From positions 1-10,342 of the forward strand of contig JBAWVS010000066.1 of the NCBI GenBank assembly GCA_037147175.1: a stretch of DNA of 10,342 nt, written 5' to 3'. Below the pieces are notes generated by a model. It did no database searches. It worked only from the letters and a program-made list of their open reading frames with translations, and was not told the DNA's origin. Position numbers and translations under genes: made by a program. Of the stretch, positions 1 to 10,342 are shown in pieces. This stretch comes from a bacterium (lineage in GTDB: Bacteria; Cyanobacteriota; Vampirovibrionia; Gastranaerophilales; UBA9971). Each line of letters starts with the position of its first letter. The stretch's first letter is position 1.

Positions 1-199
1 AGAATTAAGTTAAAAAAACTTTATCCTAATAAATTAAATTAACAATGCACTAGAAGCTAAACATGTAATATTACGAGAAATCAGTTTAAATTGGGCAAAA
101 GGAAATATCAACGGAAAACCTGTTGTGACTGGTCTTGGGAAATTTTTGTTATTCCCAATCAGTACTTTAAAAAGTTTAATCAAAAAGGCTAATAAATAA
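1..199 (+). pseudogene. Decayed 3' end of an unidentified gene
   Basis: An open stretch runs in frame from about 38 to the TAA at 197-199. It encodes about 53 residues that look like a real protein tail: a helical segment (EAKHVILREISLNWAKG), then GKPVVTGLGKFLLF and a lysine-rich end. It has no plausible start, and in-frame stops lie just upstream (35-37 and 11-13). A different frame is open from the left edge to the TAA at 40-42 (RIKLKKLYPNKLN), so one reading is a single gene split by a frameshift near position 38. I do not recognise the family. It could instead be chance open sequence. The terminator at 215-265 directly downstream supports a former transcription unit ending here. Confidence 0.35.
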
Positions 200-214
200 A
201 TTAAAAAATAAAAA

Positions 215-265
215 TACTCCGGTAATTTAATGTTTTAGTCTATTATGTTACTGGAGTAATTTTTT
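215..265 (+). terminator. Rho-independent terminator
   Basis: TACTCCGGTAA (215-225) pairs with TTACTGGAGTA (248-258). This gives an 11-bp stem with one G-U pair and a 22-nt loop, followed by a T-run (260-265). An A-rich stretch precedes the left arm, so it may also work on the minus strand. It separates the decayed upstream gene from the radical SAM gene at 283. Confidence 0.7.
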
Positions 266-282
266 AGTATAGTTAAGTTGAT

Positions 283-1902
283 ATGATAAAACCTGTTGAA
301 GAAAAATTTATATATAAACCCGCCGTTAAGAATCATGATGCAGTGCCGATGTGGTTTTGCTTTCCTGCAACATACATGATCGGAATGTGTTCTCTTGGAT
401 ATTTACACCTTTTCAGGCTTTTTGACGAAAACCCGAATATTTATCCCGAAAGAATCTTTACAGATACGGAAAAACCGCTACAAAACATTAATGATGTTGA
501 AGTTATGGGATTTTCTGTTTCTTTTGAGTTTGATTTTTTGGGAATTTTTTCGATTCTAAAAAAAAATAACATCCCTTTCAGAGCAAAAAACAGGAGTGAA
601 AAACATCCTCTGGTTTTTGGCGGAGGTCCTGTTTTAACCGCCAATCCTGAGCCTTTTGCCGATTTCTTTGATGTTATTATTGTCGGAGAAGGAGAAGAAG
701 TTCTTAACGAAATGATGAATACTTACAGAGAAGTAAGAAATTTAAATAAAAAAGAACAATTATTTCATCTTTCGAAAATAGATGGTATTTATATACCTGA
801 TTTTTATGATTTTGAATATAATTCTGATTGTACAATCAGGTCTATTAATTCAAATACAAAAGACTCTCAAAAAAAAATCAATAAAAGATACATAAAAGAA
901 TTAAACAAAAGCCTTTATACACCTATACTTACCGAAAAATCAGTGTTCCCCGGAATGTTTCTTGTTGAAATTGCAAGGGGCTGCCCGAAAAGATGCCGTT
1001 TTTGTATGGCAAGTTATCTTACGCTTCCTGCGAGGTATCCTTTGTTTGAAAGCGTATTGGAAATTATAAATAAAGGTTTTGAATATTCCGACAAAATAGG
1101 ACTTCTAGGTGCTTTGATTACTGAACATCCCGAGTTTGAAAATATTTGCGAACATATTTTAAAACTCAGAGAAGAAAAAGATTTTAAAATTTCTGTTTCA
1201 TCACTCAGAATTGATACAATCACACCGTTGACAGTTAAAACACTTGTAAGATGCGGTCAAAAACAAACAACAATAGCTATTGAAGCAGGAAGTCAAAGGC
1301 TTAGAAATTTTATAGGCAAAAAACTTTCTGAAGAAGAGATTTTTAAAGGGGTTAAAATAGCTCATGAGAATGGTTTAACTGGATTAAAAGTCTATGGGAT
1401 GATTGGTTTGCCTTCTGAAACACAGGAAGATATTGAAGAGCTTGCAAATTTGATGAAAAAACTTAAAAAAGAAAATAAAGGTTTTAACCTGACTTTAAGC
1501 GTCAGTTCTTTTGTTCCGAAAGCGCAAACACCTTTTCAGTGGGAAGTTCGACCTGATGAGAAAATTATTAACCAGAGAAGCAATTATTTAAGGAAAGAAT
1601 TGAACAAAAATAAAATTTTGTACAAACCTACAAGCGTTAAATGGGATTATATACAGGCAATAATTTCACGTGGAGACAGAAGACTGTCTTGCGTGCTTGA
1701 AATGGTTTTTGAACTGGGCGGAACAATAGGAAGCTGGACAAAAGCTTATAAAGAACTTTCAGAAGAGTATAGTCTTCCTGATTTTGACTGGTACGCTAAT
1801 AGAAAAAGAGATTTTATAGAAATTTCCCCATGGGCATTAATAAATACGGGAATTACCAAAGAAGCTTTAAAAAAGGAAGCATTAAATGCTTCCTTGCTTT
1901 AA
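283..1902 (+). CDS. Radical SAM protein with B12-binding-like N-terminal domain
   Basis: A 539-aa radical SAM protein of unknown substrate. The [4Fe-4S] cluster motif is C234-x3-C238-x2-C241 (RGCPKRCRFC), and it starts the TIM-barrel domain, about residues 225-420. Downstream are the barrel-type segments IAIEAGSQRLR (331-341) and GMIGLPSETQED (372-383). The N-terminal 150 residues look like the cobalamin-binding-like fold that precedes many radical SAM domains, with VFGGGP (111-116) and VGEGEE (134-139), but I see no DxHxxG cobalt-ligand motif. The layout resembles uncharacterised B12-binding-type radical SAM families such as YgiQ-like or TIGR03960-like proteins. The ATG start has no clear Shine-Dalgarno sequence. 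The next gene, 151 bp downstream, is another radical SAM protein, so the two may act together. The class call is firm; the reaction is unknown. Confidence 0.9.
   Translation: MIKPVEEKFIYKPAVKNHDAVPMWFCFPATYMIGMCSLGYLHLFRLFDENPNIYPERIFTDTEKPLQNINDVEVMGFSVSFEFDFLGIFSILKKNNIPFRAKNRSEKHPLVFGGGPVLTANPEPFADFFDVIIVGEGEEVLNEMMNTYREVRNLNKKEQLFHLSKIDGIYIPDFYDFEYNSDCTIRSINSNTKDSQKKINKRYIKELNKSLYTPILTEKSVFPGMFLVEIARGCPKRCRFCMASYLTLPARYPLFESVLEIINKGFEYSDKIGLLGALITEHPEFENICEHILKLREEKDFKISVSSLRIDTITPLTVKTLVRCGQKQTTIAIEAGSQRLRNFIGKKLSEEEIFKGVKIAHENGLTGLKVYGMIGLPSETQEDIEELANLMKKLKKENKGFNLTLSVSSFVPKAQTPFQWEVRPDEKIINQRSNYLRKELNKNKILYKPTSVKWDYIQAIISRGDRRLSCVLEMVFELGGTIGSWTKAYKELSEEYSLPDFDWYANRKRDFIEISPWALINTGITKEALKKEALNASLL
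1875..1896 (+). terminator. Terminator-like hairpin inside the 3' end of the radical SAM gene
   Basis: GGAAGCATT (1875-1883) and AATGCTTCC (1885-1893) form a perfect 9-base inverted repeat around a single A. It is preceded by an A-run (1869-1874) and followed by TTGCTTT. The hairpin lies entirely within the last codons of the gene, whose TAA is at 1900-1902, so it is coding and structural at once. The T-tract is interrupted, so its efficiency is uncertain. Confidence 0.55.
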
Positions 1903-2053
1903 GCAATGTATTTATTTGTAATTAAATCAACAGAGTAATTATAAAACGTTAATAATACCCGATAGCACTAGCCTGTTGTCATCATGGGTTTTAAATATTT
2001 TCATAATAAAATATATAACTGTTAAATTAAATAAATCGGGAATAATTTAAAAG

Positions 2054-3517
2054 TTGAAAATATTATTAGTGTACCCTCAATACCCTGATACCTTTTGGAG
2101 CTTTAAAAAAGCCTTGGAATATGTATCAAAAGAAGCTGCTATGCCCCCTTTGGGTCTATTAACAATAGCTTCTCTTTTGCCAAATGATTTTGAGAAAAAG
2201 CTAATAGACATGAATGTTGATAAATTAAGCGATGAAGACCTGCTGTGGGCTGATTATGTCTTTATAAGCGCTATGATAACGCAGAAAAATTCTGTTAATG
2301 CCTTGATAGAAAGATGTAAAAAACTCGGTGTTAAAACCGTAGCAGGCGGACCGCTGTTTACAAGTCTTTACGAAGAATTTCCGGATATAAATTATTTTAT
2401 TTTAAATGAAGGCGAAGTAACTTTGCCGTTGTTTTTAGAAGATTTAAAAAACGGCAGTTTAAAGAAAATTTATACTTCAGATATAAAACCTGACATAACA
2501 AAATCACCAATACCTCAATGGAACTTATTAAATCTGAAAAAATATTTTAAAATGCCTATTCAATGCTCAAGGGGATGCCCTTTTGACTGTGAATTTTGTG
2601 ATATAGTCAACCTAAACGGAAGAATTCCCAGATACAAGACTCCCGAACAGGTTATTCGGGAAATAGAAGCACTTTACCAAGCAGGATGGAATTTTTCAAT
2701 TTTTATTGTGGATGATAATTTTATAGGAAATGCACTAAAAGCAAAAGATCTTCTAAGAGCCTTAATTGAATGGAGAAATCGTAAAAAAATCCAGATTAGG
2801 TTTATGACAGAAGTTTCTTTAAATTTAGCGGACGATGACGAATTGCTTTCTCTTATGAGAGAGGCGGGGTTTAACAGCGTGTTCATAGGTCTTGAAACAC
2901 CCTCTAAAGAAGCTCTTCATGAATGCGGAAAATTCCAGAATAATAATCGTGATCCTATTTTTTCTGTCAGAAAAATTCAAAGTTATGGAATGGTTGTTTC
3001 AGGAGGTTTTATTGTCGGTTTTGACAGTGATGACTTTTCTATTTTTTCAAGACAAATTGAGTTTATTCAAAAAACAGGCATTGTTGTTGCAATGGTAGGT
3101 CTTTTGCAGGCTTTGCCGGGAACAAAACTCTATGAGCGTTTAAAAAATGAAAATCGGCTTCTTAAAGACAGTTCGGGAAATAATACTGATTTTTCGACAA
3201 ATTTTCTCCCCAAAATGGATTCAACTGTTTTAGTTAATGGATATAAGAAGATAGTTTCATCAATTTATTCTCCGGAAAACTATTATGAACGAATTAAAAC
3301 TTTTTTAAAATATTATAAACCTTGTGAGCCTGAGCCGTTTAATTTGAAAAATATTAATGCTCTGATTAAATCTGTATGCATATTAGGTATATTTCAAAAA
3401 AACAGGAAATATTACTGGGAAATATTATTTACCTGTTTGTATAAATACCCGAAATCCTTATCTGAAGTAATAACTATGGCTATTTTCTTTGAACATTTCA
3501 GCCTGATATTTGCTTAA
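2054..3517 (+). CDS. B12-binding-type radical SAM protein, DUF4070 class
   Basis: A 487-aa protein. The N-terminus MKILLVYPQYPDTFWSF, followed by AAMPPLGLLTIASLLP, is the signature opening of the B12-binding-like / radical SAM / DUF4070 family, which includes the hopanoid C-2 methylase HpnP and many uncharacterised relatives. GGP at 98-100 and NEGEVTLP at 118-125 belong to the Rossmann-like N-terminal domain. No DxHxxG motif is visible, so cobalamin may bind without a His ligand or not at all. The cluster motif is C175-x3-C179-x2-C182 (RGCPFDCEFC). GLETPS (279-284) and GFIVGFDSDD (318-327) are barrel segments, and the DUF4070-like tail runs from about 345. The start is TTG; family-typical residues begin at once and no upstream in-frame ATG fits. 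No strong ribosome binding site is seen. Calling it HpnP would overreach. Confidence 0.88.
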   Translation: MKILLVYPQYPDTFWSFKKALEYVSKEAAMPPLGLLTIASLLPNDFEKKLIDMNVDKLSDEDLLWADYVFISAMITQKNSVNALIERCKKLGVKTVAGGPLFTSLYEEFPDINYFILNEGEVTLPLFLEDLKNGSLKKIYTSDIKPDITKSPIPQWNLLNLKKYFKMPIQCSRGCPFDCEFCDIVNLNGRIPRYKTPEQVIREIEALYQAGWNFSIFIVDDNFIGNALKAKDLLRALIEWRNRKKIQIRFMTEVSLNLADDDELLSLMREAGFNSVFIGLETPSKEALHECGKFQNNNRDPIFSVRKIQSYGMVVSGGFIVGFDSDDFSIFSRQIEFIQKTGIVVAMVGLLQALPGTKLYERLKNENRLLKDSSGNNTDFSTNFLPKMDSTVLVNGYKKIVSSIYSPENYYERIKTFLKYYKPCEPEPFNLKNINALIKSVCILGIFQKNRKYYWEILFTCLYKYPKSLSEVITMAIFFEHFSLIFA

Positions 3518-4281
3518 CCGATTATAATCTTATCGTTTTCCATCGCTGACGAGAACCAATCTTTGCAAGAATTCATAAATCTTTCACGCGAATTAACATA
3601 GAGATCTTCTGCATGAAAGTTGTCTTGAAAAACTAACAAGGATTTTTTTTCATGAGCTTTATCAAACAATTCTTTCGAATGCCATGGATGAATTGTAGGA
3701 TCATTTCCGCCTGTCATAAACAAAATCGGAGCGGATTTAATTTTATGAATAACATCAACGGGGTTTTCTTTTTTTAATAAAAGATTTCCCGGACGAATGG
3801 AAAGACTTCGCCAGAGCTCAAATTTTTTAAAAGTAGGTAGAAAAGCTTCTTTTTTAAAGAAATGATTTTCGATTTTATCAAAGCTTATAGGTGCGCTTAT
3901 TACGACAAGTGAGTCTATATCATTATATTTTGCAGTATGAATTATAGAAATTGCCGCCCCTAGTGAAAATCCAATCAGACCTATTTGGGAATATCTTTGT
4001 TTTGCATAATTTATAACAGTTTTTATATCCATAGATTCATTAGCAGAAAAAGTATAAAACCCTGAACTTTTTCCATGCCCTCTAAAATCAAGTGTTATTA
4101 CGTCATGACTTTTGAAAAAATCCTCTGACATTGCTTTAAAAATAGTTGCATCTTTGCACATGTACCAGCCATGCGCAATTATGACCACAAAATCTCTTCC
4201 TTTATCATAATGATTAATAGCTATCTTTGTATTATCTTCCGTTTTCAGGAATATTTCCGAAAAATTTCGGGTTTTTTTCAA
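3514..4281 (-). CDS. Alpha/beta hydrolase (S33 / lysophospholipase-like)
   Basis: A 255-aa serine hydrolase, probably cytosolic because no signal peptide is seen. IIAHGW (34-39) carries the oxyanion-side HG motif. DFRGHGKSSG (65-74) is the typical second strand and turn. G104-F-S106-L-G108 is the nucleophile elbow. D194 (in TGGNDPTIH) and H223 (in DNFHAEDLY) complete a plausible Ser-Asp-His triad. Length and layout match small esterases and S33-type hydrolases; the substrate cannot be deduced. Translation starts at TTG, supported by AAAGGAG (4288-4294 on the complement) 6 nt upstream. The gene converges on the second radical SAM gene and overlaps it by 4 bp, the shared TTAA at 3514-3517. No terminator is visible between them. 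Confidence 0.88.
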   Translation of the reverse strand: MKKTRNFSEIFLKTEDNTKIAINHYDKGRDFVVIIAHGWYMCKDATIFKAMSEDFFKSHDVITLDFRGHGKSSGFYTFSANESMDIKTVINYAKQRYSQIGLIGFSLGAAISIIHTAKYNDIDSLVVISAPISFDKIENHFFKKEAFLPTFKKFELWRSLSIRPGNLLLKKENPVDVIHKIKSAPILFMTGGNDPTIHPWHSKELFDKAHEKKSLLVFQDNFHAEDLYVNSRERFMNSCKDWFSSAMENDKIIIG

Positions 4282-4320
4282 AAACCGCTCCTTTATTATA
4301 CTGAAACGAGTTTGTTTTCA

Positions 4321-4346
4321 GGAAAACCGGCAAAGCCGGATTTTCC
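4321..4346. other. Strong GC-rich hairpin upstream of the hydrolase
   Basis: GGAAAACCGGC (4321-4331) pairs with GCCGG-A-TTTTCC (4335-4346), giving an 11-bp stem with an AAA loop and one bulged A. It sits about 40 bp upstream of the minus-strand hydrolase start, in the gap divergent from the TRL gene. It could be a leader structure, a weak bidirectional terminator or an intergenic palindrome; nothing decides between these. Confidence 0.5.
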
Positions 4347-4481
4347 CGAAAAGCATCACTCCTAAAAGCTATAGTGCTTTCGCAAAAAATATTTCATTTC
4401 TTAATTACTTTTTCAGAACACTATAGAATAAAATTTATTTAATTTTTTTGTTTAATACATTATCTTCTTTTTTTAAGTTTT

Positions 4482-4516
4482 TTGACCAACTTGTTTTTGT
4501 TTAACTACGATATAAT
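4482..4516 (+). promoter_or_regulatory. Promoter for the TRL gene and tRNA-Arg
   Basis: TTGACC (4482-4487) serves as -35. The -10 is TACGAT (4506-4511, 18-bp spacer) or the overlapping perfect TATAAT (4511-4516), which leaves a long 23-bp spacer. Either way transcription would begin near 4520, about 25 nt before the start codon. The Shine-Dalgarno-like GGTAAGAG lies just upstream of ATG 4548. Confidence 0.55.
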
Positions 4517-4547
4517 AATTCTGAAGATATTAAAAAGGTAAGAGAAG

Positions 4548-4853
4548 ATGAAAAAAACTTTATTTAGTTTAGTCTTAATGGGATTGTTGTCAGTTATCAG
4601 TTCAACTGCATTTGCTTTTGAAATATATAGCAATATTAATACGCCTGCTACATTGTCTTTGCAAACGCCTAGAGTTACAAAATGCGGAACGGCAAGCTGT
4701 AAAATTTATTGGTTTGGTATAGTAAAATTAGGAGATTGTTCCTATCAGGCCGCTCTAAAAAATGGAAAAATGTCGCAAGTCCATCATCAAGATACACAAA
4801 TAAACGGTTGGTTCTGGCTAAAAACTATAACAACAAGGGTTTATGGAGAATAA
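4548..4853 (+). CDS. Small secreted TRL-like family protein
   Basis: A 101-aa exported protein. Residues 1-23 form a signal peptide: MKK, a hydrophobic core, then AFA before F24. There is no lipobox, so it should be released to the periplasm or outside. The mature part matches my recollection of the TRL-like (tRNA-associated locus) family: K-x-G-x-A (TKCGTASC), a hydrophobic GIVKLGDCSYQAALKNGK block resembling the family's GLVATGDAS..AA..GG pattern, VHHQD, and the terminal TTRVYGE. The family has no known function. Three cysteines (C46, C51 and C59, all in the mature part) are present, an unusual content for the family as I remember it. A tRNA-Arg gene starts 5 nt after the stop, so the two are very likely co-transcribed. 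Assignment is by pattern recognition only. Confidence 0.75.
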   Translation: MKKTLFSLVLMGLLSVISSTAFAFEIYSNINTPATLSLQTPRVTKCGTASCKIYWFGIVKLGDCSYQAALKNGKMSQVHHQDTQINGWFWLKTITTRVYGE

Positions 4854-4858
4854 AATTT

Positions 4859-4931
4859 GCGTCTGTAGCTCAGTGGATAGAGTAGCGGTTTCCGAAACCG
4901 TTGGTCGTGCGTTCAAATCGCATCAGGCGCA
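4859..4931 (+). tRNA. tRNA-Arg (anticodon CCG)
   Basis: A complete cloverleaf can be drawn. The acceptor is GCGTCTG / CAGGCGC (one G-U) with discriminator A. The D-stem is GCTC / GAGT. The anticodon stem is GCGGT / ACCGT around loop TTCCGAA, giving anticodon CCG (reads CGG). The variable loop is TGGTC. The T-arm is GTGCG-TTCAAAT-CGCAT. No CCA is encoded. It follows the TRL stop by 5 nt and should be processed from the same transcript. No strong terminator follows, only a weak AAG..CTT pairing with a T6 run at 4955-4960. Confidence 0.95.
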
Positions 4932-4979
4932 TTTTATTATATCAAGGGGTTCAGCTTTTTTGTAAATTTCGGAAATTCC

Positions 4980-5001
4980 ATTTCGGGACAATTTCGGGAC
5001 A
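4980..5001. repeat. Tandem 11-bp repeat beside tRNA-Arg
   Basis: ATTTCGGGACA occurs twice head to tail (4980-4990 and 4991-5001), beginning 49 bp after the tRNA 3' end. Short repeats of this GGGACA type next to a tRNA end are reminiscent of integrase arm sites or integration scars. No matching second boundary is visible, so the att interpretation is inference. Confidence 0.5.
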
Positions 5002-5023
5002 GTTGGAAATAAAACACCACGAT

Positions 5024-5073
5024 AAACGACAATAAAAAATAAAATGCCGACAAGGTTTTATCCCTGCCGGCAT
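5024..5073 (-). terminator. Terminator of the minus-strand 99-aa gene
   Basis: Read on the minus strand, positions 5073-5062 and 5055-5044 form a 12-bp stem (two G-U pairs) around a 6-nt loop, followed by a T-rich tract (5043-5024). The two non-pairing positions on the plus strand become G-U pairs in the minus-strand RNA, which fixes the orientation. It lies 12 bp past the stop of the gene at 5086-5385. Confidence 0.8.
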
Positions 5074-5085
5074 GATGTAGTTTGT

Positions 5086-5385
5086 TTATTTTTCTTCTCT
5101 GTAAGAGAGGTGTAATATCAATGAGTCCATTTGGTCGGTAATTTTATTGATAGCCTTAGATTCCTGATTAAAAAGATTGAGAGAAGTTAACAATTCTTCT
5201 GTTTTTATTGCATCAAAATCTAATAAACAGTTTTTTTCATCCCAAAGCCTTGTTAATAAACTTGTTACAGTTTCTATGTGCCAAGCTTTCCACTGAATTT
5301 CATTTCTTGCTTGTTCAAGTTCTTCGGCAATCTGTTGCAGGCTTTTTTCTTCTTTTTTAGTTTTTGTTAATACCGTTAATGTCAT
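5086..5385 (-). CDS. Small hypothetical protein, 99 aa, helical
   Basis: I do not recognise this protein. It is predicted all-helical and charged. Residues 10-35 (KKEEKSLQQIAEELEQARNE) look like a coiled-coil helix, followed by WKAWHIETVTSLLTRLWDEKN and a second helical part (TEELLTSLNLFNQESKAINKITDQMDSLILHL). It has no signal peptide or membrane segment and is probably cytosolic. Its expression signals are excellent: AAAGGAG (5394-5400 on the complement) 8 nt before ATG, a consensus promoter and a dedicated terminator, so it is a real gene. It is transcribed away from the Cro/C1-type regulator at 5590, a typical layout for a regulated partner in a mobile element. Its function is unknown. Confidence 0.8.
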   Translation of the reverse strand: MTLTVLTKTKKEEKSLQQIAEELEQARNEIQWKAWHIETVTSLLTRLWDEKNCLLDFDAIKTEELLTSLNLFNQESKAINKITDQMDSLILHLSYREEK

Positions 5386-5407
5386 TTTGTTTTCTCCTTT
5401 GTTTTAG

Positions 5408-5460
5408 TACTAAATCTTTTAACTATTGCTTGACTTCTTGATGTTAATATACTAAATCTT
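5408..5460. repeat. Direct repeat TACTAAATCTT, candidate operator pair
   Basis: TACTAAATCTT occurs at 5408-5418 and 5450-5460, with start points 42 bp apart (about four helical turns). The second copy overlaps the -10 of the minus-strand promoter; the first lies in its leader. A third, degenerate copy (TACTATATTTG, 5527-5537) lies in the promoter region of the divergent regulator. The placement suggests binding sites for that regulator. Confidence 0.5.
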
Positions 5461-5474
5461 GAGCATAAAGTCAA
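5446..5474 (-). promoter_or_regulatory. Promoter of the 99-aa gene
   Basis: On the minus strand, TTGACT (5474-5469), a 17-bp spacer and TATATT (5451-5446) give a near-consensus sigma-70 promoter. Transcription would start near 5439, leaving a leader of about 54 nt before the ATG at 5385. Confidence 0.75.
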
Positions 5475-5545
5475 CCGTTTTTGTATAAAGATATTTAACA
5501 TTTTGTAATAAATTGAAAGCACTATGTACTATATTTGAATCATAA

Positions 5546-5569
5546 TGTTATAATACTTACAGATACTTA
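5546..5569 (+). promoter_or_regulatory. Extended -10 promoter with repeats at the start site
   Basis: TGTTATAAT (5546-5554) is an extended -10 element; no good -35 is seen. ATACTTA is repeated at 5553-5559 and 5563-5569, a 10-bp period spanning the expected start point, as in an autoregulatory operator. AAGGA (5576-5580) then serves ATG 5590. Confidence 0.55.
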
Positions 5570-5589
5570 TAACAAAAGGAAAATTTGAA

Positions 5590-5796
5590 ATGATAAAATG
5601 CAATTTGTCCCGTATTCTCGGAGAAAAAAGGATAACAATTAAAGAGGTTCACGAAAAAACAGGACTTTCCAGAAACACGGTTTCTAACCTTTACAATGAG
5701 AAGGCTGGTCGTGTGGATTTCGATACTTTAGAAAAATTGTGTATATGCCTGAACTGCAACATCGGAGATTTATTGGAATATGTAAAAGAAGCTTAA
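5590..5796 (+). CDS. Cro/C1-type helix-turn-helix regulator
   Basis: A 68-aa single-domain DNA-binding protein of the Cro/C1 (HTH_26-like) type. ITIKEVHEKTGLSRNTVSNLYN (15-36) contains the helix-turn-helix, and the recognition helix SRNTVSNLYN is followed by the family-typical DFDTLEKLCICLNCNIGDLLEYV tail. There is no sensor or oligomerisation domain. It is likely a small repressor of its own promoter and of the divergent 99-aa gene, with which it shares the 204-bp gap holding the repeats. Such regulators are common in phage-like and toxin-antitoxin loci. Confidence 0.9.
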   Translation: MIKCNLSRILGEKRITIKEVHEKTGLSRNTVSNLYNEKAGRVDFDTLEKLCICLNCNIGDLLEYVKEA

Positions 5797-5799
5797 CTT

Positions 5800-5824
5800 A
5801 TCGCAAGTTGCGATCGGTTTCTTT
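5800..5824 (+). terminator. Short hairpin after the regulator
   Basis: ATCGCAA (5800-5806) and TTGCGAT (5808-5814) form a short stem (about 5 bp with an AAGTT loop), followed by CGGTTTCTTT. It lies between convergent genes and may serve either strand. It is weak. Confidence 0.4.
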
Positions 5825-5836
5825 CCGGCATAAACT

Positions 5837-6058
5837 TTATTTATAAATAACTGAAAATATTTCTAAGATATTGGAAATCAATTTTATTTTAATTTCACTG
5901 TCAATTTCATCAATTTTTAAAATTCTTTCAATTAATACTTTTTCTTGAGCTATAAGAATATTTCTATAATTTTCATTAGTTTTTATGGAAAACTCATTAA
6001 TTTTTTCTAAAGAGCAAATTCTCTTTTCAATGTCATCAAATTTTTTATTCCAAAACAT
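5837..6058 (-). CDS. Small hypothetical protein, 73 aa, coiled-coil-like
   Basis: I do not recognise this protein. It starts with MFWNKKFDDIEKRICSLEKIN, a short amphipathic or coiled-coil helix, and continues as charged helices (VLIERILKIDEIDSEIKIKLISNILEIF). There is no signal peptide and no enzymatic motif. AGGGA (6066-6070 on the complement) lies 7 nt before the ATG, which supports it as a real gene. It is convergent with the Cro/C1-type regulator and divergent from the Abi_2 gene across a 345-bp gap. Codon usage is AT-rich like its neighbours. Confidence 0.6.
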   Translation of the reverse strand: MFWNKKFDDIEKRICSLEKINEFSIKTNENYRNILIAQEKVLIERILKIDEIDSEIKIKLISNILEIFSVIYK

Positions 6059-6172
6059 TTATTATTCCCTATCTTTTTAAATTAATAAGCATATTACTTT
6101 ATTCAAGTATTTCATTTCAAATTTGCACTAAAACACTCAACGCACAAGCCGTTTTAAGGCATATTTAATTTT

Positions 6173-6202
6173 AATCAGGAGTGTTTATGCCTCCTGATTT
6201 TA
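6173..6202. terminator. Hairpin with terminator character in the gap before Abi_2
   Basis: AATCAGGAG (6173-6181) and CTCCTGATT (6191-6199) form a perfect 9-bp stem with a 9-nt loop, followed by TTTAG on the plus strand. The rest of the 345-bp gap (6059-6403) is AT-rich and shows no coding signal. Its right end holds the promoter and small-RNA-like element described separately. Confidence 0.5.
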
Positions 6203-6285
6203 GATATAAATGATAATAAGAATTTTTGTATTATTTTTGTTTTTCAAAAACATATGATTTATATTTATGAGTTTCAGAAAAAAGA

Positions 6286-6319
6286 TTGACTTTTTGTTAA
6301 TTAATGTAAATACTATAAT
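6286..6319 (+). promoter_or_regulatory. Candidate promoter for the Abi_2 leader / small RNA
   Basis: TTGACT (6286-6291) is a good -35. TACTATAAT (6311-6319) supplies a -10 as TACTAT (19-bp spacer) or the perfect TATAAT (6314-6319, 22-bp spacer). The spacing is long, so strength is uncertain. Transcription would begin near 6326, at the foot of the hairpin. Confidence 0.45.
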
Positions 6320-6325
6320 TAATAG

Positions 6326-6374
6326 TACCTGCCGAGCCTCTTCAAGAATGCTAAAATTGGCGGGTCTTCTTTTT
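6326..6374 (+). ncRNA. Candidate small RNA (possible RNA antitoxin) upstream of Abi_2
   Basis: ACCTGCCGA (6327-6335) pairs over its whole length with TTGGCGGGT (6357-6365). This 9-bp stem (two G-U pairs) has a 21-nt loop and is followed by CTTCTTTTT (6366-6374), an intrinsic terminator. With a promoter ending about 7 nt before the stem, this reads as an independent RNA of about 50 nt, ending 30 nt before the Abi_2 start codon. AbiF-type Abi_2 genes are reported to be stably associated with a conserved non-coding RNA acting as antitoxin, so position and form fit. It could instead be a transcription attenuator in the Abi_2 leader. Sequence match to the published RNA family could not be tested. 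Confidence 0.45.
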
Positions 6375-6403
6375 ATAATGGGTTTATAGCTGGTGAATCA
6401 CAA

Positions 6404-7264
6404 ATGAAAAAATTTGATAAAAAATCTCTTGATTATAGCGAACAAATTGAACTCTTAAAAACCAGAGGTTTAATAATTGAGAATGAACAAGAAGCGATAA
6501 ATTTTCTAAAATATACTAATTACTATCGTTTATCTTCCTATATGCGGCATTATCAGATAAATTCAAACCACGAGTTTAAAGAGGAGACTACCTTTAACGA
6601 TATTAAAAACTTGTATTGCTTTGATAGAGAGTTGAAATATTTAACATTTAAATATATTAAACAGATAGAAATAGCTGTTAGAGCTGTTTTTTCTCATAAT
6701 ATGACTACAAATTATGGTTCTCATTGGTTTTATTATGATAAATGCTTCTATAATTCAAATGACCAACAGGCTTTTCTTGGGATAATAAAAAATGAAATAA
6801 AGTACAATGATAAATATAAGGAAACTTTTATAAAATATTATTACCAAAAGTATAATGAACCTGATTTACCGCCATTTTGGATGGCAATTGAAGTTTTTTC
6901 CATAGGAAATTTGTCTAAAGCCTTGTCTAAAATAAAAGATAATGACGGTAAGCAAATAGCAAAAATTTTTAACATTCCTTTCAATCTTTTAAAAAGTTGG
7001 CTTCACTCTTTAACAACTGTAAGGAATATAGCTGCTCATCATTCCAGATTATGGAATAGAAAATTTACTATTGCACCAAAAAAACACTTTAATTTTAGTT
7101 ATCATACTGAATACAACCAAAATAGCTTTTACGCTCATGCAATAATCATCGAGTTTTTATTAAAGCAGATTACTCCTGATAATCAATGGAAATCTTTATT
7201 GAAAGAACTTTTTATAAAATATAAAGTTGACCCGATTAATTTAGGATTTCCAGCAGAATGGTAA
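6404..7264 (+). CDS. Abi_2 family (AbiD/AbiF-like) abortive-infection HEPN protein
   Basis: A 286-aa protein of normal length for Abi_2. N-terminal YSEQIELLKTRGL (11-23), the helical NFLKYTNYYRLSSYMR segment (33-48) and FDRELKYLTFKYIKQIEIAVR (73-93) are family hallmarks. The HEPN-type R-x4-H active-site motif is R207-N-I-A-A-H212, inside the conserved RNIAAHHSRLWNR block (207-219). It is intact, so the protein is predicted to be a functional RNase toxin. Family members give abortive infection against phages, and AbiF relatives act as toxins with RNA antitoxins and are proposed ancestors of Cas13. A GGTGA motif (6392-6396) lies 7 nt before ATG. The gene stands alone, without a protein antitoxin beside it, and is preceded by a promoter and a hairpin RNA candidate. 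Which Abi_2 subgroup it belongs to is inferred. Confidence 0.88.
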   Translation: MKKFDKKSLDYSEQIELLKTRGLIIENEQEAINFLKYTNYYRLSSYMRHYQINSNHEFKEETTFNDIKNLYCFDRELKYLTFKYIKQIEIAVRAVFSHNMTTNYGSHWFYYDKCFYNSNDQQAFLGIIKNEIKYNDKYKETFIKYYYQKYNEPDLPPFWMAIEVFSIGNLSKALSKIKDNDGKQIAKIFNIPFNLLKSWLHSLTTVRNIAAHHSRLWNRKFTIAPKKHFNFSYHTEYNQNSFYAHAIIIEFLLKQITPDNQWKSLLKELFIKYKVDPINLGFPAEW

Positions 7265-7290
7265 CATTTTAATTTAACTTATTTACACTT

Positions 7291-7328
7291 GTCAGAATCC
7301 CCCCGAATCGATTTTGAGGATTCTTGAC
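7291..7328. other. Hairpin 3' of the Abi_2 gene
   Basis: GTCAGAATCC (7291-7300) pairs with GGATTCTTGAC (7318-7328). This is a 10-bp stem with one bulged T and a 17-nt loop that contains the palindrome AATCGATT. No T-run follows, so it is not a standard terminator; it may protect the mRNA end or be part of an RNA. The 269-bp gap (7265-7533) otherwise shows only a second bulged hairpin (7471-7502) just ahead of the next ribosome binding site. Confidence 0.45.
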
Positions 7329-7533
7329 GAGGGAAACATTATCAAGAGTACGTAATATGCCTTAAATCGCCTGTGAGTCATGCGGGAATTAATTTCTTAT
7401 TTTCTGACATGTTCTTTATACTGTACTTGTTACAATTTTTATCAAAACCGTAAATATATTAGTTATAAATCAGCATGTTTGATTTACATTGTTTCATGGC
7501 TGTATCGTTCATGAGTAAAAAGGATTTTATAAA

Positions 7534-8241
7534 ATGAAAAAATTTGTTGTAATTTTAATCAGCGTAATTATGTTCTTCAGTAATTCCGTTAAAGCTAATG
7601 CCATTGTATTGAATTTTGATGACATTATAAAGGGCAGAGACCTTTCTGTTTGGCAGTATTCACATATAGATGGAATTTGGGATTCTGACAAAGGTACGAC
7701 ATACGGCGGGCTGGACTGGAAAAATATACTTGTTGGCAATTTTGATTATAATAAGGGTAGCGAGGAAGCAAAAAATAGGGGATATGCGAAAGCTGTCATA
7801 TCTGGACATTTTGCGGCTACCAATTTCCCTTTTGTGTATTCCGGAGAAGAAAGCTCTATTTCAAGTAATGAGCCTTTTACTTTTAATGGTGCGTATTTCG
7901 GTGTAGGAGTTGAAGTCAATCCTATTTACTTGAGCATAACTGCAACAAGAAATGATGATCTTTGGACAGAAACCAAAATATCAAAGTTAATTTATTGGAA
8001 TGAGCCACAATACATTAATTTTGATTTTAAAAATATCAACAAATTAACTTTAACGGCTTTTTACGCAAATCCCCCCATTGCTAATATATCCAGCCTTTTT
8101 CTTATGGATGATTTTACTTTTAATGAGCCTGACAGTTATACGCCGGCAACACCTGTCCCCGAATCTTCCTCAATGCTGTTAGGGTTAATGAGCGTTGGCG
8201 GTATGCTTGGATTAAGAAAGAGAAGAAAAATTGCGAGTTAA
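7534..8241 (+). CDS. PEP-CTERM sorting-domain secreted protein
   Basis: A 235-aa exported protein. Residues 1-23 are a signal peptide (MKKFVVILISVIMFF, then ANA before I24). The C-terminus is a PEP-CTERM sorting tag: VPESSS (208-213, a variant of VPEPSS), a hydrophobic stretch to about 226, then RKRRK. This tag is processed by an exosortase (EpsH family), usually in bacteria with exopolysaccharide or biofilm envelopes. The body has the beta-rich pattern common in PEP-CTERM proteins: YGGLDWKN (57-64), GYAKAVISG, FTFNGAYF (115-122), and the final LFLMDDFTFNE (188-198). No catalytic residues are apparent, so a surface or matrix role is likely. The ribosome binding site is AAAGGA, 10 nt upstream. 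The next gene follows after 5 bp. No exosortase lies in this window. Confidence 0.85.
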   Translation: MKKFVVILISVIMFFSNSVKANAIVLNFDDIIKGRDLSVWQYSHIDGIWDSDKGTTYGGLDWKNILVGNFDYNKGSEEAKNRGYAKAVISGHFAATNFPFVYSGEESSISSNEPFTFNGAYFGVGVEVNPIYLSITATRNDDLWTETKISKLIYWNEPQYINFDFKNINKLTLTAFYANPPIANISSLFLMDDFTFNEPDSYTPATPVPESSSMLLGLMSVGGMLGLRKRRKIAS

Positions 8242-8246
8242 ATATT

Positions 8247-8885
8247 ATGAATAATCAACAAGATACGGACACGGATTATTGCCAAAAATGCGGAAAGCCC
8301 AAACTTTACCCGAATAAACCTTGCCCGAATTGCAAGCATAATGAAATTTCTCTCAAAAAGGAGCCTGTTTTTTTAAAAATAATTTTAAATATTAAAAAAA
8401 TATTTTTGGGATCTAAAGACAAGAAATGCAATAAAATTAATAAAGAAACTTCCTTGGTTAAAAATATTTTTGGTAATGTGAAAATTGTTCTTCTGAAAAT
8501 AAAAAATAAACTTTTTCGTAAAAAAACAATTGTTTTTGTTGTAATTATTTTTTATTGCATATCACTCGAAAATAAAATTTATAATTTAAATAAAAAAATT
8601 GCAGATTTAGAATACGCACAAACTGTTATTATCGACAATATAGATAGTGCACAAAGTCTTGCTGAAGAAGCTAAAAATAGTTCTGAAGAGGCACAATCTA
8701 ATGCAGAGGAAGCCAGAAATAATTCAGAAGATGCACAAAATTTAGCTACTGATGCCCAAGACAGTTCAGAGAATGCACAAAATCAAGCAGACGAAGCTCG
8801 AAATAATGCGGAGGAAGCTCAAAATTTAGCAGAAGAAGCCCAGTCAAAAGCTGATGAATTGGAGCAAACAAAAGTAGATCAATAG
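8247..8885 (+). CDS. Zinc-ribbon, single-pass membrane protein with alanine-rich heptad coiled coil
   Basis: A 212-aa protein of unknown function with a clear three-part build. An N-terminal zinc ribbon has C12-x2-C15 and C26-x2-C29 (YCQKCGKPKL, then PCPNC). A lysine-rich, very basic linker follows (about 33-92). A transmembrane helix (about 93-107, TIVFVVIIFYC) precedes a C-terminal coiled coil. Residues 135-204 are ten seven-residue repeats of the form A-(Q/R/K)-x-x-(A/S)-(E/D/T)-(E/D/N), strongly acidic, with alanine or serine at the core positions. By the positive-inside rule the ribbon should be cytoplasmic and the coil outside. It starts 5 bp after the PEP-CTERM gene and has no strong ribosome binding site, so translational coupling is likely. 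A pseudogene follows 35 bp later. Confidence 0.75.
   Translation: MNNQQDTDTDYCQKCGKPKLYPNKPCPNCKHNEISLKKEPVFLKIILNIKKIFLGSKDKKCNKINKETSLVKNIFGNVKIVLLKIKNKLFRKKTIVFVVIIFYCISLENKIYNLNKKIADLEYAQTVIIDNIDSAQSLAEEAKNSSEEAQSNAEEARNNSEDAQNLATDAQDSSENAQNQADEARNNAEEAQNLAEEAQSKADELEQTKVDQ
8649..8858 (+). repeat. Ten tandem 21-bp coding repeats (heptad coil)
   Basis: Each 21-bp unit encodes one alanine-led heptad of the coiled coil; unit consensus is approximately GCACAAAATNNNGCNGAAGAA. Units differ by substitutions but keep length, so the array may expand or contract in frame. Confidence 0.7.
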
Positions 8886-8920
8886 AGGTTGAACCCAATA
8901 AACCCCGATATTAGAAATTT

Positions 8921-9345
8921 ATGAATAAAAAATATTCTTCAGTTTTACCCGCTGATTCAAATATGGGGTCCGAAGAGTATAAGGACAATATAACCGATAT
9001 TGCAGACAATTTCAATTGTCAGATTGTTAAAAAATGTCCCCGAAAACTTAAACCATGAGAAAGTCACGGGTGTAATCGGGGACAATGATAATATAACCGA
9101 TGATTCAAAGAAATTCTCTTGAAAGTAACCAGAAAGTACAAATCCCAGCCTCTCAAGAGAATAAATTTTATCTGTTGAAAGATTTTAAATGTGAAAATTC
9201 CGATGCTACTGATGCTCAGTAACTGAGCGGAAGCATCAGAACTGATAATAATATAAACGATTTTTCAGAAAAATTCAACATCGAAGGTCTTTTGATCTTG
9301 GCTATTGTTGCAAGTAATTACAGTGGAGAAAAACCTGTTATATAA
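8921..9345 (+). pseudogene. Frameshifted pseudogene with repeated DNITD-type motif
   Basis: Coding-like sequence continues across all three frames. ATG 8921 opens a 45-codon frame (MNKKYSSVLPADSNMG..., stop 9056-9058). The frame +1 beyond an A6 run (9029-9034) continues as NVPENLNHEKVTGVIGDND (to TGA 9120). A further +1 shift gives SLESNQKVQIPASQENKFY, a TAA at 9220-9222, then LSGSIRTDNNINDFSEKFN and a hydrophobic LLILAIVASNYSG ending at TAA 9343-9345. The motif DNITD..xxF recurs in each part: 8984 (DNITDIADNF), 9087 (DNITDDSKKF) and 9247 (NNINDFSEKF). This is what links the frames and argues for one decayed gene of about 140 residues, in the same direction as and close behind the coiled-coil gene. 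I do not recognise a family. Three separate small ORFs are the alternative. Confidence 0.5.
9005..9237. repeat. Cluster of four inverted repeats within the pseudogene
   Basis: Four hairpins follow one another: GACAATT/AATTGTC (9005-9011 / 9014-9020), TGTCCCCG/CGGGGACA (9035-9042 / 9077-9084), ATTCTCTTGA/TCAAGAGAAT (9113-9122 / 9153-9162), and a nested GATGCT/AGCATC (9202-9207 / 9232-9237) enclosing GCTCAGT/ACTGAGC (9214-9220 / 9222-9228). All are perfect within the arms. Confidence 0.6.
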
Positions 9346-9413
9346 ATGTATAGCGTAAAATATGCTAATAGATTTGGCGAGGACTTCACTATATTGTGGA
9401 GGCACAGGTTTTT
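9329..9413 (+). other. Long-range inverted repeat with T-run
   Basis: AAAAACCTGT (9329-9338) and ACAGGTTTTT (9404-9413) are perfect 10-base complements, and the right arm runs into a T-tract. The 65-nt interior is large for an intrinsic terminator. The interval 9346-9605 shows no convincing ORF. Confidence 0.45.
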
Positions 9414-9446
9414 TACCATAAACTAGCTAATGTAAGATTTTTCAAA

Positions 9447-9487
9447 AGGCGATAACCCTTATTGGCACGTAGCTCTCGCCTGTTTTT
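9447..9487 (+). terminator. Terminator-like hairpin in the non-coding gap
   Basis: AGGCGA (9447-9452) pairs with TCGCCT (9476-9481); the loop is 23 nt and TTTTT follows at 9483-9487. It would end transcripts coming from the coiled-coil gene or pseudogene unit, or mark the 3' end of a small RNA. Confidence 0.5.
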
Positions 9488-9512
9488 GCGAATAACGGCC
9501 AGATAGTAATGA

Positions 9513-9548
9513 GGTAAAACTCAAGGAAAATTGAGTAATATACCTTTT
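9513..9548 (+). terminator. Second terminator-like hairpin upstream of the terminase gene
   Basis: GGTA (9513-9516) / TACC (9541-9544) encloses ACTCAA (9519-9524) / TTGAGT (9531-9536) with a GGAAAA loop, followed by TTTT (9545-9548). It is directly upstream of the promoter for the next gene. Confidence 0.5.
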
Positions 9549-9573
9549 GTCGGGTAGTAAAATATGCTATAAT
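9545..9573 (+). promoter_or_regulatory. Promoter of the terminase small subunit gene
   Basis: TGCTATAAT (9565-9573) is a consensus extended -10; TTTTGT (9545-9550) or TTGTCG (9547-9552) is a weak -35. A start near 9580 gives a short leader with GGAGG at 9594-9598. Confidence 0.6.
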
Positions 9574-9605
9574 TATTCATATAAAAGAGTTATGGAGGTT
9601 TTAAA

Positions 9606-10085
9606 ATGCCAGACAATCTGAACCCAAAACAAAAGGCCTTCTGTGATGAATATCTTGCTAATGGATGCAATGCAACTAAGGCTTATTTAGTCGCGTATCC
9701 TGATTGTACTTATGATTCTGCAAGAACTTTAGCGGCTAATTTGTTGGCAAATATTGGCATAAAAAAATATCTGGATGAGCGTCTCAAAGAGGTAGATAAA
9801 TCAAATCTGCTTTCTATCAAGGAAATCCTTATAAAAGTTCAGGGTATTGCAGGTAATGAGAAAACGAAAGTAGCTGAAAAATTGAAGAGCTACGATTTAC
9901 TGCTCAAGGCTCATGGTGCATATAAAGAAAATGTTATAAATATAAACAATGCCCCTGCTAGTAATGTTGGCCCTGAAGAAGTAAAAGCTATGATCAAGGA
10001 AATTGCCGAAGAAACCAGAAAAAAATTTGAAATAAAGAAAAACGAAGCTGAGTATCAAGCTAAATGCAAAAAATGGGGTGTATAA
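9606..10085 (+). CDS. Phage terminase small subunit (Terminase_2 type)
   Basis: A 159-aa DNA-packaging protein that recognises the phage pac/cos site and partners the large ATPase-nuclease. LNPKQKAFCDEYLANGCNATKAY (5-27) is the classic opening of the Terminase_2 helix-turn-helix domain, continued by SARTLAANLLANIGIKKYLDERL (38-60). The middle (KEILIKVQGIAGNEKTKVAEKLKSYDLLLKAHGAYKE) is the oligomerisation region as in relatives, and the tail is charged and helical. The length is normal. GGAGG lies 7 nt before ATG, the best ribosome binding site in the window. No large terminase follows: the next gene is on the opposite strand. It is therefore an orphan small terminase, as in degraded prophages and in phage satellites that redirect helper packaging. 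Confidence 0.88.
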   Translation: MPDNLNPKQKAFCDEYLANGCNATKAYLVAYPDCTYDSARTLAANLLANIGIKKYLDERLKEVDKSNLLSIKEILIKVQGIAGNEKTKVAEKLKSYDLLLKAHGAYKENVININNAPASNVGPEEVKAMIKEIAEETRKKFEIKKNEAEYQAKCKKWGV

Positions 10086-10120
10086 ATCCTTTGATTTTAA
10101 TAACGGAAAGTTATTTATAC

Positions 10121-10155
10121 AAGCCGTTTTAAGCGATTTTAAATAATACCGGCTT
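10121..10155. terminator. Weak hairpin between convergent genes
   Basis: AAGCCG (10121-10126) pairs with CGGCTT (10150-10155) across an AT-rich 23-nt loop, between the terminase stop and the stop of the minus-strand partial gene. T-tracts are poor on both sides, so a bidirectional terminator is only a suggestion. Confidence 0.35.
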
Positions 10156-10342
10156 ATGTTTCTATCCCGAAATCTTCGCAAAATCCCAAAATTTCTTCTT
10201 TATCTTTTGGAATTTCAAATTTTTTATCAATTTTCGCTACAGCTTCAGCTATCAATTTTTTCATGTCTTCTTCAGCAAGATTAATAGTAAGACCAATGCA
10301 CAAGCAGCTAATTTTTAAGAATTTGGAGTAATTTGCAATAAT
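10154..10342 (-). CDS. 3' end of an unidentified minus-strand gene (partial)
   Basis: On the minus strand an open frame enters from the right edge and ends at TAA (10156-10154), giving 62 residues. The visible part is helical and charged: a hydrophobic piece with cysteines (ISCLCIGLTINLAEED), then MKKLIAEAVAKIDKKFEIP and KDKEEILGFCEDFGIET. A start at the internal ATG (10264) would give only 36 residues, so the gene most likely begins beyond the window. I do not recognise it. It is convergent with the terminase gene. Confidence 0.55.
   Translation of the reverse strand: MIANYSKFLKISCLCIGLTINLAEEDMKKLIAEAVAKIDKKFEIPKDKEEILGFCEDFGIET

Follow-up and report, generated by a model that had tools for sequence, protein, structure and literature searches.

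A predicted AbiF-AbiFr toxin-antitoxin locus at one end of a tRNA-Arg-integrated prophage-like element

An abiF gene within an integrated element

The window, by which we mean the whole 10,342-bp stretch of DNA analyzed here, carries an abiF gene on the forward strand (6404 to 7264) that codes for a 286-residue protein of the Abi_2/AbiD-AbiF type, a predicted HEPN ribonuclease toxin. The Abi_2 domain is complete (PF07751, 168.6 bits against a cut-off of 25.6, covering profile positions 1 to 184 of 184), and the protein also matches the PADLOC AbiD model (238.5 bits) and PHROG 2158 (abortive infection resistance). The HEPN RxxxxH motif is intact as RNIAAH (R207 to H212), and R207, N208, A211, and H212 are invariant among 11 aligned homologues, bearing out the original prediction of a full-length Abi_2 protein with this motif. 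The closest solved structure by sequence comparison is the "Abi family protein" of PDB 8VZ6 (aligned over residues 11 to 286, E = 5.5e-34), described as a complex of PbAbiF with its RNA, AbiFr, in which there is one AbiFr per AbiF monomer (PMC12737573). R207 and H212 align with R210 and H215 of 8VZ6, and the PbAbiF variant carrying both R210A and H215A is reported to be inactive (PMC12373285). Judged from its sequence, the product is a full-length AbiF and a homologue of the structurally characterized PbAbiF toxin. We note that the same genome codes for a second, distant Abi_2 protein (L063, 1379 to 2239, on contig C92; 45.1 bits) with an RNDISHH motif.

The 3′ part of a tRNA-Arg(CCG) gene (4858 to 4932) and the 7 bases that follow it form a 52-bp attachment-site core (4888 to 4939, forward strand), which is repeated exactly on contig C78 (L233, 1481 to 1532). 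The C78 copy has a Phage_integrase (tyrosine integrase) gene on one side, the opposite flank carries a response regulator gene and rplI, and no tRNA was found in the C78 repeat region. A terminase small subunit gene in the window (9606 to 10085, forward strand; PF03592, 68.7 bits; PHROG 51) is probably part of the same element. Together, the repeat, the integrase gene on C78, and the terminase gene indicate that the window from about position 4940 onward is one end of a tRNA-Arg-integrated element, with the AbiF pair located ∼1.4 to 2.3 kb inside it, and the att repeat lends substance to the mobile island of the original prediction. The window makes up the whole of its contig (C66), so the assembly leaves the remainder of the element unattached, and the sequence indicates that the two ends of this prophage-like element sit on separate contigs. 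The window also codes for a secreted-looking protein (7534 to 8241) that has no Pfam match and whose C terminus resembles a PEP-CTERM sorting signal (VPESSSMLLGLMSVGGMLGLRKRRK).

A conserved hairpin RNA upstream of abiF

Directly upstream of abiF and on the same strand is a hairpin (6327 to 6366) resembling the AbiFr antitoxin RNA, with 38 nt between its 3′ end and the abiF ATG at 6404. A covariance search for the AbiF-associated RNA family, proposed as a check when the hairpin was first predicted, matches Rfam RF03085 (abiF RNA) at 6328 to 6365 with 32.2 bits (E = 2.7e-4 on 251 bases). This is below the curated RF03085 gathering score of 37 bits, and a first Rfam scan missed the hairpin because that score was its threshold. 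When RF03085 is searched against the entire 2.66-Mb genome, the window hairpin is the sole match (E = 6.9e-4). Two further models were made, R1 from 18 diverse sequences (16 distinct) and R2 solely from 74 aligned R1 matches at AbiF loci of other genomes, with the window excluded. Across the whole genome, R2 likewise has 6327 to 6366 as its only match (33.7 bits, E = 5.2e-5).

The conserved structure consists of a 7-bp outer stem (6327 to 6333 with 6359 to 6365) and a 3-bp inner stem (AGC/GCU; 6335 to 6337 with 6350 to 6352), and the window retains all 10 of its pairs, one of them as G-U. It was originally drawn as a 9-bp stem (6327 to 6335 with 6357 to 6365), and although that complementarity is present, its two innermost pairs fall outside the conserved structure: A6335 pairs with U6352 rather than with U6357, and G6334-U6358 is possible in the fold. 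The window shares with RF03085 the outer stem, the 3-bp inner stem, the 3′ bulge (here AAAAUU), the loop core (CCUCU...), and the position just upstream of abiF, and differs in its lower score and in a loop that is altered and one base longer than the consensus (CUCUUCAAGAAU versus CUCUUAACAAU).

The pairing is strongly supported by covariation. In the 18-sequence alignment, 96.8% of cells are standard pairs versus 76.4% in shuffles, and 9 of the 10 hairpin pairs show compensatory changes, a level reached by none of 500 shuffles; shifting the pairing partners along the alignment abolishes the signal. A further 66 distinct sequences have compensatory changes at 8 of 10 pairs, in an alignment that is fitted to the model and so biased toward it. 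In the inner stem AGC/GCU gives way to CGC/GCG, and the outer stem varies widely (e.g., ACCUGCU/AGCAGGU, GCAGACC/GGGUCUGC, and ACCUCCC/GGGAGGU), whereas the CCUCU loop and a 3′ bulge of CAAAU or CACCA are conserved across phyla. Aligning the regions upstream of homologues, also suggested at the outset, thus reveals that relatives, close and distant alike, keep the hairpin and show compensatory changes in its stem; failure to find such conservation would have counted against the prediction. Folding energy alone does not set the hairpin apart (z = −1.69, with 10 of 200 shuffles as good), and what places it above chance is homology and covariation, not folding energy or promoter scanning.

Transcription signals and association with AbiF in other genomes

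The RNA probably has a promoter at 6286 to 6314 on the forward strand, with TTGACT (6286 to 6291), a 17-nt spacer, and AATACT (6309 to 6314), assigned from consensus match and from the register of relatives in the same order, in which TTGAAA-17-TATAAT ends 13 nt ahead of the CC of the stem. The TTGACT and TATAAT (6314 to 6319, forward strand) that were first proposed as the promoter are both present, but a 22-nt spacer separates them, and this spacing and the register of the relatives make AATACT the likely −10, with TATAAT as an alternative. The window promoter is weak by consensus, and a consensus promoter scan yields no excess over chance (14 sites versus 12.9 expected). With AATACT as the −10, the RNA would start near 6321 (near 6326 with TATAAT), and either choice predicts a transcript of about 48 to 53 nt, in agreement with the ∼50 nt originally estimated.

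A T-rich tract (6367 to 6374) follows the stem and is probably an intrinsic terminator that is leaky into abiF; the T5 previously noted is confirmed at 6370 to 6374 and ends 29 nt ahead of the ATG. A terminator scan did not list the hairpin because its loop is too long for the scan. Among 67 distinct homologous loci, however, the T frequency in the first eight positions after the stem is 0.45 to 0.93, versus 0.28 upstream. With a T tract at nearly all loci, it is very likely that the antitoxin hairpin also serves as the intrinsic terminator. Promoter scanning places no site between the hairpin and the abiF ATG, and abiF expression therefore probably depends on read-through, as demonstrated for the RCd22-abiFCd system of Clostridioides difficile (PMC12373285).

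The RNA and AbiF occur together broadly. Genome and viral contig scans using a single AbiF sequence recovered no relatives, but an alignment query did recover them. The RNA is directly upstream of abiF in all five order relatives whose AbiF is 45 to 49% identical to that of the window, and RF03085 scores reach 53 to 56 bits in several order relatives; a sixth (G117), with an AbiF only 34% identical, has no RNA directly upstream. Among 80 AbiF homologues on contigs from Pseudomonadota, Bacteroidota, Acidobacteria, Verrucomicrobia, Omnitrophota, and others, R1 finds a coding-strand RNA upstream of 70 (with a median distance of 25 nt to the first aligned codon), and most of the 10 lacking an R1 match show, as judged by eye, a diverged hairpin followed by T residues. 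Of 48 viral-contig loci, 17 have an R2 match upstream of AbiF. No significant abiF RNA match was obtained at the remaining Abi_2-like genes in the window's genome (on contigs C92 and C28), suggesting that the RNA accompanies a close AbiF subfamily and not all Abi_2 proteins.

A single hairpin is the usual form of the RNA among homologous loci, so the "minimal" RNA of the original prediction is not distinctive. Some loci carry two or three abiF RNAs in tandem before one AbiF gene (L114, 1164 to 1472; L102, 1370 to 1473; L056, 365 to 576; L060, 370 to 582), resembling the two-motif RCd22. In at least three order relatives, an abiF RNA is not directly followed by an AbiF gene: L068 (genome G055, ∼1566 to 1602), L067 (G149, ∼3162 to 3198), and L070 (G344, 1617 to 1651). 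In L068 the gene that follows (1633 to 2406) codes for a uracil-DNA glycosylase superfamily protein (PF03167), and in L067 a predicted ADP-ribosyltransferase domain protein (PF03496; 1951 to 2874) is coded close to the orphan RNA. It is conceivable, though doubtful, that the lineage has solo abiF RNAs lacking a toxin, either as relics or as trans protection of cells or incoming elements against AbiF.

Interpretation and comparison with known systems

We interpret the locus, with a probability of about 0.92, as an AbiF-AbiFr system in which a HEPN ribonuclease toxin is preceded by its own antitoxin RNA at the end of a tRNA-Arg-integrated prophage-like element. The RF03085 match, the homology of the protein to PbAbiF, and the conserved pairing with compensatory changes all argue for the antitoxin role that was predicted for the ∼50-nt RNA. 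This kind of system is already described (RF03085; PMC12373285; PDB 8VZ6), and the window is a new example of it. The PbAbiF-AbiFr complex (8VZ6, Zilberzwige-Tal et al.) is comparable in its near-full-length protein homology, in its catalytic arginine and histidine, and in the use of one hairpin RNA as antitoxin, although PbAbiF is distant in sequence from the window AbiF and the likeness is drawn from the protein alignment. RCd22-AbiFCd, from the C. difficile prophage phi027, is likewise prophage-borne and has a promoter, abiF-motif RNA, and abiF in line; RCd22 neutralizes AbiFCd whether supplied in cis or in trans, and needs its stem to do so (PMC12373285). RCd22 differs in having two abiF motifs plus a terminator hairpin distinct from them, whereas the window has a single motif hairpin followed by a T tract. 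The phiC2 copy (L062) also has an RF03085 match upstream of its abiF. The toxin and antitoxin actions expected of a type III-like pair are, for the window, presumed by analogy with RCd22-AbiFCd and PbAbiF-AbiFr, for which others have demonstrated a toxic protein and its neutralization by directly bound RNA (PMC12373285; PMC12737573). A HEPN ribonuclease ancestry of Cas13 has been proposed through AbiF (PMC12737573), but unlike Cas13, the type VI CRISPR effectors, the window AbiF is a single small HEPN protein with no guide and no repeats, and is not a CRISPR effector.

We consider it improbable that the hairpin acts solely in cis, as an attenuator or terminator within the abiF leader that holds down expression, and does not bind AbiF in trans. 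Nearly all homologous loci do have a T tract immediately behind the stem, which is compatible with such a role, and RCd22 works partly via premature termination (PMC12373285); however, a plain terminator needs just a stable stem, yet here it is the loop and bulge letters that are conserved across phyla while those of the stem vary, and the known members act in trans through direct binding (PMC12373285; PMC12737573). Slightly less probable again is a decaying remnant, in which AbiF, its RNA, or both are no longer part of a functional pair. Its appeal lies in the altered loop and in a score of 32.2 bits where several order relatives reach 53 to 56, but the open reading frame is full length and intact with every invariant AbiF residue present, and the conserved structure is kept at 10 of 10 pairs. 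A protein partner could also control AbiF, with the hairpin incidental, and a small HTH_26 protein is indeed coded within the same element (5590 to 5796); its gene, though, precedes abiF by ∼600 nt, with a further reading frame intervening, and an RNA directly upstream of 70 of 80 AbiF homologues makes this the least credible of the explanations, at very long odds.

If the pair does act as an AbiF-AbiFr system, a single promoter at ∼6286 to 6314 would, from sequence and homology, direct synthesis of a short RNA with its 3′ end at the T tract behind the hairpin, with occasional read-through giving a minor abiF mRNA. As read-through would be only occasional, the RNA would be made in excess, as inferred from RCd22 in C. 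difficile. By homology with PbAbiF, the folded RNA would bind an AbiF dimer, one RNA per monomer, blocking the HEPN site at R207 and H212. If a phage takes over the cell or the element is lost, the RNA would presumably decay and release AbiF, which may then cut single-stranded RNA and stop growth; this could guard the population from phage or keep the element in place.

The window thus contributes a well-supported new case of the AbiF-AbiFr systems, thought to be ancestral to Cas13, with an RNA that is kept in order relatives and a pair that is carried on a tRNA-integrated element. A T tract comes straight after the hairpin in nearly all cases, so that a single structure appears to act both as antitoxin and as transcription terminator; this bears on how the doses of toxin and antitoxin are set in general, and it can be tested.
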